A stretch of 64,000 bases of DNA. It comes from Rubripirellula amarantea (lineage in GTDB: Bacteria; Planctomycetota; Planctomycetia; Pirellulales; Pirellulaceae). The position numbers and the translations under genes are program-made. Positions 1 to 64,000 of this stretch are shown here, piece after piece (within the stretch, counting starts at the first letter, position 1; each line of letters starts with the position of its first letter). The DNA lies in assembly GCF_007859865.1 (NCBI RefSeq), contig NZ_SJPI01000001.1:1116001-1180000 (forward strand). Reading direction: 5' to 3'. The notes beneath the pieces are model-generated. The model searched no databases, was not told the DNA's origin, and saw only the letters and a program-made list of their open reading frames with translations.

Positions 1-2
1 GC

Positions 3-3000
3 GTGGTGGGTAACGGCGGTACTGACGGCAAGCTCGAAACGCCCGGCGACAACTTCAGCTATCAGATTGGGTTCGCCAGTAACGGAACAGCCCTCGAAGA
101 CGGTTCATCGCTGAATTTGCCTCAAGGCGTTCGAATGGTCATCGATTCGGGAGCCATCCTGAAACTCAGCGGAAGTCGAATCGGAATCGGCAGTGTTTCG
201 CCACTAATCGATGTCAGTGATTCTGCGTTGCAAGTGCTGGGCACCCCTTCGATCGTGAGCGCCAACGGACTTCCCGCACGTGATTCAACGAATTCGATCA
301 TTCCTGGTAGCGTGTACTTCACGAGTATCAATGATCGCGAACTGGGGATGGGTAATTCCCCCAACATTACTTCCGCAGCACAGCCTGGCGATTGGGGTGG
401 AATTGATTTCCGCGGTGATTTGGATACGGCAGATGAATCGCGTCGTAACCGTGAAAACGAAGGAGTATTCCTTAATCACATTCAAGGTGCCGACATCCGC
501 TACGGTGGCGGTTCGGTTTCCATCGGCGGTCGATCCGTGGTGGTTTCGCCAGTGGATATGGCGATCACCCGCGCGACGATTATCAACTCCGTCATTCAGC
601 GCAGTGCCGATGCTGCCATCGCGGCGACACCCGATACGTTCGCCGAGACTCGGTTCACCACTCCATTCTTTCAAGACGCTGGTGTATTCACTCCAGACTT
701 CGAACGTGTGGGTCCGCAGATCTCGGGCAACACGATCATCGACAACTCGATCAACGGCTTGTTCATTCGAGTGGTCACGCGAACGGGCGATGTCGTCGAA
801 ACCATCAAAACGACCTCACGTTTCGACGATACTGACATCACTCACGTCCTTGCGGAAAATCTGGTCATCGAAGGAACCGCTGGTGGCCCGATCCTGCAAT
901 CCTCGGCACCTTCGTCGCTGTTGGTCCGTTTGGAAGCAACCGACACGGGCAACATCGCACCGGGCACTTACTCATATCGAATCACGAATGTTGATTCATC
1001 AGGCTTAGAGTCCGCTGCCAGCCAACCGTCGCTGGAAGTGACGCTCACTCAGACTGGCGGCATCTCGCTGACGCAATTGCCAGCTATCGCATCAGGAACG
1101 GACTTTGTCTCACGACGGTTGTATCGAGCCACCATTGACCCGGTATCTGGATTGCCAGGCCCGTATCAATTGGTTGAACAACTCAATGCCAGCAGTACTT
1201 CATTCGTAGACCGTGACGCGGCAGGAACTTCGTTGCTGCCCGCTGGCGATTCGCTGCTTCGCAGCCGACTTGATGCCAGTTTGGTCATTGATCCCGGCAC
1301 CGTGTTGAAACTCGATGGTGCACGCATTGAAGCTCGTTTTGGTGCGGACTTGATCGCCGAAGGCCTGCCGAGCTTGCCAATCGTATTCACTTCCATCGAA
1401 GACAATCGGTACGGAGCCGGTGGAACGTTTGACACAAACGATCGTGGCGAAAACGGTGAACTCACCGCCGGTGATTGGGGTGGCATTTACATTGGGCATG
1501 CCGCTAGTGCAAGCATTGACCAAGCCGTCATTGCAGGAGCTGGTGGACGCACTCGAATCGAAGGCGGATTCGCTTCCTTCAACGCTTTGGAAGTCCATCA
1601 GGCTGATCTGCGATTGGCCAATACACGTTTCGAACAAAACGCCGATGGACGCAGCGAGATTGCTGATGACCGAGTAGGTCGCGGTGACAACGCTTCGGGA
1701 ACTGTCTTCGTCCGCGCTTCAAATCCAATCATCGTTAACAATGCGTTTGTTGACGGTGAATCGGCAGCGTTGTCGTTCGACATCAACTCGTTCTCGGCGG
1801 TGGAAGTAAATGACCCTGGTCGTTCGACTGGCAACATTGACCAAGTCGACATTGTGGGCAACTCTGGCCCATTGATCGAAGGCAATGTGCTCGATGGAAA
1901 CAGCATCAACGGCGTTGTGATTCGCGGTGGCCAATTGGCTACCGCGGGGGTATGGGATGACGTGGACATCGTTCACGTAGTCCAGGACTCGATCGAGATC
2001 CCGAACCAACACGTTTATGGTGGCCTTAAGCTTCAAAGCGATGCTCGCGGCAGTTTGGTCGTGAAATTCCAGAGTGCTGATGGGGAAACCGCCGGCATCG
2101 TCGTCGGCGGTTCGTTGCTGACGGCAACCGACGAATTCGGCGATATCGCTGATCGTATTGGTGGTTCACTTCAAGTGGTCGGTCACCCTGATTTTCCTGT
2201 TGTCTTAACGACCCTTGCCGATGACACCTCGGGTGCCGGATTCAAGCTAGATGGCACGCCGCAAGTTGACACCAACAACGACGGTGTTCTGACTACCGAT
2301 CTTTCCCAACAACCCGGTGACGGATTCATTCGTCTACCAACCGGTCCGGAAGTGAATCGTGGCAACACCATCGACAACGATGTGGACGTCAATACACCCG
2401 GCTACTTTGAAGCCACGATCACGAGCGGAAACGACGTTGCGCTTGGTGGCGTGACGGTGGAAGACCTGACCAATCAACAAACACTCGTCAATCAAAACTA
2501 CATTTTCGCTTACACGACTTACATCGAAGCGAACGGAACAGTCATCAATCTGGGCGGGACCACGGTTACGCAAGCGGCCACCCTGATTGCCGACGATGTT
2601 GTTGAAAGCCGCGGTACCTTTACCGGTGCTGGTGGAACAGTCGAATGGATCGCGACCTCGTTCTTCCTCGATGGCGTCGCGCGGTTGACCACTCGACTCG
2701 AACTCGACGGCGGCGATACTCCGCTGGGCGACTTGCGAGTGGTTAGCTACCTTGATGAAGACATCAACCTTGCGGATGACGACATTCTCGTCACCAGCGG
2801 TACACCAGGCGCGGCTGACTTCCGTGCGTACACCCTTGATGGTCCTTCACGCGTTGGTTTTGCTCACGGTGGTTTCTATCTTCAAGACGGAAGCAACTTG
2901 GTCAACGCAAACTACGAAGGTTGGGCGGCTGATCAGTTCAACGAACTTGAAACTGCAATTTTGGCAGGCACGCAAACGTTCAGTGTTGCCGGAGACATCG

Positions 3001-6000
3001 ACCTTGTCGATTTACCTCAAGCCGCAGACGCTGACTTCGGTTCGCGATTTGGACCCAATGACGTTACCACCGCGTTCGCATGGCGAGCCGACGCTACCGC
3101 AACGACATCGACGATTACCTCGTTCTTAGAACTACTTTCGGCTGACCCCGCCATCGTTCCGCCAGCTCAGATCTTTGAATCGGGACTGTGGAACGGAATC
3201 GTAGTTCGTGAAGCCGCCGACGATCGCAACGTTGCGGCGATTGCCGAGCAAGAACCGGTGCGCACCGGTTTCATTGACTCCAATGCGATTCCGAGCCAGT
3301 CGCAGTTCCTTGGTGAACTTGCACCTAGCGAAAAGGATGGCGACGAAAACCGACGCCTTGGCTTCATTATCGATGGTGCGATCACGACACGTGACGACCT
3401 CGACGTGTACTCATTCGTAGCCGAAAGCAACACCGAAGTTTGGTTGGACATCGATCGAACCGGTAACCAGCTCGATTCGGTTGTCGAACTCATTGACGCA
3501 AATGGACGCATCCTAGCGTCGTCCAATGACTCCTTGCTCGCTGAAACGAATCCGAATTCGATCTACAGCGCAAGTGGACTCAATCCCGATGCCGCACAAC
3601 CACTATCGGTAGCCGAAGAACGCATCACGTCGCAGGAAATCACGATCAGCGAATCGATTGTCGATGCAACTGGTGGAAACATCAGCTTGGCGATCGCTGG
3701 TCAGACACCCGTTTTGCTTCCTCTTTCAGTCTTTGTCCTCAATCCGGCCGAAGCGATCGAAAATGCTTTGTCCAATGCGTTCTCCGATCAATTGGGAACT
3801 ATCACCGCAACACTTAACCGTCGCGCTGGACGAGAATTCTCTCCGACTGATCCGAATGTGATCACGCGATTTGGCGATGACTTCGTTGTTCAACTACGGT
3901 TCGATTCAACGTTCTTCATCGGCCGCGACGTGCCGCAAGTCCAGATCAGCACCGTCGGCATTACGGGTCCAAGTACGGTTACGTCCAATGTTGCTGAGAA
4001 ACTTCTTGGTTCCCAACTTCAGGATGCTTATTCAAGCAATCCTAAAGATGCGGGAATGCGAATTACGTTGCCGGGCGAAGTCGGAACTCGAAACCTCTAT
4101 CACATCCGCGTTCGAAGTGCGAACACAAAGGTGGCGACCGATCTAGCAACTTTGGTGGATCCTGCGAAAGTTCGAGATGGACTTTCTCGTGGTAATTACC
4201 AGTTGCAAATCCGGCTTTCCGAAGTGGACGAACATGCCGGCACACAGGTTCGTTTGGCAGACGTTCGCTACGCGACCACGGGATTGCAAATCATTGGGCA
4301 ACCGCTGCATTCGCCACTGTTGGGTGAAGAGCAGGAGATCCCGGGTGACTCGGCGACCCCCGGTTCCAACGACCCCAACAACTCGCTTGCTGAAGCACAG
4401 CCCTTGGGCTACTACGGCGTGGGCAACGACGCAACAAGTGGGCAATCCGGGTTGCTACAAAGCGACCAAGCGTCCAAGTCATTTGGTGGATCACTGGTTT
4501 CAGCGACCGATGTCGATTGGTACTCGTTCACCGTTGGCTATGACAACTTGACTCGCGACCAACTTGACTTGCACTTCGCAACCGTGTTCGACCTTGACTA
4601 CGCCAGCGGCTTCGCTCGTGCGGACATGGCGATGTACGTGTTCAACGCGCAGGGACAGTTGATTCTTGTTGGCGGCGACAGCAACGTTGCCGATGACTTG
4701 CCCGGTTTGGCATCATCCAACAACACCGATGACCTTAGCCGCGGTAGTGCTGGTGCCGAAGATCCTTATATCGGCGTGACTGAGCTTAGCGAAGGCACGT
4801 ACTACATTGCGATTTCGAATCAGCAGCAAGTTCCGTTGCCGATGGATCAGTTCTTCAATGCGAACTCGGCCAACCCGTTGTTGCGGTTGGAGCCGATTGA
4901 TTCAATTCGTCGTATTGCTGAAGACCGAATTGGCATTTCCGGTGGGGGCACTGCCTCGCTTCCCGAAGTACCGGTTTTGTTCGACCAAGATTCGATCATC
5001 GACTACACGCTCGATGACGTTTTGATTTACGTGAATACTCCGACTGGCCTGCGTTTGGTGAATGCATTCACCGGCCAAAACTACGGTAGCGTCGGCGACT
5101 TCAATAACGGGGAACTGATTCGCGAGATCGCGTTCTCGAACAATGGCGAACTGTTCTCGTATAATGTGCCTCAAGGTGCGTTGACCGATACGACTTTGCA
5201 GTATCACCGTATCGACACTGGCACCGCTGCCCTGAGTGCACCGCTTAGCTTGGGTGCTGGGGTGGTCACGTTCGACTCGACCGTCAACGTAACGGCGATG
5301 GCTCCCGACGTTTACACCCCTGTTGCAACCAACGCGGGACTAGACGTCCGGGCGATTGAAATTGGTGCACTCGGTGGAACCGAACTTGGCTTCCTGGTTG
5401 CGGACCGAGCGGCTCTTAGCGCCACGGCTACTGCCGCGGGTGCGAGCTACGAGTCCAACATTCTTTATGGCTTTGACCCAAGCGACGGTACCGCAAACGG
5501 TCCTACCGTTCCGTTCACCGCTGGCTTCATTGGGCAAGCACTTTCGGGTGCCGGTACATCACCTCGTGAAATCGGTCGCATTACCGATGGTGTTCGCGAT
5601 GTAGGCCCGACTGCGATTAGCACTTTCCTTGGACTGACGGCACCCGTAGAAACCAATTCTGCTGGCGTCACTGTCCCAAGTTTGGTTGATGGTGATTCGT
5701 TTGTCTTGGCGAATGGTGCCAACAGCATCACGTTCGAGTTCAACTCTGGCTTCACGCTCAACGCTAATGCGGTGAATCCGATTCTTGATGGGCAAACGGT
5801 CAACATTGACGGAACCGTATTCGAGTTCAACACTGGCCAACGCTTCCAATTTGCCGACAACACCGGCGGTATCATCGAAGGCGCAACGGTTCGCATCCCG
5901 GCCGACGACGGCAGCACACTGGTCTTCCAGTTCGTAGGAAGTGGAAACGCAAGTGGATCCAACATTCCCGTGGCAGCACGTGATGCGACCGGACAACCAC

Positions 6001-9000
6001 TTTCGAACGTCGCGTTGGCGGCAAACCTGGCGCAAGCAGTCAATAGTCAAGTGACGACCTATCGTGCTACCTCGCAAAACCAGAACGTTTACTTCACCGG
6101 TGCGACATCACCTTCGTTGACCGCAACCGGCACCGGCGTGACGGTCTTTGGTGATAACGGTGTTCAGAATGGCCGAGTCGCTGTGAACGTCCCCGAGACG
6201 GTTAGCAACGCTGTGTTGATCGACACACTTGCAACCGCAATTCGCGGTTCAGGAATTACAGTTGTCTCATCGGGCCCAAGCCTATCGCTACCGGACGCGA
6301 CTTCCGTTTCGTACGACAACACCGCCGGCGGCCAACTACCCGCCACTCAGCCTGGCGGTTTGTCAGTGACCGGTGATAGCACTGTGGCCGACGGAGCGAT
6401 TGCCGTTCAAATCCTGCCAAACGATTCCGCTGCTGACATCGCATTGCGAATCGCAAACATCGTCAACAACGCTCCATCAAGTAGTCCGCTTTCGGGCGTC
6501 GGTGCTCAAGCATTTGGACGATCGGTTCAGTTTTCTAATTCGAACATTGATACCGTGACCTCCGCGAACAACGCGTTAACCCGGGGTGGTCTACAACTCG
6601 GAGGCCAAGTCACCGGGGTTGCCGCCGTTGATTCGCAGAACGCATTGTTCGCGATCACGGATAACGGAGCTCTGTTCCGTATTGACGAGTCCATCGCATT
6701 GTCCACAGGAGTGCGTCAAGCGATTGGGCAACCTGTGTTCCAGGCGACCGACCTAGCCGACATTAACTTCACGGCCCTGCGTTCGGGACCTGTCAGCTTC
6801 GCCGATGGTGAACTTCGCGATACGTTGTTCGGAATCACCGGCAATGGTGACATCTATGCGTTCAACACCCTTGGCGAATTGCAACCTATTTTCTCAGGCG
6901 GCCGTTCGATCATTTCAACGGGCATCACAGGTGCTCAAGGATTCGACTTTAGCACGCTTGGATTCAACCTTTGGCACGTTACCGACACTCGCGAGTTCGA
7001 CGCCGGACACGGCATTGATTCGCTGTACAACAGCACGCGAGACCCTGTATTCGGCGGCTTGAGCCTGGCGTTCAACTACGAAGCCAACGCATTTAACAAC
7101 CGCTTTGGTGCTGGTGAGCAACCAGTCATTGAAACGAACAATGTTGTTGCTAACCCTCGGCAAGACGGTGGTGGAGTTCAATCCACTTACAACTTCCCTG
7201 GCGGTGCAAAGGGTGTCATCCAAAGTAATAGCTTCGACCTTGAAGGCTTCTCCAGTGCCGATGAGCCGGTCCTTTACTTCAACTACTACCTTGAAACCGA
7301 TGGGTCCGATTCCATCGAGTTTGATAGGGATTCGCTTCGGGTTTATGTCACCACCGCTGATGGAACTCAGCACCTCGTTGCCTCGAACAACACCGCTCGC
7401 GGAATCGGTTCGTTTGATGATGAGTTCGACGACCCAGCAGCCATTGGCGACTATGACGATGACATTGATGTCGATGTTCAACAGTTGTTCGACAACACTG
7501 GAACATGGCGTCAGGCACGAATCTCGTTGGGCGAATTTGCGGGTGAAGCTGGTCTTTCGCTTCGACTCGAATTCAGCTCTGCCGGAACGGTTAACACCGG
7601 ATCGGGGTCTCTGGGAACGATCGCAGGATCGTCACTTACCGATGGCCAGCAATTTACGATTGCAGGCGAGACGTTTAGCATCGACCTCGCACCCGCGGTT
7701 AGCACACCAAGCGGTCAACAACTTGCGCAGCTCTACACGGACCTTACCGCGAGAGCCACGGTCACGATCGACAATCAAGTCTACGTGCTCAATGACGGTA
7801 GCCGAGATGTTGCCGCCGGTGAAGTGTCGGTTTCGTTGGTTGGACTTATCTCGCAACGCGGATCACTTAATGCTCTAACTGCCATTGATGTTGCCGATGT
7901 TCTTGCCGCAACGATCCGAACATCGCCACCGCCAAACGCGTTGATTGATGGCCTGAGTTTCAGTGACCCTCAAGACATCGATCCCAACAGTGGCGATGAC
8001 CGCAACGACGTCATCACTGGTGCTGCGGTCTTGCCGTACACCGGTGGCAATGTCACGTTCGTGGGGCAAGGTCAACTCGGAAACGATCGCAATGTCGGTA
8101 GTTTCGATGGACTGACACCTGCCAACGCGGATCCTGTCAACGTAGACGATGTCGACTTGATTCGAGTCAATCTGGAAGAGGGAGCTTTGGTCGCGGTTAA
8201 CATTGCCGACACCAACCCGAACCTTCCCGTTCAGAGCGTGATTCGATTCTTCGATCAAAGCGGTCTGCCGCTTGTTCAGACCGGATCGGAAACCAATGCG
8301 GCAACGTTCACCGCTCCTGCTGCGGGCACTTACTTCATTGGCATCAGCGGATCAACGAACACCAACTACGACGCTCGCTTTGACGACACCGGTTCGACGG
8401 CTTCGGTTGGCGGTTATGAGGCTACCATTGCCATCAACACCAGCAGCCTGGACCTTCGCGTTCGCACCGACGGCAACACCATCGAATTGGCGGGAACCCA
8501 AGGGATCGTTAGCGATCCGACCGGATTGTTCACCATCTCGGGCGTGGCGCCTGTGTCCGGTGTTTCGGTCCCTCTAAGCCGTTTCCAATCGGCGGAAGAA
8601 GTGGCGTTGGTTGTTCAAGATGTTCTGGCGGACCGATTTGCGGGTGGCAACACCAACCTGCTGCCGACGACCGGAAATCTGATTCGACTTCCAGGATTCT
8701 CGATTGACGATCCGGGACCGTTTGCCAACTCGGCTGCTCGCTATGGCGATCAATTTGGCGATGGACCATTGGGCGGAACGCGGGACAACTCGAATGAAGG
8801 TGTTTACCTCGATGACTTCATCATCGGCTTCGCCGAGCGCGGCGAAGTGGCAACCAACTCAAACGTTGTTGCCGAAGACTTCATCACCGACCTTCGTCGC
8901 AACTTCCCGCTGCCGGCAAATCCGACAAGCAACCTGAACACGGGAACTTATCAAGTTGAAATACGGGGCGGTAGCGAATACGTCGATTCGGCTGCACAGT

Positions 9001-12000
9001 CTCCTTTCCGAACCTTTGACACCAACACTCGTTTGAGTGCGGCTCGTTATATGGAAGCACGTGCGGCAAGCGAACTTCGCGATGGCCAAACGTTCTCGAT
9101 CTTTGATGGTCGTAGCGAAGTTGTGTTTGAGTTCAATCAAACGGAGACTGGCAACGGTGTCACACCTGGCAACGTCGAAGTCGCATTCACACTGACCGCC
9201 ACCGACCCAGACACTGGGAACATTCGTCCACAGACAGCTTCGGAAGTGGCAACCAACATCATCAATGCGATTAATCGTAGCGATGTTCAATCTGTTATCG
9301 ACGTCCCTGCACTGCTCGACAGCGGCCAGGACGGCATGAACTCGGCACGCATCAACATCTTCGCTGACGTGGTCATCACTGATAACGATGGTGGATTAGC
9401 GGTCATCGGCCGAAACGAACTTCGCGGTGACGACAACACCGAGCGTCAAACCCAAGGCATCATCTTGGTCGAGAACAGCCGTTTCATGTTCAATGAAAAC
9501 TACGGCATCGGAATTGACCATGGCCTGTCGGCGACAGTGAACGGTGTTGATACGCCATCAGTCGTTCGCTATCCACGCAACCTTGTTGAGTTGAATTCGG
9601 AAAACTTAAGTCCTGGTGTCATCATCCAAAGCAACGTGCTCGCCTACAACGGGCTTGGCGGGTTGCAGATCAACGGCATCGACCCAACGTTAAATGAAAC
9701 CCAGAGCGATCCAGTTGCCTTTGATCGGATTGTCAACAACACAATCATCGGCGGCACCGTGACCGCGGGTGTTCAAGCTCCGCCACAAACGATTCAAGGA
9801 ATCTTGTTCCCACAAGGGAACATCTCCTTTGCTGATAGCGTGGTGGACTACTCACCGGATGCAGGTGGTTCAGCGCCGCCGATCTCGTTCCAGAACACCC
9901 TTCAAGCTCTTGGGGCACCCGATTCCACGGGAATTGGGGCAGAGCCCACAGACGGACTCACCACCGTTTCGCTTGGACTTGGCGGTTCAATCACGCTTCA
10001 ATTCACCGACAACTTACTGACGGGAAGCGGCGACTCGGCAAACGATTTGATCGTCTTTGAAACCGGCCAAGTGGAATCGGTTCGAGTTGAAATCAGTCGC
10101 GACGGAGTGCAATTCTCAAATGTTGGTACGGTTGGCGGACTCACCAACAGCATTGACATTGATGCCTTCGGCTTTGGTTCTCAGGACCGCTTTGCATTCG
10201 TTCGCCTGACCGACCTTCGACAAGGTGACCTCACGGGTGCGGCTTTGGGGGCCGACATTGATGCGGTTGGTGCACTCAGCAGCGTTCCAGTGGAAACGTT
10301 TGAACCAGGCGGAACGGGCATTGAGCTGGTTGGAAACGCCAGCCCTGTGCTGTTGAACAACGTGATCGCGAACTCAACCTTGGGTGTTCAAGTCGGCACC
10401 GGTTCGGTGCTGCCGATCTTGGGCGGCAACTCCTACTATCGCAATACCGAGAACGTCCCCACCGGCAATAGCGTCGGCCAGTTCGCTCAAGAATTGTCGG
10501 ACGCCGAAGTGATCTTCGTCAGTGCGGCCAATCTCGTATTTGCACCGGCGGCTGGTTCTTTGATTATCGATAGCTCGATTGACTCATTGCCAGATCGCCC
10601 GAGTCTGACGACCGTTAAGAACCCACTCGGTTTGCCACCGTCACCGATTCTCGCACCACGATTGGACGTGAACGGTCAATTGCGGGTCGACGATCCAAAC
10701 GTGGAAACACCGCGTGGATTAGGTGAGAATGTCTTTAAGGATCGCGGTGCTTCAGATCGTGGTGACCTTGTTGGTCCTCGCGTGGTACTGCGTTCGCCGC
10801 AAGCACCTAATCTTGGAATCGACGCTGGTACCGTGAGCGTGCTTGGCGATGCTCCCAAGTTCTTCGAAATTCAGTTGATCGACGGACTCGCACCCGCCGA
10901 TGTCGTGCCTGGAACCGGCATCGACGACCTCAGTGTTTCCAGCGGGTCTATCTTGTTGCTTAAGGACAACGAGGTGCTGGTTGAAGGCATTGACTATCGC
11001 TACGGCTACAACGCGAGCACCAACGTTATTCGGTTGACACCCATCGCAGGCGTTTGGGAAGAGAACTCGACTTACGTCATTCGTATGATTGACGCCAGCG
11101 ATGCCATCATTGGTGCAACGGCGGGCAATACCATTGCCGATGGATCAGCATTGAATCTGCGTGATCTACAAAACAACGTTACTCGATTCGAATACGAAAC
11201 CGGCATTACGTTGAATATCACGCCTGGATTGTTGGCAGGCGGTGCCGCAGACGGAATCACGTTTGATGTCTTCGACGGCACTAATTCGATCACATTCGAG
11301 CTTGACGACGATGGTCAATCCGATCCATTGAACTCCGCGGTTACCATCCCAGCCGCGGGCGCTGATTCGTCGATCGCCCAAGCACTGACAGCCGCCGTGA
11401 ATGCATCAAGCTTGAACTTGACGGCCGTTAGTAGCGGTTTGGTGGTACAGTTCCAGGGCACCAATCCACTTGCGACCGTAACATCAAGTCGAGCACTAAC
11501 CATCCAGGGATCGATCGGCACTAGCATCGGCTTTGGGTTGCAAATCCCAGCCGATGGTGCTGATGTTGCCGATACCGTCGCAGATGGCCAAACCTTCATC
11601 GTTCGCCGTGGAGCTAGCATTCAGGCGATCTTTGAGTTCGACGATGACAACGTGCTCAACACCACCGGTGCGATTCGTATCGCATTCAACGAAAACTCGA
11701 CGTTGGATCAGATTGCTGGTGAAATCGTAAGAGCCGTTGGTGGCGCGGGCTTAGGTTTGGCTCCGTCGAATAAAGGCTTCGGCCGTATCTCGCTTGGTGG
11801 CAATGCGACTTACTCGGTTACGACTGTTAATTCAGCGTTGACTCAAATTGGCTTCCCAGGACAAACCGAGACCGTGCCGATCAGCATCTCGGTCGACCAA
11901 ACCAGTGCTGAGGTTGCTCAGGCAATCGCAGCGGCGATTGAAGGAGCCGAGATTGCAGGCGTCTCCACATCGCTGGCCGAGTCAAGGATTTTCGTCGAAG

Positions 12001-13187
12001 GCAGTGCGGGCGTTGACGGAGTCGGCGCTATCGAGACGGTGACGATTCAAGACGAAGTGGGCAATGAACTGCAAAGCAACTTGCCAAACGGTCGAACCGA
12101 ATTGACGATCTTCGTCGGCAGCGGTTTTGATTATGGCGATGCCCCGGCACCATACATTTCGCTCGATGTCGCTGGCGGTCCTCGTCATGCCGTGGATCCT
12201 ACGTTCTCGATTGGGGCAACCGTCACTGCGGACGCCGATGCAAGATTGACCAACGCTGACACCGACGACGGAGTAGCCGTTGGTTCGCTGCAAGCCGGTT
12301 TCAGCACCAACCTTTCCATCGAAATCAACAACACGAACAATCGTTCGGCTTACCTTGATGCTTGGTTTGACTGGAACGCCAACGGAATATTCGAGTCCGA
12401 CGAAGTGTTGCGTTACGCAACCAATGATTCGACCTTGCCCGTCATCAGCTCCGGTACGAACTCGATTCTAGTGAGTGTTCCATCCTCTGCAGTCTCAGGC
12501 GAAATCTACGCTCGATTCCGTTTGAGCGAGGTTGCCAACTTGTCGGCCACCGGCCAAGCCTCGAGCGGCGAAGTCGAAGATTACCGATTCGTGGTGGGAA
12601 CGAACCCATTCCAGAATCCGAAGGTCGACAATACCAATGTTCCTGCTCAAGACCTCCGCAAGGACGTCAACGACAGCGGCAGTGTGACGCCTATTGATGC
12701 TTTGCAGATCATCAACGCGATCGGTCGCAACGATGGACAAAACATCCCGCTTGACGTGCTTCCACTACCAGCGAAGTTGCCGATTTATCCTGACGTGAAC
12801 GGCGACGGAATCGTTTCGGCTCGAGATGCTCTTCAAGTGATCAACGAACTCGCTCGCTTGCCCAATAGCAACGGTGAGCAAATCGGTGGCGAGGGTGAGT
12901 TGATCGTGGCGGCCAATGCCAGCGGTTACTCTCAAGTTGCCGATGGAGTGCTTGCCTCGGGTGCAACGCGTCTGGGGGATCAATTGTTGGCGGAACAATC
13001 GGTGATTGACCAACCCGTGAGTACCGTTTCGGTTCAGGAATCGAAGACCAGTGTGTTTGATTCGCCAGAAACGGTGGGGCTTGATTCGATCGTTGACACT
13101 CTTGCCGAGGACACCTCTACCGCCAGAGAAGCACAGGCGATCGCAGGTGATGTCGACGTAAGGGATCAACTGTTCGCCTCTTTTTAG
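3..13187 (+). CDS. Giant secreted surface protein with beta-helix, PPC-like, GEVED and dockerin domains (5' partial)
   Basis: The reading frame is open at the window edge and has no signal peptide, so the true N-terminus lies upstream; more than 4,390 residues are visible. The composition is acidic, rich in Asp, Asn, Gly, Thr and Ser and almost free of Cys, as in exported adhesin-like proteins. Several stretches look like right-handed beta-helix turns (for example NTIIDNSINGLFI near 735 and NVLAYNGLGGLQI near 9630). PPC-like (pre-peptidase C-terminal) beta-sandwich segments with a DxDxY/DVDW signature occur near 3390-3540, 4500-4830 and 8130-8360. A GEVED domain lies at about 12128-12600, starting FDYGDAPAPY. 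A dockerin type I pair lies at about 12650-12870 (DVNDSGSVTPIDALQIIN and DVNGDGIVSARDALQVIN). Five DG-x-[TQS]F beta modules repeat between 5.7 and 11.9 kb. It heads a row of three surface-protein genes. The function is inferred as cell-surface or matrix attachment; no catalytic motif was recognised. Confidence 0.9.
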   Translation: MVGNGGTDGKLETPGDNFSYQIGFASNGTALEDGSSLNLPQGVRMVIDSGAILKLSGSRIGIGSVSPLIDVSDSALQVLGTPSIVSANGLPARDSTNSIIPGSVYFTSINDRELGMGNSPNITSAAQPGDWGGIDFRGDLDTADESRRNRENEGVFLNHIQGADIRYGGGSVSIGGRSVVVSPVDMAITRATIINSVIQRSADAAIAATPDTFAETRFTTPFFQDAGVFTPDFERVGPQISGNTIIDNSINGLFIRVVTRTGDVVETIKTTSRFDDTDITHVLAENLVIEGTAGGPILQSSAPSSLLVRLEATDTGNIAPGTYSYRITNVDSSGLESAASQPSLEVTLTQTGGISLTQLPAIASGTDFVSRRLYRATIDPVSGLPGPYQLVEQLNASSTSFVDRDAAGTSLLPAGDSLLRSRLDASLVIDPGTVLKLDGARIEARFGADLIAEGLPSLPIVFTSIEDNRYGAGGTFDTNDRGENGELTAGDWGGIYIGHAASASIDQAVIAGAGGRTRIEGGFASFNALEVHQADLRLANTRFEQNADGRSEIADDRVGRGDNASGTVFVRASNPIIVNNAFVDGESAALSFDINSFSAVEVNDPGRSTGNIDQVDIVGNSGPLIEGNVLDGNSINGVVIRGGQLATAGVWDDVDIVHVVQDSIEIPNQHVYGGLKLQSDARGSLVVKFQSADGETAGIVVGGSLLTATDEFGDIADRIGGSLQVVGHPDFPVVLTTLADDTSGAGFKLDGTPQVDTNNDGVLTTDLSQQPGDGFIRLPTGPEVNRGNTIDNDVDVNTPGYFEATITSGNDVALGGVTVEDLTNQQTLVNQNYIFAYTTYIEANGTVINLGGTTVTQAATLIADDVVESRGTFTGAGGTVEWIATSFFLDGVARLTTRLELDGGDTPLGDLRVVSYLDEDINLADDDILVTSGTPGAADFRAYTLDGPSRVGFAHGGFYLQDGSNLVNANYEGWAADQFNELETAILAGTQTFSVAGDIDLVDLPQAADADFGSRFGPNDVTTAFAWRADATATTSTITSFLELLSADPAIVPPAQIFESGLWNGIVVREAADDRNVAAIAEQEPVRTGFIDSNAIPSQSQFLGELAPSEKDGDENRRLGFIIDGAITTRDDLDVYSFVAESNTEVWLDIDRTGNQLDSVVELIDANGRILASSNDSLLAETNPNSIYSASGLNPDAAQPLSVAEERITSQEITISESIVDATGGNISLAIAGQTPVLLPLSVFVLNPAEAIENALSNAFSDQLGTITATLNRRAGREFSPTDPNVITRFGDDFVVQLRFDSTFFIGRDVPQVQISTVGITGPSTVTSNVAEKLLGSQLQDAYSSNPKDAGMRITLPGEVGTRNLYHIRVRSANTKVATDLATLVDPAKVRDGLSRGNYQLQIRLSEVDEHAGTQVRLADVRYATTGLQIIGQPLHSPLLGEEQEIPGDSATPGSNDPNNSLAEAQPLGYYGVGNDATSGQSGLLQSDQASKSFGGSLVSATDVDWYSFTVGYDNLTRDQLDLHFATVFDLDYASGFARADMAMYVFNAQGQLILVGGDSNVADDLPGLASSNNTDDLSRGSAGAEDPYIGVTELSEGTYYIAISNQQQVPLPMDQFFNANSANPLLRLEPIDSIRRIAEDRIGISGGGTASLPEVPVLFDQDSIIDYTLDDVLIYVNTPTGLRLVNAFTGQNYGSVGDFNNGELIREIAFSNNGELFSYNVPQGALTDTTLQYHRIDTGTAALSAPLSLGAGVVTFDSTVNVTAMAPDVYTPVATNAGLDVRAIEIGALGGTELGFLVADRAALSATATAAGASYESNILYGFDPSDGTANGPTVPFTAGFIGQALSGAGTSPREIGRITDGVRDVGPTAISTFLGLTAPVETNSAGVTVPSLVDGDSFVLANGANSITFEFNSGFTLNANAVNPILDGQTVNIDGTVFEFNTGQRFQFADNTGGIIEGATVRIPADDGSTLVFQFVGSGNASGSNIPVAARDATGQPLSNVALAANLAQAVNSQVTTYRATSQNQNVYFTGATSPSLTATGTGVTVFGDNGVQNGRVAVNVPETVSNAVLIDTLATAIRGSGITVVSSGPSLSLPDATSVSYDNTAGGQLPATQPGGLSVTGDSTVADGAIAVQILPNDSAADIALRIANIVNNAPSSSPLSGVGAQAFGRSVQFSNSNIDTVTSANNALTRGGLQLGGQVTGVAAVDSQNALFAITDNGALFRIDESIALSTGVRQAIGQPVFQATDLADINFTALRSGPVSFADGELRDTLFGITGNGDIYAFNTLGELQPIFSGGRSIISTGITGAQGFDFSTLGFNLWHVTDTREFDAGHGIDSLYNSTRDPVFGGLSLAFNYEANAFNNRFGAGEQPVIETNNVVANPRQDGGGVQSTYNFPGGAKGVIQSNSFDLEGFSSADEPVLYFNYYLETDGSDSIEFDRDSLRVYVTTADGTQHLVASNNTARGIGSFDDEFDDPAAIGDYDDDIDVDVQQLFDNTGTWRQARISLGEFAGEAGLSLRLEFSSAGTVNTGSGSLGTIAGSSLTDGQQFTIAGETFSIDLAPAVSTPSGQQLAQLYTDLTARATVTIDNQVYVLNDGSRDVAAGEVSVSLVGLISQRGSLNALTAIDVADVLAATIRTSPPPNALIDGLSFSDPQDIDPNSGDDRNDVITGAAVLPYTGGNVTFVGQGQLGNDRNVGSFDGLTPANADPVNVDDVDLIRVNLEEGALVAVNIADTNPNLPVQSVIRFFDQSGLPLVQTGSETNAATFTAPAAGTYFIGISGSTNTNYDARFDDTGSTASVGGYEATIAINTSSLDLRVRTDGNTIELAGTQGIVSDPTGLFTISGVAPVSGVSVPLSRFQSAEEVALVVQDVLADRFAGGNTNLLPTTGNLIRLPGFSIDDPGPFANSAARYGDQFGDGPLGGTRDNSNEGVYLDDFIIGFAERGEVATNSNVVAEDFITDLRRNFPLPANPTSNLNTGTYQVEIRGGSEYVDSAAQSPFRTFDTNTRLSAARYMEARAASELRDGQTFSIFDGRSEVVFEFNQTETGNGVTPGNVEVAFTLTATDPDTGNIRPQTASEVATNIINAINRSDVQSVIDVPALLDSGQDGMNSARINIFADVVITDNDGGLAVIGRNELRGDDNTERQTQGIILVENSRFMFNENYGIGIDHGLSATVNGVDTPSVVRYPRNLVELNSENLSPGVIIQSNVLAYNGLGGLQINGIDPTLNETQSDPVAFDRIVNNTIIGGTVTAGVQAPPQTIQGILFPQGNISFADSVVDYSPDAGGSAPPISFQNTLQALGAPDSTGIGAEPTDGLTTVSLGLGGSITLQFTDNLLTGSGDSANDLIVFETGQVESVRVEISRDGVQFSNVGTVGGLTNSIDIDAFGFGSQDRFAFVRLTDLRQGDLTGAALGADIDAVGALSSVPVETFEPGGTGIELVGNASPVLLNNVIANSTLGVQVGTGSVLPILGGNSYYRNTENVPTGNSVGQFAQELSDAEVIFVSAANLVFAPAAGSLIIDSSIDSLPDRPSLTTVKNPLGLPPSPILAPRLDVNGQLRVDDPNVETPRGLGENVFKDRGASDRGDLVGPRVVLRSPQAPNLGIDAGTVSVLGDAPKFFEIQLIDGLAPADVVPGTGIDDLSVSSGSILLLKDNEVLVEGIDYRYGYNASTNVIRLTPIAGVWEENSTYVIRMIDASDAIIGATAGNTIADGSALNLRDLQNNVTRFEYETGITLNITPGLLAGGAADGITFDVFDGTNSITFELDDDGQSDPLNSAVTIPAAGADSSIAQALTAAVNASSLNLTAVSSGLVVQFQGTNPLATVTSSRALTIQGSIGTSIGFGLQIPADGADVADTVADGQTFIVRRGASIQAIFEFDDDNVLNTTGAIRIAFNENSTLDQIAGEIVRAVGGAGLGLAPSNKGFGRISLGGNATYSVTTVNSALTQIGFPGQTETVPISISVDQTSAEVAQAIAAAIEGAEIAGVSTSLAESRIFVEGSAGVDGVGAIETVTIQDEVGNELQSNLPNGRTELTIFVGSGFDYGDAPAPYISLDVAGGPRHAVDPTFSIGATVTADADARLTNADTDDGVAVGSLQAGFSTNLSIEINNTNNRSAYLDAWFDWNANGIFESDEVLRYATNDSTLPVISSGTNSILVSVPSSAVSGEIYARFRLSEVANLSATGQASSGEVEDYRFVVGTNPFQNPKVDNTNVPAQDLRKDVNDSGSVTPIDALQIINAIGRNDGQNIPLDVLPLPAKLPIYPDVNGDGIVSARDALQVINELARLPNSNGEQIGGEGELIVAANASGYSQVADGVLASGATRLGDQLLAEQSVIDQPVSTVSVQESKTSVFDSPETVGLDSIVDTLAEDTSTAREAQAIAGDVDVRDQLFASF

Positions 13188-13434
13188 GCCCAAAACTCGA
13201 TTCTTAGCACTAAAATGGCATACGCGTCTTACTCATGATTGAGCTCCTGGCTCGTCATCGGTGCGACGAGTGTGCCATTTTTTATGCGTGTGAAAATTTT
13301 CCGATCAGGTGCGACAAATCCGTTTGTGTGGCGTCTAACGAAGAACCGGGACGCTATGGCCGATGATGGAAACGTGGCAAATATCTCGCTTCGTCAGTTT
13401 GGACGACGGATTCCGCCAAATACAATAAACGTTA

Positions 13435-16206
13435 ATGTGGAAGTGGCTCTCTCAACGAACTTCACGAGGATCAGGCCACCGGTCTGGAAGGACTGAGCAA
13501 AGCTCTTTTGCTAGTGGGCGATCAAGCAGGCATTCCGCTGGACGGCGCAGCACACGCCGAGCGATTCTTGAGACCTTAGAGACTCGGCAATTGATGGCGG
13601 CCGACTCGATTGGTGTGACTCCGACCGACAACGGAGAGTTCCTGGTGGGACGTGTTGCTGTCACGCCCGTCCTATTTGAGAGCGACGGGAGCATCGATCA
13701 ACAGTCGCAGAACTGGACGACCGATGAGATCGCCGAGACACTCGCGAAGGTTACCGAAGGGCTGCAGTGGTGGACTGATACTCTCGATTCGCTCAACACT
13801 GTTCATTCGCTTGAATTTGTTATCGACGATACCTTTGCAGCCAATCCCGTCGATACGGCGTACGAGCCGATCGACCGAAACACGTCGGCACTAAATCTTT
13901 ACGTTGGCGACTTTTTGACCGACCAGGGCTACGGTGACGCCGGAACAGTCGAACAAGCCGTCGCTTTGCTCAACAACGACCAACGCATCAAACACGATGC
14001 TGACTGGGCGTTCACCATTTTCATCGTTGATTCATCGGATGACCCGGATGGATTGTTCGCCGCAGGCGGCAGTTTCGCGGCGGCTTTCGCTTATCCCGGT
14101 GGTCTGTTCATCGTGACACCTTCCACCCGTCCGGCGTCAACGATTGCTCATGAGATGGGGCACATCTTCTGGGCTCGTGACGAATACTCTGGCGGCGGAT
14201 CTTGGACTGACCAACGCGGTTATTACAACACCCAAAACCTGAACGCCGCTGACAATCCCACGACTGGTTTCGTGCAAGAAATCAGCATCATGCGAGGCGG
14301 CGTGCCATTGACCGCCGCTTTCGAGAACCATGTGAGCCCCGCGTCGACGCTGGCAATGGTTGGCTGGCAAGACAGTGATGGTGATGGCATCTTTGATTTT
14401 GCGGATGTTCCCCTTCAACTAGATGGCATTGGCTCGTTCAACTCTGAAACATCGCTCTACCGGTTTGCCGGGTCGGCATCAGCGGTACCGCTGCAGAATC
14501 GCAATTCGTCCGGCAACCAGAGCGATATCACGCTGAACGAAATTAGCCAATTGCAGTATCGTCTTGATGGTGGAGATTGGTTGACGGCAGCCACGGTGGG
14601 CGCGCAATCGGCTGATCTTGATGTTGAATTTTCAATTGGGGAAGCGTTTGAAACCATTGAATTGCGAGTCATTGACGATTCAGTTGGCGTGACCAGCGAA
14701 CTAGTGTCGGGGACCAACTTGCTTCCTGCGATCGCCGGATCGAGCATTTCTGGCATCGCTTTCCTTGATCAAAACGGTGACGGACAACGATCGGACGACG
14801 AACCGCTGCTTGCCAACCATTTGGTCACCGTTCGCCAGGCCGATGGATCTGCATTGTTTGAGACCGAGATCGTTGCGGACGCATTTGACGATGATGGTGA
14901 GCTACCAAGCGATGCTGCCTTGGGAATGACGCTGTCCGCCGATGGTATCGTCGCGAGCTCAATGATAGGCGTCTTTGATTCCGAAAGTGTTTCGGGACGT
15001 GTGTTCCATTCCTATGACCTTCAACGAGAGCGATGGTCAGAGCGATTTGACGACCGAGTCGCGTTGGTCGCCAATTTTCACTTGGATACCGTACCGGTAA
15101 GTGTGGGTGAGGTAAGTGTCACCGCTGGCGGTCTCGACCAAGGTAGCTACGCCAGGATCGAAGGCTATGACGGCGATGGCAATTTAGTGGCTAGAGCGAC
15201 TTCGTCGCTGATTGACGACGGACAATCCGAAACAATCACGTTGACTGACGTGCTCGGGCGAATCGAACAGATTCGAGTCTTCGGCCATGCCGACACCTCG
15301 ATCGTTGTCAGCGAAATCGTTGCCGGAGTCTCGGGCGAACTGCAAACGGATTCGCTGGGAGTTTGGCGTTTGAACCACCTGCCGTTGGGTGACTATCAAA
15401 TTGAGGTTACTCCACAAGTAATAACACAGAGCTTTGACAGCGTACCGCAGGTGGTATCAGTCACCGCCGAAGCGTCTTCCGTATTGATGGCGGGTGCTGT
15501 TCGTGTTGATAGTCCACGACACAACCTGATTTCTGCCGAGGATGTCAACGATGACGGGAAGATTACGTCGCTCGATGCGTTGCTGATCATTAATGACATG
15601 AGTCGATCAACCTCTCGAGTGCTTGGTCTGCACGAAACCGAAGGTTTTTATATCGACGTCAACAACGACGGGTCAGTGACCGCTTTGGATGCATTGCTAG
15701 TGATCAATTCAATTGGTCGATCCGAAAGCGGCGAACCCGAGCGTATTGCACAGTCAGAGTCACAACTGGGCACTGGCACTGGCACTGGCACTGGCACTAA
15801 GCCGTCGCAATCGTTTTATTCGGCAGACTCAAGTATCCCTTCGAAACCAGGCGTAAGTTCACCTTTCGTTGACCCAGTACCGGAAGTGACCTCTGACGCC
15901 AATGATCTGGTGTTCACGAAGTGGGGTACCGACCTATCCGATAGGACCGACCTTGCCGGTAGAGAAACGACTGATGAAAGTGCCGGTAGAGTTGCAACCG
16001 ATAGCACACCAATGACACTGGTAAGTCTGGAGAAGGTGGATCGCTCCGATTTAGAAGCTAGAAATCTCTCTCTTATTAGGCGGCCAACGCTCAATGACGA
16101 CCCCATAGCGAAGCCTATACACCCTAACAGTATTACGGAAATGGCTGAAATTACGGCCGAACTCGTGGATCCTTTTGGGGAACCTTTCTGGAGGTGGCTG
16201 GTCTAA
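13435..16206 (+). CDS. Secreted putative zinc metalloprotease with SdrD-B-like and dockerin domains
   Basis: This 923-residue protein starts at ATG 13435. Its N-terminus is basic and Arg/Ser-rich and is followed by the planctomycete export-associated motif LETLETRQLMAA at about residues 44-56. HEMGH at residues 239-243, followed by WARDEY, fits a zinc-binding HExxH with a nearby acidic residue, most like the HExxH...DEY pattern of M64-type peptidases; the exact clan is uncertain. An SdrD-B/Cna-B-like segment begins near residue 436 (ISGIAFLDQNGDGQ). A dockerin type I pair sits at about residues 698-766 (DVNDDGKITSLDALLIIN and DVNNDGSVTALDALLVIN), followed by a Gly-Thr repeat and a low-complexity acidic tail. 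It lies 247 bases after the giant protein and 215 before the cadherin-like protein, on the same strand. Proteolytic activity is inferred only from the motif. Confidence 0.88.
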   Translation: MWKWLSQRTSRGSGHRSGRTEQSSFASGRSSRHSAGRRSTRRAILETLETRQLMAADSIGVTPTDNGEFLVGRVAVTPVLFESDGSIDQQSQNWTTDEIAETLAKVTEGLQWWTDTLDSLNTVHSLEFVIDDTFAANPVDTAYEPIDRNTSALNLYVGDFLTDQGYGDAGTVEQAVALLNNDQRIKHDADWAFTIFIVDSSDDPDGLFAAGGSFAAAFAYPGGLFIVTPSTRPASTIAHEMGHIFWARDEYSGGGSWTDQRGYYNTQNLNAADNPTTGFVQEISIMRGGVPLTAAFENHVSPASTLAMVGWQDSDGDGIFDFADVPLQLDGIGSFNSETSLYRFAGSASAVPLQNRNSSGNQSDITLNEISQLQYRLDGGDWLTAATVGAQSADLDVEFSIGEAFETIELRVIDDSVGVTSELVSGTNLLPAIAGSSISGIAFLDQNGDGQRSDDEPLLANHLVTVRQADGSALFETEIVADAFDDDGELPSDAALGMTLSADGIVASSMIGVFDSESVSGRVFHSYDLQRERWSERFDDRVALVANFHLDTVPVSVGEVSVTAGGLDQGSYARIEGYDGDGNLVARATSSLIDDGQSETITLTDVLGRIEQIRVFGHADTSIVVSEIVAGVSGELQTDSLGVWRLNHLPLGDYQIEVTPQVITQSFDSVPQVVSVTAEASSVLMAGAVRVDSPRHNLISAEDVNDDGKITSLDALLIINDMSRSTSRVLGLHETEGFYIDVNNDGSVTALDALLVINSIGRSESGEPERIAQSESQLGTGTGTGTGTKPSQSFYSADSSIPSKPGVSSPFVDPVPEVTSDANDLVFTKWGTDLSDRTDLAGRETTDESAGRVATDSTPMTLVSLEKVDRSDLEARNLSLIRRPTLNDDPIAKPIHPNSITEMAEITAELVDPFGEPFWRWLV
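15769..15798 (+). repeat. Five tandem GGCACT hexamers inside a coding region
   Basis: Five perfect copies of the hexamer GGCACT encode (Gly-Thr)5 in the linker after the dockerin pair. Because the unit is six bases, gain or loss of copies would change linker length without breaking the frame. Confidence 0.95.
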
Positions 16207-16421
16207 GGGCGAGCCAAGGAGAGGCGGAAACCGGCTAACCAACACAGTTGTTGATAAAACAGGAAGACCAGGTAATATAGGTCCGCTATTCGGATTTTTT
16301 GGGCACAGATTGTCCCTTGTTGAACTAATCTGGGCCGAGCCTGAAGGTCTAGTCATGCTCGTCGGCACCGCGCCGGCGTCTATTTTACGAACGATTTCAC
16401 TGCATCTTCCCGAGAAAACAG

Positions 16422-19400
16422 ATGAAAAATCTGCGTCAACTGGTTCGCCAATCCGGTCTTCTATCTAGCGGAAAACGGCGCCGACGCAATGAGAAGTCCC
16501 GCCCAAGCACACGCCCCCTTGGTAGCGAGACTCTCGAAAAGCGAGAACTTTTGGCTGGTGATGCACTTGCTCCCCAGCACAATTACTGGAACAGCTACGA
16601 CGTCAACGACGACGGTCAAATCACGTCACGTGACGCGCTCGCGATCATCAACAAGATGAGCCGCTTGAGTTCTGAAGGTGAAGCAGCCAGTGCCTCGGTG
16701 GATCCTGACGCTCCACGAATGTTCTACGACGTCAACGCAGACTTCAACGTGACTGCCTCGGACGCTCTCTCGGTTATCAACGCGATCGACCGTGGTGAAG
16801 AAGTTGGCGAGCTGATTGAGTTGCAACTGCGAGCTCTCAGTGACCCCACCGATATCGACAGCCAAATCACAACTGTGGCTGTGGGCGAAACGTTCCATTT
16901 GGAAGTCAGCTACGACGATTTGCGATTGTTCAACGATCGCCTCGGTGCATTCCAGTTGTTCACCGACATTGCCGTCAGTCAACCAAACGTCTTGGTTCCT
17001 GTTCTCAACGAGACTCAGCGAATCATCATTGGCGAAGAGCTGACTCAGTCACCTTTCCCAACGAGCATTACCGTTGGCCGCGAAGGAACAACGCAAACGG
17101 TCGACTCGGCGTTTAACGATTTCGCGAGCAGCCCGACGGATGAAATTAAGCGAGTGCTTCGTGAGTTTGGTCTTACAGATTCGCAGTTTGAAGTCAGCAC
17201 GCTGTCGTTTGACAACAATGATCTTGGCTTTGAAATTTTCTACGTTGGCGATGAGTTTGGAAACGTCGATGTTCCCGACTTGACCATCGAGGTCAACGAG
17301 AACGGTGGTGCCGAAGTCCCAACTCAGTTCATCGAGTTTGCTCCTTTTGAGGCAGACGGAACGACGCCTAACAGCGATGCCGTTCGCTTTAACATCAACG
17401 CATTCAGCCGAACGTTCAACGATAACGAAGAGTTTTACTCGCTCCAGAATGCTGGTGCTTTCAGCTTGACTGACGGATTCACCGGAGTCGGTGGATTGGG
17501 ACCAATTCCAGGTCAAGGCGGTGGTATTCCTCAACTTACCGACGACGGTAGCTTTATTGAGCCATTCGACGCGTTCAGCATTCCGGTGCGGTTGATTGCA
17601 CCTGTCACCAACTTGGTGATCTCGGTGAATCCGGGCGAAGACCCTGAAGCAACCTTGCTTTACGGTCGTGATGATGCAGTTCCGCAGGATTTGGTTCTGA
17701 TTGACGGCGACGCTTCGGTAACGATTTCCACAACCGTGGTTGGGACCGACATTGATGCTGCGAATGTGGCTCTTCCCGTAACGGAAGATGTTGCTGCAAC
17801 AGTCGACTTGGCCAACTCAATTACGAATGGTCCTGCTGAAACAATTACGATTCAGCAAGCGGCTAGCCCGCGTGGTACAGCAACGCTTAACGGCAGCGTT
17901 CTGACTTACACGCCAAATGCGAACGTCAGCGGCACCGAAGCGATCACCTATACCGTTACACGTGCCGGTGTTACTGACACCGCCACGATCAACGTGACTA
18001 TCACCGCCGTAAACGATGCACCCGTTGCAGTTAACGATTCGTTTACCACTGGCGTTAATACACCGCTGACCATCAGCGCATCCGAATTGCTTGCCAATGA
18101 CACCGATGTCGACAACACAGCGGCTGAACTGAGTGTGACAGCAGTCGGTACGGCCAGCAGCGGAACGGTTGCCTTGAATGGCACCACCATCACCTACACG
18201 CCAACGGCTACCTTCGAAGGCGACGCGACGTTCACCTACACGTTGTCTGATGGAACGGCGACTGCAACTGGCACCGTTACCGTCTCGGTCGGTGATGTAG
18301 TATCGGCTCCTGAGGTTACTGACGGGACGCTTACTCTTAATGAAGATGTGCAGCGGACCATTGACCTCTCGACACTCGTTACTGGTGGCGGGACCGTCGA
18401 CACATTTACGATTCCAACGGACGCTGCCAATGGTAGCTCAGTGATCAATGGCAGCATTTTGACTTTCACGCCAGACGCTGACTTCTTCGGCTCTGATTCA
18501 ATCGTCTTCCGAGCGGCCAACAGCGGCGGTGCTGCTCGAGGAACAATTGCTGTCACCGTTAGATCAGTCAACGATGCACCGGTGGCTACTGACGATGCAG
18601 TCAATGCGACGCAGAACGAGGCACGCACAATTGCCATCAGCGCACTACTTAGTAACGATAGCCCAGGTGCTGAAAACGAAACCGACACGCTTTCGATTAC
18701 CTCTGTAAGTACAACCACGACCGGAGCGAGTGTTGAAATCAGTGGTGCAAACGTCATCTATACACCGCCAACCGATTTCATTGGAGCTGACTCGTTCACC
18801 TATACGCTAAGCGACGGAAGTGCGTTGACGGATACTGGCACTGTCAGTGTCAATGTTCGCGAAGTGGCGTTGGAGGCACCAATTGCGGGCAACACAACTC
18901 TTACCGTTCAGTCGGGAAGTTCAGGCACGGTTGATTTGGCTAGCCTGCTAACTGGAGGTCCTGCCGATACGCTTGCCGTGTCATCAAATCCCAATAACGG
19001 AACGGCGTCGATCACTGGTACCACATTGACGTACACGCCTAATGCAGGCTTTACTGGTACGGACACCATCGTGTACCGAGCCAGCAATGACGCAGGGTCT
19101 GATCCTGGAACTATTTCAGTGACCGTGACAGCAGTTGGAGTGGTTAACAATCCGCCATCGAGTCCAAACGTTTCGGTGAATGCAACCGAAGACACGGCCG
19201 TGACATTCACGGCGGCGACTCTTCTTGCCAATGCGACTCCAGGGACAGGCGAAGGCTCAACCCAAACGGTTTCGATTGCCAGCGTCGCTAGCCCAGGTTC
19301 GGCTGGTGGAACGGCGACAAGAACATCAAGCGGTGGTATTCGTTACACACCAGCAGCTAACTTCAATGGTACCGAAACCTTCACGGTTACGATCACCGAC

Positions 19401-20504
19401 GATTTCTCGCCTGCTGCAACGGCAACGTTCACTTTGACGATCAACGTCGCGGCTGTGAACGATGCACCGAACGCTGTTAACGACACGGCTACTGCGTTCA
19501 CAGGTTCAACCACCAACATCAATGTCCTTGCTAACGACAATGCAGGTCCGGCCAACGAAAATCAAGCCTTGACGGTGGTCGCAGCCAGCTCATCCAACGG
19601 CACGGTAAACATCAACAACGATGGCACGTTGTCCTTCACACCTAGTTCTGGCTTCACCGGAACAGCAACGATCGACTACACCATCGAAGATTCAGGTGGA
19701 GCTCAAGATTCAGCAACGGTCAGTGTTACCGTTCAGGACTTTGTTCCAACGACGATTAGCGGTGCAATCTTCATCGACAACATCGATAATCTTGACGAAG
19801 TTCGCCAAGGTGGGCAGCCATCTCGAAATGGCATCAAGGATGACGTCGATGACGGCATCGGCGGCGTAGCGGTTCGACTGGTATCGAGTACCGGAACAAC
19901 GGTGGCAGCGGCCCGTACCAATTTGGATGGCGGTTACACGTTCACTAACGTAGCTCCGGGTAACTACACCGTTGTCTTCGATCTGCCTGATTCCGCGACT
20001 CCGGTTGGCAGCACGACGGTAGCCTTGGTTGTGAATCCTAACGGCAGCCAAACCAACCCATCGCAAACCCAGAACCTGACTTTGTCGGGAACCACGGGAA
20101 CCGGAACCGAAACGCTAAGCATCTTGGCGTCTAGCTACTTGCGAGCCAACCGCGACATCGCTGGCATGTCCAACGGCGGACGCGAAGGCGGCATGGTGGC
20201 GTTTGGACCAAACGGCGTTCAGTCCATGTTCATTGCCGGCGAAGGATTCGACGATGTGGTCTTCGGCGAATTGTTGGTCAACAGCCGCCAAGACACCGCA
20301 TTGCTAGTGATTGTTCGTGAAGGTGCGACATCACCAGAGGTTGCGTCGATTGGCGAAGACAACTTTGTCATGTCCGCCAACGGTGGTGGTGCTCGGTTCT
20401 TCGGTGGCATGGACGACTTTGACTTTGTGTCGGTCGATTCACCACTGTCGAGCGAGTTTGCTGGTTATCAAGCGGCTGTCGACCGCGCTCTTGCTGAGCT
20501 GTAA
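16422..20504 (+). CDS. Secreted cadherin-like repeat protein with N-terminal dockerin and C-terminal SdrD-B domain
   Basis: This 1,360-residue protein starts at ATG 16422. The basic N-terminus is followed by the motif ETLEKRELLAGD, the same export-type signature as in the preceding gene. A dockerin pair comes unusually early, at about residues 47-127 (DVNDDGQITSRDALAIIN and DVNADFNVTASDALSVIN). About seven tandem Ig/cadherin-like modules of roughly 90-100 residues fill residues 448-1105, several opening with VNDAPVAVND-type linkers and containing TYTP strands. An SdrD-B-like beta-sandwich starts near residue 1107 (TISGAIFIDN, then GGVAVRLVSS). The last 130 residues are a separate compact C-terminal region that I do not recognise. 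The family suggests a calcium-stabilised adhesive surface rod. It ends the three-gene surface block and is followed by a strong terminator. Confidence 0.9.
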   Translation: MKNLRQLVRQSGLLSSGKRRRRNEKSRPSTRPLGSETLEKRELLAGDALAPQHNYWNSYDVNDDGQITSRDALAIINKMSRLSSEGEAASASVDPDAPRMFYDVNADFNVTASDALSVINAIDRGEEVGELIELQLRALSDPTDIDSQITTVAVGETFHLEVSYDDLRLFNDRLGAFQLFTDIAVSQPNVLVPVLNETQRIIIGEELTQSPFPTSITVGREGTTQTVDSAFNDFASSPTDEIKRVLREFGLTDSQFEVSTLSFDNNDLGFEIFYVGDEFGNVDVPDLTIEVNENGGAEVPTQFIEFAPFEADGTTPNSDAVRFNINAFSRTFNDNEEFYSLQNAGAFSLTDGFTGVGGLGPIPGQGGGIPQLTDDGSFIEPFDAFSIPVRLIAPVTNLVISVNPGEDPEATLLYGRDDAVPQDLVLIDGDASVTISTTVVGTDIDAANVALPVTEDVAATVDLANSITNGPAETITIQQAASPRGTATLNGSVLTYTPNANVSGTEAITYTVTRAGVTDTATINVTITAVNDAPVAVNDSFTTGVNTPLTISASELLANDTDVDNTAAELSVTAVGTASSGTVALNGTTITYTPTATFEGDATFTYTLSDGTATATGTVTVSVGDVVSAPEVTDGTLTLNEDVQRTIDLSTLVTGGGTVDTFTIPTDAANGSSVINGSILTFTPDADFFGSDSIVFRAANSGGAARGTIAVTVRSVNDAPVATDDAVNATQNEARTIAISALLSNDSPGAENETDTLSITSVSTTTTGASVEISGANVIYTPPTDFIGADSFTYTLSDGSALTDTGTVSVNVREVALEAPIAGNTTLTVQSGSSGTVDLASLLTGGPADTLAVSSNPNNGTASITGTTLTYTPNAGFTGTDTIVYRASNDAGSDPGTISVTVTAVGVVNNPPSSPNVSVNATEDTAVTFTAATLLANATPGTGEGSTQTVSIASVASPGSAGGTATRTSSGGIRYTPAANFNGTETFTVTITDDFSPAATATFTLTINVAAVNDAPNAVNDTATAFTGSTTNINVLANDNAGPANENQALTVVAASSSNGTVNINNDGTLSFTPSSGFTGTATIDYTIEDSGGAQDSATVSVTVQDFVPTTISGAIFIDNIDNLDEVRQGGQPSRNGIKDDVDDGIGGVAVRLVSSTGTTVAAARTNLDGGYTFTNVAPGNYTVVFDLPDSATPVGSTTVALVVNPNGSQTNPSQTQNLTLSGTTGTGTETLSILASSYLRANRDIAGMSNGGREGGMVAFGPNGVQSMFIAGEGFDDVVFGELLVNSRQDTALLVIVREGATSPEVASIGEDNFVMSANGGGARFFGGMDDFDFVSVDSPLSSEFAGYQAAVDRALAEL

Positions 20505-20530
20505 GCCTGGCCGCATGCTGTAGACTCTTG

Positions 20531-20570
20531 AACGCCCTGGTCGCTACGGTGACCAGGGCGTTTATTTTTT
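20531..20570 (+). terminator. Intrinsic terminator after the cadherin-like gene
   Basis: A perfect 12-bp stem (AACGCCCTGGTC pairing with GACCAGGGCGTT) with an 8-base loop is followed directly by a T-rich tract at 20562-20570. It lies 27 bases after the stop codon and closes the surface-protein block. Confidence 0.92.
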
Positions 20571-20602
20571 GGTCCACAGCATTTCACTTTGGCTAGCCCG
20601 CC

Positions 20603-22069
20603 ATGACTCTGGCACTGATCGCCACCGCCGTCCTGTTGCTTTTTGCACTCGCATTGCATTCAACCTTTGCGATCTTTCGTTGGCTCTACCTGCCCATTTC
20701 GGTGACAGCGGGTTTCATTGGTTTAGTACTCGTGCTAACAGCATCTAGTGAGGTGCTTGATTCCCTATTGCCGGGTCACGATCTGACGGCTGTCTTGCGA
20801 TCGGTTACCGGACATTGGCGATCCTGGCCCGGCACGCTCATTGCAATCGTATTTGCTGGGATGTTACTGGAGCGGCCCTCATCATCAGCCGCTGACTCGT
20901 TGCGGCGTGCCGGACGGGAAGGCTTGATGGTTTGGATCATTGTGCTCGGTCAAACCGCCATCGGATTGGCTTTGACCTTGCTTTGGATCCAACCTCGAAC
21001 GGGTGTTCCCGACGCGTTTGGAATGCTGATAGAAACTGGCTTCGCTGGCGGACACGGTACCGCCGCCGCGATGGGGCAAGTTTTTGAAAGCGAGATGAGC
21101 TTTCTGAGCGGTGGCCGAGACTTGGGCGTCACCATGGCGACTATCGGTTTGGTTTACGGTGTGATCTCGGGTGTCGTCTGGGTCAACCTTGGTATTCGAC
21201 GTGGATGGACGCGGCCGAAAAACTCAAGCGACCAACAGGACGTTGACGCGATCGCAGGTGACGAAACTGCTAACGATACGAATCTCGAACAATTGCCTTC
21301 TAGTCGTGGCCCTGCGATCGAACCCTTGTTATTGCAAATGATTTGGCTGACGATAGCGTTTGCAATCGGATGGCTACTACAGGCAAGTGTGGGTGAATTG
21401 GCGGAGTGGATCGAAACGGCATTCAATCCGGCCAGCAGCGTTGCTAGTGAAGTCGGTGAAGCCAAGCTACACCAGAAAATCCAATTGTCCGAGATTGTTA
21501 ATAGCTTCCCATTGTTCATCTACACCCTGCTTGGCGGTTGGATCGTTCGCTGGGCACTGTCTGTTCTGGGCATTAGCCATTGGATCGATGGCCCCATGAT
21601 TAGTCGAATTTGCTCCATGGCCATGGACATATTGGTCGTGGCTGCCATTGCATCGCTGGACATCTCAATTGTGAGCGGACAATTCGAAAGCTTGCTGGTA
21701 CTGGTTATCGGCGGCTCCTTGTGGACCGCGTTCTGCCTGCTTGTCCTCTCCCGACAAATCCTTCCAAGGGAACATTGGTTTGAGCTTGGACTAATTAACT
21801 ATGGAATGTCGACGGGGACAACTGCAACAGGTTTCGTGCTGCTACGGATGATTGATCCGAAACTTGAGTCGGGTGCAGCGGAAGATTACGCGCTCGCGGC
21901 GCCCCTGTCTTCGCCGTTCATAGGCGGCGGTATGATTACGATTGGATTACCAATTCTAATTTTGGGTAAGGTGCCGCTAGCGATTGTCGTCCTTTCGCTC
22001 ATCGCGATCGTACTGTTGCTAATCGTGGCAGCTCGGATGATCGCGACGAAACACAATCGGTCAGGATGA
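20603..22069 (+). CDS. GltS-family sodium/glutamate symporter-like permease
   Basis: A 488-residue integral membrane protein with about ten to twelve hydrophobic segments. The ESS/GltS signature is present in both halves: GGHGTAAAMG near residue 148 and a second GTTATG re-entrant-like motif near residue 407, matching the inverted-repeat fold of Na+-coupled glutamate carriers. It is longer than the roughly 400-residue E. coli GltS, mainly because of a hydrophilic loop at about residues 200-240. The start is ATG 20603, 33 bases after the upstream terminator, so it probably has its own promoter within or near that short gap. The substrate is likely glutamate or a related anion; family assignment is good, substrate unproven. 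Confidence 0.85.
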   Translation: MTLALIATAVLLLFALALHSTFAIFRWLYLPISVTAGFIGLVLVLTASSEVLDSLLPGHDLTAVLRSVTGHWRSWPGTLIAIVFAGMLLERPSSSAADSLRRAGREGLMVWIIVLGQTAIGLALTLLWIQPRTGVPDAFGMLIETGFAGGHGTAAAMGQVFESEMSFLSGGRDLGVTMATIGLVYGVISGVVWVNLGIRRGWTRPKNSSDQQDVDAIAGDETANDTNLEQLPSSRGPAIEPLLLQMIWLTIAFAIGWLLQASVGELAEWIETAFNPASSVASEVGEAKLHQKIQLSEIVNSFPLFIYTLLGGWIVRWALSVLGISHWIDGPMISRICSMAMDILVVAAIASLDISIVSGQFESLLVLVIGGSLWTAFCLLVLSRQILPREHWFELGLINYGMSTGTTATGFVLLRMIDPKLESGAAEDYALAAPLSSPFIGGGMITIGLPILILGKVPLAIVVLSLIAIVLLLIVAARMIATKHNRSG

Positions 22070-22160
22070 ATTGAATACTTTAGCCGCGAACTCATCTGGT
22101 TTTTCGCGATTAACTTTAGCTCGCTCAGTGGACGTTCGCGAACTTCCTATACCAGGTTCC

Positions 22161-22592
22161 TTAGAGAGAACGAGCAAACTTAGCCAGTTCAGTAACCTCG
22201 GTCTGCAGGTTGTGAGGCGGAACATAGAGTTGAAACAAATGTTCGAGCTTGTACTCAATGCGGCATACAACGCCAAAGTGAGAGGGAACCGCCTTTACGT
22301 TGATTCGCTGCGTAATCTCCCGCTCATTGCTGGACACAAATCGCCACCATCCAGTTGTTGCTCGGGTAAACGTCAGCGCATCCGCAGAACTGAAAACATG
22401 AGTGGCTTTGTTGCCCTCGAAAAACCGAATGACACGGTCGAACAATCGCGATGTTGTTAACTGACAGGCGAACTGATAGACCTGAAGTGTGCTACCGAAC
22501 CCAGCGATGTCCCGCCTGACCACTTGAACTATCGTTTCAGCGAGTTCTACCGACTCGCTCGACGGTGCCAGGTAGGGATTGAGCGGCAACAT
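22161..22592 (-). CDS. Small hypothetical protein with planctomycete NPYxxP-type start
   Basis: About 143 residues, starting at ATG 22592 (MLPLNPYLAPS). The frame extends upstream only to a TTG, so the internal ATG is preferred. The NPYxxP opening is common in small Pirellulaceae proteins of unknown function. The body is mixed alpha/beta and soluble (ETIVQVVRRDIAGFG, then ATTGWWRFVSSNEREITQ and GVVCRIEYKLEHLFQLY) with no membrane helix. It converges on the symporter gene with a gap of about 90 bases. No family is recognised and no function is proposed. The opposite strand also has an open frame here, but its protein lacks any recognisable feature. Confidence 0.6.
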   Translation of the reverse strand: MLPLNPYLAPSSESVELAETIVQVVRRDIAGFGSTLQVYQFACQLTTSRLFDRVIRFFEGNKATHVFSSADALTFTRATTGWWRFVSSNEREITQRINVKAVPSHFGVVCRIEYKLEHLFQLYVPPHNLQTEVTELAKFARSL

Positions 22593-22741
22593 AATTCGAA
22601 TCTCGCGATGAATGACAGCGTCGTGTTTGGGCCGTCGTAGCCCAGCGGTTGGCAATCTTGACGCAGCGGCGCCTTGCTCTACTGTAACTCCGTGGCCTTA
22701 TTGCGCCCATTTTTTCCGCTGCCCTTATCCCCCCATCACCG

Positions 22742-23218
22742 ATGCACCGCATTCGTCTTCGCTATCCGTGGACCAAAGAGCTGAGATCCGAACGAGCAGC
22801 CGACCAGCCGTTGGGCGATCCGCGAAATCCCGACGATTCGCCGGCACCTCTCGATTCCCACAGCAAAGTTAATTCGCAAGCCGTCGTGGGTCCGCAAATG
22901 GTTCACGTGCCAGAACCTGACTCGCAATCGCTTGGCGAGTTCGTCTACACTCGCAAATTCAATCGTCCCACAGGTCTGGACGACGCTACACGAATTTTTC
23001 TTTCCATCGCTGGTTGGCAAGGAAAGTTACTTGTCGTGGCCGTCAATCAGTCGCCGCTAAAGGTCGAGTCGTCAGCGATGGGTGATCGCCTAAGGATTCC
23101 ACTCGAAACCAGCTTGCAAGCCCACAACGAGTTGCGAATTGTGCTTGCCCCCGATGGTTCCAAGCCTGCTCGACTCAGTGGCGAAGTCCAACTAGAGATT
23201 GAAGACGGTCTTCGTTGA
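22742..23218 (+). CDS. Free-standing jelly-roll (GH2 sugar-binding-like) domain protein
   Basis: 158 residues from ATG 22742, with no signal peptide. The N-terminal third is polar and Pro-rich. From about residue 65 the pattern YTRKFNRPTGLDDATRIFL, GWQGKLLVVAVNQSPL, IPLETSLQAHNELRIVL resembles the galactose-binding-like jelly roll at the N-terminus of GH2 beta-galactosidases (a beta strand, a VN turn, then an L-x5-N-x-L edge). No catalytic domain follows, so the protein is a lone binding-type domain. It lies on the same strand as the SDR gene 127 bases downstream. The fold assignment rests on pattern only; ligand unknown. Confidence 0.65.
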   Translation: MHRIRLRYPWTKELRSERAADQPLGDPRNPDDSPAPLDSHSKVNSQAVVGPQMVHVPEPDSQSLGEFVYTRKFNRPTGLDDATRIFLSIAGWQGKLLVVAVNQSPLKVESSAMGDRLRIPLETSLQAHNELRIVLAPDGSKPARLSGEVQLEIEDGLR

Positions 23219-23345
23219 TCATAAAGAGCAAACCGACCGTTGCCAGAATTAGCGACGGCGAATTTCGTTACACTGCCCTTCCCTGCTCTGCATCAACGCC
23301 GTCTGGCTGACATCCCGTTTTCGCTATTCTTCGATTGAAATCCTC

Positions 23346-24167
23346 ATGAGTCCATCGACTATTCCCGTCGCCTTGGTCACCGGCGGATCCGCGGGATTGG
23401 GTCGAGCGATTGCGATGCGATTGGTTGAAAAGGACTATCAAGTTTGGATCACTGGTCGAACCGAACGCACGTTGCGTCAAGCTGCGACCGAGCTATCGCT
23501 GGGTTCGCGGCGTCCGATTCAGTTCGCGGTGGCTGATGTCACACGACCACAAGATGTTGAGCAACTGATTTTGCGAATTGCAAAAGAAAGTCAAAGACTC
23601 GACGTGATCGTTAACTGCGTCGGCACCAGTGACCGAGGACTGATCGAAGGCTTAACGCCCGATCGAGTTCACGAATTGATCGATCAAAACGTGGTGTCTA
23701 CCTTAAACGTCTGCCAAGCGTCACTCGCACTGCTTGCAGAGTCTCAAGGAGTGATCGTCAACATTGGTTCGTTGGCATCAAAGGTCAGTCCCCGTTTTCT
23801 TGGTGGCTATTCCATTGCCAAGCACTCGCTCGCAGCGCTCACTTCTCAACTGCGTTTAGAACTCAAGCCTCAAGGCATTCACGTTGGATTGGTCAGTCCC
23901 GGTCCCATTCGCCGCGACGATGCGGGGAGCCGCTATAACGACCATGTCGAAGATGGCCTTCCCGACCAAGCAAAAAAACCAGGGGGCGGAACTCGCGTTT
24001 CCGGTCTACCGCCTGAGGTCGTCGTTGATGCCGTGATGAAGTGCATTGTAAAACGGTCACCCGACCTGATCCGACCGCGGTACTTGCGACCGCTGATTGC
24101 GATTGGACATCTATTTCCAAGATGCGGCGACTGGTTGCTAATGAAGTTCACGTCGTCAAAGTCGTAG
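23346..24167 (+). CDS. Short-chain dehydrogenase/reductase (SDR)
   Basis: 273 residues, the usual classical-SDR length. The Rossmann motif TGGSAGLG lies at residues 12-19 and the acidic DVT segment near 64-66. NCVGTSD at about residue 90 replaces the usual NNAG. The catalytic set is a Ser in GSLAS (142-145), Tyr155 and Lys159 (YSIAK), and Asn115 in the helix before it. SPGPIRRD after the sixth strand is the usual PG motif. It should act as an NAD(P)-dependent oxidoreductase on a small alcohol or ketone in the cytoplasm; the substrate cannot be read from sequence. The C-terminus (RPRYLRPLIAIGHLFPR) is basic and hydrophobic, as in membrane-associated SDRs. Confidence 0.88.
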   Translation: MSPSTIPVALVTGGSAGLGRAIAMRLVEKDYQVWITGRTERTLRQAATELSLGSRRPIQFAVADVTRPQDVEQLILRIAKESQRLDVIVNCVGTSDRGLIEGLTPDRVHELIDQNVVSTLNVCQASLALLAESQGVIVNIGSLASKVSPRFLGGYSIAKHSLAALTSQLRLELKPQGIHVGLVSPGPIRRDDAGSRYNDHVEDGLPDQAKKPGGGTRVSGLPPEVVVDAVMKCIVKRSPDLIRPRYLRPLIAIGHLFPRCGDWLLMKFTSSKS

Positions 24168-24468
24168 CTCTGCCATTATCGCGGTTGATCGAGACCAGTG
24201 AAACTCTTCGTGTTTTTGATTTAAGAGATCAGAAAACGGTTCGAAAAGGCAGTGAATTCCACTCTGAATACGGTTTTGCGAGAAAACCAACTTGTGTCGA
24301 AATAGCGTAGGCAGGGCCGTGTACGGTGAGTCTGCGTTTTGTAAGTTGTCGTTTCGAACCATCGACTCAGAATGTTCTGCACCCTCCCTCCCCGCTTGCT
24401 TGGCGCGTGGAAGGCCACGATACTGAGTCCTCGAAAACCCGTCCCCTTTTGACATAGAAACGCCTACC
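24168..24468. other. Intergenic region upstream of xylose isomerase
   Basis: About 300 bases between the SDR gene and xylA. Short open frames here have no recognisable content. I see no clear hairpin terminator and no convincing -35/-10 pair; the xylA promoter presumably lies here. Confidence 0.5.
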
Positions 24469-25788
24469 ATGACTGCTTTTCCTGACGTCCCAACCATCGA
24501 GTACGAAGGTCCTCAAAGCGATAATCCTCTCGCCTTTCGTTGGTATAACCCGGACGAAATGATCGAAGGCAAGTCGATGAAGGATCACTTGCGATTCTCG
24601 ATCGTGTACTGGCACACGTTCCGTGGCACCGGGGCTGACCCGTTTGGTCCGGGCACCGCGGTTCGTCCGTGGGACGATGGAACTGATACGGTGGAAAATG
24701 CACAAAACCGTGCACGCGTGGCGTTTGAATTATTTGAAAAGCTGCAAGCTCCTTACTACGCGTTCCATGATCGCGACGTGGCTCCCGAAGGCGAATCACT
24801 TTCAGAGACAAACAAGATCTTTGATGCAGTCGCGGACGTCCTTGAAGAGGAACAAAAGCGAAGCGGCATAAAGTTGCTTTGGGGCACCGCCAACATGTTT
24901 AGCAATCCTCGCTTCATGCATGGTGCTGCGACGACCTGCAATGCAGACGTGTTTGCATATGCTGCTGCTCAAGTGAAGAAGGCGATGGAAGTCACCAAAC
25001 GCCTGGGCGGTGAAAATTACGTGTTCTGGGGCGGTCGCGAAGGCTATCAAAACCTCTACAACACGGATATGAAACGAGAACTAGACCACCTCGGTAAGTT
25101 CTTCCATATGGCAGTGGACTATGCAAAGCAGATCGGTTTCGACGGACAATTTTTGATCGAGCCTAAGCCGAAGGAACCGACCAAGCACCAGTACGACAGT
25201 GACGCGGCGGCGTGCATGAACTTCTTGCGAGCTTATGGCTTGGAAGATCACTTCAAGCTGAATCTGGAGACCAACCACGCAACGCTGGCTGGGCACACGA
25301 TGATGCACGAAATTGATTACGCCGGTATGCAAGGTGCCTTGGGAAGTATTGATGCCAACACTGGCGACATGCTGCTGGGTTGGGACACCGATCAATTCGG
25401 AACCGACTACTACCTGACCACGCAGACGATGTATTACATCTTGAAGCACGGTGGATTAGGTAGCGGCGGTGTGAACTTCGACGCGAAGGTTCGCCGTGAA
25501 TCCTTCGAACCTGTTGATTTGTTTTATGCCCATATTGGAAGCATGGATGCCTACGCCAAGGGCCTGAAGATTGCTGCGGCAATTCGAGCTGACCGAGCGA
25601 TCGAAGACTTCATCGCGGCTCGTTATGCGAGTTTCGGCGAAGGCATCGGTGCCAAAATCGAATCGGGCAGCGTTGGCTTCGCAGAACTCGAGGCCTACAT
25701 GCTTGAGAAAGGCGATTCCGCTCCGAACGCGAGCGGTCGCCAAGAACTGCTTGAAAACGTGGTCAATAAGTACATTGATCGCGTTTAG
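24469..25788 (+). CDS. xylA: Xylose isomerase
   Basis: A 439-residue class II xylose isomerase that interconverts D-xylose and D-xylulose in the cytoplasm using two divalent metal ions. Family hallmarks are easy to see: [10 protein letters not shown] near residue 46, the catalytic-His segment [15 protein letters not shown] near 95, WGGREGY near 188, the metal-binding Glu in [16 protein letters not shown] near 232, [15 protein letters not shown] near 265, DTDQFGTD near 308 and [13 protein letters not shown] near 335. The start at ATG 24469 places [12 protein letters not shown] at the N-terminus, as usual. No xylulokinase or xylose transporter is in the window, so the gene stands alone. Assignment is secure. 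Confidence 0.98.
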
Positions 25789-25807
25789 CATTCGTTGACA
25801 AACATGG

Positions 25808-25866
25808 CATCACGACGGCACCCACCGTCGTGATGATGACGAAGCACGGTGGGGAACCACCGTGCT
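25808..25866. terminator. Two tandem hairpins between convergent xylA and toroid gene
   Basis: The first hairpin is a perfect 11-bp stem at 25808-25818/25825-25835 with a 6-base loop. The second is a perfect 10-bp stem at 25843-25852/25857-25866 with a GGAA tetraloop, followed by GGTTTCTT. Neither has a strong T-run, but their placement 20-80 bases after xylA and before the end of the minus-strand operon fits a two-way transcription barrier. Confidence 0.6.
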
Positions 25867-25884
25867 GGTTTCTTGCCGGCTCCC

Positions 25885-25914
25885 AATGCTCGGCCACTTA
25901 ATGCTCGGCCACTT
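25885..25914 (+). repeat. 15-bp tandem duplication in intergenic spacer
   Basis: Two perfect copies of AATGCTCGGCCACTT sit at 25885-25899 and 25900-25914, with a degenerate partial third copy after them, between the hairpins and the end of the minus-strand operon. Confidence 0.85.
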
Positions 25915-25971
25915 GATGCTTAGCAGTTGCTGGCTATTTACGTCACACCAGTTCATCGCTGGGCGAATCAC

Positions 25972-28734
25972 TCACTCGGCGGTGTCATCATAGATTGGTA
26001 GATGGCGATAGTAGACTTCCAGATTCAACAGATTCATGGTTGTCACGTAGAGACGTCCCGCATGGACACTCCAACGATCAGGCACCGGTCGCACAGGGTC
26101 CCAACTACCCGCGTAGATTCCGTCCTTGAGCTGACTGTCGAGCAAGACCGAGTTGAGACTCTTGTTCCATTCTTGCCAGTGATTTCCGCCCATGTGGAAC
26201 ATGACCTGAGTGGCGTAGTACCAATAGTATGCGTCACGTTTGGGCGCGGTACGCGTTCCCATTTCAGGTGCGTTTTCAAGCAAGTAGTCTGCCGCTGATT
26301 GCATCGCAGGCGTGTCACGTCGCCAACCCGCGTACATTCGCATCAGCATTCCCACCGATGTCATCGTTGGTGTTGGCTTGCGTCCGTGACGTTGGCTTGG
26401 TGTGTCAGGTGCATAAGGGTTATAGCGATAGCGATCAGCTCGATCGGGCGACTGAGCCACCGTGAGCCAACGTTCAATTCCATCATAGGTTTGCTGAGGC
26501 ACCTCTAAGCCCGATAGTTGACCGCTCTTAAGTGCCATCATCATCCAACCTGTCACGCTCGTGTCAGCGCTAACCTGGGCGGTGTAACGCCATCCGCCAC
26601 GCGTCCGGTGTTGCGTGGCGGCTATGTAGTTCAATGCAAGTTGAGCTGGTTCTTTCAGATCGGGATCCTGGGTCATTCCATACGCTTCGGAAAGTGCGAG
26701 AGCCGCGATGCCATGGCTATAGAATGCAACATTACGATCGCTCAGCTCGTTCTCTTTGCGATACAGGTCACCATTGGTTCGTTGGTTTTCAACAAGAAAT
26801 CGCAATGCATTGTTGACCGTATCGGCGTACTGATGCTGTTTGTGCGTGTACCCAGCACCTTGGAACGCTAATAAGCAAAGCCCAGTCGCTGCCGAATCCC
26901 CTCTTAGCAACACATTCGAACCATGGCCTTGAAGTGACCAACTTCCATCTTCATTCTGGATACTGTCGAGATAGGCCAGTCCACGCTCGATTGCTTCCTC
27001 GGTAGCCGGTCCAACCTGTCCGGCCGGTGTGGGAGCTCGACCGCCCTCAGTTCGCATCACTCGGCGACTAAACGATTCAACCGCCGCAATCTTGGTCCCA
27101 AATGGTGTTACGGGACCACCGACCTCACGCCTCTTCCGTTTTCCCGCAGTGAGATCAAGCGCCGCAATTTGAGGTTGATCCTTTGATGGCATCACTCCGG
27201 GATTCTGGTTCGGAATGTCGGCAAACCCCATGCTTCCTTCACGGATCTGCATGTTCAATGTTGGCCCCGATAAGCTGGGGCTCGATAGTTCGATTGCGAC
27301 CTCGGACGAGTCGCGTCGACTTGGTTCTCCACCGCCTATTCGGTCAACGATTTCCATGGGCGGCGAATCGCCCGATGTTGCCTGGGCGTTTTGCACCGCA
27401 TCAGGAGACAAACCGGCAATCTGGTCGAGCGCCGGTTTTCCGCTCGGATCTATTCCGCTGCCACCTCTCGATAAACTTGAACGTCCCGAACGTCGCGAAG
27501 CATTTCCCGCACTCACATCGGGAACTCCAGCGGCGACCGCTGACACATTTCGCTCAAGCGGAGCGTCGGCGTTGTCACCTTTCGTGGCTGGATTGACCAT
27601 GGCTGATAGAGCCTGGGTCGCCGACATCTGAACGCCACGTGTCTTTCCTCGCTCCGGAGACGACGTGTCGATGGGTGAGATCATTCGATCGGCCTTGGCG
27701 ACGTCTCGAGCCACCGCTACTGATCGTGACGTTGGCGCTGCACCTGCTGGTTCGGCGAGGGCTCGCCGGCGGGCTTGAGGACGAGGCCTCCCCAACCCCA
27801 TGTCACCAATCTTAGGCTTGGCTTGAGTGGATTGCCGCAATCCGGCAAGCGGTTGTTCAGTGGAATCCAAGATCTTTAGCGTGTCTTGGGTCGGTATCGC
27901 AGGTGTCACCGAAGTGCTTGATTTCGCCCGCGATTGCTGTGCAGGAGCAACGGGCGAGTCGGCGACACTCGCTTCGGCTTTCACTGGCAACTCAGGAGCC
28001 ACCGGCTTTGAAAGAGGTTGGTCCATCGTTGGATCCGATGGGCTCTGACGACGAGCCAACTGAGCTGGTGAGTTGGATGGTTGCGGTTTCGTATCGGTTG
28101 GCTCGTCACGCCGTAATAAGTGCTGGCGGTCGGGACGCCGTACCGGTTGTTGAGGCTGAGGCATCTCAAGTTGCGGCGCAGATTGTTCAACCGGCGGCAA
28201 CCGCCGCTCTTCACGTGGCACCACGGGTGAGGAAGTTTCCGCGTCGGTAGGCTTCGACCAATCCGGTTGCGACTCTCTTTTTTCGGCCGTCTTGAACAAG
28301 TATTCTGGAACGGTGCGTTTGACCGGGGACCGTTCCGGTTTTACCCCCATCACACTTTGGGGATAGTAGCTGCTAAAAATGACCACGCCTGTTGCCATCA
28401 TCAACAACAACAAATGCAGTGCAACACTAAACAAGAATCCAAGCTGCAGTGATTTCTGCACATACCGTGATGCGATTCCGCGCAACACAAAGGCAAGTGC
28501 CAACGCACACAACGGCACGCCAATCAAATACGTCGTCGCGTTGAACTGCCAACGCGAATCGTCAAAACCCAACCGCGTGACGATTAGGTACAGCACCAAA
28601 CCGGCCAACGCTGCGATCGAGAGATCGAGCGGCCACATTCGGTCCCGCTTCGATTTCGATCGGAGCGGAAAATCAGCATGACCGATCGGAGGCCGATTAG
28701 CAGTTCGCGGTCGTCGGGTGGAAGATCTAGCCAT
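25972..28734 (-). CDS. Membrane-anchored alpha/alpha-toroid (squalene cyclase/prenyltransferase-like) protein in the TonB slot
   Basis: 920 residues. The N-terminus is basic, followed by three membrane segments at about residues 36-54, 68-88 and 96-121. The third contains S103-V-A-L-H107, an S-x3-H pattern like that in the TonB anchor. A long Pro/Gln/Arg/Ser-rich linker follows (about 125-570, e.g. PQPQQPVRRP). The C-terminal third (about 575-915) has terpenoid-cyclase-type QW repeats: QNEDGSWSLQ, TRGGWRYT, QLKDGIYAGSWDP. It lacks the DxDD acid motif of true squalene-hopene cyclases, so catalysis is doubtful and binding is more likely. Its start overlaps the end of exbD by 8 bases, so the two are translationally coupled. 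Topology puts linker and toroid in the periplasm. Domain calls are good; the TonB-like role is inference. Confidence 0.88.
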   Translation of the reverse strand: MARSSTRRPRTANRPPIGHADFPLRSKSKRDRMWPLDLSIAALAGLVLYLIVTRLGFDDSRWQFNATTYLIGVPLCALALAFVLRGIASRYVQKSLQLGFLFSVALHLLLLMMATGVVIFSSYYPQSVMGVKPERSPVKRTVPEYLFKTAEKRESQPDWSKPTDAETSSPVVPREERRLPPVEQSAPQLEMPQPQQPVRRPDRQHLLRRDEPTDTKPQPSNSPAQLARRQSPSDPTMDQPLSKPVAPELPVKAEASVADSPVAPAQQSRAKSSTSVTPAIPTQDTLKILDSTEQPLAGLRQSTQAKPKIGDMGLGRPRPQARRRALAEPAGAAPTSRSVAVARDVAKADRMISPIDTSSPERGKTRGVQMSATQALSAMVNPATKGDNADAPLERNVSAVAAGVPDVSAGNASRRSGRSSLSRGGSGIDPSGKPALDQIAGLSPDAVQNAQATSGDSPPMEIVDRIGGGEPSRRDSSEVAIELSSPSLSGPTLNMQIREGSMGFADIPNQNPGVMPSKDQPQIAALDLTAGKRKRREVGGPVTPFGTKIAAVESFSRRVMRTEGGRAPTPAGQVGPATEEAIERGLAYLDSIQNEDGSWSLQGHGSNVLLRGDSAATGLCLLAFQGAGYTHKQHQYADTVNNALRFLVENQRTNGDLYRKENELSDRNVAFYSHGIAALALSEAYGMTQDPDLKEPAQLALNYIAATQHRTRGGWRYTAQVSADTSVTGWMMMALKSGQLSGLEVPQQTYDGIERWLTVAQSPDRADRYRYNPYAPDTPSQRHGRKPTPTMTSVGMLMRMYAGWRRDTPAMQSAADYLLENAPEMGTRTAPKRDAYYWYYATQVMFHMGGNHWQEWNKSLNSVLLDSQLKDGIYAGSWDPVRPVPDRWSVHAGRLYVTTMNLLNLEVYYRHLPIYDDTAE

Positions 28735-29149
28735 CGGGGCCTTCCTGCGTTGTCACGCTGTAGTCGCCCACGCCAGTTCGGTTGCATACGTCCATGACAC
28801 TGACCACAGGCTGAAAAGCAGCTTGCCGATCAGCACGAATCACAACGGTTTGACTGGTCGGATTATCTGCAACCGCTTTCTCAAGCAATTGTTGCAAGTC
28901 GGCCAGAGCCGTCAGCTTGCCTCCAAGAAAAATGTCACCTGCCGAATCAATGTCTACGACGACTTCGCGAGGCTTGCTAATCATCGGCACGGCGCTGGTA
29001 GCCGATGGCAATACGATGTCGAGCCTGCGTTCTTCGTCTTCGAACTCACTGGTAACGAGGAAGAAAATCAGCAGCAGGAACACCACGTCAATCAAGGGCG
29101 TCAGGCTAAGTGTGCTCGCCACCGACGAGCGTTTCAATTTGAAGGCCAT
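28727..29149 (-). CDS. ExbD/TolR-family biopolymer transport protein
   Basis: 140 residues: a short cytoplasmic start, one membrane helix at about 14-35 (TPLIDVVFLLLIFFLVTS) and a periplasmic domain. Asp21 in PLID is the family's essential proton-pathway residue. The periplasmic part shows the usual ExbD pattern (VVIRADRQAAFQPVVSVMDVC). With the ExbB-like partner it should form a proton-motive-force-driven motor in the inner membrane. Its ATG overlaps the stop codon of the ExbB gene (TAATG), with GGTGAG as ribosome-binding site, so the two are translated together. Which of ExbD or TolR it corresponds to functionally cannot be told from sequence. Confidence 0.93.
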   Translation of the reverse strand: MAFKLKRSSVASTLSLTPLIDVVFLLLIFFLVTSEFEDEERRLDIVLPSATSAVPMISKPREVVVDIDSAGDIFLGGKLTALADLQQLLEKAVADNPTSQTVVIRADRQAAFQPVVSVMDVCNRTGVGDYSVTTQEGPDG

Positions 29150-30180
29150 TAGCTCACCTTTGCTCCGCCGTGCTGATCATTGCCACGTTGGTCTGCTCCT
29201 GTACCGACCGCAGCAACGGGTGGAGGCATTGGCGACGAGTCGCCAGCAACAGGAACCGCAGGCGGAGGAACCGTTCCAAACTCCATAGGATGCAACTTGC
29301 CCTCCAAGTCCAATCGCTGACGTCCGCTAAAACGACTGAGGCCGGGTGCCAAATCAAAACAGAATTCTTCGAGACGATGAAACAGCTTGGCAAGCCGATT
29401 CTCGAGGTACAGTGCTAAGATCGCGGCGGGGATTGCGACCGCCAAGCCGGCCAAAGTAGTCACAAGCGCCGTGTAAATCCCCTCGGAAAGTTGCTCGCTT
29501 CGACTCCGTTCAGCCGTCAAGGTTGTGGATTCGTGGAATGCAACAATCATCCCCCAAACCGTTCCCAGCAACCCCATCAACGGTGTCGCAGCAGCGGCCA
29601 AAGTCAGCCATCGAATGGGCGAGGCATAGCGGTCGGCTTCTCGTTCAATGGCATCGGTCGCTGCCCGTTCAATGTCAGCCAATGGTTGCCCAGTGCGCAG
29701 CAGCATGGTCGTAATCACGCTAGCGGCAGGCGAAGGATTTTCATCACAGACCTTCATTGCGATCGACGGGTTAAAGCGATCGATAGGATTGGCGAGTGAA
29801 CGCAAATCGGCTTCGAGGTCTCGTGGCATCACTTTGCTCGTTCGCAAACTTAACGTCCGCTCAACGGCCAAAGCGACGACCAACAAACTCATGATTCCAA
29901 TCGGAATCATGAAACCGCCGCCCCGCGTTATCAATGACAGCAGATCGATGCCCGATGGCTTCGCTACGGCATCGGTCTGCGGTTCGGGTTCGTCGTTTAA
30001 GATCGACTGAATATCATCAGCCTCAATGATCTCGACATCATCTTGGGCATGCACTGGCGCTGGCATTGCTAACGCGCACCAAACGCACGTCGCCAACACG
30101 ACGGTCTCGATAAACGCTAAGCCGCGAGCTTTGCCAGGGCGGCAAAAGTTACTAAAGGTATTCAATCGACCGACCATCAT
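29149..30180 (-). CDS. MotA/TolQ/ExbB-family proton channel protein with signal peptide
   Basis: 343 residues. Unlike E. coli ExbB, it has an extra N-terminal signal-like helix (about 21-45, ending APVHAQ) and an acidic spacer, which then lead to the family core. The first core helix is at about 81-107 (GGFMIPIGIMSLLVVALAVERT). The conserved TLAAAATPLMGLLGTVWGM and TTLAGLAVAIPAAI segments form the two channel helices. The C-terminal tail is Pro-rich and ends PPPVAAVGTGADQ. It is the stator/channel component of an energy-transducing complex with the ExbD protein encoded next. Its start overlaps the TPR gene by 4 bases (ATGA). Confidence 0.93.
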   Translation of the reverse strand: MMVGRLNTFSNFCRPGKARGLAFIETVVLATCVWCALAMPAPVHAQDDVEIIEADDIQSILNDEPEPQTDAVAKPSGIDLLSLITRGGGFMIPIGIMSLLVVALAVERTLSLRTSKVMPRDLEADLRSLANPIDRFNPSIAMKVCDENPSPAASVITTMLLRTGQPLADIERAATDAIEREADRYASPIRWLTLAAAATPLMGLLGTVWGMIVAFHESTTLTAERSRSEQLSEGIYTALVTTLAGLAVAIPAAILALYLENRLAKLFHRLEEFCFDLAPGLSRFSGRQRLDLEGKLHPMEFGTVPPPAVPVAGDSSPMPPPVAAVGTGADQRGNDQHGGAKVS

Positions 30181-33100
30181 TTATTGAGCGTTTCGAGACG
30201 GACACGAGCTTTCTCTGCTAGCTCATGCTTGGGGTGTTTCTGAATGACGTACGTGTAGAAGTCACGACCAATCTTAGCCGCCTTGTCGCGAGCGGATTGA
30301 GTTTTTGCAGCCTGATAGAGCAACTCAGCACACCGAGCGGCTTCATATCCGCTTTTTGCCTGCCAATTTTTGATGCCCTCGGGCGCTCGTTCACCACCAA
30401 AGCCGAACATGACACGTTGAAACTCGGGGATCGCAAGATCGTATTGATGGTTGCCAAAGTAAATCTCGCCCATCATGAAGCGGGCACGTGCGGCTAGCTC
30501 GTTTCGATAGTTCGCCGCCACTTCCCCATAAAACTTGATGGCTCGATCCGAATCGCCTTTTTGCTGATAGGCAAAACCAGTTTCGTAAAACACTTGCGGC
30601 AAGTAGTCCGAGGACGGAAAACGCTCACGAAGTTCATCGTACCAAGACAAGGCATCGCCCCATCGTTCTAGCTGTGCCGCGCTCTGACCACCATGCAACA
30701 ACACCAACTCGCGGACTTGGCGTTCGGCGGGTGAACGAACAGTCTTGGCATTGTCGTTGCTCGATTGAATTTTCTGACGTGATGTTTCAAAGGAAGCGAG
30801 TGCACGAGCGTAGTCTCCTCGCTTGAACTGACTTTCGCCAATCATCATTCCGGCATCGAAACTCAACTTACCGCTATTGAATTGCTTTGCCTGCTGATCA
30901 AACGCCGACTCTGCGGCCTCAAAGTTGCCCTGTTTGAAGTTTGACCAGCCCAAACGATAGAAAGCCTTCTCACGAAGATCTGGATCTTTCGATTTCTCAG
31001 CCACCATCGCGAACTGTTCTACCGCAGCATCCCATTGCCTCTTCGCATAGTGTTGTTGGCCAACAAAGTAAGCAGCCTCGGTAGCGAGATCCGTGTCGGG
31101 ATACTTTTCTACCAGCGATGCGAACTGCTCAACGGCTTCGTCTTGCTTGCCGCTGTCCTGCATTGCCCACGCAAGTTCGTACATCACTTTATCCATCGCT
31201 GGATAATTAGGGACTTCAGCAACGATGCGTTGCAATTTTGTCACCGCTTCGGCAGGCTTGGATTCTTTGGAGTCGATCAGTGCCAATTCGTACAAGGCAT
31301 GCCCTTGGTTGATTCCTTTCGGCTTCGAATCAAGGAATGTCTGTAGATCCGCTCTCGCATCGCTGTACTTTTCCAAGTTTCGAAAGGCGATTCCGCGAGA
31401 AAGAACGGCTTCGTCTCGCAACGGATGATCCGAATACTTCGTAATCGTTTGCGTCAACGATTGTTCAGCCGCTTGGTAGTCGCCCGCCTGCAACTGCGAG
31501 AACCCGATTCCGTAGGTTGCATAGGGTTTAAGGTCAGGATCAGCGTCTGAGTTGACGATTTGGCGATACCAATCGATCGCCTTCGCGTGGTCATTTGATT
31601 CGGCGGCAAGTTGCCCCAGTTTGTAGCGAGCTTGGTCTGCCATCCGCGACTTAGGATCGGACGTGATGATCGCTTGCCAAATCCTAGCTGCGTCGCTGCT
31701 CTTCCCCGCCGCAAAGAGCGCCTGACCTTGCAGAAGCCTTGCTTCACTTGCACGCAGCCCTTGCGGATCATCAGCGGCAGCCGAGTCGAAAGCCGCAGCA
31801 GCTAAGTCAGCACGACCAGCCATCATTTGTGCTTGCCCCAACAACAACCGAGCCTCTGTTTTTTGGCTGGCATCTTTTAAATTGGGAAGTTCTTGATCAA
31901 CCAGCGTTATGGCCTCGTCGTATTGACGCCCAGCGCTTGCGGCGGCAATGGCTCGCAAGACCCAGACCGGGCGTTGTTCGTTGTCTGGCTTGGATTGCTT
32001 GAGCAAATCCTGATACACCTTTGATGCCTCGTTCATTTCACCCTTGGCAAATTGGCTTTCGGCAGCGACGAACATTACGTCCAACGCCAACTGATCACCC
32101 GAGAACTTTGACAAGAATTCGTTGGCTAACTTCAACGACTGATCAGGCTTACCGATCTGAAGTGCAGAAAAAGCCGCGTTGTAAAGTGCTCGAGGTGCAA
32201 GCGCGTTATCAGGATCTTCGCGGTAGGCCGATTCAAAAATCCCTAATGATTCGGCAACGGTCGCCGGATTCATTGACAAAGCTTCCGCAAGATCTAAACG
32301 AAGAGCCATTTCGAAGTCACCCTCGGCACCCCTATCAAGCTGCTCACGAGCGACCTTGGCTGCGTCATCGGCACGACCTTTACTAAGCCAAATCCGAGCT
32401 AACCAGTGCGCTGCTTCCGTGGAGGCTTCCGCATTGGATTGTTCCAGGACAATCTGAAAACGCTCAGCGGCGCCATCAATATCGCCGCCTCGATAGAGAC
32501 TTTGCGCTGAAGCAAGTGTCGCCGAAGCCGCGTAAGGTGAAGTGGGGAAATCCTTGGCTAGGATTGCGTACTTGGCTGCCGCTTGAGTCGGCTCGCCGGC
32601 CTGAACGAGCGCGTAGGCTTGCCTAAAAATTGCGTATGACTTGTCCTCGTCTGCTTCCGCCGTCTCAATTGCTTTGTCAAAGGATTCCACCGCTCTATCA
32701 AACTCTTTTCGCAAGATGAACAGATCACCCAATCGAAGGCGAACATCAACAGCAAGTGGACTATCCGAACAACTGTCAATGAGTTGTTGGTAGGACGCAA
32801 ACGCTTTGTCAAACAGGTCCTGTTCTTCAAGAGCGATGCCTCGCGCGTAGAGTGCATCGCATCGCAAAACGGAATCTTTAGCTTCGGGTAACGCGAGCAG
32901 ATCGTCGTAGTACTGCACCGCTTGATCGAGTTTGCCCAGTCCGTAAGCTGCCTCGCCGCTATAGAACAAAGCGCGATCGAGGAAACGTGACTTTGGTGAC
33001 TCATCCCGAAGCGTCTGATAGGTGGTCAATACTTGACGAAGCTGATTGGGGTCGGGTTGCTCCCCCACGGTTGCGACGGAATACAAACACCAACCTAGAT

Positions 33101-33635
33101 TCGCCAAGCTTTCTTCGCGCAGATCGTAATCCTTGTCCTCAAGAGCAACCTGAAAACTCGCAGCAGCCTTTGCGTAGTCAGGAGTTTCCTTCTGCATATA
33201 GCAAACCCCCAAGTAGTGCGCCGCTTTGGACGCCATCGACTGCTTGGGATACTCTTTGAGGTACTGGATCCAGCTCTCAATTGCTAAGTCGATTGCACCG
33301 CCAGTTTGAAAGTTGGCGGCATCGGCATACAGCGCCATTGCCTTTTCGTTGACATCGTCTGCACCCTGATCGGAACTCTGTGCAACTGCTGGACTCTGTG
33401 CAACTGCTGGGGCATCCGCTTGATCTTGCGAAACAGCGAGATTCCCGGGAATCAAAAACCCCAGCAATATCCCCAGTAACAACCCCGCGAAAAGCGTCTG
33501 GAGTCGAGTCGAAAGTGCGTGGTGGCGTGGCACTGTGGTTTTCCCCGCAAAGACCGATAAGAAATCGCCAAAATCCGTTTTCTGACGCAGGCTGCATTTT
33601 AGCCGCGATCGAGAAAACCCGATAGTTCGCAGCAC
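30177..33635 (-). CDS. Large exported TPR-repeat protein, first gene of the ExbB/ExbD operon
   Basis: Up to 1,152 residues from GTG 33635. A later GTG at 33533, preceded by GCGGGGAAAA, gives a more normal signal peptide (LFAGLLLGILLGFLIPGNLAVS) and may be the real start. After the signal the protein is an almost continuous array of tetratricopeptide repeats, with more than 20 recognisable A-x3-Y/F-x-G-x4-A units of about 34-37 residues. The repeats resemble the CpoB/YbgF type of periplasmic TPR proteins (YxxLxxxYPxSxxAxxA). It should be periplasmic or outer-membrane associated and act as a protein-binding scaffold. It precedes and overlaps the ExbB gene by 4 bases, an arrangement reminiscent of CpoB accompanying TolQR, though gene order differs. 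Confidence 0.88.
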   Translation of the reverse strand: MLRTIGFSRSRLKCSLRQKTDFGDFLSVFAGKTTVPRHHALSTRLQTLFAGLLLGILLGFLIPGNLAVSQDQADAPAVAQSPAVAQSSDQGADDVNEKAMALYADAANFQTGGAIDLAIESWIQYLKEYPKQSMASKAAHYLGVCYMQKETPDYAKAAASFQVALEDKDYDLREESLANLGWCLYSVATVGEQPDPNQLRQVLTTYQTLRDESPKSRFLDRALFYSGEAAYGLGKLDQAVQYYDDLLALPEAKDSVLRCDALYARGIALEEQDLFDKAFASYQQLIDSCSDSPLAVDVRLRLGDLFILRKEFDRAVESFDKAIETAEADEDKSYAIFRQAYALVQAGEPTQAAAKYAILAKDFPTSPYAASATLASAQSLYRGGDIDGAAERFQIVLEQSNAEASTEAAHWLARIWLSKGRADDAAKVAREQLDRGAEGDFEMALRLDLAEALSMNPATVAESLGIFESAYREDPDNALAPRALYNAAFSALQIGKPDQSLKLANEFLSKFSGDQLALDVMFVAAESQFAKGEMNEASKVYQDLLKQSKPDNEQRPVWVLRAIAAASAGRQYDEAITLVDQELPNLKDASQKTEARLLLGQAQMMAGRADLAAAAFDSAAADDPQGLRASEARLLQGQALFAAGKSSDAARIWQAIITSDPKSRMADQARYKLGQLAAESNDHAKAIDWYRQIVNSDADPDLKPYATYGIGFSQLQAGDYQAAEQSLTQTITKYSDHPLRDEAVLSRGIAFRNLEKYSDARADLQTFLDSKPKGINQGHALYELALIDSKESKPAEAVTKLQRIVAEVPNYPAMDKVMYELAWAMQDSGKQDEAVEQFASLVEKYPDTDLATEAAYFVGQQHYAKRQWDAAVEQFAMVAEKSKDPDLREKAFYRLGWSNFKQGNFEAAESAFDQQAKQFNSGKLSFDAGMMIGESQFKRGDYARALASFETSRQKIQSSNDNAKTVRSPAERQVRELVLLHGGQSAAQLERWGDALSWYDELRERFPSSDYLPQVFYETGFAYQQKGDSDRAIKFYGEVAANYRNELAARARFMMGEIYFGNHQYDLAIPEFQRVMFGFGGERAPEGIKNWQAKSGYEAARCAELLYQAAKTQSARDKAAKIGRDFYTYVIQKHPKHELAEKARVRLETLNK
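33375..33410 (-). repeat. In-frame 18-bp tandem duplication near the N-terminus of the TPR protein
   Basis: Two perfect 18-base copies (33375-33392 and 33393-33410) encode a repeated AVAQSP/AVAQSS hexapeptide just after the signal peptide, in a low-complexity linker. The frame is kept. Confidence 0.9.
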
Positions 33636-33888
33636 ACCTACCCAAAGTCACCAGATTGACGAACTAGGCTCCCCTGAAGCACGTAATAGTGTCAACTTGA
33701 ACAAATTTGCCCTCCCATCAGCGAGTCGCCACCATCAACGCCGCGACCGATGCTTCACCATTCTTGCGACGATCCTTGGGCCTTGCTTGGTGTCGATCAG
33801 ACGTGCAATTTGATAGAACGCTAGTGCCACTCGACGCGGCAATCACCGCAACTTCTACTTGACCACTGTTGATAAGAGCAGCCTGAAC

Positions 33889-34899
33889 GTGACTACCGCG
33901 AATGTGACTCCTGAAACTTGCCTCATCACTGGCGGAGCTGGCTTTATCGGTTCGCACCTAACCGGCCGACTATTGGCTCAGGGGCACAAGGTCATCATTG
34001 TCGATGATCTTTCGACAGGACGCGCCAGTAACCTTCGCAGCGTGATCGATCACGAGAACCTTGATTACATCGAAGGCACGGTCGAAGACGATGACTTGGT
34101 TGCAGAGGTCGTTGATCGCGCGAGTCGTGTGTACCACCTTGCTGCGGCAGTGGGTGTCGCGTTGATCGCGAAACAACCGATCCAAACCATCGAACGAAAT
34201 ATCTACCCCACGCAGTTGATCCTTGATCGTCTTGGCGAACGAGCCAAACGGGGCGACAAGGTGCCTTGCTTTATCGCGAGCACTAGCGAAGTCTACGGAA
34301 AAAATCCTAAAGAAACTTGGTGCGAAGAAGACGACCTCGTCTTTGGCTCCACCACGAAACCGCGATGGAGTTATGGCGTATCCAAAGCGATTGACGAATT
34401 CCTGGCGCTTGCGTTCTTCAAGGAAACAGGTTTGCCTGCTGTCGTTGGCCGCTTCTTCAATGTCGTAGGGCCCAGGCAAACCGGAGCCTATGGAATGGTT
34501 CTGCCGCGATTTGTCGATGCGGCAATCAAAGGGGAACCACTCGTCGTGCACGATGACGGAGCCCAAATACGATGCTTCGCTCACGTTGACGATGTCATCG
34601 GCGCCGTGATGACATTAGTCGAGACCCCTCATGCCGCTGGCCGTGTCTACAACATCGGCAGCGACAAACCCATTTCGATCCTGGAACTTGCTCAACTAGT
34701 TGTTGAGCGAGTGAATCCTAAAGCGAAAATCGAATTCCAAAGCTATCGCGATGCCTATGACGATTCCTTCGAGGACATTCGTCGCCGCGTTCCTGACTTG
34801 ACCCGGATTCGCGAAACCATCAACTACGCGCCGTCAAAAGACTTGGACGCCATCATTGATGCCGTCGCTGAGGCCATGCGGGAGTCGACCAGCAATTAG
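33889..34899 (+). CDS. NAD-dependent sugar-nucleotide epimerase/dehydratase
   Basis: About 336 residues from GTG 33889; an in-frame TTG at 33859 and a GTG at 33904 are alternatives, and none has a clear Shine-Dalgarno sequence. This is an extended SDR: TGGAGFIGSH cofactor motif near the N-terminus, DDLSTG after the second strand, STSEVYG with the catalytic Ser/Thr, YGVSKAIDE (YxxxK), RFFNVVGPRQTG substrate loop and RCFAHVDDV. The whole resembles UDP-glucose 4-epimerases and UDP-glucuronate decarboxylases. It should modify nucleotide sugars for envelope polysaccharide. It converges on the DUF1844 gene, with which it shares 4 bases. Exact reaction not determinable here. Confidence 0.88.
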   Translation: MTTANVTPETCLITGGAGFIGSHLTGRLLAQGHKVIIVDDLSTGRASNLRSVIDHENLDYIEGTVEDDDLVAEVVDRASRVYHLAAAVGVALIAKQPIQTIERNIYPTQLILDRLGERAKRGDKVPCFIASTSEVYGKNPKETWCEEDDLVFGSTTKPRWSYGVSKAIDEFLALAFFKETGLPAVVGRFFNVVGPRQTGAYGMVLPRFVDAAIKGEPLVVHDDGAQIRCFAHVDDVIGAVMTLVETPHAAGRVYNIGSDKPISILELAQLVVERVNPKAKIEFQSYRDAYDDSFEDIRRRVPDLTRIRETINYAPSKDLDAIIDAVAEAMRESTSN

Positions 34900-35360
34900 G
34901 ACGCTTTGACACTGACGTAGGCCATCCGCAGTGCGTGCATTGCTTCGGAAAGCATCTTGGACTCGTCATCGGAAAGGTTGCCCTTGGTTTTCTCTCCGAG
35001 CATTTCCAAAGTATCGATGTAATGCTTCGCGTACGGCTTGTTGACGCTGGCCTTGCCCGTGGTGGGATCCGGGATCTGACCGAGCATCGCCATCGCTTGG
35101 GTGAACATCATCGAAATCATCACTTCGAATGATGCAGGTGGCGGCGCAGGCATTGCGTCGCTACTTGAGCCCGACGACGTCACGTCGGTCGAATCATCAG
35201 CCACCTGATGCGAAGTGGATTCCAGTTCGGCAGCTTCGGTGTTAGTTGCTTCAGATTCAGTAGCCTCAGCTTCGCTCGCAGCCGCTGCCTTTTCTTTTTC
35301 AACTTGAGCTTTCCAATCGTCGTCAACAATGATCTTGGGTTCGTCTTTAGATTCACTCAT
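34896..35360 (-). CDS. DUF1844 domain protein
   Basis: 154 residues in two parts. An acidic, low-complexity N-terminal half (Glu, Ala, Thr and Ser rich) is followed by a C-terminal helical DUF1844 domain from about residue 77 (FEVMISMMFTQAMAMLGQIP, then AKHYIDTLEMLGEKTKGNL and LSEAMHALRMAYV). DUF1844 proteins are small and uncharacterised and are found in planctomycetes and several other phyla. The start ATG has GAGG seven bases upstream. It lies 24 bases after pyrG on the same strand, so the two are probably co-transcribed. Confidence 0.9.
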   Translation of the reverse strand: MSESKDEPKIIVDDDWKAQVEKEKAAAASEAEATESEATNTEAAELESTSHQVADDSTDVTSSGSSSDAMPAPPPASFEVMISMMFTQAMAMLGQIPDPTTGKASVNKPYAKHYIDTLEMLGEKTKGNLSDDESKMLSEAMHALRMAYVSVKAS

Positions 35361-35384
35361 GATTTCGCCTCATCGGTTGAACTT

Positions 35385-37028
35385 TTAACGTTGGCTAACT
35401 ACAGGTTTTTCGGTGCTCTTACGTTGATTTTTTCGGTCGATCGCCGCACCAACGAACCCCGCAAATAAGGGATGAGCTTTTAGGGGCTTACTCTTAAACT
35501 CGGGGTGGTACTGAACCGCCACAAACCAAGGATGATCTGGGATCTCGACGACCTCGACGAGCCCGCCATCGGGACTTGTTCCTGCGAAACGCAATCCGTT
35601 GGCTTCGTACTGGCTACGGAACTGATTGTTGAACTCATAGCGGTGGCGATGGCGTTCACTTACTTCATCAGTGGCATAGGCCTTACCAGCCAAACTGTGA
35701 CGATCGAGCTTAGTGGGCTGGGCGCCCAATCGCATCGTGCCTCCCATTTGCGTGACATTTTGCTGCTCATCTAGCAAACAAATCACGGGATGCGGGGTGT
35801 CTTTATCAAACTCGCTGCTATGGGCACCTTCAAGACCGACCACACTGCGACCGTATTCGATGACAGCGCACTGCATGCCCAAACAGATTCCAAAGAACGG
35901 AATGCCACGTTCGCGAGCAAACCGAATCGCCTGGACTTTCCCTTCGATACCACGCTCGCCAAATCCGCCAGGCACCAAAATACCGTGATACCCGCTAAGC
36001 AATCGTTCGGCGCCTTCACGTTCGATATCGGCACTTTGAATACGCCCAATGCGAACTTGAGCTTGGTGGTGCATGCCCGCATGGTCGATCGCCTCGTAGA
36101 TCGACTTGTACGCATCTTTGTGTTCGGCGTACTTGCCGACAACCGCGATCGAAATTTCGTGTTGCGGGTTTCGCAAGCGATGCAACAAATCCGTCCACGG
36201 AGTGATGTCGAGACTCTTCGCAGTCGTTAACCCTAACCGTTCAACCACCAGATCGTCGAGCTTATTGTCAACCAAAGAGATAGGGACCTCATAGATCGAG
36301 AAGTCCTTGTCTTTTTCTTCGATCACAGCCTTCGCTGGAACATTGCAAAACAATGCAATCTTCTCTCGATCTTCGCGGCTGATCGAATGCTCACAGCGAC
36401 ATACCAAGATATCAGGCTGAATCCCAATTTCGCGAAGCTGCCCAACCGAGTGCTGAGTTGGCTTTGTCTTGAGTTCGTCAGCCGCCTTCAGGTAGGGCAC
36501 CAAGGTCAGGTGCATGTAAAGGACATTCTCGCGACCAACATCAAGCGAAAACTGCCGAATCGCCTCAAGGAACGGCAGACTTTCGATGTCACCGACCGTA
36601 CCGCCGATTTCGGTAATGACGACATCGACATCGTCGCCCCCCATCCGTTTAATCACCGATTTAATTTCATTGGTGATGTGCGGAATAACTTGAACCGTCT
36701 TGCCTAAAAACTGGCCTTTGCGTTCCTTCTCGATCACCGACAGATAAATTTGTCCGGTCGTGTAGTTGCAATCCCGCGTCAATGCGCCGGAGGTGAACCG
36801 TTCGTAGTGCCCCAGATCGAGGTCGGTTTCGCTGCCATCATCAAGGACGTAGACCTCCCCGTGCTGGTAAGGGCTCATCGTGCCCGGATCAACGTTGATG
36901 TAGGGGTCTAATTTTTGCATTCGAACCCGCAGTCCGCGTTGTTCGAGCAGCATTCCCATGGACGCGCTAGTGAGCCCCTTGCCGAGAGAACTGACCACGC
37001 CGCCGGTTACAAAGATATGTTTTGTCAT
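35385..37028 (-). CDS. pyrG: CTP synthase
   Basis: 547 residues, the normal length. It converts UTP to CTP with ATP, using ammonia from glutamine. The N-terminal synthetase domain opens [18 protein letters not shown] and includes the [16 protein letters not shown] and [16 protein letters not shown] segments. The C-terminal class I glutaminase domain has the Cys nucleophile in GICLGMQ (near residue 383) and the catalytic His-Glu in VQYHPEF (near 520). All key motifs are intact. The gene starts at ATG 37028 and probably drives transcription of the DUF1844 gene behind it. Its product also supplies CTP for kdsB-type sugar activation, encoded elsewhere in the window. Confidence 0.98.
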
Positions 37029-37490
37029 GGAAAATGATCATATCAAGACCAGGAAATTGCGAAAGCCGAACGACATAATTTGGTTCGCTTTTCGTCGCCA
37101 ACCCTGAATTCACGGATGCCCCCGAAGACTTGATCCGTCAAATCATCCATACCAGGAATATCGCGCTAGGCAGGACTGCGTGACTGAGTGACGAAATCAC
37201 GACGTCACAACCTTCTCTGCCCTTGGCTACTAATCAATCAACGTTACGGTCACGTCGTGTGGCCAATTTCAACGTCGCCCGTTGTGCCCCAACCGCAGGA
37301 CGATGCTCATGTCGCTACGCAACGGCCTAAACAGCAACGGCCCAAACAGCGGTAGCTTCATCAGCGGTATTTCGGAACAGCAACGCCCTGAATCCAGAAC
37401 GAAACCGAATGTGACGCCTTCACACTCACAGCACGAGTTTCATCCATCATGTGCCGACACCTTTGGGCAACGCATTGGCTTCGATCCGGA
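37029..37490. other. Intergenic region upstream of pyrG
   Basis: 460 bases between the WD40 gene end and the pyrG start, both on the minus strand. It must hold the pyrG promoter, but I see no clear consensus. One imperfect 15-bp tandem repeat (CAACGGCCTAAACAG, then CAACGGCCCAAACAG) lies at 37320-37349. A 102-codon plus-strand frame here looks like chance. Confidence 0.5.
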
Positions 37491-40238
37491 TCACTTCAAT
37501 TCGCCTTCTAACAAGCTGCCAGTTTCGGCTCCCGTGCCAACGTTCCATGTTGGGGCGTCGCCATCGCTTGCCCCAGCCACGATTCGTTGAAGGTTCGAGT
37601 CCACGGCAACACTCAAAAGGAACTTGTCCCCTGCGTTGAAGCTTCGCACTGTTCGACCGTTGGCCGAATCGCACAACCGGACCTCGCCGCTACCGCACGC
37701 TACGGCGAACTGGTTTGTCTTACCCACGAATTTGACGCTCGTCAGTTCATGGGGGAATCCTTCAATCTTGCGGGTCGTTTCGCCGCTGCCCGCATCCCAA
37801 ACTCGAACGGTTTGATCCGCACTGGCCGATACAAGGGACCGTCCATCGTCGTGCCAATCAATCGCCAATACATGTCGAGTGTGTCCTTCCAAAACCCGAA
37901 GCGTCTTGCCCGTGGAGACTTCCGACAGGCCAATGGTTTCGTCAGCGGAGGCGGACGCGAGCACCCGCCCGTCCGGCGAGAACGCCAATCCCATCACGGT
38001 GTCCGAATGCGAGTGCATCTCTTGCTCTAGAATTTCACCGGTTTCGACATCAACCAGTTTGATTTCGCCGCTGCGACTTGACCGACCACCGCCGATCGCG
38101 AGCCGTCGACCATCGGGATGAAATTCCAGCGACGTCACACGATCTGCAATCACTTGAAGATTAACGCCACCTATCACTCGCTGCAGTTCCCACTTAGCGT
38201 CAACTCGCGATATCCGTGGTGAGGTGCGTGGTGAAGCGCAAATAACTTGACCACGTAAAAAACAAAGCTTCGATTTTGAGCTCGCCACTTTCAGATCAGC
38301 CGATGACGGAAGCACCATGGCATGCGAATCAGGATTCGCAACATCCATGATTCGAACGGCTCCATCGGCGTGCATGACTGCGATCTTGGTAGAATTGGGT
38401 ACTCCGGCAAGGGAAGCCACAGCGCTAGCCGCAGCGTCGGATCGTGTCTGAAGCTCAGAAACTCGTTGCCTCAAAGCACGAGACCGAAGCGAGACGACTT
38501 GAACGCGCTTCTTTAGATTCTCGACTTGATCTTCTAGTCGCTGCTTTGCTGATTCCGCAGACGCGATTGCGGTTTTGAGCTGATCCACGACAGCGTGCTT
38601 CTGCTTTCGCAACTCGTTCGCTTTGCTTAGCTCCTGGTCTGCCGTCGGGAGCTCTTTAGACATTTCACTATCAAGTTCTTGGGTCGCCGTATCGAGTTGC
38701 TTGCTTAGCTCGGCTGCAGCAGCAGATTCCGACACCACCCGTTTTTCCAACCCAGCTAGCTCATCGGTTGCGTGCTGATGCGATATTTCTTGACGTTCCG
38801 CAGCTCGCTGGGCGGACTCAATTTCAAACACATCTTCCCCGCGTGCCGAAAGAGTCTGCAATAGTTTTCCATCGGTGGCATTCCAAACCTGAGTCTTGCC
38901 ACTTCGTCCCCCCGTAATCCAGCGAGGTGGATCGGCCACCACAGCGATCGATTGAACGACCGATTCGGGGTTCGCAAGTGCAGTCACCTCACCGCTACTG
39001 AGTATGACGCGTTGCAGTCCACCGGATTGAGTTGCGACGATCAATGAAAGATCCGCCCGTTCATCGAACGCGATCGCAGTAACGTCTTTTAAATCCCCTA
39101 TGGATGTCGCCGCGGCCTCGATCGCTACCGAGTTGTCAGCGTCGGAGATCACAATGTTGAATGTGCTGATTTCGCCAGAGTTATGAATGACAGCCAATTT
39201 GCCTCGGTTCTCGGATAAAGCGATTTTCCGAATGGATGACATTGTCTCCACGCTATCTGATACTGATCTTCCATTGGCATCACGAAGGTGAAGCCCACCG
39301 AGATAATCAACGATAAGAAGAACGGGCGTCTCTCGCGAATCACCGGATAGCCATTCAATCGCAGAAACCTCTTCATCACTCACTCGAAACTTGCATTGGC
39401 GTTCAGACTTTGCGAGATCCCATACCTCTATCTCACCATTAACATTGACCAGTGCGTGGTGCGACTGATCCTTCGAAACGGCAACCAAGCCAGCCGCGTG
39501 TTGTATTGGGGCAAGTGCCGCATCGCTCACTTGATAACTTGGCTGCCAAACACGAACCGTCCTGAACCCTCCGGTTGCAAGCCGATTGCCATCGGGAGAA
39601 AAGGCGACCGCTTGAATTAAATCCACATCTGCAACTGCGCCTTCTAAATCTGGATCACTCAATTGGGCGACTTCGCGTTGAGTCTGGGAGTCAACAAGCA
39701 ACACGCGGTTTGCCTGTGCCATGGCGACAAAGCCAGTGCGTGCAATGTCGAGGCTCGCAATCGAACGCACAGTTTCCGGTATCGGTTGCCATTGGAATTG
39801 CATCTTGACTGCGGGTTGGCTCTCTTCTGCTGCGCCTTGGTTGATCCATCCTTTCAACAGTTGGATTTGACTACTTGTCAGCGCGACCGCCCCGACGGTG
39901 TTGTCCTCTGGCGGCATAAGCGAATCGTCTTGTCCGGTGACGCGTTCCAACAACAAGCTTGCCTCGGGGTCACCGGAAACAACGGCCGCACCGCTATCAC
40001 CGCCTTTGATAATGTCCGCAACGGTTTCCAAGCTCAGCCCCCCATCGGCTTCCTGGTCGCGGTGGCATGCCAAGCAGTTCTGACGCAGGATGGGCATGAC
40101 GTGGTCCCGAAACGAAATATGCTTCGTTGAATCCGACGTTTCCGAACTGACATCGTTGGCTGTGGCGATCAAGACGAAGACGCCACAAACCGGAAAAACC
40201 AAGAGAATACCGAGAAGAATCAGGCGTTGAATGCTCAT
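37491..40238 (-). CDS. Planctomycete cytochrome c (PSCyt1)-WD40-coiled coil-WD40 protein
   Basis: About 915 residues from ATG 40238. This start puts a signal-type helix (IQRLILLGILLVFPVCGVF) at the N-terminus; the longer frame to 40367 would bury it. A PSCyt1-type cytochrome domain follows, with heme motif C55-L-A-C58-H59 and the family end SLMPPEDNT...KGWINQGA near 130. WD40-like repeats fill about 150-470. A long heptad coiled coil at about 475-600 is rich in Glu, Gln, Lys and Ala. A second WD40 set at about 600-915 has clear GH-WD units (SHSDTVMGLAFSPDGRVLAS, GHTRHVLAIDWHDDGRSLVS). It should be exported. It is divergent from the DUF1549 operon and may share its control region. The electron-transfer or binding role is inferred. 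Confidence 0.9.
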   Translation of the reverse strand: MSIQRLILLGILLVFPVCGVFVLIATANDVSSETSDSTKHISFRDHVMPILRQNCLACHRDQEADGGLSLETVADIIKGGDSGAAVVSGDPEASLLLERVTGQDDSLMPPEDNTVGAVALTSSQIQLLKGWINQGAAEESQPAVKMQFQWQPIPETVRSIASLDIARTGFVAMAQANRVLLVDSQTQREVAQLSDPDLEGAVADVDLIQAVAFSPDGNRLATGGFRTVRVWQPSYQVSDAALAPIQHAAGLVAVSKDQSHHALVNVNGEIEVWDLAKSERQCKFRVSDEEVSAIEWLSGDSRETPVLLIVDYLGGLHLRDANGRSVSDSVETMSSIRKIALSENRGKLAVIHNSGEISTFNIVISDADNSVAIEAAATSIGDLKDVTAIAFDERADLSLIVATQSGGLQRVILSSGEVTALANPESVVQSIAVVADPPRWITGGRSGKTQVWNATDGKLLQTLSARGEDVFEIESAQRAAERQEISHQHATDELAGLEKRVVSESAAAAELSKQLDTATQELDSEMSKELPTADQELSKANELRKQKHAVVDQLKTAIASAESAKQRLEDQVENLKKRVQVVSLRSRALRQRVSELQTRSDAAASAVASLAGVPNSTKIAVMHADGAVRIMDVANPDSHAMVLPSSADLKVASSKSKLCFLRGQVICASPRTSPRISRVDAKWELQRVIGGVNLQVIADRVTSLEFHPDGRRLAIGGGRSSRSGEIKLVDVETGEILEQEMHSHSDTVMGLAFSPDGRVLASASADETIGLSEVSTGKTLRVLEGHTRHVLAIDWHDDGRSLVSASADQTVRVWDAGSGETTRKIEGFPHELTSVKFVGKTNQFAVACGSGEVRLCDSANGRTVRSFNAGDKFLLSVAVDSNLQRIVAGASDGDAPTWNVGTGAETGSLLEGELK

Positions 40239-40439
40239 GATGGTGGGCTCGCGGGCAGGCGGGGGCGGCAGTGCCAGCGTGACATCATAGCCCCAAAATC
40301 GCGATCTACGGCTGTTAACAAAACCTAAAGTTGGACTTGGCCGACGCGATACGTTACGCTTGGACACTCTGATGCAGAATCAGATTCCCGCCTTTGCCAT
40401 CCCGGCAATCCCCTCCCTCCCCACTGCCCTTCCCTTCCC
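40239..40439. promoter_or_regulatory. Divergent control region between the WD40-cytochrome and DUF1549 genes
   Basis: 200 bases separate two divergent start codons, so both promoters must lie here. A 6-bp inverted repeat (TCTGAT at 40368-40373, ATCAGA at 40379-40384, 5-base spacer) could be an operator but is short enough to be chance. The last 50 bases before the plus-strand start are pyrimidine-rich and lack a Shine-Dalgarno sequence. Confidence 0.35.
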
Positions 40440-42731
40440 ATGGTGTGTTTGGTGCGATCCTGTCGTGACCTTAGACGCGTGACGACATTCACGTTGGTCT
40501 GGCTAAGCAGTGCGGTTATCTGCACGGCCAACACCTCGGCCATGTCGCCGTCATCTGAAACTTCGATGCTGGAAACAACCGGCCCGGTCAGCTTTAAAAA
40601 CGATGTCGTTCCGGTGTTGACCAAGCTTGGATGCAACACAGGCACCTGCCATGCGAAAGCCGGAGGAGGTCAGAACGGCTTCCAGTTATCACTTTTCGGT
40701 TTCGAACCTGACGAAGACTACGACCATTTGGTCTGGGAAGCTCGTGGGCGACGCGTCTCCCCTGCGGCTCCCGATCAAAGCTTGCTATTACTTAAAGCAA
40801 GCGGACACATGGCGCACGGTGGCGGAGTGCGCATGGCAGTCGATTCAGAACACTACCAAGTGTTGCGATCCTGGATTTCTCAAGGAGCACCTCGCGATCC
40901 CCCTGATGCACCCGAGCTCGTTTCGATTGAGGCTCATCCGGCCAGCGGTGTATTGGAACGCAACAGCGAAACGCAACTAACCGCAATCGCTCGATACTCA
41001 GACCAAACCCAACGAGACGTCACTTCGCTCGCTATCTACGAAACCAACGACCCGGCCCTCATCGAGTGTTCACCTGCGGGGTTGGTTCACGCCGAAGACA
41101 TTCCTGGGAAGGCGTCCGTCATGGTTCGCTTCCAAGGAAAAATGGCGGTGTACTCTGCTGCAATACCAAGGGCGCAAGCGACAAGTGAGTTCCCGCCTTC
41201 GGATCACTTCATCGATCGTCTTGTCTTTAGAAACCTGGAAACACTTGGCATACCAGCCTCACCCATTTGTGACGACGACACATTCTTGCGTCGCGTTACC
41301 TTGGACATCGCAGGCCGCTTGCCGACGCTATCGCAACGACAGGCATTCCATGCGAACTCAAGCGATGATCGTCGAGCCGAGTTCATTGACGAACTACTTG
41401 AAAGCCCTGGATACGCCGATACATTCGCGAACAAATGGACATCGCTGCTGAAGAATCGACGCGATGAAGTAAGCGACATCAAATCGAACTTTGCTTTCCA
41501 TGCATGGATTCGCGATAGCCTGCTCGCCAATCGCCCCTACGATGAAATCGTTCGTGAACTACTCGCTGCTACCGGGACCGTCGACGCAAACCCTGCGGTC
41601 GCCTGGTACAAGAGAGTGAAAGAACCCAACCAGCAAATCGAGGACGTAGCCCAGCTATTTCTTGGCGTGCGAGTGCAGTGCGCCCAATGCCATCATCATC
41701 CTTTTGAAAGGTGGAGCCAGGATGACTACTACGCATTGTCGGCGTTCTTCACTCAGATAGGACGGAAGCCCTCTGATGTCTATGGGGAAGATTTGATCTT
41801 TCACGATCGAGGAATCGCCCAAGCAAAGAACATTAAGTCTGGTCAGTTAATTCGACCATTGGCCTTGGGCGATAGCGTCGGACAAATTCCACCTGATGAA
41901 GACCCTCGATTGCGATTAGCAGACTGGATGGCTGACGCCGACAATCCATTTTTTGCCAAAGCCCTCGTCAATCGTTATTGGAAACACTTTGTGGGACGAG
42001 GCCTAGTCGAACCGGAAGACGATATTCGCGACACCAATCCACCTACCAACCCCGAACTTCTGGAAGCGTTAGAACAGCATTTTGTTGACAGTGGTTTTGA
42101 CCTGAAGTCGTTAGTTCGAGCGATCACTACTTCAAAGACTTACCAACTCAGTTCACTGCCTACTTCAGACAACTTGGCAGACCGCCAAAATTACTCTTGG
42201 CATTACCCGCAACGATTGCAGGCCGAGGTAATGCTCGATGCAATCAACGATGTGACCGCCACTCGCACGGACTTTGCCAACCTTCCACTTGGCACTCGCG
42301 CGATCGCTCTTCCTGATAACAGCTACAACAAATCTTCGGAGTTCTTGCGGACATTCGGTCGTCCAGAAGCAACTAGTGTTTGTGAGTGCGAGCGAGTGCA
42401 ATCCGCCAGCCTTGCCCAAAGCCTGCACTTTCTAAACGCCAACGAAATTCGTTCAAAGATCGGCGATCCGAACGGTCGCGCAGCTTCATTCGTGAAAGCT
42501 CATAACGCTGAACCACCGACACCAGCCGAGGATCAAGTTCGAGAACTTTACCGAATCGCATTTTCACGCGAGGTCAAGAATGAAGAACTAGCTACGGCCG
42601 TTACTTACCTTACCAATGCGAAGATCGATGCCGATGGAAAGCCAATCTCTGACGGCAATACGTATCGTGAGAATATGGAAGACTTGATCTGGGCGATCAT
42701 CAACTCCAAAGAATTCTTATTCAATCATTAG
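40440..42731 (+). CDS. DUF1549/DUF1553 planctomycete cytochrome-type protein with Big_2-like domain
   Basis: 763 residues with an N-terminal signal helix (about 14-31). A short cytochrome-like region follows, with C65-N-T-G-T-C70-H71, a CX4CH rather than CX2CH spacing, in the context GQNGFQLSLFGFEPDEDY typical of this subfamily. A bacterial Ig (Big_2)-like stretch is at about 160-245 (SVMVRFQGKMAVY). DUF1549 runs about 255-460 and ends in VQCAQCHHHPFERW; DUF1553 runs about 500-760 (ADWMADADNPFFAKALVNRYWKHF, PPTNPELLEAL). Secreted, function unproven; in planctomycetes these proteins always travel with DUF1501 partners. It is first in a three-gene operon, 16 bases before the next gene. Confidence 0.93.
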   Translation: MVCLVRSCRDLRRVTTFTLVWLSSAVICTANTSAMSPSSETSMLETTGPVSFKNDVVPVLTKLGCNTGTCHAKAGGGQNGFQLSLFGFEPDEDYDHLVWEARGRRVSPAAPDQSLLLLKASGHMAHGGGVRMAVDSEHYQVLRSWISQGAPRDPPDAPELVSIEAHPASGVLERNSETQLTAIARYSDQTQRDVTSLAIYETNDPALIECSPAGLVHAEDIPGKASVMVRFQGKMAVYSAAIPRAQATSEFPPSDHFIDRLVFRNLETLGIPASPICDDDTFLRRVTLDIAGRLPTLSQRQAFHANSSDDRRAEFIDELLESPGYADTFANKWTSLLKNRRDEVSDIKSNFAFHAWIRDSLLANRPYDEIVRELLAATGTVDANPAVAWYKRVKEPNQQIEDVAQLFLGVRVQCAQCHHHPFERWSQDDYYALSAFFTQIGRKPSDVYGEDLIFHDRGIAQAKNIKSGQLIRPLALGDSVGQIPPDEDPRLRLADWMADADNPFFAKALVNRYWKHFVGRGLVEPEDDIRDTNPPTNPELLEALEQHFVDSGFDLKSLVRAITTSKTYQLSSLPTSDNLADRQNYSWHYPQRLQAEVMLDAINDVTATRTDFANLPLGTRAIALPDNSYNKSSEFLRTFGRPEATSVCECERVQSASLAQSLHFLNANEIRSKIGDPNGRAASFVKAHNAEPPTPAEDQVRELYRIAFSREVKNEELATAVTYLTNAKIDADGKPISDGNTYRENMEDLIWAIINSKEFLFNH

Positions 42732-42747
42732 GCGGAGGCTCAATCCC

Positions 42748-44811
42748 ATGCGTCAGTCACGAAGATGTGGAGTAGCTTGTCTTGCTGCTGGTTTAATAGC
42801 TGCATACTTATCATCGCAATGCTTCGCTCAATCGGTCGGCTTGCCGGCTCCGCGTCTCTTGACAACGATGCCGATGGGAGGCGAAGCAGGGACCACCGTT
42901 GATGTCACCATCAGTGGTGAGTTGCTCGAAGACAGCACCGCTTTGCTGTTTTCGCATAGCGGAATCACAGCGGTCGCAAAAACCGATGCCGAAGGTGCCG
43001 TCATCGCGAACCAGTTTACGGTGACCATTTCCGAAGACTGCCCATTAGGCGTACATGATGCTCGTGTCCTAACACCTTATGGAGTGTCGACGGCACGTGC
43101 GTTCTCGGTAGGCCATTTGAAAGAGATCGTCCAAACTGAAACTTCGACGACTATCGATTCTGCGGTGGAATTACCAATCAACAGCGTTTGCAACGCCTAT
43201 GCAAATGAACGCAACATTAACCACTATCGGATTCATGTCGAAAAAGGTCAACGGATCATCGTGGACTGCTCGTCAGCAGGAATTGATTCCAAGCTCACCC
43301 CAGTGCTTATCATCGCCGACTCGCAGGGAAATGACTTAGTGGCTCAGCGTCGAGGCGATTACATCGATTTCACCGCACCCACATCTGCGAACTATTTGGT
43401 CAAGGTACACGACCTTACGTTTCGAGGAGGTCCCTTCTTCTTTTTTCGGCTTCGAGTCGAGGAACTAGAGGAAGGCGGTTTGCCAGAAGCTACGCCTCGC
43501 ACCCAAGCGGTAGGTGAATTTTCCTGGCCACCGGACGGTCTTGCAGAACAAGCATCTAGCCAAGAGGCAGAACCCAACGACAGTCTTACCCAACCGCAGC
43601 GAATTACGATCCCATGCGACATCTCTGGCAGCTTTTATCCAGCCGCCGACGTAGACCGATTTGAGTTCGTAGCTAAGAAAGGCCAAACATGGTGGGTCGA
43701 GGTCGCATCTGAACGACTGGGGCGTCCCACCAATGCGAGTGTGTTGGTCCAACGAGTCGTTGCCACTGAAGAAACTGCGGACTCACAAGTGGCCTTTGTG
43801 GACGTTGCTGAGCTAGCGGATATCGACAGCCCTATCAAGCGATCGTCAAATTTCTACACCTACGATGGGCCACCCTATAACGCGGGGTCATCGGATGTAC
43901 TTGGGAAGTTCGAAGTTCCCGAGGATGGCACTTATCACTTGCAACTAGTGGATCTTTTTGGCGGGACTCGTAGTGACGAGCGAAACAAGTATCGACTCGT
44001 CATCCGGCAAGCTCAACCAGATTTTGCAGTCGTCACGTGGGCTATGCATATGGAACTTCGCAACGGCGACCGAAACGCGTTGTCTAAACCCGTTGCCTTG
44101 CGTCCGGGCACGACGATCCCGTTTGAAGTGATTGCGATTCGCCGTGACGGATTCGACGGACCAATAGACATTCGTCTCGACGATTTGCCAGACGGCGTTC
44201 GCGCGGACGGCCTGCGCATACCTGCAGGTCAATCTCGGGGACACTTGCTAATCACGGCAATGCCGGACGCCCCCGTCGGCAATACGGTGGCAACTTTTAC
44301 CGGGGAAGCAGAAGTCGATGGCAGGAAGATCACACGCCAAGGACGAATCGCTTCACTTGCGTGGCCAATCAAAGACCATAGCTCCGAAGTTCCAAGCCCA
44401 CGGTTGATGGCAGACATTCCCGTATCAGTTGGCGAAGCCGAAATTTCTCCTTTGGTGTTGGCACCCAAGTCCGACGACGTATTGGAGGTTAAGGCGGGTG
44501 AGAAAATCACCGTTCCGGTCGTTCATTTGCGAGCGGGAGAATTCTCCGGCGCAAGCATGCTTATGAAAACGATGGGGACTGGATTCGAATCCAACCCAAC
44601 TTTTGACCTCACGATCGCCGACGATGTCACCAATGTTGAACTGGACCTCGCCAAGCTTAAGACGCCTCCCGGTGACTACGCCATTGCGTTCTACGGCGGC
44701 GCGGTAGCGAAGTACGCGTCCAAACAGACCCCAGACAAACCGGTCGACACGGTCGATCTTTTTGTTTCTCAACCGATCGCTATTCGAGTACTCGCGGGAG
44801 ACCCTCAATGA
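42748..44811 (+). CDS. Secreted PPC-domain protein of the DUF1549-DUF1501 operon
   Basis: 687 residues with a signal peptide (ACLAAGLIAAYLSSQCFAQS). It begins with an IPT/Ig-like beta domain (LLTTMPMGGEAGTTVDVTISG). Two PPC-like (pre-peptidase C-terminal) beta-sandwich segments follow, near residues 150-245 (INHYRIHVEKGQRIIVDC) and 275-430 (DVDRFEFVAKKGQTWWVEV, DGTYHLQLVDLFGGT). The C-terminal half is beta-rich and includes a DGFDGPIDIRLDDLPDGV motif typical of planctomycete PPC proteins. No catalytic residues were recognised; a binding role alongside its neighbours is likely. It overlaps the DUF1501 gene by 4 bases (ATGA), and GGCGGAGG precedes its ATG. Confidence 0.9.
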   Translation: MRQSRRCGVACLAAGLIAAYLSSQCFAQSVGLPAPRLLTTMPMGGEAGTTVDVTISGELLEDSTALLFSHSGITAVAKTDAEGAVIANQFTVTISEDCPLGVHDARVLTPYGVSTARAFSVGHLKEIVQTETSTTIDSAVELPINSVCNAYANERNINHYRIHVEKGQRIIVDCSSAGIDSKLTPVLIIADSQGNDLVAQRRGDYIDFTAPTSANYLVKVHDLTFRGGPFFFFRLRVEELEEGGLPEATPRTQAVGEFSWPPDGLAEQASSQEAEPNDSLTQPQRITIPCDISGSFYPAADVDRFEFVAKKGQTWWVEVASERLGRPTNASVLVQRVVATEETADSQVAFVDVAELADIDSPIKRSSNFYTYDGPPYNAGSSDVLGKFEVPEDGTYHLQLVDLFGGTRSDERNKYRLVIRQAQPDFAVVTWAMHMELRNGDRNALSKPVALRPGTTIPFEVIAIRRDGFDGPIDIRLDDLPDGVRADGLRIPAGQSRGHLLITAMPDAPVGNTVATFTGEAEVDGRKITRQGRIASLAWPIKDHSSEVPSPRLMADIPVSVGEAEISPLVLAPKSDDVLEVKAGEKITVPVVHLRAGEFSGASMLMKTMGTGFESNPTFDLTIADDVTNVELDLAKLKTPPGDYAIAFYGGAVAKYASKQTPDKPVDTVDLFVSQPIAIRVLAGDPQ

Positions 44812-46307
44812 ACTCGCATACAAACTACCAAGGTCGTTCGATCCACTGCCCCGGCCCGGACCTCGGCTTAAGCCATCCTGATGCGAACTCGATAGTGGCG
44901 CATACATCCGCGCGCTACGCGAGAAGTGGTCGTCGCAGCTTCATGAAAATGGGCCTTGCCGGATGCGCCTCTCTTAGCTTGCCTGGGTTGTTGCGATTGC
45001 GAGCCAACGAACCAAACCAAACCAAGCGAAAGCGCGCGGTCATCATGGTTTGGAAACCCGGTGGATGCTCTCATCTTGACACCTATGATCCCAAACCAGA
45101 TTCAGGATCAGAGTACCGTGGCCCGTTCGGCGTGATTCCGACGAAGGTCCCAGGCCTCAACTTCACCGAACTGCTGCCCAAACAGGCGGCGATCGCGGAC
45201 AAGTTCACGATCTTGCGGAGCATGCATCAAACTGCTCCGGGACATCCAGCCGGCTCGATGCAATTGCTCTCAGGCGATCCGGACACGCGAGACAAACCCA
45301 AACCGAAGCTCCCCGATTGGATGTCAGTAGCCAACTACCTGCATTCACAAGACGGACCTCGCGACAATCCTTTGCCTCGCTATGTGGGAATCAACCCTCC
45401 GGTGCAATACAACGGTCCAGCCTATCTCGGCGATGCCTACGCCCCTTTTTCCGTCAACGGTGATCCCAACAATCCCCAGTTCGTTGTTCCCAACATCGGC
45501 TTGTCGGACGCTTCGCAGATCGATCGACTACGCCGCCGAGTGGACCTGCGAGCTGAACTTGACACGCTTTCGCGAGCCGTTGATCAAACCGGCGAGATGG
45601 GCGCGTTGGATGAATTTGAATCGCAGGCCATGACTCTACTGACCAATCCCAAAACGAAAGACGCATTTGACCTGACTCAAGAATCCGATGAGACGCGAGA
45701 CCGTTACGGTCGCAACACATGGGGACAACAATTGTTAATGGCTCGTCGCTTGGCCGAAGCCGGAGTGGAAGTCCTGACAAGTAGCCTTCGAGGACCGCTT
45801 TGCGGACGCGTTCAAAATTGGGACGACCACGCAGTCAATCACCACATCTTTGACGCAATGCGATTTCGGGCCGCTGCTTATGACCAAGCCGTGTCGGCTT
45901 TGATCGAAGATATCTACGAACGAGGCTTGGATAAGGAAATCCTTGTGGTAGTGACCGGTGAATTCGGTCGCACTCCAAAGATCAACTATCAACCAAGCAC
46001 GGGAGCAGGAAACGCGTCGGCGGCAGCGGGCACTAAACAACCCGGCCGTGAACATTGGCCTCGAGCATTCTCCAATCTATGGGCGGGTGGCGGTATTGAA
46101 ACAGGACGTTTTATCGGAGCCACCGATAAGCGAGGTGAAGACGTGATTGAGCGCCATTGCGGCCCCGGGGATTTCCTGGCCACGATCTACCATCACTTGG
46201 GGATCGATTCGAGCAATGTCTTCATCAAGAATTTCAATGGTCGCCCTACCCCGATCGTTGACCACGGTCGCCCCATCAAAGAATTGATGGGCAGCGTTGG
46301 GTCCTAA
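44808..46307 (+). CDS. DUF1501 protein (sulfatase/alkaline-phosphatase-like fold) with Tat-type signal
   Basis: 499 residues. A twin-arginine signal lies at about residues 44-66 (SGRRSFMKMGLAGCASLSLPG), indicating folded export. The DUF1501 domain follows: VIMVWKPGGCSHLDTYDPKP near residue 78, LRSMHQTAPGHPAGSMQLLS near 138, WDDHAVNHHIFDAM near 340, and VVTGEFGRTPKIN then GREHWPRAFS near 380-410. These His/Asp/Asn-rich segments match the metal-binding layout of the alkaline phosphatase/sulfatase superfamily, but no sulfatase Cys/Ser formylglycine motif is evident. It is the last gene of the operon with the DUF1549 and PPC proteins and is predicted to act with them outside the cytoplasm. Confidence 0.93.
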   Translation: MNSHTNYQGRSIHCPGPDLGLSHPDANSIVAHTSARYARSGRRSFMKMGLAGCASLSLPGLLRLRANEPNQTKRKRAVIMVWKPGGCSHLDTYDPKPDSGSEYRGPFGVIPTKVPGLNFTELLPKQAAIADKFTILRSMHQTAPGHPAGSMQLLSGDPDTRDKPKPKLPDWMSVANYLHSQDGPRDNPLPRYVGINPPVQYNGPAYLGDAYAPFSVNGDPNNPQFVVPNIGLSDASQIDRLRRRVDLRAELDTLSRAVDQTGEMGALDEFESQAMTLLTNPKTKDAFDLTQESDETRDRYGRNTWGQQLLMARRLAEAGVEVLTSSLRGPLCGRVQNWDDHAVNHHIFDAMRFRAAAYDQAVSALIEDIYERGLDKEILVVVTGEFGRTPKINYQPSTGAGNASAAAGTKQPGREHWPRAFSNLWAGGGIETGRFIGATDKRGEDVIERHCGPGDFLATIYHHLGIDSSNVFIKNFNGRPTPIVDHGRPIKELMGSVGS

Positions 46308-46492
46308 CCAGTGATTTCCCCACGCAACAATGAGTCGAAAAAGCTCGAGTAACGCGTGTTTCACGCAATAAAACTGAACTTTCGTCGCCGGCAAGGTTCT
46401 GCGTATCTTTTGGGGGGATCACTCGTCGGCAAAGAATTGCGCGGCACACCCATTGGTCAATAGCATTCCGAAAGTCAACCAAGCGTGAGCCA

Positions 46493-46554
46493 TTGCGTTG
46501 AGATAACGCAACGACGCTTAAGAACCCCTTTGGGTGCCGTGTCACGGAGGACAC
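46493..46554 (+). promoter_or_regulatory. Inverted repeat and SD-loop hairpin in the leader of the glycosyltransferase operon
   Basis: A perfect 7-bp inverted repeat (TTGCGTT at 46493-46499, AACGCAA at 46505-46511) lies about 50 bases before the start codon. Closer in, GTGTC (46539-46543) can pair with GACAC (46550-46554) and enclose most of the ribosome-binding site GGAGG (46546-46550), whose last G pairs in the stem. Either could act in control; neither is proven. Confidence 0.35.
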
Positions 46555-46558
46555 AAAG

Positions 46559-47458
46559 ATGATACATGAGTTTCCTCAACCAGATTCACAATCTCAATGT
46601 GAATTGTCAATCGTTGTACCAACGTACTGCGAGGCTGAGAACTTACCCAAGTTGTTTCAACGACTCGACCAAACTCTCAATGAGTCTGGTCTGCGAGCAG
46701 AAGTCGTGGTCGTGGACGACAACAGTGACGATGGAACCGAATTCGTCTGCATGCGATACGGAAAATCTCTTCCCATCCGTCTGTACGTTCGCAAGCACGA
46801 CCGCGGGCTTTCCAGTGCCGTTGTGTTGGGAATGAAAAAATCCAAAGGCGAAACGATATGCGTGATGGACGCAGACCTGTCCCATCCGCCCGAACGGATT
46901 CCAGCACTGTATGAAGCTCTGACTCAGCAGAACGAGTGCACCGATTTTGTGATTGGAAGCCGCTACGTTGAAGGCGGCAGCACCACCGATGACTGGGGAT
47001 TCTTGCGTTGGCTAAATTCTCGGCTGGCCACGCTTGCAGCTCGACCGTTTACCTCGGCTTCGGACCCCATGGCCGGATTCTTCGCAATGCATCGGAGAGA
47101 CTTCATTCGATCGGAATCGCTGCTGAACCCCATAGGTTACAAAATCGGCTTGGAATTGATGGTGAAGTGCGATCTCAATCATGTGGTCGAGGTCCCCATT
47201 CGTTTCTCCAATCGCATTCATGGCGAGAGCAAGTTGACCTTACAAGAACAACTCAACTATGTGAAACATTTGGTTTGCTTGTTCCGGCATAAGTACCCAT
47301 CACTCGGACGTCTGGCCTTCTTACCGAACCCGACTATTCAGACAGGTTCCGCGAGCAGCGAAGACATCTCGCCGAGTTATGACTCCACGGAAGGCGTGCA
47401 TTCGCGTGATGCGGTTGCTGCCCCTGATCATCTCCAGTCGCGTCGTCACGCTGCATGA
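46559..47458 (+). CDS. Polyprenol-phosphate sugar (mannose-type) synthase, GT2 family
   Basis: 299 residues from ATG 46559, with GGAGG eight bases upstream. The GT-A domain matches dolichol-phosphate-mannose synthases: IVVPTYCEAENLPKL near residue 18, VVDDNSDDGTE near 52, then the metal-binding DADLSHPPE near 102 (DxD), GSRYVEGG near 139 and KIGLELMVKCD near 195, followed by VPIRFSNRIHGESKL. It lacks the C-terminal membrane helices of some relatives. The expected reaction moves a hexose from its nucleotide to polyprenyl phosphate at the cytoplasmic face. The gene ends two to fourteen bases before the GT39 gene, which probably uses its product. Confidence 0.92.
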   Translation: MIHEFPQPDSQSQCELSIVVPTYCEAENLPKLFQRLDQTLNESGLRAEVVVVDDNSDDGTEFVCMRYGKSLPIRLYVRKHDRGLSSAVVLGMKKSKGETICVMDADLSHPPERIPALYEALTQQNECTDFVIGSRYVEGGSTTDDWGFLRWLNSRLATLAARPFTSASDPMAGFFAMHRRDFIRSESLLNPIGYKIGLELMVKCDLNHVVEVPIRFSNRIHGESKLTLQEQLNYVKHLVCLFRHKYPSLGRLAFLPNPTIQTGSASSEDISPSYDSTEGVHSRDAVAAPDHLQSRRHAA

Positions 47459-47471
47459 GGCCATGAAAGAA

Positions 47472-49259
47472 ATGGAATCTCAAAGGATGAACGACCATGC
47501 CATTGAACCGCAAGCCCCTCCTCGAGTTCGCGTTTGGCTTGAAGCAACGTTTTGGATCTCCTTGATCCTGACACTCTGGATCCACGGAACCCGAATCAAT
47601 CAACACGGCTTGCGAGGTGAAGAAGCGCGACGGGGATTGGTCGCCGCAGAAATGATTCGCACTGGCGATTGGATCGTTCCTCGACAGCAGGGCACGATCT
47701 TCCTTAGCCGTCCTCCGCTTCAAAACTGGATCATTGCCGGAACTAGCTTTATCACCGGAGACATCAATCGTTTGGCGATTCGACTGCCTAGCGTGATCGC
47801 ATTGCTGATGACCGTTGGCTTGATCTACGCGTATTGCCGGCGTTGGATGGGGACTGGGCCTGCGATGTTGGCGTGCCTAGCGTACGCGACGATGGGACAG
47901 GTGCTCGAATTAGGTTACCTCGGCGAAACCGAGTCCATGTACACACTGGTGGTCGCCGGCTCGATCTTGATTTGGCACTGGGGTTGGACCGCGAACTGGT
48001 CACCCAAGGTTGTTTGGGCCGCTGGCTACTCGCTCGCCGCTGCCGGGATGTTGGCCAAGGGGTACCAAGCCCCGGTCTATTTCGTTGCTTCAGTCTTCTT
48101 GTACGTTGTTGCCATGGGACAATGGCGGAGCTTGTTCACCTGGGCGCACTTCGTTGGCATCCTCAGCTTCCTGGCGATTTGGAACGCTTGGAACGTACCG
48201 TACCTTTGGATGACTGGTCTTCAGAACACGATTGCGATGTATCACAACGACGTCGCAATTCGGTTTAACGACCAAACTTGGATGACTTGGGCGGAACACT
48301 TGATTCAGTTCCCACTCGAAGTATTCGTTTGCATGCTACCCTGGTCGCTTCTCTTACCGATCTTGTTGATGCCACGATTCTGGAAGGGTGCTGGACGATT
48401 CCGCGAACCGTTATCGCTTGCCATTGCAGCTATTGTGATCACGTTCCCCTCGGTTTGGTTCACTCCAGGCGCCCATGGACGATACTACATGCCGCTCTAT
48501 CCGCTCCTTGCAATCCTGATTGCAATCGCGACAGAAAAAGTACTTCAGGACTCCGTTCTTCAAATCGACTTGCGTCACGAACGATGGAGTTCTCGCTTTT
48601 CGAACTGGCTATACACGGCAGCATGGCAGCGCTATCAAGTCGGGTTTGCGGTTGCGATGATTGTTGGTGCGGGGCTGATAGGGTTTGGATCAAAACTCAC
48701 CGGCATCGACGCCATTGTGCCCGAAACGCTGCATCGACTTTTATTGGTGGCAATGCTGTCGGCGGTCGCCGTCACGCTGCTTCGGACCATGAAGACCGCT
48801 CAAGCCTCTCAATTTCGAGTGGCTGTCATTGCGACTGTGATTGGCGTTGGAGTAATCCACGTGGGCATCATTACTCGGCGAACACTTGTGGACACCAATG
48901 ACACTCGAGCAGTGATCGCTGAAATCAAACAAAGCATCCCTGCCGACCAACCGTTAGTGAGTGTTGGGCTGGTGGACCACCTTTTCGCCCTTCACTACCG
49001 AGATGAGATACCGATTGTCGCAGATATAAAGCCTGCTGATGACCTTGATTGCGAAGTCACTTACGTCTGTTTTAATCCGAACCGTAAAATTGAGATTCCA
49101 CACGGCGTTCGGCTCGAAACGATCAAAACTATCAATTGCAAACGCAGTAAGAAATCGAGTCGGGACCGTCAGGTCACAATTGCCAAGTGCGTTTGGGATG
49201 CCGAGTACATCGCAGAACTGCGGTCGCAACGAAACGGCGCAAGGGGCAGATCTTACTAA
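47472..49259 (+). CDS. GT39/ArnT-like membrane glycosyltransferase
   Basis: About 595 residues from ATG 47472 (GAGG 11 bases upstream). ATGs at 47463 and 47487 are also possible, and the frame extends to 47379 inside the preceding gene. About eleven hydrophobic helices are followed by a soluble C-terminus. The first extracytoplasmic loop carries the GT39/ArnT acidic signature GEEARRGLVAAEMIRTGDW, followed by FLSRPPLQNWI. PMT/ArnT-type enzymes move sugars from polyprenyl phosphate to proteins or lipids on the outer face, which fits the upstream Dol-P-Man-type synthase. The short C-terminal soluble domain (DDLDCEVTYVCFNPN) is not recognised. The acceptor is unknown. Confidence 0.88.
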   Translation: MESQRMNDHAIEPQAPPRVRVWLEATFWISLILTLWIHGTRINQHGLRGEEARRGLVAAEMIRTGDWIVPRQQGTIFLSRPPLQNWIIAGTSFITGDINRLAIRLPSVIALLMTVGLIYAYCRRWMGTGPAMLACLAYATMGQVLELGYLGETESMYTLVVAGSILIWHWGWTANWSPKVVWAAGYSLAAAGMLAKGYQAPVYFVASVFLYVVAMGQWRSLFTWAHFVGILSFLAIWNAWNVPYLWMTGLQNTIAMYHNDVAIRFNDQTWMTWAEHLIQFPLEVFVCMLPWSLLLPILLMPRFWKGAGRFREPLSLAIAAIVITFPSVWFTPGAHGRYYMPLYPLLAILIAIATEKVLQDSVLQIDLRHERWSSRFSNWLYTAAWQRYQVGFAVAMIVGAGLIGFGSKLTGIDAIVPETLHRLLLVAMLSAVAVTLLRTMKTAQASQFRVAVIATVIGVGVIHVGIITRRTLVDTNDTRAVIAEIKQSIPADQPLVSVGLVDHLFALHYRDEIPIVADIKPADDLDCEVTYVCFNPNRKIEIPHGVRLETIKTINCKRSKKSSRDRQVTIAKCVWDAEYIAELRSQRNGARGRSY

Positions 49260-49283
49260 CGCTCGCCGATGGATTTTGCCACG

Positions 49284-50654
49284 CTAGCGTTTTAGCCAAA
49301 AGTAGCTGGGTGATTCGCTGATCGGCAGTACGACCTTTTCACCTTCACGCGTGACCGTCACGGTATCAGGCGTCTCATCCGCCATTGGCATTTGCTCACC
49401 ACGTTCGATTTGCCAACTGTCTAAATCCACTTCGACTTCGCTCTTTCGATCCACGCCCGTTGGTGACCAGGCCACCCAGACTGCTTGATTTGGATCCGTT
49501 TCGTGGGCGAATTCGTAGACGCAAGATTGATCAACCTGCCGCTGGACGACCCGCGAAAACCGGTAGTCGCCTAGTGTCTGAAGCAAATGCGAAACCGCGA
49601 AGTACGACGGTTTGGGTTGGTAGTGACGAGTCAATCCCGAAGCGTTGTGGAGCTTGGGAACATCTTCATCGTTAAAGAAATAGATGTAAGCGCGTTGCAA
49701 GTCGCGAGTTGCAAACAGAAAGTATGAGCGAACTAGCCATTGAGCTTGCTGCGTATCAGAACTGCCCTCCCACTGGGCAAACTCATCATCTTTGGTCGGC
49801 TTCTTGGTTGAACTGTCGTATCCGAACTCCGTCAACCAAACCTCTTTGTCGGGCGCCTTGTTATTTCGCCATTCGATTAAGCGATCAATATCGCGAATGA
49901 ATCCTGGGAAGCGTTGGTCTTCGGGATACGATCGTTCCCACTTGGGCCAAGAGCTGATCATTGCGTAGGAATGAATGCTTAGCACGTCGTAAAGCTCATC
50001 AAGACCAAGAAAGCGATCGGCGGGTTTGTGGTAGTCTCCCCCCTCGTCCGCGTAGACATTACAAGTCGCGATCTTCATTTGGGGATCTGCTTTCCGCACT
50101 CCCTTGGCCATGCTGCGAAAGACTTCGATGTACGTGTCATGATCATAGTTCCCGGGCTCGTTTCCGATCTCGACAGTGGACACTAAGTTGCGTTTTGAAG
50201 ACGGCCCAAAGTTCTTGGCGAACTCACTTCCATATCGTTCAGCGTCGGCCTGCAAGTTCTTCCAACGGTCTGGTGCAATTGACGAGAACATCAAGCATGC
50301 ATCAATCTCGATGCCATGCTCTTTCCATGAACCGTAGACGGATTCCCAATTCACTCCATTTCGTGCAAATGGAAACTCGACTGGGTAAGCCGTATCGTCT
50401 CCGAGATCCCAATCGATCGGATGATAGTCGCGAACTAATCTCGCGACCGGTCGATATAGTTCCGGCTTGAAGTTGACCGTGTGCCCATTGATCCCCATGA
50501 AATCGCGAAACAACGGTTTCGCCGGCGGGACTCTCGACTCGGTAGCAGGCGTCGTTTGAGGCCTTGCATCTTGCCCCCAGGTAGACGTTGAAAGTCCGGT
50601 CGCAACCAGAAACATGAACAGGACAAACGACAACGATTGGTAGCGTCGAAACAT
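49284..50654 (-). CDS. Secreted clan GH-A glycoside hydrolase-like protein
   Basis: 456 residues with a signal peptide (about 5-27, ending STWGQ). The body fits a (beta/alpha)8 glycosidase of clan GH-A: the acid/base candidate Glu166 is in VEIGNEPG, and the nucleophile candidate Glu276 is in EVWLTEFGYD, at strands 4 and 7. VLSIHSYAM near residue 225 matches a typical strand-6 segment. A small beta domain follows from about 390. The family could be GH39-, GH5- or GH79-like; I cannot place it further. It should act outside the cytoplasm on a beta-linked glycan. It lies downstream of kdsB on the same strand with a 129-base gap. Confidence 0.82.
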   Translation of the reverse strand: MFRRYQSLSFVLFMFLVATGLSTSTWGQDARPQTTPATESRVPPAKPLFRDFMGINGHTVNFKPELYRPVARLVRDYHPIDWDLGDDTAYPVEFPFARNGVNWESVYGSWKEHGIEIDACLMFSSIAPDRWKNLQADAERYGSEFAKNFGPSSKRNLVSTVEIGNEPGNYDHDTYIEVFRSMAKGVRKADPQMKIATCNVYADEGGDYHKPADRFLGLDELYDVLSIHSYAMISSWPKWERSYPEDQRFPGFIRDIDRLIEWRNNKAPDKEVWLTEFGYDSSTKKPTKDDEFAQWEGSSDTQQAQWLVRSYFLFATRDLQRAYIYFFNDEDVPKLHNASGLTRHYQPKPSYFAVSHLLQTLGDYRFSRVVQRQVDQSCVYEFAHETDPNQAVWVAWSPTGVDRKSEVEVDLDSWQIERGEQMPMADETPDTVTVTREGEKVVLPISESPSYFWLKR

Positions 50655-50761
50655 AGGGTCACAAGCTTTCGAAGAGACTAGGCCAATGAAGAATCAACCT
50701 GTATTTATAACCACTTTGACCGGTGAGCAGTGAACGTCCTATTCGCTACCCCGAAAGGTTT

Positions 50762-50793
50762 GAACGATCATGCATTGGAACGATCATGCATTG
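50762..50793 (-). repeat. 16-bp tandem duplication spanning the kdsB stop codon
   Basis: Two perfect copies of GAACGATCATGCATTG at 50762-50777 and 50778-50793. The kdsB TGA (50784-50786) lies in the second copy, so the duplication includes the gene's last codons, and the other copy is left outside the reading frame. Confidence 0.92.
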
Positions 50794-51536
50794 GCGAAGC
50801 GAACGCGAAACGCTTCCAGATCCGTTGACGTGTCGATCCCCGCAGCATTCGATTCTACTCGGGTAACAACAATCCGCTTTCCCGCCTCGATCGCCCGTAG
50901 CTGCTCTAATTTCTCAGTTGTTTCTAACGGGCTAGGCGGCTGTGAACAAAACCAATCCAGGAACTCGCGTCGGTAGGCATACAAGCCGACATGATGCCAA
51001 AATATCGGTGGCTCAGCGTTCAGCAATTCATCGCTCACGCCATCGCGCGCGAACGGCACCGCCGCACGACTGAACGTGACCGCCCGACCGCCGGTGCCCA
51101 TTACGATCTTTACTTGGTTGGGATCTGCTAGTGCATCAGCGTTTCGCAATGGAACTCCCACAGTTGCCATGTCGGCTTGCGAATCAGAAAGTAACAACTG
51201 GGCCACAGCATCAATTGTCGCCGGATCGATCTCGGGTTCATCGCCTTGAACATTCACAAAGACATCGACATCTGGCATTGCGGCAGCCACTTCAGCAATT
51301 CGGTCGGTTCCGCTGGCGCAGCTCTCGCTAGTCATGATCCACTTTCCGCCGAATTGTTCGACTTCGTCGGCAAGCCGTTGGTGATCCACAGCCACGACCA
51401 CACCTTGAGCAACGCGACTTTGGGTTGCTTGCACGTAAGTATGGTGAAGGACTGATTTGCCACCAACTTTCTGCAGCAACTTCTCAGGCAAACGAGATGA
51501 TGCAAGACGCGCGGGAATCACAATCAAAGCAGACAT
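50784..51536 (-). CDS. kdsB: 3-deoxy-manno-octulosonate cytidylyltransferase (CMP-Kdo synthetase)
   Basis: 250 residues from ATG 51536. GGAGAG upstream and the family opening MSALIVIPARLASSRLPEK support this start over a longer frame to 51581. It activates Kdo with CTP for lipid A/LPS core synthesis in the cytoplasm. Visible hallmarks are IPARLASSRLPEK (nucleotide loop), ASGTDRIAEV near residue 78, NVQGDEPEIDP near 97 and IFWHHVGLYAYRREFL near 185. It lies 35 bases after the transporter gene on the same strand. Its presence implies a Gram-negative-type outer membrane with Kdo. Confidence 0.96.
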   Translation of the reverse strand: MSALIVIPARLASSRLPEKLLQKVGGKSVLHHTYVQATQSRVAQGVVVAVDHQRLADEVEQFGGKWIMTSESCASGTDRIAEVAAAMPDVDVFVNVQGDEPEIDPATIDAVAQLLLSDSQADMATVGVPLRNADALADPNQVKIVMGTGGRAVTFSRAAVPFARDGVSDELLNAEPPIFWHHVGLYAYRREFLDWFCSQPPSPLETTEKLEQLRAIEAGKRIVVTRVESNAAGIDTSTDLEAFRVRFANA

Positions 51537-51571
51537 TGTTGTTTCTCTCTCCATATTGCTTTCATCATTCC

Positions 51572-53632
51572 TTACATCCAATGCGAACCTTCTTCTTCGG
51601 GGACCTCGTCAGCATCCAGGAATGCCAAATGATCCTTGTCGAAGAAGCGATCCAGCAAAAACCGAATTGGGACCAATAGAGCAATGAAAACCGGGAACAG
51701 AATCCGCAACGGTTGATAAGGTGCGACATTCACCAGGCAAAGTACCACTAGGCAAACAAACTGAATCATCGTGAAAAGATTGATCGTTCGCGTCGGCACC
51801 CGACGCGTGTAGTGATTGATGGGATACAACTTTGAATCCATCAATAAAAAACCGATGCGTTCGATGAACTGAATGCCACGAAGGGAAACGAATCCCATGA
51901 ACAGGAAAATACCGTAAAGCGTAGCCATGGGAACGTATTCAAGCAGGGGCAACACTAGCAACGTTCCACCGATCAAAACATGGATCGCAATTCCCGTTAC
52001 GCGGTTTTCTGCGACGTGAATGATTTCCTCTCGTCGCTGGCTCTTACTAACGACTTCTTGGAACGTTGACAACGCTCGCACGTGGGCCAGAGACCGCACC
52101 GTTGCCGCCACCATCCAAGGCCAACCAAATAGGCTTGAAAGTCCTATTAGCCCACCGACAACCGCCAAATCCAAATGATAGGCTTCGCCTTTGACAAGCT
52201 TATTCTCGTGGCTGTTGACCAACCTCGCCGTGATATTTTGTGACAAGAACACCAGCACGGTTGCAAGAGCTGCCGGTCCCGCGGCGGCAAACTTGATCCA
52301 AACCGGTACGCTCCAAAGATCAACCACCCACGAACTTCGTGATGCAGCATCTGCTGACCCACTTACCTTTAGTGTTTCAAGCGTGTCGATGCCTCCCAGC
52401 GACCAAGCCACATAGATCATCGCACAAAGAGCAATCGAAGGCCCAAAGTCTGCTAAGAACTCTCGAATCCACGGAAGCAGGTACTTACTGTTGCGAAATC
52501 CCGCCAGAGTCATGGCGATGTAGAACGTGCCGACTGCTAACACCAAAGCTAACAATGCTTTCTCGTGCGAACCGCCCTGCTCCACGTCGCTGGCATGAAA
52601 TTCAACCAACAAAGCTTCAACTGCTTTGTAGATGAAAATTAACGACATCAATGCGGAAAAAATTTCATCGGTAAACCGCGTGAAGTACTTCATCAGGTTG
52701 CTAGCGCCGGTGACCGCCAACAAGACCGTCATCAAGGACGTCCACAATCCCACCCAACCATAGACGCCGAGGAACTGATCGGCGTAGCCCAAGTCCTTGC
52801 AAAGTTGAAACAGAATGATGGTGAAAATCAACAACGGTCCTATCCCGCCCAAAATGATCAGCGGGCTACCGGCGAATAAGGCGTAAAGCAGTCCACAAAC
52901 CGAAGTCGCCAATAACATCTCGGGTGCGCCAATCGCACCGCCTGTTTCAAGCCCCATGAAGCCACCAAACGTGACCGCGGGCGCTAAACAGGCAAAGAAC
53001 ATGAACACGATTGAGGCAACTGACTTTGCTCGAAACCCTGATTTGAAATCATCAATGTAGTGAGGCAAACGACGTCGTATGTCCGCCATCAAGCCGGCGA
53101 AAAGTTTCGGCGGTGCCTGCAGCCCTTCGCTGACTTTGCGAGGTTTCGGCGCGGTGGCCAGAACATTTCGGTTGACGTGCCGTTCCATGGCATCGAGCAC
53201 GTCTTGCTGAGTCTTTGCGTAGGTTGTTTCAAAGTGAAAAACGTTGTCCGACATCAGTCGAGCTATCGTGGACAACGAATCGAGATGCTGAGTCGTTTTC
53301 GATCGATCGCCGATCATCACAAACACGTACCGCGTTGCGATGCCATCGGGTGCGCCCAAATTGACGGCTCGCTTCAATCGAATGAAAACCATAGCCGGAG
53401 CTTCGATGGCATCATCGTAGAAGTGAGGAACCGCGCAGGCGTGACCGATCACGGTAGGAACCGCACGCTCTCGCTCTAGGATGCCGTCAACGACCGGATT
53501 GCGAAGTTTCTCGGTCAGCCGGCCTGTTTGGACGAGGAAGTCAACCGCCTGCGAGATAATTTCACGCATGTCTCCGGCTTCGAGGTTGAGTAAGCAGCTA
53601 CCTTCGGCGATGGATTGAAAGAGAAATTTCAC
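51572..53632 (-). CDS. PTS EIIA-like domain fused to SLC4 (Band 3-type) bicarbonate/anion transporter
   Basis: 686 residues from GTG 53632. Residues 1-155 form a type-2 PTS EIIA-like domain with the phosphorylatable His equivalent at His70 (GHACAVPH) and the family tail HLDSLSTIARLMSDN...DVLDAME. From about 180 to the end is a full SLC4/HCO3_cotransp membrane domain with 12-14 helices. Matches to Band 3 include TFGGFMGLETGGAIG (221-235), GSPLIILGGIGPLLIF (255-270), RFTDEIFSALMSLIFIY (319-335), YHLDL (485-489), PWMVAATVRSLAHVRAL (505-521; Arg513) and YGIFLFMGFVSLRGIQ (573-588). Ser464 occupies a membrane site that is acidic in remembered SLC4 sequences. Likely bicarbonate or other anion transport in the inner membrane; ion unknown. 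Neighbours are kdsB and an epimerase. Confidence 0.93.
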   Translation of the reverse strand: MKFLFQSIAEGSCLLNLEAGDMREIISQAVDFLVQTGRLTEKLRNPVVDGILERERAVPTVIGHACAVPHFYDDAIEAPAMVFIRLKRAVNLGAPDGIATRYVFVMIGDRSKTTQHLDSLSTIARLMSDNVFHFETTYAKTQQDVLDAMERHVNRNVLATAPKPRKVSEGLQAPPKLFAGLMADIRRRLPHYIDDFKSGFRAKSVASIVFMFFACLAPAVTFGGFMGLETGGAIGAPEMLLATSVCGLLYALFAGSPLIILGGIGPLLIFTIILFQLCKDLGYADQFLGVYGWVGLWTSLMTVLLAVTGASNLMKYFTRFTDEIFSALMSLIFIYKAVEALLVEFHASDVEQGGSHEKALLALVLAVGTFYIAMTLAGFRNSKYLLPWIREFLADFGPSIALCAMIYVAWSLGGIDTLETLKVSGSADAASRSSWVVDLWSVPVWIKFAAAGPAALATVLVFLSQNITARLVNSHENKLVKGEAYHLDLAVVGGLIGLSSLFGWPWMVAATVRSLAHVRALSTFQEVVSKSQRREEIIHVAENRVTGIAIHVLIGGTLLVLPLLEYVPMATLYGIFLFMGFVSLRGIQFIERIGFLLMDSKLYPINHYTRRVPTRTINLFTMIQFVCLVVLCLVNVAPYQPLRILFPVFIALLVPIRFLLDRFFDKDHLAFLDADEVPEEEGSHWM

Positions 53633-53744
53633 GACGAGAATTCAAAGCCGAATCGAGGAAGCAAACTCAAACAGTGCGGTCAGTGGGGCCCAGTATGACC
53701 CAGACAGAGACGCCTGTGCAGGTTGGCTTCGTCGGATGCTTCCC

Positions 53745-54665
53745 TCAGTGCTGTCTCGAATGTTGAATCGCTTTGATCAGATCAGCGATAGTCGCCCGCA
53801 ATAGCTTGGTGTGGCCGAAATCAAACCCCAGTCCTTCTAATTTGTCCGTATTCATGGGGTTTCCAGCTTGTTTGGGATCTCCTTCGATCTCAGATTTCGA
53901 CCCGGTGATCTCTTTCGCGATCGTCGCCACTTCATAATGACTGATGAAGCGATCACACGTATTGAACGTTTCGCCTTTCACATTTTGATCTGTTGTTGCG
54001 CATAACCACGCAGCCTTAGCAACGTCGTGAGCATGAACCATCTTGCCGCCCCCGGTCGGCTTGACCGTTTTGCCATCCACCACATCGCTGACCAATTCAA
54101 ACCACTTTGATTTCGAAATGGGATCGGTGACCCCGTAGATAGATGTGGGACGCACGGTGCATGCGTCAAGCCTGCCTGACCATCCGTAGGCGTGAATCAT
54201 GGATTCGACCGATGACTTATAGGCCCCATAGATGGACGCTGGCCAATGCGGATGCGTTTCGTCGAGTACTCGATCAGGTGCCACTCGTTCGTGAACCGCC
54301 CCCGATGAAATGAAGACGAATCGGTTCACTTCGTGCTGCGATGCCGCCTCTAACAGACGCATCGAGCCTGTCACATTCACATCGAAATACTCAATCGGGT
54401 CGCCTTCGGATCCGATGAACGAATCGCCATCACGAAAGACAGCAGCGTGAATCAAGACATCGGATCGACGAGCTAGTTCGTCACTCGCCTGTTGGTCCCC
54501 CAAACGTCCTCGAATCCAGGTGATGTCTGCGTTAGCTGCTTTGCCCTTGAGTTTCACAGTGTCGGGGTCACGTGACCAAGCCACGATGGAGTGCCCCTGG
54601 GCCGCAAACGTTTCGATCAGGTGATGTCCAAGAAATCCGGTTGCCCCGGTTATGCCAATATTCAC
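53745..54665 (-). CDS. NAD-dependent epimerase/dehydratase family protein
   Basis: About 306 residues from GTG 54665, chosen because GGAG lies 10 bases upstream and the Rossmann strand (VNIGITGATGFLGHHLI) then starts directly; the frame itself runs to 54791. An extended SDR: TGATGFLG cofactor motif, HAAVFRDG near residue 85, ISSGAVHE near 122, then Y147-G-A-Y150-K-S-S with an offset YxxxK-like pattern, and RPTSIYG near 172. It lacks a cleanly spaced YxxxK (SIYGAYKSS), so activity needs care. A role in sugar-nucleotide or other metabolite modification is likely. It lies 112 bases ahead of the EIIA-SLC4 gene on the same strand and is divergent from the GMC gene. Confidence 0.82.
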   Translation of the reverse strand: MNIGITGATGFLGHHLIETFAAQGHSIVAWSRDPDTVKLKGKAANADITWIRGRLGDQQASDELARRSDVLIHAAVFRDGDSFIGSEGDPIEYFDVNVTGSMRLLEAASQHEVNRFVFISSGAVHERVAPDRVLDETHPHWPASIYGAYKSSVESMIHAYGWSGRLDACTVRPTSIYGVTDPISKSKWFELVSDVVDGKTVKPTGGGKMVHAHDVAKAAWLCATTDQNVKGETFNTCDRFISHYEVATIAKEITGSKSEIEGDPKQAGNPMNTDKLEGLGFDFGHTKLLRATIADLIKAIQHSRQH

Positions 54666-54796
54666 TTCTCGTTTAGCTCCGTCGATGTTACCAATCACAT
54701 CGTTGGTGTAGTGGACGCTGCAGGAAAGCCGAACTTTATCTTGTCGACAAACCATGTAGCTTTGCTTTTTCCTTGACCGACGCCAAGTCACCTTTC

Positions 54797-56725
54797 ATGC
54801 CGCAGCCTAACCGAAGACAAGCGATCAAGGTGGCCACTGCGTCAATCGCAGGTGCGTCGGCGGCAGGCGCTGGCAAAAAAGCGTTGGCTGACTTATCTGC
54901 CATTCGATCACTTCCGGTCATTACCGGCCGCGCGGTTTCTTACCAGAGCGAGCACAAAAAGCGGGCAATCGCCGACTACGTTGCCAATATGAAACCGCTC
55001 GGTGGTTCGTTGTCACGCCATGGTCGGCATCTGCTTGACCCTCGAACGCATCAGTCCGCAAGTCGAACAGACGGCCGTTTCGATTTTGATATTTTGATCA
55101 TCGGATCCGGCTACGGTGCCTCGATCTGCGCGGCTCGGTTGTCGATGGCGAAACACCCTACCACACGCCTTGCTGTGATCGAGCGAGGTCGAGAGTGGAT
55201 TCCGGGAACATTCGGCGATACGTTCCGCAAGACCAGCGCCGAATCTCGCTTTCAAATGCTGGGTCCCAACAAAAACTCCGTCGACAATCCGGTGGGTTTG
55301 ATCAATGCGATGCAAAACGACGAAGTCAACGTGCTTTCGGGCAACGGCCTCGGCGGGTCTTCGTTGATCAACGCAAGCGTAGCGATCCGTCCCGAAGCTG
55401 CTTGCTTTGATCAAACTCATTGGCCAACCGTGCTTCGCGACCCCGCAACGCTTGACTCGTACTATAACCGTGCCGCTTGGGAATTAGGTGCTGAGTACGA
55501 AGCCACCGATGCTAGCCCCAAAGCGACCTCGCAACGACTAGCGGCTAAGAACTTGGCTTGCCAAGGGGCTCGCTGTGAACCGGCCACCCTTGCGATCACT
55601 CGCGGCGCGAGAGGCGAATCGGTACTGAACCGCCAAGGACTTCGACAACGCGCTTGCATCGATTGCGGCGACTGTTGTGCAGGCTGTAACGTCGGTGCGA
55701 AAAACACTCTTGCGATGAACTACTTGCCGATGGCGAAGCGTCACGGCGCCGAGATCTACACGCACACGGAAGTGGAGCGTGTCGAAAAACTTGCCGAAGG
55801 TGGGTACCGAGTTCATTTCAAGAACTACCTACCGCAAAAGGGCTTGCTCGGACGCGACCATGGATTCAAGACGGTTTGCGGATCGGTCACCAGTCGTGTT
55901 GTGATCGTCGGTGCAGGAAGCATCGGTAGCAACGAGATATTGCTTCGCAGCCGCGGATGCGGAATGGAACTTTCTGAACGAGTAGGTCAACGCTGGACGA
56001 TGAACGGCGATGCGTTGGGGTTCGTTCGCAAGAGCAAGTACCTGACCAACATTGCTGGATATAGCGCGTACGATCAACAGGGGTGCAGCGGAAACCCTTG
56101 CCCCGTCGGCCCCACCATTCAAACCAACTTGACGTTCCCCAATCGCCCTCGGCTAGCCGATCGGGTGTTAATCCAAGATGGTAGTGTCAGCCGTGCTTAT
56201 GCCAATATCCTTGGTGGGCTGATGCGCGACATGGACTTTGATCAAACGTTAGTCATGCTGGGAATGGGGCATGATGGATCCGATGGGCGAATCGTGCTGC
56301 GTGAAGACGGTCTTGGTTCCGTGAAATGGCCGGGGATCAAAGACAGCCCGTATCGAAAATTGATTCGCAGTGAGTTCAAGAAAGTCGCCGAAGCACACGG
56401 TGGTCAGTACAAGTACTTGAAGCTCTTTGGCGACAACTTCATCACCGTTCACCCACTCGGTGGTTGCGCGATGTCAGATGATCCCACGCAAGGGGTCGTG
56501 GATGATTGTGGACGCGTGTTCGATGCGCAAGTGGTTGAATCATTCCAGCACCGAAATGGAAGAGTCCAATGGGCCGCTCATGTCCACGCCGGGCTGTATG
56601 TTGCTGACGGCTCAGTCATTCCGACTTCCATCGGCTGCAATCCGCTGTTAACGATTTCCGCTCTTTCAGAACGCATTGCTGATGGAATTGTTAGCGAACC
56701 GAATCTCGCGGATCTCTTTCGCTAG
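54797..56725 (+). CDS. GMC-family FAD oxidoreductase (cholesterol-oxidase-like) with Cys-rich motif
   Basis: About 642 residues from ATG 54797; a TTG at 54773 is the only alternative upstream. The N-terminus, NRRQAIKVATASIAGASA, looks like a Tat-type signal. The FAD Rossmann motif IIGSGYGAS is near residue 100. NGLGGSSLINASVA near 190 is the GMC flavin loop. A five-Cys cluster, C287-IDC290-GDC293C294-AGC297, followed by GAKNTLAMNYL, fits a CxxCxxCx3C iron-sulfur pattern; similar clusters occur in ChoD-type relatives. The catalytic His is in VHPLGGCAM near 555 and the Asn pair in GCNPLLTIS near 615. It probably oxidises a sterol-like or hydrophobic alcohol, perhaps exported. Substrate unproven. 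Confidence 0.88.
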   Translation: MPQPNRRQAIKVATASIAGASAAGAGKKALADLSAIRSLPVITGRAVSYQSEHKKRAIADYVANMKPLGGSLSRHGRHLLDPRTHQSASRTDGRFDFDILIIGSGYGASICAARLSMAKHPTTRLAVIERGREWIPGTFGDTFRKTSAESRFQMLGPNKNSVDNPVGLINAMQNDEVNVLSGNGLGGSSLINASVAIRPEAACFDQTHWPTVLRDPATLDSYYNRAAWELGAEYEATDASPKATSQRLAAKNLACQGARCEPATLAITRGARGESVLNRQGLRQRACIDCGDCCAGCNVGAKNTLAMNYLPMAKRHGAEIYTHTEVERVEKLAEGGYRVHFKNYLPQKGLLGRDHGFKTVCGSVTSRVVIVGAGSIGSNEILLRSRGCGMELSERVGQRWTMNGDALGFVRKSKYLTNIAGYSAYDQQGCSGNPCPVGPTIQTNLTFPNRPRLADRVLIQDGSVSRAYANILGGLMRDMDFDQTLVMLGMGHDGSDGRIVLREDGLGSVKWPGIKDSPYRKLIRSEFKKVAEAHGGQYKYLKLFGDNFITVHPLGGCAMSDDPTQGVVDDCGRVFDAQVVESFQHRNGRVQWAAHVHAGLYVADGSVIPTSIGCNPLLTISALSERIADGIVSEPNLADLFR

Positions 56726-56737
56726 TTCAACAAGCTG

Positions 56738-57316
56738 TTAGAGATCGACCAAGATAGACTCGACGAGATTTGCCGCCGACATTTCATCTTCGTCACCATC
56801 GCTCGATGAACTGTCGTCAAAGAGTCGCCCGGCGGTTGTACCTTTGTTGAGTTCGTGCTTAAGTTCCCGGTTGGCTTTCCGCAATTCCAAGACTTCTTCT
56901 CGGATCAAGTTGAATCGGCTCGCCAAGTCAGTCCAAGTGTCACCTTCACGAAACTTCAATGGTCTTTCGCTTTTATTGTCGATCAGACGTTGCATTTCGC
57001 GACGCAAGCTAAACACGGGACCAGCAAAGCGATTGGTGACCTTCAGCATGTCGTAGATCACCAGCGGTGCCAGCAGGATCAAACCCGGCGCCCAGTAGAT
57101 TGCCTCGTCCAAACAAAGGGTCAAAGAGTCTGAGATTGACCGATCGGGATCGGACATGCATGTCGCAAACACCGCGATGACAACGAAGTAGATTGTGCAA
57201 GCGGTACTGTAGAGAGCGGCTCGGCGAACCAGCACACCTTGCACTTGTGGATCCACAAACAATTGCTGCCGGACAAATCCTGCTTTGGAGGCGTTTGGTT
57301 GAGCAGAGTTGGACAT
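56738..57316 (-). CDS. Two-helix membrane protein with HAMP-like/coiled-coil C-terminus
   Basis: 192 residues. Two membrane helices lie at about 33-55 (AALYSTACTIYFVVIAVFATC) and 75-93 (APGLILLAPLVIYDML). A cytoplasmic helical region follows (SLRREMQRLIDNKSERPLKFREGDTW), matching the layout of HAMP-like linkers: RFxDxW/EGDTWxDLASRFN then a coiled coil, EEVLELRKANRELKHELNKG. The tail is acidic (DDSSSSDGDEDEMS). No output domain is present, so it is not a full chemoreceptor or kinase. It lies 57 bases after the Flp pilin gene on the same strand. I do not recognise a named family; a partner-binding role is a guess. Confidence 0.8.
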   Translation of the reverse strand: MSNSAQPNASKAGFVRQQLFVDPQVQGVLVRRAALYSTACTIYFVVIAVFATCMSDPDRSISDSLTLCLDEAIYWAPGLILLAPLVIYDMLKVTNRFAGPVFSLRREMQRLIDNKSERPLKFREGDTWTDLASRFNLIREEVLELRKANRELKHELNKGTTAGRLFDDSSSSDGDEDEMSAANLVESILVDL

Positions 57317-57373
57317 GAATTCGAATCCCCCGTTTGTTCAATTGTCGCGGATCCGCGCGTCGCGACGGTGCCG

Positions 57374-57568
57374 CTAATTCGAGAAAGCGTTTGCGATGGC
57401 GTCCGATGATTTGTCAAAGCTCTCTTTGGTAGCGAGCGATAGTGTCAGGACCGAGCCGATGACCGCCAACAAAATGAGTGCCATCATCACCGCATATTCA
57501 ACCGATGTCGTGCCATCTTCCTCGGAAAGAAGGGCTTGGATCGGCAGGATGAATGCTTTTTTTAACAT
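57374..57568 (-). CDS. Flp-family pilin (orphan)
   Basis: 64 residues: a short basic leader, a Glu/Asp-rich cleavage region (SEEDGTTSVEYAVMMALILLAVIG) and a hydrophobic pilin helix. TTSVEYA is the typical Flp prepilin N-terminus after the G/T cleavage site, with the conserved Glu-Tyr pair. Flp pilins form thin adhesion pili assembled by Tad machinery, none of which (CpaF, TadB/C, RcpA, prepilin peptidase) is in this window. It lies just upstream of the two-helix membrane protein. Family is clear; whether it is used in a pilus is unknown. Confidence 0.92.
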   Translation of the reverse strand: MLKKAFILPIQALLSEEDGTTSVEYAVMMALILLAVIGSVLTLSLATKESFDKSSDAIANAFSN

Positions 57569-57883
57569 GGTGATTTGGCCAACGAGCTACCAAGGATCAG
57601 AACGCAGAGAGAAAGGTGGCAACGCCGGCAGGTCACCATGAACTCGCTTATCAAAAGCTAGGGCGCGATTGTCTTCAATGAGCCTTGTTGGCAACCCTGT
57701 TCGGTAAAGATTGGGGATCAGAGTGTGAATTTGCGGGTTTTAACCGTTGTAACGGACCTTCCGAGCGAACCTTCGCCTGCTAATCTATGTAGTCACAGGT
57801 GGCCCCATTTGCGGCCGCCGTTGTGAATGCACGTCCACCGGCAGATTCCTCCATTCATCCCCCTTATTGGTTGCCCCGTTAGT
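57569..57883. other. Divergent intergenic region, flp / ABC permease
   Basis: About 315 bases between divergent genes. It must hold both promoters; no clear consensus or hairpin was found. The permease frame can extend back to an ATG at 57827. Confidence 0.4.
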
Positions 57884-59656
57884 ATGCTCGGACCAATCTT
57901 TCTTCGCGAAGCAGCGGTGGTCCCCAAACGCCCCAAAACTTACCTGGGACGTGGCATCTACGTGTTGGCGATGTTCATGCTATTGTGCACTGGCTATCTC
58001 GTGCTCGATGGCTCACGAACCCTTTCCACAAGTTCAGATTCTGCCCGATTTGGCGGCTGGATGTTCACGCTGCTTGCCCCGCTTCAATTGCTGGTCCTAA
58101 CGAGTCTTGCGGCAGTGGGTTCGGCCAGTAGCGTTGCCCAGGAAAAAGACCGCCGAACATTGATCCTGTTGTTGCTCACGCGGTTAACCGGCTTCGAAAT
58201 TGTCGGCGGAAAATTGGCCGCGACGCTCCTTGCGCCACTGGCAATGCTCGCGTGTGGCTTACCCCTGTTTCTTTGCCTGCCGTTCCTTGGTGGCGTGTCA
58301 CCTTCCCAAGTCTTCGGTGTTTTTGCAGTGACAGCCGCATCGATCTTGCTTGCCGGGACGGTGGGAACAGTGGTTGGCATGTGGCGAGAAAAGACGTTCC
58401 AAGCAATTGCGTTAACTGTTTTGTTTCTGTTGATGTACGTTGGCTTGGGGGAACTGATCGTCGACAATATTGCGGGCATGCCCGAAGTCGTTCAGCTTTC
58501 ACTTAGTCCACTGCGAGCGCTTGCCGCAGCGGCATCACCGATGGCCGCTTTGTCGCCAGTCACAGCGGCTGGCATCACTTCGTTTGTGATCGTGACGTTG
58601 GTGGTTTCGATTGCTTTACTAATACTGGGCGTTTTCAAAGTTCGAGTGTGGAACCCATCTCGCGAAGTTCGCTTCAAGGCTCCCGAGCCAGAATCCTCTG
58701 CGGAACTGGAAACCGAACGTGAGGTTGCGAGTTGGAAGGTTCGGGAACCGCGACGGGTTTGGAATAATCCCATCTTGTGGCGAGAGATTAGAACCTGGGC
58801 CTACGGTCGCAAAGTGATCTTCATTCGCGTTGCCTTCGCGTGCCTATTTGCGTTGATTGCCGGAGTCATCTTCACCCAGATCCAAAGTGGTGATGCTCTC
58901 GAACGAGCAGGTCGAATTGGGCGGGCGATTCCATCGGTGACGATTCCCTTGACGGTATTGGGAGTCATCAGTTTGGTGCTTGTGAACGCATTGGCGGTCA
59001 ATGCGGTCACCGGCGAACGAGATGGATTGGCGTTGGACCTACTGTTAGTCACTGACTTAAGTCCGGCGGAGTTCGTTTTTGGGAAGCTCTTGGGCGTGCT
59101 TTATGTAGCCAAAGAAATGATTGTGTTACCACTGTTACTGGTCGTTTATCTTGCAATTTCCGATGTGGTCACAGTCGAGAATGCGTGTTACCTAATCTTG
59201 GGCGGCATGCTGCTGTACTTCTTCGTTGCAATGTTAGGCGTTCATTCGGGGCTAAATCATGTGGCGGGTCGAACAGCGACATTAGCCAGCCTTGGTACAG
59301 TGTTCTTCTTGTGCGTCGGGATTGCGATTTGCATGACGATCATGGTCAGCTTTCGCGGAGCCTTCCAATTGCAACTAGCGCCTTTCCTGGTCATGATCCT
59401 TGGTGGTGGAGCTGCTTTGTTCGCATCACTGGGTTGGCGAAACCCATCGTCAGCGATTTTTCTCGCTTCGTTTAGTTTGCCGCTCGTAACTTTCTACGCC
59501 ATCACGCAGTTTCTATTGCAAACCGATCACTTGTATGTCTTTTTTGCGATTACCGTCGGCTATGTCTTCACCACGGCGGCAATGATGATCCCTGCGTTAA
59601 GCGAGTTCGACGTCTCACTTGAACGCGACCGCGGTGCCGCCGGAGACAGCGCTTAA
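57884..59656 (+). CDS. ABC-2-type transporter permease protein
   Basis: About 590 residues from ATG 57884 (MLGPIFLREA, the usual opening of planctomycete ABC-2 permeases); the frame extends to ATG 57827. About twelve hydrophobic helices arranged as two similar halves of six, each starting with a R-E-containing amphipathic stretch (GPIFLREA; NPILWREIRTWAYGRK near residue 300). The first half contains ALGSASSVAQEKDRRTLILLL-like sequence typical of ABC-2 families (EKDRRTLILLLLTRL near 110); the second has ERDGLALDLLLVTDLSP near 394. Both match the NatB/GldF-type E-x-G/R-T-L-x2-L-L pattern. No ATPase gene is adjacent, so its partner is encoded elsewhere. Substrate unknown. Confidence 0.85.
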   Translation: MLGPIFLREAAVVPKRPKTYLGRGIYVLAMFMLLCTGYLVLDGSRTLSTSSDSARFGGWMFTLLAPLQLLVLTSLAAVGSASSVAQEKDRRTLILLLLTRLTGFEIVGGKLAATLLAPLAMLACGLPLFLCLPFLGGVSPSQVFGVFAVTAASILLAGTVGTVVGMWREKTFQAIALTVLFLLMYVGLGELIVDNIAGMPEVVQLSLSPLRALAAAASPMAALSPVTAAGITSFVIVTLVVSIALLILGVFKVRVWNPSREVRFKAPEPESSAELETEREVASWKVREPRRVWNNPILWREIRTWAYGRKVIFIRVAFACLFALIAGVIFTQIQSGDALERAGRIGRAIPSVTIPLTVLGVISLVLVNALAVNAVTGERDGLALDLLLVTDLSPAEFVFGKLLGVLYVAKEMIVLPLLLVVYLAISDVVTVENACYLILGGMLLYFFVAMLGVHSGLNHVAGRTATLASLGTVFFLCVGIAICMTIMVSFRGAFQLQLAPFLVMILGGGAALFASLGWRNPSSAIFLASFSLPLVTFYAITQFLLQTDHLYVFFAITVGYVFTTAAMMIPALSEFDVSLERDRGAAGDSA

Positions 59657-59672
59657 ACCAGCGTTTGAAGGA

Positions 59673-60947
59673 ATGCTAAGTCTGCTTGCCCAAGCTTGGC
59701 CGTTGATGCTGGCTATGGGTCTGCTTATTTTGCTCAGCGCTTTTTTTAGCGGCAGCGAAGCGGCACTATTTTCGCTCAGCACACGTGACCGCAAGTTGCT
59801 TTCTCGAGGTGGTCTGGGCGGACGTGTAGCCACGGCCCTGCTGGCTAATCCCGAACGATTGCTCTCGGCGATTCTGTTCTGGAATCTGCTGATCAATATG
59901 ACCTACTTTGCAATCGCTGCAATCTTAGGCTCACGGCTTGAAATGGATCCCAACGCGGGCCGTTCCGAAGCAATCGCATTCACCGCAGTTAGCCTGCTGA
60001 CGATCATCTTTTTCAGCGAGATGCTACCGAAGAGTTTTGCTGTATTGGTACCGGTGCGATTGTCAATGTTGATCGCTGTTCCTCTCGACATTGCCGTTCG
60101 CATTGTAGGTCCCGCCATTCCCTTGGTTACCCGAGCCAATGCCGCCGTGTCGCGTTTGATCTGGCCGTCGTTTGCGCCGGAGCCCGACATTGACCTCGCC
60201 GATATTGAGCGAGCAATTGAACTGGGAACCGACGATGCGGCACTCTTGCAACGCGAACGTATGGCGCTACGAAGTCTCGTGCAGATCGCCGAAACTCGCG
60301 TAAGCGAATGGATGCGTCCGCGAAGCAAACTATGGCTCACCGGCGAACCGGTTCAACGCCGTATCGTGCTAGAAGGTGGAATTCAAAACACGTACTTGAT
60401 GGTCCTGGATTCCAATCGAGAAATGATCATCAAGGCCATCGGACTACGAACGCTGCGTCCAAGCCAAATGGATGACATGGGCGAAGCCGCAGAGCCGGTG
60501 ATTTATGTGCCATGGTCAGCGATGGTTTCCCAGGTACTCGACCGACTTAACGAAGACGATCGAACCGTCGCCGTTGTCGTAAACGAGTTTGGCGAATTGA
60601 TGGGGGCGATCACCATCGATGACATCCTCGAACGAGTACTAGCACCTCGCAAACAAGATGAGTTGATCGGCGAAGCTACGATTCAAGAGCTAGGTGACCA
60701 CCGCTACCGCGTATGGGGTCTCGTCAGCATTCGGCAACTCGCCAAGCATCTCGGTGTTGATGTCGACGGAGAAGGCGTCACAACCGTCGCGGGATATATC
60801 GGTCGTCAAAACGAACGGTTCGCGAGACCGGGCGATTCGGCGCTGATGCTGCCCTACACACTTACCGTCACGGAACAATCCGAAGAGAGCGTGTGGATTG
60901 AAGTGCGACGCCATGATGACATCCCGGAAGTGGAGACGACATCGTGA
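59673..60947 (+). CDS. CNNM/CorC-like DUF21 membrane protein with CBS domains
   Basis: About 424 residues from ATG 59673; TTG 59619 and GTG 59634 are alternatives that would overlap the permease gene. A DUF21 domain with four helices starts LSAFFSGSEAALFSLS, the family signature, at the first helix. A CBS pair follows at about 195-325 (ETRVSEWMRPRSKLWLTGE; VVNEFGELMGAITIDDILE), then a C-terminal CorC_HlyC-like domain (LGDHRYRVWGLVSIRQLAKHLG). Members export Mg2+ or Co2+ and are regulated by nucleotides through the CBS pair. Its stop overlaps the start of a second DUF21 gene by 4 bases, so the two are co-translated. Confidence 0.9.
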   Translation: MLSLLAQAWPLMLAMGLLILLSAFFSGSEAALFSLSTRDRKLLSRGGLGGRVATALLANPERLLSAILFWNLLINMTYFAIAAILGSRLEMDPNAGRSEAIAFTAVSLLTIIFFSEMLPKSFAVLVPVRLSMLIAVPLDIAVRIVGPAIPLVTRANAAVSRLIWPSFAPEPDIDLADIERAIELGTDDAALLQRERMALRSLVQIAETRVSEWMRPRSKLWLTGEPVQRRIVLEGGIQNTYLMVLDSNREMIIKAIGLRTLRPSQMDDMGEAAEPVIYVPWSAMVSQVLDRLNEDDRTVAVVVNEFGELMGAITIDDILERVLAPRKQDELIGEATIQELGDHRYRVWGLVSIRQLAKHLGVDVDGEGVTTVAGYIGRQNERFARPGDSALMLPYTLTVTEQSEESVWIEVRRHDDIPEVETTS

Positions 60948-61885
60948 TCACCGCGCTGATTTTATTTGTGATCGGGATGATGCTCAGTGCCTTTTTCAGT
61001 GGCAGTGAGACCGGGATGTATCGTGTGTCGCGAACACGGTTGGTGCTCGATGGGCTCAGTGGATCGCGAGCGGCACAAGGTGTGATTTGGTTGCTCAATC
61101 ACCCGGAAATTTTCGTCGCCACGGCTTTGGTCGGAAACAACCTGGCCAACTATGTCACTTCGTTGTCGATCGTGATGGGGGTTGCGGCGGTCTTTGGCGA
61201 AGAATCCAGTGCTGAACTGCTTGGCACCGTCCTTATGACACCGTTTGTATTCGTGCTTGGCGAATTGCTGCCCAAGTATCTTTTCTATCATGCACCCTAT
61301 TTGCTAATCAATCGAACACGCCCGTTCCTTTTAGCGGCGGCGGTTGTCTTTGCACCCGTCTCGCTGTTGCTAGGTTTATTGGGCCGAGTCTTACAACGGT
61401 TTACCGGTCAAACTCCTTTTCGCCTTCGACTAGCGATGGCGCGAGGAGAATTGGATCAAGTTTTGCGTGATGGACACGAGGCAGGAATCCTAGCAGCGGG
61501 TCAACGATCCCTTGCCCAACAACTCTTTGAAGTGGGAAACCAAAGCGCGGTATCCTTCGGAGTCCCGGCTGATCGATTGGCCACCGTGGATGCACCGATT
61601 GATGTGGATGAAGCGAGACACCAAGCTCGACGACGAAATCATCCTATCGTCTTGGTCCGACGATCACGAAGGATCGTCGGAGCGATATGGTACGCCGATC
61701 TTTGCGTACGAGATCCGGTGATTGAGATCAAGCCGGTGATACGTGGTCGAACCACCGATCGACACCTGCAGATTCTACTGCGGCTATACGATACCGGCAG
61801 TGACGTAGCGGTGCTGTTTGATGAAGCGGGCGAAGTGCGTTGCGTGGTCACGCGAAGACAATTGCTACAACCGTTGATCAAGTAG
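60944..61885 (+). CDS. Second DUF21 membrane protein with degenerate CBS region
   Basis: 313 residues from GTG 60944, overlapping the previous gene by 4 bases. DUF21 signature AFFSGSETGMYRVSRTRL at the first helix, with three further helices to about 150. The C-terminal half aligns loosely with CBS domains (RRRNHPIVLVRRSRRIVGAIWY; DVAVLFDEAGEVRCVVTRRQLL), but is shorter than in its partner, and no CorC_HlyC domain follows. The pair probably forms a hetero-complex, since CNNM proteins are dimers; this is inference. It converges on the next gene, sharing 8 bases. Confidence 0.87.
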   Translation: MITALILFVIGMMLSAFFSGSETGMYRVSRTRLVLDGLSGSRAAQGVIWLLNHPEIFVATALVGNNLANYVTSLSIVMGVAAVFGEESSAELLGTVLMTPFVFVLGELLPKYLFYHAPYLLINRTRPFLLAAAVVFAPVSLLLGLLGRVLQRFTGQTPFRLRLAMARGELDQVLRDGHEAGILAAGQRSLAQQLFEVGNQSAVSFGVPADRLATVDAPIDVDEARHQARRRNHPIVLVRRSRRIVGAIWYADLCVRDPVIEIKPVIRGRTTDRHLQILLRLYDTGSDVAVLFDEAGEVRCVVTRRQLLQPLIK

Positions 61886-62234
61886 CTCTTGAGTAGCCTA
61901 GGCTTTGGATCACTTCGATCATTTCATCGCAGGTCAGGTAGCGTCGGTGGTGCTTGACCTTGTATTGGTCGATCGCCAGCGCCAATTCCCGACCGTCCTC
62001 GGACAAGCCAAAGTGAGAATTGCCAAACTGACGTCGCTCGGATGAACCTGGCTTCACGACTTCGGTGCTTCTTCGATCGACAAATGACTCAGCCTGTGTT
62101 GCCACCGAACCAACCACAAACGACGAACCAGAAGATTGCGAACCGGATGCGAGAGCGTCAGTGGTTGAAGGGTTGGATGGCAACATAGAGATAGCTTTCA
62201 CGTTTGTCAGAGTTTCCCGCGCGGTGAGTTCCAT
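61878..62234 (-). CDS. Small conserved planctomycete protein of unknown function
   Basis: 118 residues with a very strong ribosome-binding site (GGGAGG 9 bases before ATG 62234). The N-terminal half is Ser/Thr/Asn-rich and probably disordered. The C-terminal 50 residues look folded: RRQFGNSHFGLSEDGRELAL, then AIDQYKVKHHRRYLTCDEMI and EVIQSLGY. This C-terminal pattern (RRQFxNxxxxLxxxxxELxxAID) recurs in small planctomycete proteins as I remember them, with no known function. It overlaps the DUF21 gene end by 8 bases. Confidence 0.8.
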   Translation of the reverse strand: MELTARETLTNVKAISMLPSNPSTTDALASGSQSSGSSFVVGSVATQAESFVDRRSTEVVKPGSSERRQFGNSHFGLSEDGRELALAIDQYKVKHHRRYLTCDEMIEVIQSLGYSRAT

Positions 62235-62404
62235 GCAAACCTACCTCCCAAAGAATTGCGAGGTCGGGAAAAATTCGATCGCAACTGACCAAAATGGCAA
62301 AACATCACTACGTCTCTACTGATTTCGCCCCCCAAAAGCGTCCGAATGTATCGAATGAAGGGACTGCAGCAGCTAGAAAAGCCAGTTGCTAGGAAAGCGG
62401 GTAG

Positions 62405-63337
62405 CTACCGAAGTTGATCGATCGGCTGCCCGAGACGCTGAGTATCGCGAGCGATACGTTCTTGTTCAGCTCGAAACCCGTCCATCCAACCGTTCGCGTG
62501 AGCCGCTTCGGGGTCAATGGTCATCGCCATGCTAAGCGCCAGGTTCGCTTCATGCAGGTTGCCTTGCTGCATCTCTAGCGTTGCCAATTCCAAATGCGAG
62601 TAAGGGTCCTGGGGGTCTTTCTTTGTGGCACGGACAAGGCATCGCCGAGCCTCTTCGGGACGTTCCAATTGTCGCATCGCGATCCCTTGCAAAACGTCAG
62701 CGCGAGCGGGCGTCTTTTCAACCCCGACGTTGTCTTGCAAACGGTCCAGCGTGGCCAACAAGCGGTCGAACCTTTGTTGGCTTCCGTATATTTCGGCAGC
62801 TTGCAATTGGACCTGGGGAAAATCCGGCTGGAGTGCGAGCGCGCGATGATAGGCCGCCAGCGCTTCGGCTTCATTGCCAGCCGCCCGTAAACAATCACCT
62901 CGAAGTCGCCATGCATCTGCGGAATTGCGAGTTGCCCTTAGCGCGATTTGGCTTTGCTGGTCGGCATCCGACATACGGCCGAGGTTCAAATACATTTCAC
63001 CGAGCCGACCGACAAACTTAGGATCGCCGGCGCTAAGCCGAACGGCTTGTTCCATTTGGTTGACAGCCAGTTCCTTCTCGCCACGATTCCAATAGGCTTC
63101 GGCAAGTCCCCAGTGGGCTCGGTCATCCGTTTTGGAAACATCCAAAGCGTCCGAGAACAGTGTTTCGGCGATGTCCCACTTGCCATCGTGCATCGCCTGA
63201 AACCCTTGGCCGGAAAGCCTTCGAGCGGCAATGGATTGTCGACTTTCGCCAAACCGACGAATCGCTCGACAACCGCAGCTGCTTAGCGCAATCAACGATA
63301 CCAAGAGAAGGACGGCGCGCAACGACGAGACTTTCAT
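62405..63337 (-). CDS. TPR-repeat lipoprotein
   Basis: 310 residues. The N-terminus is a lipoprotein signal: MKVSSLRAVLLLVSLIALSSC, with lipobox LSSC and Cys at residue 21, followed by GCRAI. Six or more TPR units follow from about 42 to 290, for example AHWGLAEAYWNRGEKELAVN and AWRLRGDCLRAAGNEAEALA, then AYHRALALQPDFPQVQLQAA. It is probably outer-membrane anchored and used as a protein-binding scaffold. AGGA lies ten bases before ATG 63337. It is separate from the large TPR protein of the ExbB operon. Confidence 0.88.
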   Translation of the reverse strand: MKVSSLRAVLLLVSLIALSSCGCRAIRRFGESRQSIAARRLSGQGFQAMHDGKWDIAETLFSDALDVSKTDDRAHWGLAEAYWNRGEKELAVNQMEQAVRLSAGDPKFVGRLGEMYLNLGRMSDADQQSQIALRATRNSADAWRLRGDCLRAAGNEAEALAAYHRALALQPDFPQVQLQAAEIYGSQQRFDRLLATLDRLQDNVGVEKTPARADVLQGIAMRQLERPEEARRCLVRATKKDPQDPYSHLELATLEMQQGNLHEANLALSMAMTIDPEAAHANGWMDGFRAEQERIARDTQRLGQPIDQLR

Positions 63338-63757
63338 TGAAAAGGAATCCTAGGAACGCCAGGATTAGCAGAAAACGGGGTGCCACGACAAGTTGAAGTC
63401 GGGCGGCAGGGAGCTGGCCAGACCGAAACCGGCCGATTTCCGACAGCTAAGCCTTCCTACCGAGTTGCGGGTCGCCTCACCTCGACGGTTCCGGTGGCAA
63501 TCAATACCCTGGTCTGTCTTCGACACGATTGTTCGACAGACGATGAGCGTGAAAAATTCCTTTCCTCGCGAACGCTCGTGGTGGCTGAACTCCCTGTTCA
63601 AGACGACTCGGGGCCAGTCGAGGATGATTGGATCGGTCAGGTCGCAGCTTGTTGACAGCGACCACGACGTGAAGATCATGAACGTAGCAGTTCTTGTCGA
63701 AAACCTGTTCTCAGATACTCCTAAACTCCACGGCTCTCGCTTTCCCTACCGCTGCAC
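63338..63757. other. Intergenic region, divergent
   Basis: About 420 bases between the TPR lipoprotein gene and the truncated last gene, transcribed away from each other. Open frames here have no recognisable features; no clear promoter, hairpin or RNA gene was seen. Confidence 0.5.
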
Positions 63758-64000
63758 ATGCCCGCCATTTACGAATCTCTCGGACTGAAATTCCTTTACC
63801 CTGATAACTGGGTGCTGGCTGAACGAGCGCCCGAAGATGGAATAGATGGCGTGACCTTCGATCTGCCAAAGGGTGGTTTCTTTAGTATCGATCGAACCCG
63901 ACGACCGGACGCGTCCGAGAGTCCCAGCCTAAGTGAGGACGAGTTGATCGAGAAGATCGAAAAGGCAATTGCGGACGACTACGGCGAGGTAGAACGGCAA
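63758..64000 (+). CDS. Hypothetical protein, 3' partial at window edge
   Basis: The frame starts ATG 63758 and stays open through the last base (81 codons). It begins MPAIYESLGLKFLYPDNWVL, then GVTFDLPKGGFFSID and an acidic helix, LSEDELIEKIEKAIADDYGE. The pattern LKFLYPDNWxL...FxLP resembles small planctomycete proteins of the type seen with 'YPENW' openings, but I name no family. Probably cytoplasmic, since no signal is present. Function unknown. Confidence 0.75.
   Translation, partial: MPAIYESLGLKFLYPDNWVLAERAPEDGIDGVTFDLPKGGFFSIDRTRRPDASESPSLSEDELIEKIEKAIADDYGEVERQ

Follow-up and report, generated by a model that had tools for sequence, protein, structure and literature searches.

Animal SLC4 transporters (AE1/Band 3, AE2, AE3, NBCe1, NBCn1 and NDCBE) carry a cytoplasmic domain ahead of their membrane domain, and the available parts of two earlier papers already describe the fold that EIIA proteins share with the Band 3 cytoplasmic domain (PMC4664831, PMC5608694). 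The accessible text of the first of these, a 2015 review, presents the SLC4-like proteins of bacteria, fungi and plants as being without the large N-terminal domain and states that no isolated gene homologous to that domain could be identified (PMC4664831). Excerpts of other papers mention an uncharacterised SLC4-like protein of Nitrococcus mobilis (PMC8738779) and list a PTS_EIIA_2 domain for slc4a11 in two fish gene-family studies (PMC7692064, PMC9746111). Within the available text of the open PMC literature that was searched, no description of a bacterial EIIA-SLC4 fusion was found; domain databases may list the architecture.

Here, we describe such a fusion from Rubripirellula amarantea, encoded in the 64,000-nucleotide stretch of DNA that was analysed (the window). 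It has the domain order of animal SLC4 proteins and a membrane domain that matches theirs along its whole length, with 37–40% identity to the five human ones compared; its N-terminus is above the Band_3_cyto cut-off, and it shares with AE-type members the Arg at the position of AE1-730. In contrast to animal SLC4 proteins, it keeps the EIIA pair of His residues, its N-terminus is short and without their insert, and the position of AE1-681 holds Ser. With PtsN/EIIA-Ntr and EIIA-Mtl it shares a PTS_EIIA_2 match above cut-off, a best fold match to IIA-Ntr and the active-site His, but it differs from them in being joined to SLC4, in staying below the NCBIfam PtsN cut-offs and in a sequence that resembles the N-termini of animal SLC4 proteins more closely than that of free EIIAs does. 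EIIA-less bacterial SLC4 proteins and the Bor1 proteins of plants and yeast have the membrane domain in common with it.

Architecture and distribution of the fusion

The gene is a single intact frame on the minus strand, running from 53632 to 51572 (51572..53632), with a GTG start and 686 codons followed by TAA. The stop-to-stop frame is longer by just 3 codons, all before the GTG, so the N-terminus is closely fixed. Residues 1–160 (53153..53632, minus strand) form the EIIA-type cytoplasmic domain, as judged from Pfam, predicted fold and PDB sequence matches, and residues 168–677 (51602..53131, minus strand) the SLC4 membrane domain, as judged from HCO3_cotransp, PDB alignments and predicted fold. 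The presumed phospho-acceptor His70, in the motif GHACAVPH, is encoded at 53423..53425 (minus strand), and the second conserved His of the domain, His116, at 53285..53287 (minus strand); both codons were checked. We take His116 to act as the active-site partner, as in other EIIA proteins. An earlier note, made from the letters alone, had proposed an EIIA-like domain with His70 fused to a complete SLC4 transporter, and the frame and Pfam confirm its coordinates, domain order and histidine. In Pfam, PTS_EIIA_2 covers residues 13–150 (77.9 bits, cut-off 27; E = 9.6e-22) and HCO3_cotransp matches in two stretches (540.7 bits, cut-off 27; E = 5.7e-162). Band_3_cyto also matches the N-terminus (58.6 bits, cut-off 34.3; E = 1e-15; best stretch 75–156), a result that was not among the earlier claims.

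Searched as a whole against PDB sequences, the protein matches NDCBE (379.7 bits), Band 3 (368.3), Arabidopsis Bor1 (202.2) and yeast Bor1p (145). It reaches 516 bits against the anion exchange protein model TIGR00834, under the NCBIfam cut-off of 599.45, and is therefore not filed as an AE; against the PtsN equivalog TIGR01419 it scores 36.4 bits, under the cut-off of 138.7. Structure prediction agrees with this two-sided kinship. The model of residues 1–160 (pLDDT 91.8) resembles IIA-Ntr structures best, with TM up to 0.79, and then, among the best 50 matches, the cytoplasmic domains of AE3/AE2, Band 3 and NDCBE (TMq 0.70–0.78). Profile and predicted fold thus both match EIIA; a failure to do so is what the earlier note had named as fatal to its reading. 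The full-length model (pLDDT 81.9, pTM 0.70) has full-length human AE2 as its best match, and its membrane part superposes on an AE2 chain with a target-normalised TM of 0.93, which gives it a predicted SLC4 fold.

EIIA-SLC4 is a real, conserved bacterial family of two-domain SLC4 proteins. SLC4 is present in 23 of 40 genomes near R. amarantea (its own included), and each of the 23 long SLC4 frames (681–769 aa, from 22 genomes) encodes the EIIA domain as well, which disposes of the concern that the two domains might be separate genes in close relatives. The other SLC4 pieces in these 40 genomes are a 131-aa fragment, the sole SLC4 of its genome (G013), and a weak 105-aa piece (G009). The fusion also occurs in genomes of strains of Roseiconus nitratireducens (L027) and Rhodopirellula baltica (L029) and is hence not an artefact of one assembly. 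A profile search of genome contigs returned 32 loci, eight of which (L043–L050), from bacteria less closely related, encode SLC4 without an EIIA domain: HCO3_cotransp is found in 8/8, and neither PTS_EIIA_2 nor Band_3_cyto in any of the eight at E ≤ 1. Two of these loci belong to Cyclobacteriaceae (L045) and Chitinophagaceae (L050), the remaining six to planctomycetes. A blast search for a free EIIA next to the SLC4 genes that lack the domain gave one frame per locus, a search that a weak relative could escape. In a plasmid search, the 10 matches listed of 12 fall in the EIIA part and cover 16–20% of the query, and no fusion is among them.

For the family set, 73 loci with a long match were reduced to 50 by removing identical C-termini, with the fragments L051, L069, L072 and L087 excluded; 42 of the 50 carry EIIA and 8 do not. 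The other fused members are 37–78% identical to the R. amarantea protein in the 42-row alignment. PTS_EIIA_2 and HCO3_cotransp, whose joint occurrence the earlier note had proposed as a check, are both found in 42/42, and Band_3_cyto (E ≤ 0.001) in 40/42. Gly63, Pro69 and His116 are invariant (42/42), and His70, the presumed phospho-acceptor in the Pro-His motif, is kept in 41 of the 42 and replaced by Tyr in one (L053, from an Epsilonproteobacteria bacterium). Just 6.9% of N-terminal columns are conserved at least as strongly as His70, the median conservation being 0.57. VTVLP, described as the dimerisation motif of the Band 3 cytoplasmic domain in the accessible part of PMC5608694, and ETARW were searched for in the 42 fused proteins and are absent from all of them. 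Given the absence of VTVLP, the fused N-terminus is a homologous domain and not a member of the animal form.

Beyond the immediate relatives, SLC4 is patchy. HCO3_cotransp matches 18 of 392 genomes in an even draw of the phylum, 14 of them above cut-off (R. amarantea included), and 4 of 290 in the phylum of the Tyr70 protein, where the one above cut-off is that protein's own genome; SLC4 was found in 0/14 control genomes. Such a distribution could reflect transfer from eukaryotes, in which a two-domain gene of an early eukaryote entered bacteria and its N-terminus was secondarily made into a PTS-competent EIIA. We regard this as very improbable, given that PTS_EIIA_2 matches every fused row and the His pair is present, and regaining both from an animal-like domain with an insert at that place would be an unlikely path.

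The immediate neighbours offer little guidance. Downstream of the fusion lies kdsB (50784-51581, minus strand) and upstream an epimerase-like gene. The kdsB family models begin at residue 14–16 of the listed frame, so the true kdsB start is probably an ATG near 51536 and the listed overlap with the fusion likely not real. When window genes were compared by blast with 29 neighbour loci, kdsB appeared at a single locus (L038), where it is on the other strand; among 10 neighbours sampled around further members of the family there was no carbonic anhydrase and no common partner. Operon context was dropped as a functional clue because neighbours are not common across the family. Three consecutive upstream genes on the opposite strand (57827-61885, plus strand) are conserved near the fusion in 14 of the 29 neighbour loci, and in one genome (G057) a Ser/Thr protein kinase frame (L117:424-2280, plus strand) stops just ahead of the EIIA-SLC4 frame.

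The N-terminus between PtsN-type EIIA and animal SLC4

Pfam holds both N-terminal families, PTS_EIIA_2 and Band_3_cyto, in one clan. The shared fold being already known, what is new here is the sequence bridge within one bacterial protein. A profile built from the fused domains of 37 of the 42 family members finds, among PDB chains, PtsN (2.5e-25), AE2 (2.3e-19), NBCe1 (2.5e-19), NBCn1 (8e-18), NDCBE (4.5e-17), AE3 (1.6e-14) and Band 3 (6.9e-14), with SLC4A11 at just 0.15. When the profile is built instead from free PtsN-like EIIAs, 29 of them from the same and related genomes, there is no SLC4 chain among its 29 PDB matches at E ≤ 1 or its 32 at E ≤ 10. The free set is less diverse than the fused set (mean column identity 82% versus 53%), and the comparison was therefore repeated with single sequences. 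Residues 1–160 of the R. amarantea protein alone have human NBCe1 as their top PDB match (1.1e-11), and 11 of 18 matches are SLC4 chains; for the free EIIA of the same genome, 0/31 PDB matches at E ≤ 10 are SLC4 chains. Ten other EIIA proteins all stay below the Band_3_cyto cut-off (0/10), with two weak matches at 0.0014 and 0.03. Since the fused domain matches NBCe1 best and the free EIIA matches no SLC4 chain, we read the fused domain as standing, in its sequence, between PtsN-type EIIA and the cytoplasmic domain of animal SLC4 proteins. The kinship to the Band 3 cytoplasmic domain, which the earlier note had drawn from structural classification, is thereby borne out by sequence too.

Query stretches 7/8–54/56 and 73/78–156 align colinearly with NDCBE, NBCn1 and NBCe1; the first taken alone scores 6.1–6.9 bits, which is not significant, and AE1 and the AE3/AE2 chimera align over the second only. 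Between the two stretches, in the part that includes His70, the animal chains have a longer unaligned piece of 54 (NDCBE), 219 (NBCn1) and 79 (NBCe1) residues. Position 116 is Tyr in 5/5 animal chains printed, read by eye.

The N-terminus of human SLC4A11 (7x1g, residues 103–394) matches PTS_EIIA_2 (1.2e-4) slightly ahead of Band_3_cyto (5.1e-4), both under cut-off. We considered SLC4A11 as a His-bearing intermediate and rejected it, since the human N-terminal piece is without Pro-His.

Membrane-domain tree and ion site

The earlier note had also called for a phylogeny of SLC4 domains. Our tree of membrane domains takes in 42 bacterial proteins with EIIA, 7 EIIA-less ones, 5 from animals and 2 of the Bor1 type (L047, a near-copy of L046, was dropped); the tree used for AU tests is also without L071, Bor1p and 12 rows of the R. 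amarantea clade. Animals form one group (100/98), as do the EIIA-less bacteria (97/98), and the order of either relative to the EIIA-bearing rows is not settled. Rooted on Bor1, animals stand beside all bacteria (94/89, a node that is not starred), and they do not join the EIIA-bearing bacteria in a group that leaves the EIIA-less ones outside. Without long branches, the EIIA-less clade groups with L053 and L084–L086 (82/93). None of the arrangements put to AU tests is rejected, whether EIIA-bearing rows are kept on one side (p = 0.317), EIIA-bearing rows are joined with animals (p = 0.177) or EIIA-less rows are joined with Bor1 (p = 0.34). We therefore rejected the membrane-domain tree as proof of one origin, given an unsettled base and a very long Bor1-type outgroup. 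Taken alone, the tree would be compatible both with one gain followed by loss and with separate gains.

This bears on the possibility that a PtsN-type EIIA in bacteria and a different EIIA-like domain in animals were fused to SLC4 independently, their likeness reflecting constraint from the same membrane domain. The unsettled base, with the AU results for a one-sided EIIA-bearing group and for EIIA-less rows beside Bor1, leaves room for such separate joins, and these bacteria have joined EIIA to other transporters as well (see below). We nevertheless hold them to be unlikely: the fused domain has a recognisable closeness to the N-termini of animal SLC4 proteins that free EIIAs from these genomes do not show. 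The N-terminal comparisons favour common descent of the two-domain layout.

In the membrane domain, Ser464 (52241..52243, minus strand; codon checked) aligns with AE1 Glu681 and NBCe1 Asp754, and Arg513 (52094..52096, minus strand; codon checked) with AE1 Arg730; the roles of ion-site residues are taken from a table in the accessible part of PMC13263692. The AE1-730 position is Arg in 41/42 EIIA-bearing proteins, His in 7/7 EIIA-less rows and Ile or Leu in NBCe1, NBCn1 and NDCBE. At the AE1-681 position the 42 EIIA-bearing proteins have Ser (22), Asp (15), Thr (2) and Glu, Cys or Leu (1 each), the EIIA-less rows Asp (7/7), and the animal and Bor1-type proteins compared Asp or Glu. Ile264 (52841-52843), Ser464 and Asn635 (51728-51730) go together, in one and the same set of 22 of the 42 rows, all with Ala516 (52085-52087); 14 of the other 20 rows have Thr, Asp, Lys and Asn at these positions. 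This coupled replacement may mark a change of substrate or of the coupling ion. We infer that the R. amarantea clade is probably AE-like and independent of Na+, and that Asp together with Arg would be the earlier state among the fused proteins. Na+ coupling is not claimed for the R. amarantea protein, whose AE1-681 position is without an acidic residue. Because Ser464 stands where animal and Bor1-type proteins have Asp or Glu, this copy, proposed in the earlier note as ancestor-like, may be so in its N-terminus rather than throughout.

Phosphorelay genes and the proposed regulation

The earlier note had seen no EI or HPr in the window; a genome-wide search finds them elsewhere, where a PtsN-like EIIA, HPr and EI lie consecutively as an operon (L098). 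HPr and EI pass NCBIfam cut-offs, and the free EIIA passes that of Pfam and none of NCBIfam. Of the 40 near genomes, 36 have a match for HPr, 39 for the EI N-domain and 40 for PTS_EIIA_2; EIIC, screened as PF02378, occurs in one that is not R. amarantea. With an EIIA-HPr-EI operon and no PF02378 EIIC, a regulatory phosphorelay could act on His70. A third R. amarantea EIIA (L099:1172-1879, minus strand) is fused behind a helix-turn-helix domain, HTH_17.

Among the SLC4-bearing near relatives, EI is found in 22/23 and HPr in 20/23 (missing in G004, G010 and G014). G014 has a fusion with His70 (L035, assigned to this genome from equal frame lengths) and no match for EI, HPr or free EIIA, which is perhaps what would be expected if one operon fell in an assembly gap. 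Elsewhere in the phylum, 12 of 13 further genomes with SLC4 also have EI, two of the 13 (G104 and G186) being counted irrespective of their EIIA state; the miss is G104, which is 84% complete and has its SLC4 split over contigs. For five EIIA-less genomes (L043, L045, L046, L048 and L050), EI is found in the three planctomycetes and not in L045 or L050. The protein with Tyr70 (L053) is encoded by an otherwise intact frame in a genome without an EI match, in a sample where EI matches 7 of the 59 genomes around it (its own included in the 59). That the sole loss of His70 coincides with a genome without detected EI is one case and suggestive only.

These observations bear on whether the EIIA domain might be structural or protein-binding, serving dimerisation or partner docking and no longer phosphorylated, with the His residues kept for fold or binding. 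Animal SLC4 cytoplasmic domains do work without the His pair, with Tyr at 116 in the chains inspected, and the Tyr70 frame is otherwise intact. Yet the columns of His70 and His116 rank with the most conserved of the N-terminus, EI and HPr occur in most genomes that have the gene, and His70 is lost where EI was not detected, so that we give a purely structural role a low probability.

Relatives also fuse EIIA to a SulP-STAS permease (L107:682-2379, minus strand) and to TrkA_N/CBS proteins (L106:21-1283, plus strand; L108:1010-2491, minus strand; L109:5-1714, plus strand), the last of which has in addition a Na_H_Exchanger piece just under cut-off. These fusions provide a local precedent for EIIA as an ion-transporter module, and EIIA looks like a general module of this kind in these bacteria. 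For E. coli, the accessible text of PMC4664831 cites a case in which EIIA controls TrkA, a potassium transporter.

We consider it fairly probable that the R. amarantea protein is an anion transporter with a working EIIA module whose flux is tuned by the phosphorelay, and that the animal layout descended from a fusion of this type; the regulatory mechanism is a likely one. EI would pass phosphate from PEP to HPr, and HPr would phosphorylate His70 with the assistance of His116. The phosphorylation state of His70 would alter the movement of the attached membrane domain, and the flux of anions, probably bicarbonate and chloride, would follow the cell's PEP/pyruvate state. The cytoplasmic domain of animal SLC4 proteins would descend from a fused EIIA of this kind, with the His residues lost where the PTS is absent. 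We judge it evenly balanced whether these proteins are the present-day counterpart of the one that founded the animal SLC4 architecture: in that case, a PTS-controlled SLC4 would have entered a PTS-less lineage, where its EIIA turned into the cytoplasmic domain of Band 3 and the insert of animal proteins took the place of the phospho-His loop.

The family supplies bacterial proteins with the animal SLC4 layout that bridge PtsN-type EIIA and Band 3 with the phospho-acceptor intact, and the origin of the Band 3 cytoplasmic domain becomes testable. The prediction for planctomycetes is that the PTS acts directly on anion transport. The family also connects, in a form that can be tested, a regulatory system of bacteria with the regulatory domain of a family of animal transporters.
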